Positions 1 to 7,192 of a stretch of 7,192 nt of DNA are shown here, one piece after another. The stretch comes from a bacterium. Its GTDB lineage: Bacteria; CSSED10-310; JAJRTK01. Every line of letters begins with the position of its first letter. Within the stretch, counting starts at the first letter, position 1. The stretch lies in contig JAJRTK010000519.1 in assembly GCA_024278345.1 (NCBI GenBank), positions 1 through 7,192 of the forward strand, written 5' to 3'. Below the pieces are notes generated by a model. That model was given only the letters and a program-made list of their open reading frames with translations, had not been told where the DNA came from and made no database searches. The position numbers and the translations under genes are program-made.

Positions 1-609
1 TCTTTTAGGGCGGAGTTGTCGGAAAACCCTCTGTTTTCTTCGTGTTGCGTCCCGCTCACATCGGCGGCAGTCCGTCCGCCGCTGTTCGCCATCATCGCCG
101 CTCTCACTCTCCACTGCCCTAAGGCCGAAGCACCACCTGGTTTTTGGGGGTGTTCCGGTTGGGGAATCCACCTCAAGAGCATCCCGCAATCCCCGTTTCC
201 AACCAGCTTCGTAGCCATCGAGCTAGATCAGGAGCTGTCCGATCCATTGGATGAATCCAGGCAGAGACTCCCGCGCTGGGCAGCGTTGGCGCAGCGAGCT
301 TTCAGGCCCATGGTGCAATCACGCCCCGCGGAGACGATGAGCTCGGCATTTGCCCGGGTGCAGAAACCGGGTATGCACTTACCATGAAAGTACATGGTTA
401 AATCCATCTTCGATGGCGTGGTTATGGCGCTCGGCGCCATTCACTTTCATCTTCCGGGGGGGACCTATCAAATCCCCGCGTTTTTGCTTTACACTCCGCG
501 GCACCGCCCTGGTGGCACCGCCATCTTGCCGGTGGCGGGCTGGACGGGATTCACGGAATTGAACGGTGGGTTCCTTTCATGCGTGGACTTGTCAACCGGA
601 TCTGAGGGT
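1..609. other. No convincing gene; short inverted repeats
   Basis: I see no supportable gene on either strand in this stretch. The + strand frame is open from position 1 to a stop at 385-387, so the tail of a gene entering from the left cannot be excluded, but it shows no recognisable motif, is rich in Pro, Ser, Cys and Arg, and lacks a Shine-Dalgarno site at its internal starts. Small perfect inverted repeats occur: 381-386 with 392-397 (6-bp stem, 5-base loop), 424-430 with 434-440 (7-bp stem, 3-base loop) and 519-524 with 533-538 (6-bp stem). A 9-bp direct repeat (ggcaccgcc) lies at 500-508 and 514-522. The stretch is best read as intergenic or decayed accessory DNA. Confidence 0.5.
424..440. 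repeat. Perfect 7-bp hairpin with 3-base loop
   Basis: The bases atggcgc at 424-430 and gcgccat at 434-440 are perfect reverse complements around the loop tcg. No T-run follows it, so it is not a Rho-independent terminator. A second stem (accatg/catggt, 381-397) lies 27 bases upstream. The two may be part of one folded repeat unit, but the function is unknown. Confidence 0.45.
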
Positions 610-629
610 ATCCACGCAAGGCGGGACAA
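610..629. repeat. Left arm of 20-bp inverted repeat
   Basis: This arm pairs perfectly with 841-860. Its first part (tccacgca, 611-618) also pairs with tgcgtgga at 580-587, so two mutually exclusive stems are possible here. Confidence 0.75.
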
Positions 630-671
630 AGATTGGAAATAAAAGGAAAACGCGCAGCGCACAAAAATGTG

Positions 672-745
672 GGTCCAGGGAGCGAGCTCCCTGGTGGGTG
701 CAGGGCGACGCCCTGCCAGGGGACGGGGGACGGTGTCCCCGGACC
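672..745. repeat. Array of three consecutive GC-rich hairpins
   Basis: Three near-perfect palindromes follow each other. Hairpin 1 has a 9-bp stem, ccagggagc at 675-683 against gctccctgg at 686-694. Hairpin 2 has gcagggcg at 700-707 against cgccctgc at 709-716. Hairpin 3 has ggggac at 726-731 (with a second copy at 719-724) against gtcccc at 735-740. The outer bases ggtcc (672-676) and ggacc (741-745) are also complementary, so the array could close as a multi-branched junction. This is a typical look for repeated intergenic palindromic elements in GC-rich bacteria. No T-run follows, so terminator function is unlikely. Confidence 0.65.
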
Positions 746-760
746 ACTGCCGGGTAATGC

Positions 761-781
761 GCGTGACCCTTCGAGTCACGC
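761..781. repeat. 7-bp hairpin inside the inverted-repeat element
   Basis: The bases gcgtgac (761-767) and gtcacgc (775-781) are perfect reverse complements with a 7-base loop. A weaker stem, cgccg (792-796) with cggcg (806-810), follows. Both lie between the two 20-bp arms and add to the hairpin array upstream. Confidence 0.5.
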
Positions 782-840
782 AAACGTCACCCGCCGAGCG
801 GAGCGCGGCGTTGTCTGAAGCCAAGTTTTTTCCCGAGCCA

Positions 841-860
841 TTGTCCCGCCTTGCGTGGAT
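841..860. repeat. Right arm of 20-bp inverted repeat
   Basis: This arm is the perfect reverse complement of 610-629. Beyond it, 870-874 (cgccg) and 882-886 (cggcg) form another small stem just outside the element. Confidence 0.75.
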
Positions 861-1053
861 GGCCCAAGCCGCCGAAGTACGCGGCGTTCTCACCTAAATG
901 ATCAGAAATAGCAAATAACAAACCAGGTCAAACATCAATATAGCAGCAATGCTCAAGAGTGCCAACGAGTATAGTCTTTGTAACGTAGAAATAAATCTAT
1001 AGAAGTCTGATCCATCTGGATTTTTACTTGACGTTACTGCCCACGAGGCTTAG

Positions 1054-1062
1054 TGATATACT
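1054..1062 (+). promoter_or_regulatory. Candidate extended -10 promoter of the pilin operon
   Basis: The bases tgatatact match the extended -10 form TGnTATAAT with one mismatch. They close an AT-rich stretch (about 895-1070) that contrasts with the GC-rich DNA on both sides. A good -35-like hexamer, ttgacg, lies at 1028-1033, but its spacing to this -10 (23 bases) is too long. A spacing of 17 bases would instead use tagtga (1051-1056), a poorer -10. The promoter would start a transcript near 1069 with a leader of about 265 bases before the first pilin gene. I found no convincing sigma-54 (GG-N10-GC) site. Confidence 0.35.
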
Positions 1063-1069
1063 ATACGGA

Positions 1070-1333
1070 TATCTCATCAAGGATCGTCGCGAGGCAGTCG
1101 GGCGCGTTTCCACCAAGGAGGGACAGGCGGACACCGGAGGCGATCAGGCAGGCCGAGTGCTGCCACGCGGGAGCTGAAGAAGAGATGCGGACGGAAGATG
1201 GACGGACAGATACCGGAGGCCCAAGTCCGGCCCACCGAATCATGGAGAACGTCATCCGCCGGAACAGCCGCTAGTGACGATGAATCGGCGACCGCGGTTG
1301 TTTTCTGGTGAAATTACGGGCAGGAGGGGTGCC
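1070..1333 (+). other. Possible long GC-rich mRNA leader with repeated motifs
   Basis: Between the candidate promoter and the first pilin gene lie about 265 bases with no convincing gene. Two related 20-base copies occur at 1122-1141 and 1201-1220 and share the 9-base end accggaggc; a further ggacgga motif recurs at 1189 and 1200. Small stems include ggcag/ctgcc (1147-1151 with 1160-1164) and ccgga/tccgg (1213-1217 with 1226-1230), each with an 8-base loop. A GTG-started reading frame of 73 codons (1053-1274) crosses it but has no Shine-Dalgarno site and an Arg-rich, low-quality sequence. I looked for the conserved core of the c-di-GMP (GEMM) riboswitch and did not find it. Confidence 0.3.
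1322..1327 (+). promoter_or_regulatory. Shine-Dalgarno site deciding the first pilin start
   Basis: The bases aggagg lie 6 bases before the ATG at 1334. This favours ATG 1334 over the upstream in-frame GTG 1274 and ATG 1280, which have no such site. Confidence 0.7.
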
Positions 1334-1852
1334 ATGAGCTCATTTTTTGGCTTGCGATCACGCGGGCCAGCGCTGGGAGGCCAGGTGTGGAAATGTCTGG
1401 CTGGAACCGAAAGAGGCGGTTGTTTTGAGGGGAAGACGGCGGCGCCTGGCCAGGCGGGTCTGAGCTTGGTGGAAGTGCTGGTGGCCATGACAATCTTCGC
1501 CGTGGGAATGATGGGCGTCTTGCAGATGTTTCTGGTGGCCACGGTTCGGGTCCGGATCCAGCAGGACAAAGAACTTGCCTACGAAGTTCTGGTTTCGGAG
1601 GCGGAGAGGATTGACGGAACGCCTTACGAGGATCTCGTTCCGGGGAATTTCACTACCCGGATGGTGACGAGCGGAGGCCAGGTTTTTTTCGTCTCTTTCG
1701 ATGTGGATCAAGGGGATGACGACACGACCTTGGAGAATGGAGAAGAGCTGGACTACTACCTCCGGCGGGTTACGGTGACGGTGGAGTGGCGGAGCTTGAG
1801 TCAGTTTGTGGGGCGCATCGAGTCGGTGAAGCTGCAAATGCGGACGACGTAG
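1334..1852 (+). CDS. PilV/GspI-like minor prepilin
   Basis: This 172-aa protein is a type IV prepilin of the PilV/GspI class. It would be cut by prepilin peptidase (PilD), N-methylated and inserted as a minor subunit of the pilus or pseudopilus at the inner membrane. The class III signal is clear: a leader ending G42, then LSLVEVLVAM, with Glu at +5 (E47), followed by a hydrophobic helix to about residue 65. The amphipathic helix after it and the closing beta strands (for example RVTVTVEW) fit the family, as does the length. An acidic stretch at about 123-141 (DVDQGDDD and following) is notable. The leader of 42 residues is much longer than the usual 5-10. The start is set by the Shine-Dalgarno site at 1322-1327; starting at GTG 1274 would lengthen the leader to 62. 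It is the first gene of the operon, 72 bases before the next. The PilV/GspI assignment rests on motif resemblance only. Confidence 0.85.
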   Translation: MSSFFGLRSRGPALGGQVWKCLAGTERGGCFEGKTAAPGQAGLSLVEVLVAMTIFAVGMMGVLQMFLVATVRVRIQQDKELAYEVLVSEAERIDGTPYEDLVPGNFTTRMVTSGGQVFFVSFDVDQGDDDTTLENGEELDYYLRRVTVTVEWRSLSQFVGRIESVKLQMRTT

Positions 1853-1913
1853 TGTTCTGTACGGAGAAGAATTTTTAGTTGAAAAAGGGCTCATTGTGAA
1901 GAGAGTCCGTGAC

Positions 1914-1920
1914 AAGGAGG
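1914..1920 (+). promoter_or_regulatory. Strong Shine-Dalgarno site of the PilX-like gene
   Basis: The bases aaggagg lie 4 bases before ATG 1925. Together with the membrane-type N-terminus right after this ATG, they fix the start. Confidence 0.75.
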
Positions 1921-1924
1921 AGCC

Positions 1925-4126
1925 ATGAAAAGTCTCACAGATTGGCTTTGGAGGGAATCCGGGCAGGTATTTATCTGGTTGGCGGTGCTCATCCTCATGT
2001 TGCTCACGGCGGTGGGGACTGTACAGTTGACGATGAGTGCCGTGCAAAGCACGGCAATGCGGATACGCGGGGAGGAGGATGCAGCCCGGGAGCTAGCGGA
2101 AACAGCTTCGGTGGAAGCTCTGAACATTGTGCGGACACTGGACGAGCGGCTCGACACCAACAACGATGGAGCCATCGATTCTCTGGATCCGGCTCACTAC
2201 GCCGAACAGGTGGAGACATCTCATGGGGCGTACGCCTTCACCATCGAGGGGACCTATTCCAACGAGCAAGAGATTTATTTCAAGCTCCAAGGCCCCAACG
2301 ACTGGCGCCGGTTCCAGATCATTCTGACGGAGGAGACTCCCGACGGCGCGGAGATTGGAAATGTCCTTATCGCCGCAGTTTCGGGTGAGGAGCCTTCGAT
2401 CCAGATCACGGGGAGTATCGACCCGGATCTTCGGGACAACTATTTTGTCACATCCAAGGTGGAACGAGTCACGTCGGACATTTTCGAGCACGATCCTCTC
2501 AACCTTTACATGAAAGTGGGAGCTCCTTTTCCCGACGTGGGAGTCGATCCGGCCGACTATCATCTCGGAGATTTCCCGAGCCTGCCTGGGGTGAGCAACG
2601 GCGAACCCAAGACCACGATTCAGACCATGACGGTGGGGCAAGTGGGGACGTCCAATGAGAGCATGATCTACGACATTCTCAAGCTTTACGAGCCCAAGGG
2701 GGCCAAGGCGTTCGGCACGGACTATTATCACGTGACGGCCAGCGGCCTTGTGGGAACGCAGCGTTACAATCTTCGCCTGGAGGTGGAGCGCGAGTCGCTT
2801 CTAAAATATGCGGCCTTCGATACCAAGAACCCCGGTTGGAACTCCAATGCCATCGTCAAGGGGCTCGTCTATGCTGGAGAGAACCTGAACCTTTCCGCGA
2901 CGAATCCCGCGGAAGGCCCCACTCGCTTCAAGAAGTTCGTCCGCGTCGTCGAGAAATTGGTGGTGTGGTGTGGATGGAGCTCGTCATCGGGGATTTGCGA
3001 TTCCTATCCCTCCAATTCCAACCTCTATTGGGATGAAAGTATCGATCCTCCTCACGAGCCCGGGACTCTGAACAGTTCGTCGGGACCGAGGGCGATCTTC
3101 GAGCAGGGGTTCATGGTGGGCTCGCCTCCGCTGATCCTGCCGACGGCAAACGATCTAACGGAGCAAAAAAACCTCGCACGGAAGGCGGGAATCTATTCTT
3201 CGAGCTCCATGACCTTCGACTTGGGACTTTTCGACTTTGGGGGCTCCCCTTCGGCCTACAATGGCAATCCGCTGCCGGCCAAGTTCAACGGTGTCATCTA
3301 CTCCGAGCAAAACATCTATGTCGAGGGAACTTTGCAGGGAGCGAGCCTCACGTTGGTGGCGAAAAACCGCATCTATGTGACGGGGGACATTTATACCGGC
3401 ACCACCGCGGACGGCAAGCCCGTGAACGTGGGTCTTGTGGGCGGAGATCAGATGCGCATTGCCCTCAACACACGGCGGGTGCTCCACATCAACGCAGCCA
3501 TTGCTTCCCTTGGAGGAGGATGGTGGGCGGATCGCAATTACACTCTCCTTCGGAGGTACGGTTGGTCCTACTACGCTTGGTACAGGGCCTGCAAAGAAGA
3601 CAAGGAACAGATTTTCGGCACGGACTCCGACGATCCCGATACGGTGATCGGCGGTTACAATTCTTCCGGTATTCTACAGGCAAGTGGAAAATATGGATCG
3701 ACGGGGACCTTGGAGTCCGGTGTCTACGATGTGGATGGCAGCGGCTTCATCGAAGGTGGAACGGACACGTCTGGCAATCCGATCTACGACGATTTCGGAT
3801 GGAACGAGCACGAAGTGGATGGCAACACTTTTTTTCTCATGGTTCGCGGCCCCATGATTTCGGCGCCGGATCCATCCAAGGGTTCGGAATATGGTTATAG
3901 CAGTGCTGGCTGTTATTCGGCCCTCGGAAACTATTCCGTCGTCAATGGCGGAGGAACCCGAATGACTCGCCGCTACGAATACGACCCCGACATCACTCGT
4001 TATCCTCCCCCTCATTTCCCGGTTCCGCTCAACGGTACACGGGCCATCTCGTACGTCGAGACCGACGAGGAAACGGCGCTGGTTCCAGTTGCGACCCCCA
4101 CTCCGGTGGATCTTGGAGGAGTCTGA
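1925..4126 (+). CDS. Large PilX-like pilus assembly protein with EF-hand-like loops
   Basis: This 733-aa protein resembles large PilX-type minor pilin proteins. Residues 13-38 form one hydrophobic N-terminal segment (GQVFIWLAVLILMLL and on) after a short charged start; the rest should lie outside the inner membrane. Unlike its neighbours it lacks the G|F-x3-E prepilin signal, so it looks more like the PilX_N or TadG type anchor and may not be processed. A 12-residue EF-hand-like loop (D77-x-N79-x-D81-G-x-I84-x3-D88) and a second (D602-x-D604-x-S606-G-x-I609-E610) suggest calcium binding. Residues 313-324 and 454-492 alternate G-I/V-Y with hydrophobic strands (NGVIYSEQNIYVEG; NRIYVTGDIYTG), like the beta-solenoid segment seen in many PilX-like proteins and in bactofilins; NAAIASLGGGW at 523-533 fits the same pattern. 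Cysteines are C349, C358, C556 and C663, so disulfides are possible. It is far longer than classical PilX (about 170-200 aa). The exact ligand or adhesin role is unknown. Confidence 0.8.
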   Translation: MKSLTDWLWRESGQVFIWLAVLILMLLTAVGTVQLTMSAVQSTAMRIRGEEDAARELAETASVEALNIVRTLDERLDTNNDGAIDSLDPAHYAEQVETSHGAYAFTIEGTYSNEQEIYFKLQGPNDWRRFQIILTEETPDGAEIGNVLIAAVSGEEPSIQITGSIDPDLRDNYFVTSKVERVTSDIFEHDPLNLYMKVGAPFPDVGVDPADYHLGDFPSLPGVSNGEPKTTIQTMTVGQVGTSNESMIYDILKLYEPKGAKAFGTDYYHVTASGLVGTQRYNLRLEVERESLLKYAAFDTKNPGWNSNAIVKGLVYAGENLNLSATNPAEGPTRFKKFVRVVEKLVVWCGWSSSSGICDSYPSNSNLYWDESIDPPHEPGTLNSSSGPRAIFEQGFMVGSPPLILPTANDLTEQKNLARKAGIYSSSSMTFDLGLFDFGGSPSAYNGNPLPAKFNGVIYSEQNIYVEGTLQGASLTLVAKNRIYVTGDIYTGTTADGKPVNVGLVGGDQMRIALNTRRVLHINAAIASLGGGWWADRNYTLLRRYGWSYYAWYRACKEDKEQIFGTDSDDPDTVIGGYNSSGILQASGKYGSTGTLESGVYDVDGSGFIEGGTDTSGNPIYDDFGWNEHEVDGNTFFLMVRGPMISAPDPSKGSEYGYSSAGCYSALGNYSVVNGGGTRMTRRYEYDPDITRYPPPHFPVPLNGTRAISYVETDEETALVPVATPTPVDLGGV

Positions 4127-4340
4127 GCAAGCGACGAAAACAGCATTGATGGCAAGGGAGCGGGGCGATGGGAGGCGGATGGCAGTCGGCCGGATGGCCG
4201 CTGACAGGAGCGGACTCCAACAGAGAGGAAACAAAGCCTTCCACGGTTCTCATGCCCTTGGCCCGTCCCACCATCCAGTTTTTTGATCGCCAATGGGCGC
4301 CGCCTTCCCGGTGTTCCCTATCTACCACGGAGCAAAGCCA
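4127..4340 (+). other. 214-base gap inside the operon
   Basis: This gap separates the PilX-like gene from the DUF4388-like gene, while the following genes are tightly packed. It holds a small stem, cggcc (4187-4191) with ggccg (4196-4200), and no terminator-like T-run after it. A + strand reading frame at 4168-4383 overlaps the next gene and shows no known motif, so I do not call it. An in-frame stop at 4284-4286 bars any further 5' extension of the next gene beyond ATG 4293. A second promoter here is possible but not seen. Confidence 0.4.
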
Positions 4341-5741
4341 ATGGCCGGCCTCCATGAAGACGGTATCCGGCGGGATTTTTTGAGCCACCTCGCCATGGTC
4401 AGCGAACATGGCCTGTCGGGAAACCTCGTCTACGAACAGAAAAGTGGCATGGAACGCCACCTTGAGTTTTTTTTCCACCGGGGCCAACTCCTCTATGCCA
4501 CGTCAAAGGCCCCGGGCGAGCGTTTGGGGGAGTTCCTGGCCCGGCGTGGAACCATCGGAGAGAAGGATTTGCCACGCTTCCTGGCCGAAGCGAGGAGATA
4601 CGAGCTCTATTTCCACGCCTATCTGGCCGAGGCGGGAATCATCGAATACGAAGAGCTGAAAGACCTTCTCTACGAGAGGACCGAAAAGCTCATCGGTTCC
4701 ATCACCAGCGAGAAGAAGACCCTGATCTTTCGTCCAGTTCAGCCAGATTCCATGGCCGGGCCTGTCTGGATCAACGAAGAGCTTTTCAGGCAGCTCCTGG
4801 AGCATCGAAACGTCTGGCCCCGGCTTTATCACAAGTTTCAGGAAGAAGAGATCACCCTTCGCGCCTCCGAAGAGGCTTGCCTCAACCCCGCTTACTTCAC
4901 CCTGGGAACAAAAGAACAGCGATTACTGCACCTGCTTCAGAAGCCGACGGAGGTGTCCCGTCTCTGTCGCGGCCGGAAGGACCGCTTCCAATTGATGCTT
5001 CTTCTTGAGCGCCTTCTGGATTCAAAGCTCCTGGTCATCCAGTCTCCAAACCGCGAGACCGTTGGAGGCTTCAGACTGAATTCCGCGCCGGGAATCGTGG
5101 CGAGACAAGCTGGTGCGCGTCTCCAAAAACGGCGGAGAGAGCCGTACCCGGGAGAAGTGCTCCTTTCCCGCGATGATTCCGGATCAAAGACCTCCACCGG
5201 ATCCCCGCGCCCACCACGGCAAACGACCGGCGAAGCTGTTTTTGGCCACAGGGTAGGCAGCAACTCTTTTTCGGTGGTTGACAACCTCAGCACGTGGATG
5301 AAAGAAAGGTCTGGGAGCGGGCGCTCCCGCGCCAGAATCTTCGGCGGCATCGTGCTTCTCCTTGGAATGGTGCTCCTTCCGTTATGGTGGTACGCCTATC
5401 CTCCATTCGGGCAAACGAAGCAGCAGTCCCGTGCCGAACCGACGGTGCCGAAGACCGGGGTTGTGGAACCACCTGAGCAGGAAGAGTTTACAGGGCTCGT
5501 GGCGAACCAGCCTGAGGAATCCGATGACCAGTTTGAACCGGACTGGGAACCGGCGGAAGGTGACTGGAGTGACGCCGAGGAGAATACCGGCGAAGAGAGA
5601 GACGAATCCAAAGCCGTGATGGCGCCATCTTCCAGGGTCGTCGTCGAAGGTCGCGAGGTGCGGTTGGAAAACTTGGCCTGGACGCCAAACGGATGGCGGC
5701 GCCGGCGGGCAACCGAACAAAGAGGCAGAAGGGAGAAGTAA
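4341..5741 (+). CDS. DUF4388/PATAN-like protein with one membrane segment
   Basis: This 466-aa protein starts with a DUF4388 (PATAN)-like region at about residues 25-129: GLSGNLVYEQ, then LEFFFHRGQLLYATS, then a helical part with paired 'G-x-I' turns (RRGTIGEKDL, AEAGIIEYEELKDLLYE). The hydrophobic strand followed by xGQLLYA is typical of the family. A winged-helix-like helical part follows at about 188-235 (TKEQRLLHLLQKPTEVSRLC). A basic, Pro/Ser-rich linker leads to one membrane helix at about 333-353 (IFGGIVLLLGMVLLPLWWY). The remaining 110 residues are acidic and end in a short basic tail; by the positive-inside rule they should be periplasmic. PATAN proteins act in signalling to type IV pili, and its place between pilin genes supports that role. 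ATG 4341 has GGAG 8 bases upstream; ATG 4293, in the same frame, has none, and ATG 4395 is another option. Its stop overlaps the next start (TAATG), implying translational coupling. The precise function is unknown. Confidence 0.75.
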   Translation: MAGLHEDGIRRDFLSHLAMVSEHGLSGNLVYEQKSGMERHLEFFFHRGQLLYATSKAPGERLGEFLARRGTIGEKDLPRFLAEARRYELYFHAYLAEAGIIEYEELKDLLYERTEKLIGSITSEKKTLIFRPVQPDSMAGPVWINEELFRQLLEHRNVWPRLYHKFQEEEITLRASEEACLNPAYFTLGTKEQRLLHLLQKPTEVSRLCRGRKDRFQLMLLLERLLDSKLLVIQSPNRETVGGFRLNSAPGIVARQAGARLQKRRREPYPGEVLLSRDDSGSKTSTGSPRPPRQTTGEAVFGHRVGSNSFSVVDNLSTWMKERSGSGRSRARIFGGIVLLLGMVLLPLWWYAYPPFGQTKQQSRAEPTVPKTGVVEPPEQEEFTGLVANQPEESDDQFEPDWEPAEGDWSDAEENTGEERDESKAVMAPSSRVVVEGREVRLENLAWTPNGWRRRRATEQRGRREK

Positions 5742-6409
5742 TGCGAGGTGCTCAACAGCTCTTCTTTCCCGTCGTTGACGTGCCGGAAGGCTCGTCTGGC
5801 GGCATTCTTCGCCATCGGCGTGCCGTCGGATTCACACTCCTTGAGCTGCTCATCGCCCTGGCGTTCCTGGCGATTCTGGGCACCCTCACCCTCGTGGCGA
5901 CGTCCATGATGGGAAGCCGCCTGGCGGATCTCCGAGGGGATCGGGCACGCCTCTTGTCGCTGCTGGATCGGGCTCGGTTCGGAGCGCTGACGGAAGCGAG
6001 TCAGTGGATGATGATGATCGATTGTGACCTGGGGAAGGTCGCTATCGGGCCGGATGACGGCTGGCTTGGAACCTATACGGCCCCGACGCGGGGGGTGGCC
6101 ATGCGCCGAGACTACTATTCGGGAAGCCCCGATTTTTCGGAGGCTCAGCGGCGCGATGGCGTTTTACAGGGGGTTGAGCGCGTGGCGGAGATGTCCCTTC
6201 ATCCTACCGTTCGGTTCCTCCACGATCCACCCAACGGCTATGAATGTCCCGGCTCAATTGCCTTTGCGGTGGACGCAAACATCGGTTCCTTGAGGATCTT
6301 GTGGCTGGCGGACGACTCCTTTTCCACCAGCCTATCCCGCAGCTCGCAAAAGGGCTTGGTCCGCCCCATCGTCGTTCTTCCTTCCGGGGCGGTGCATCTT
6401 GCCGAGTGA
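5741..6409 (+). CDS. GspH/FimT-like minor prepilin
   Basis: This 222-aa protein is a type IV prepilin of the GspH/FimT kind, expected to be cleaved by prepilin peptidase and built into the tip or priming complex. The signal is textbook: RRAVG30, then F31-TLLELLIAL with Glu35 at +5 and a hydrophobic helix to about residue 55. A helix rich in Arg and Leu follows (RARLLSLLDRARFGALTEAS), then a beta-rich globular domain ending in IVVLPSGAVHL, as in the family, where the last strands often carry a 'P-x-G' turn. Two cysteines, C95 and C169, could form a disulfide. Its leader of 30 residues is long. The start overlaps the stop of the previous gene in TAATG, with aagggag (5728-5734) 6 bases before it; an in-frame ATG at 5693 would add 16 residues and overlap the upstream gene further. 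The next gene begins 7 bases after the stop. Confidence 0.85.
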   Translation: MRGAQQLFFPVVDVPEGSSGGILRHRRAVGFTLLELLIALAFLAILGTLTLVATSMMGSRLADLRGDRARLLSLLDRARFGALTEASQWMMMIDCDLGKVAIGPDDGWLGTYTAPTRGVAMRRDYYSGSPDFSEAQRRDGVLQGVERVAEMSLHPTVRFLHDPPNGYECPGSIAFAVDANIGSLRILWLADDSFSTSLSRSSQKGLVRPIVVLPSGAVHLAE

Positions 6410-6416
6410 GGTCAAC

Positions 6417-7192
6417 ATGAGGGATCCAAAGACAACTCCGCGGTGGGGGCGGCGCTCTTTCTTCAGAGCTTTCGCCGAAAACAGCCAAGGATTCACGATT
6501 TTGGAGGTCTTAGTGGCCTCGGCCATCTTCTTGCTGATCATGGCGATGATGTTTTCCAGCCTCTTTTCCAACGTAAAGCGCAGCCGGCTGGGATTTCGCA
6601 AGCACGTGCTCATGAGCGGAGCGCGGCTGGCCAGGACGCGGATCACGAAAGATATCCGAGCCATGGGGGTCGATACCTACTACCACCTGACCGACAGCAA
6701 CCTGCGCCAGCCGAAGCTCCTGTGGGCGGATCCTCATCAAATCGTTTTCAACGCCGATCTCGACCCCACTCGCGGTCCCATCAACCTTGCGGAGGATCCC
6801 AACACGGTGGGAAACTCTCTCACCGGCAACCTCCTCTACGCGCCGACGAACGACTGGATCAACGGCGATCCGGAAAAAGGTGCCGAAACCATTCGGATCA
6901 GCCTGGACTGGACCGGAGAAGGCCTCATCGACGATGCCGACCTGGAAAACCTCTATTGGGTCAACTCCGGGCCCAGCCTCCCGGTGGGGGGCCTTGGACC
7001 GGAGTTCGTCACCCCCAATCCTCGGGACCTCGTCCTGGTCCGGGAGGTTTTTGGATATGATGCCACCGCCGCCAGCGACAGGAATCTCGGGCCGGTGGAG
7101 GTCGTGGCCATCGGGCTGCGCTCCTGGCTCAACAGTGCGGACGATTATCCCAACGGCACCGTGCCGCCGCCATTGTTCCAGTACTGGAACAA
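6417..7192 (+). CDS. PilW/GspJ-like minor prepilin, cut by window end
   Basis: The frame is open from ATG 6417 to the window end, giving 258 residues and no stop. The N-terminus is a clear prepilin: NSQG25, then F26-TILEVLVAS with Glu30 at +5 and a hydrophobic helix to about residue 50. The mature part follows the PilW/GspJ pattern: an Arg-rich amphipathic helix (SGARLARTRITKDIRAMG) then a beta-rich domain. PilW proteins usually carry a late 'F-x-Y-W/Y' strand; here FQYWN appears at the window edge, so most of the protein is present. A degenerate EF-hand-like loop lies at 164-175 (D164-W-T-G-E168-G-L-I171-D-D-A-D175). The leader of 25 residues is long. A Shine-Dalgarno-like tgaggt at 6407-6412 lies 4 bases before the ATG and overlaps the previous stop. 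PilW versus GspJ cannot be decided here. Confidence 0.85.
   Translation, partial: MRDPKTTPRWGRRSFFRAFAENSQGFTILEVLVASAIFLLIMAMMFSSLFSNVKRSRLGFRKHVLMSGARLARTRITKDIRAMGVDTYYHLTDSNLRQPKLLWADPHQIVFNADLDPTRGPINLAEDPNTVGNSLTGNLLYAPTNDWINGDPEKGAETIRISLDWTGEGLIDDADLENLYWVNSGPSLPVGGLGPEFVTPNPRDLVLVREVFGYDATAASDRNLGPVEVVAIGLRSWLNSADDYPNGTVPPPLFQYWN

Follow-up and report, generated by a model that had tools for sequence, protein, structure and literature searches.

A membrane-anchored PATAN/DUF4388 protein with an MshEN-type helical insertion, encoded in a minor-pilin operon

PATAN domains are reported to bind the motor ATPase PilB in Synechocystis (PMC10519157, PMC7690835). Which role may such a domain have if its gene is situated among minor-pilin genes and its product is anchored in the membrane? 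This question is raised by a gene in the window studied here (the whole stretch of 7,192 nucleotides that was analysed), which constitutes the entire contig C465 of a draft genome of 6.06 Mb (G000). An earlier note on this DNA had read the gene as a DUF4388/PATAN-like link between the cytoplasmic motor and the minor pilins.

The gene and the architecture of its product

The reading frame of the DUF4388/PATAN-type protein was confirmed (Table 1). A Shine-Dalgarno-like GGAG is situated 8 bases upstream of the ATG at 4341, whereas none is found upstream of a longer in-frame ATG at 4293. At its end, the stop codon overlaps the ATG of the GspH-like gene (TAATG, 5739-5743; TGATG in a second copy of the operon on contig C397 of the same genome), in support of the translational coupling assumed in the earlier note. 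The gap of around 214 bp to the PilX-like gene contains a dispersed repeat, such that only the GspH-like gene is tightly coupled. The repeat copy (4149-4238) has at least 40 matches in the genome; the corresponding gap on C397 contains another repeat, common to window positions 1-137. No c-di-GMP riboswitch or other RNA was found upstream of the gene, a single sub-threshold lncRNA match being due to chance, and the counts of promoters and terminators did not exceed those in shuffled sequences.

Concerning the neighbours, the position between a PilX-like and a GspH-like gene holds, the first label being given by shape and N-terminus (no family match in Pfam or NCBIfam) and the second by a match under the family cut-off. 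The end of a PilW-like protein is encoded at the beginning of contig C359 (L042:1-462), which overlaps the end of the window with 38 of 39 bases identical. C359 is probably the next contig, carrying the end of PilW; if it continues the window, its own DUF4388 gene may be situated around 3 kb beyond PilW.

Table 1. Coordinates of genes and protein regions in the window
Feature	Position	Strand	Evidence
PilV/GspI-like prepilin	1334..1852	+	N_methyl E=2.6e-7, PilV 3e-5; 79% identical to C397 copy
PilX-like large minor pilin, 733 aa	1925..4126	+	N-terminal hydrophobic segment; 79% identical to C397 copy
DUF4388/PATAN protein, membrane-anchored, 466 aa	4341..5741	+	Pfam; GGAG start; stop overlap
PATAN/DUF4388 core, first half (residues 1-60, helix and three strands)	4341..4520	+	Pfam; AF2 pLDDT ~90
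Alpha-helical insertion (residues 61-113), tandem 24-5-24 MshEN motif, degenerate ligand residues	4521..4679	+	Profile, motif, fold
Remainder of PATAN core (strand 126-132)	4680..4760	+	AF2 model
Winged-helix/RRE-like domain (residues 168-235)	4842..5045	+	VIA-align; paralogue invariants
Transmembrane helix (residues 327-352)	5319..5396	+	AF2; hydrophobic segment in C397 copy
Acidic disordered tail, presumably periplasmic	5397..5615	+	Sequence; pLDDT <50; 27% identity to C397 copy
Conserved C-terminal module (VVVEGREVRLENLAWTPNGWRRRRATEQ), last helix 449-465	5616..5738	+	51% identity to C397 copy; pLDDT 71-82; decayed C395 copy
GspH/FimT-like prepilin	5741..6409	+	Family match under cut-off; coupled; C397 copy 76% over 123 aa
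PilW/GspJ-like prepilin, runs off contig	6399..7190	+	ATG 6417 likelier than TTG 6399

In the Pfam scan, the protein matches DUF4388 (PF14332) with E=7.7e-5 and 23.2 bits, slightly below the curated cut-off of 25, and five paralogues from the same genome, homologous over the full N-terminal 240 aa, lie above it (25.3-47.8 bits), which together sustain the proposed assignment of the N-terminus. The domain is modelled with confidence (AF2, pLDDT 87 overall and mostly around 90 in the core), and its beta core (strands 27-33, 39-46, 49-55 and 126-132) is interrupted by an alpha-helical insertion (helices 62-119). A receiver domain, the absence of which had been postulated, was detected neither in the Pfam nor in the NCBIfam scans.

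The single transmembrane helix (pLDDT ~90) likewise bears out the earlier reading. A single-pass topology is predicted, presumably with N-in/C-out orientation, and the location of the tail in the periplasm is derived from this topology. Of the acidic tail that had been described, the acidic stretch following the helix was found, but the last ~40 residues are conserved and predicted to be partly folded, such that the tail is not merely acidic. A search of the PDB with the protein as single sequence returned nothing. Neither for the PATAN beta core nor for the C-terminal module was a clear PDB match obtained, which has no bearing on novelty.

A winged-helix-like domain following the PATAN core had been missed in the earlier note. 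It reaches Z-scores of 6-8 against winged-helix and RRE domains (VIA-align) and contains residues invariant across the paralogues. The protein might thus be a membrane-bound, ToxR-like transcription regulator, with the winged helix on DNA, the PATAN/MshEN part as sensor, and a tail that would read the minor pilins and so adjust expression. Besides the superposition, the additional MarR/HTH-like domain of longer paralogues points in this direction; yet the window protein has no HTH match in Pfam, the additional MarR-like domain is just the part lost from it, DUF4388 proteins in motor-gene context possess the same domain type, and RRE-like winged helices often bind peptides rather than DNA. A regulator of this kind is considered unlikely.

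The helical insertion and its ligand site

The title of the 2006 paper that described PATAN, as cited in PMC11580455, ascribes 'an alpha-helical insertion' to this domain. Sequence profile and fold together identify this insertion (residues 61-113) as an MshEN module, i.e., the N-terminal domain of PilB/MshE motors. Residues 61-84 and 90-113 fit the 24-5-24 spacing of this module exactly (RLGEFLARRGTIGEKDLPRFLAEA RRYEL YFHAYLAEAGIIEYEELKDLLYER), and the MshE-related c-di-GMP motif of NCBIfam (NF053729) matches in two stretches (E=6.9e-6, 25.8 bits, cut-off 38). No shuffle out of 20,000 came up to the tandem motif score of 23, the highest reaching 17. When 282 ORFs sampled from the genome were scored likewise, the top ten places went to DUF4388 inserts and three motor ATPases, the next score being 13. 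Against the N-termini of PilB/GspE (three of four targets from the same genome), a six-sequence profile gave an hhalign value of 94.9% with E=4.6e-8, and the 13 sequences that a profile search of the PDB returned include 12 from PilB, PilF or MshE, all matched via residues 54-111 (best E=1.3e-3).

Concerning the fold, residues 58-116 superpose on MshE (5HTL) with 1.4 A over 55 residues (Foldseek) or 2.0 A over 60 (VIA, Z 5.8), and the same insertion of the AF2 model also superposes on the N-domains of PilF and Xanthomonas PilB. Foldseek gave weak E-values, which is normal for an insert of 55 residues, and Z-scores of 5-6 for MshE are by themselves indecisive (fumarase helices reach around 4), such that profile and fold are needed jointly. 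No publication equating the PATAN insertion with MshEN was found in a literature search outside of which lie the 2006 PATAN paper and the MshEN supplement; priority is thus not established.

The MshEN ligand motif RLG...L...L..Q occurs twice in the module (PMC5013675). Seven of the 12 ligand residues are kept in the window protein (R61, L62, G63, L77, L81, L106, L110; RLG of motif I is intact), and five are replaced by A84, Y90, F91, H92, and R113 (Q32A, R38Y, L39F, G40H, Q61R). A plain c-di-GMP receptor was rejected on account of these five replacements, and, judged from the degenerate residues, classical c-di-GMP binding is unlikely. F91, H92, and R113 do not vary among the six paralogues compared, which indicates that the altered site is maintained and not decaying. 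Near-perfect motifs are found in one relative from the same genome (C312) and in three from elsewhere (L083, L085, L087), and many relatives keep the motif. The prediction is that PATAN proteins with intact motif respond to c-di-GMP, whereas degenerate ones like the window protein do not.

The invariant residues could also belong to a receptor for another ligand, in which the pocket of the pseudo-MshEN module (F-H, R113) would bind a different nucleotide or a protein partner, for instance a PilZ protein, and thereby gate the machine. That the Xanthomonas PilB N-domain matched above was solved in complex with PilZ would fit as well; F91, H92, and R113 may, however, serve packing only, and the chance of such a receptor is regarded as slight.

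Copies, paralogues and motor genes

The minor-pilin-type operon postulated from the window is present twice in the genome: contig C397 contains a second PilV-PilX-DUF4388-GspH cassette in identical order, with 58% identity in the N-terminal domain of the DUF4388 protein (see Table 1 for the pilins). This second DUF4388 protein is longer (825 aa) and still has two regions that the window copy lacks, a domain of MarR-like type and a TPR-like stretch; its membrane helix and its C-terminal end are retained as well. Comparison of both copies (Nei-Gojobori) yielded a dN of 0.145 and a dS of 1.57 for PilX (dN/dS ~0.09), 0.33 and 1.79 for the DUF4388 N-domain (~0.18), and 0.38 and 0.97 for the last 41 residues (~0.39), ratios that are rough since synonymous sites are near saturation. 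Both cassette copies are under purifying selection. A third, decayed copy of the membrane-anchored gene, with N- and C-terminal pieces and stops, is situated around position 42000 of contig C395 (L153/L154).

No copy of the cassette was found in the seven further genomes of this phylum; three genomes belonging to one family have PilX relatives, which were rejected as candidates, there being no DUF4388 gene nearby. At two loci (L061 in G006, L063 in G002), PilX-like genes for around 910-940 aa lie in conserved order beside ftsH, folP, and genes that, as judged by eye, resemble those of a diadenylate cyclase and its regulator. In the named genomes, the search with the single protein found nothing and the profile search only one distant Desulfuromonadales locus away from pilus genes; the plasmid collection contained one Thermomicrobium DUF4388 protein only. 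Among 290 relatives outside the genome, the best match of the N-terminal profile was around 1e-22. The membrane-anchored pilin-operon form has so far been found in one genome only.

With around 29 DUF4388 and 22 T2SSE-type ATPase matches, this draft genome has a rich PATAN and pilus/secretion repertoire. Among the DUF4388 loci sampled, only those of the window and of C397 adjoin such pilins, and four of the five close paralogues (N-terminal 240 aa) are situated outside pilin operons. Two of these (C439, C434) are wHTH-TPR proteins, combining HTH and TPR, and that of C359 has 712 aa. On C236 (L041:6971-9694), this DUF4388/pseudo-MshEN N-terminal module forms one protein with a MacB/FtsX-type permease, next to its ABC ATPase and membrane-fusion genes, which suggests an exporter under the control of this module. 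Given the four paralogues, the DUF4388 domain is not restricted to pili in this genome, and its minor-pilin context represents a single evolutionary event with later duplication.

Homologues away from pilus genes had been named in advance as evidence against a pilus link, and this applies in part: to the four paralogues, and to the relatives in other bacteria insofar as only one of about 30 neighbourhoods first examined lies near motor genes. The position in the pilin operon might accordingly be incidental, the gene being a member of the DUF4388 expansion that was duplicated along with its neighbours and has an unrelated regulatory role. The number of DUF4388 matches, the unrelated contexts of close paralogues, and the single lineage-specific event would agree with this, whereas the retention of tail, membrane helix, and coupling in both copies under purifying selection, as well as the absence of the C-terminal module from all but the paralogues in pilin operons and a single decayed piece, make it rather improbable.

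Concerning other bacteria, only genome G164 among the first ~30 relatives' neighbourhoods has the gene near pilus motor genes; when 288 relatives of G164 were searched, 59 gave a profile match of 1e-14 or better. In 16 of 20 fetched loci, around 4-5 kb separate a DUF4388-MshEN gene for around 400 aa from a gene of roadblock (MglB-like) type, behind which comes pilB; G164 likewise has such a gene near roadblock-pilB-pilT-pilC. The 20 loci were taken from the best matches, such that 16 of 20 is not the rate of a random sample, and the genomes are mutually related and not independent, although together with G164 they span five families. Wherever the sequence continues, pilT and pilC follow pilB; at L200, only a pilB fragment was matched. 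The four exceptions without this neighbourhood encode shorter proteins (265-284 aa), and no membrane helix was found in the DUF4388-MshEN proteins of the 20 loci. PATAN genes near mglB have been noted before (PMC4316618). The motor MshEN fold of the insertion and the pilB-pilT-pilC neighbours in another lineage strengthen the tie of PATAN-like domains to the pilus motor on which the earlier note had built.

The genome with the window itself encodes PilB, PilT, and PilC on contig C400 and type II-like clusters on C335 and C365, and thus has the machinery that an adaptor between motor and minor pilins would need. GspL has a cytoplasmic domain on the motor, a membrane helix, and a periplasmic segment, i.e., the same topology as the window protein, which might therefore be a GspL/PilN-like structural accessory of the assembly platform with no regulatory role. 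The motor-type N-domain fold of the cytoplasmic part and the location of the gene inside a pilin operon would be in line with this, but the cluster on C365 already has a GspL/PilM-looking gene (by position and size), no PilN/GspL match appeared in the Pfam and NCBIfam scans (fold libraries were sampled in part), and the periplasmic part is mostly disordered. Such an accessory is distinctly unlikely.

Proposed role and comparison with known systems

The reading favoured here, to which we give somewhat less than an even chance, is that of a membrane-tethered PATAN/pseudo-MshEN adaptor that would work at the motor or platform of a type IV pilus, or of a pilus-like machine, and would couple the motor to minor-pilin sites. 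Its cytoplasmic part (PATAN core with pseudo-MshEN module, then the winged-helix-like domain) would dock on the extension motor or the platform (PilB/PilC), perhaps by its resemblance to the motor's own N-domain or by way of shared partners. A single membrane helix would lead to the flexible acidic tail with its conserved end in the periplasm, by which the protein would be held where the co-translated minor pilins gather, such that pilus initiation by minor pilins would be coupled to motor activity. The partners (PilB, PilC, pilins) and the bridge from motor to minor pilins are proposed on the basis of topology, context, and fold, and the rival readings are not all mutually exclusive with one another.

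A more specific and rather speculative version is that of a trans-membrane pilus clutch, in which a protein with a decoy of the motor N-domain, held in the membrane and translated together with minor pilins, would have the effect that only motors at sites primed by these pilins are engaged. If true, it would constitute the first PATAN regulator that is membrane-anchored and built into a minor-pilin operon. A membrane-anchored PATAN protein in a minor-pilin operon combines known parts in a new way. The identity of the insertion with a motor-type MshEN module, conserved near motor genes elsewhere, may be the more useful and general point: it suggests concretely in which way PATAN proteins may bind the motor or have partners in common with it, and the roadblock-pilB-pilT-pilC neighbourhoods offer further systems in which the connection of PATAN and motor can be tested.

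Among known systems, the cyanobacterial PATAN-REC regulators (PixE, PixG, LsiR, PatA), likened here by description, have in common with the window protein a PATAN/DUF4388-type N-terminal domain with an alpha-helical insertion. There are, however, fundamental differences: the window protein lacks REC, in place of which it possesses a winged-helix-like domain, a membrane helix, and a tail, and its gene is situated among minor pilins. The Myxococcus proteins MXAN_3211 and MXAN_4965, also likened by description, are PATAN proteins that are uncharacterised in PMC11580455, where they are reported to co-occur with the pilus regulator SgmX. With the MshEN/GSPII N-domains of MshE, PilB, and PilF (5HTL, 8PDK, 9G1W), the insertion shares the 24-5-24 motifs and the four-helix fold, whereas it is nested in a PATAN core and has no ATPase attached; its site, with five of 12 ligand residues replaced, resembles that of the non-binding GSPII-A of PilF (PMC12002112). 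The genes of the roadblock-pilB-pilT-pilC lineage (L146, L182-L201) also belong here, as the N-terminal 240 aa that they encode are homologous to those of the window protein and contain this insertion too; unlike the window protein, their products have around 400 aa and no membrane helix, are encoded near motor genes, and possess a motif II closer to the consensus.
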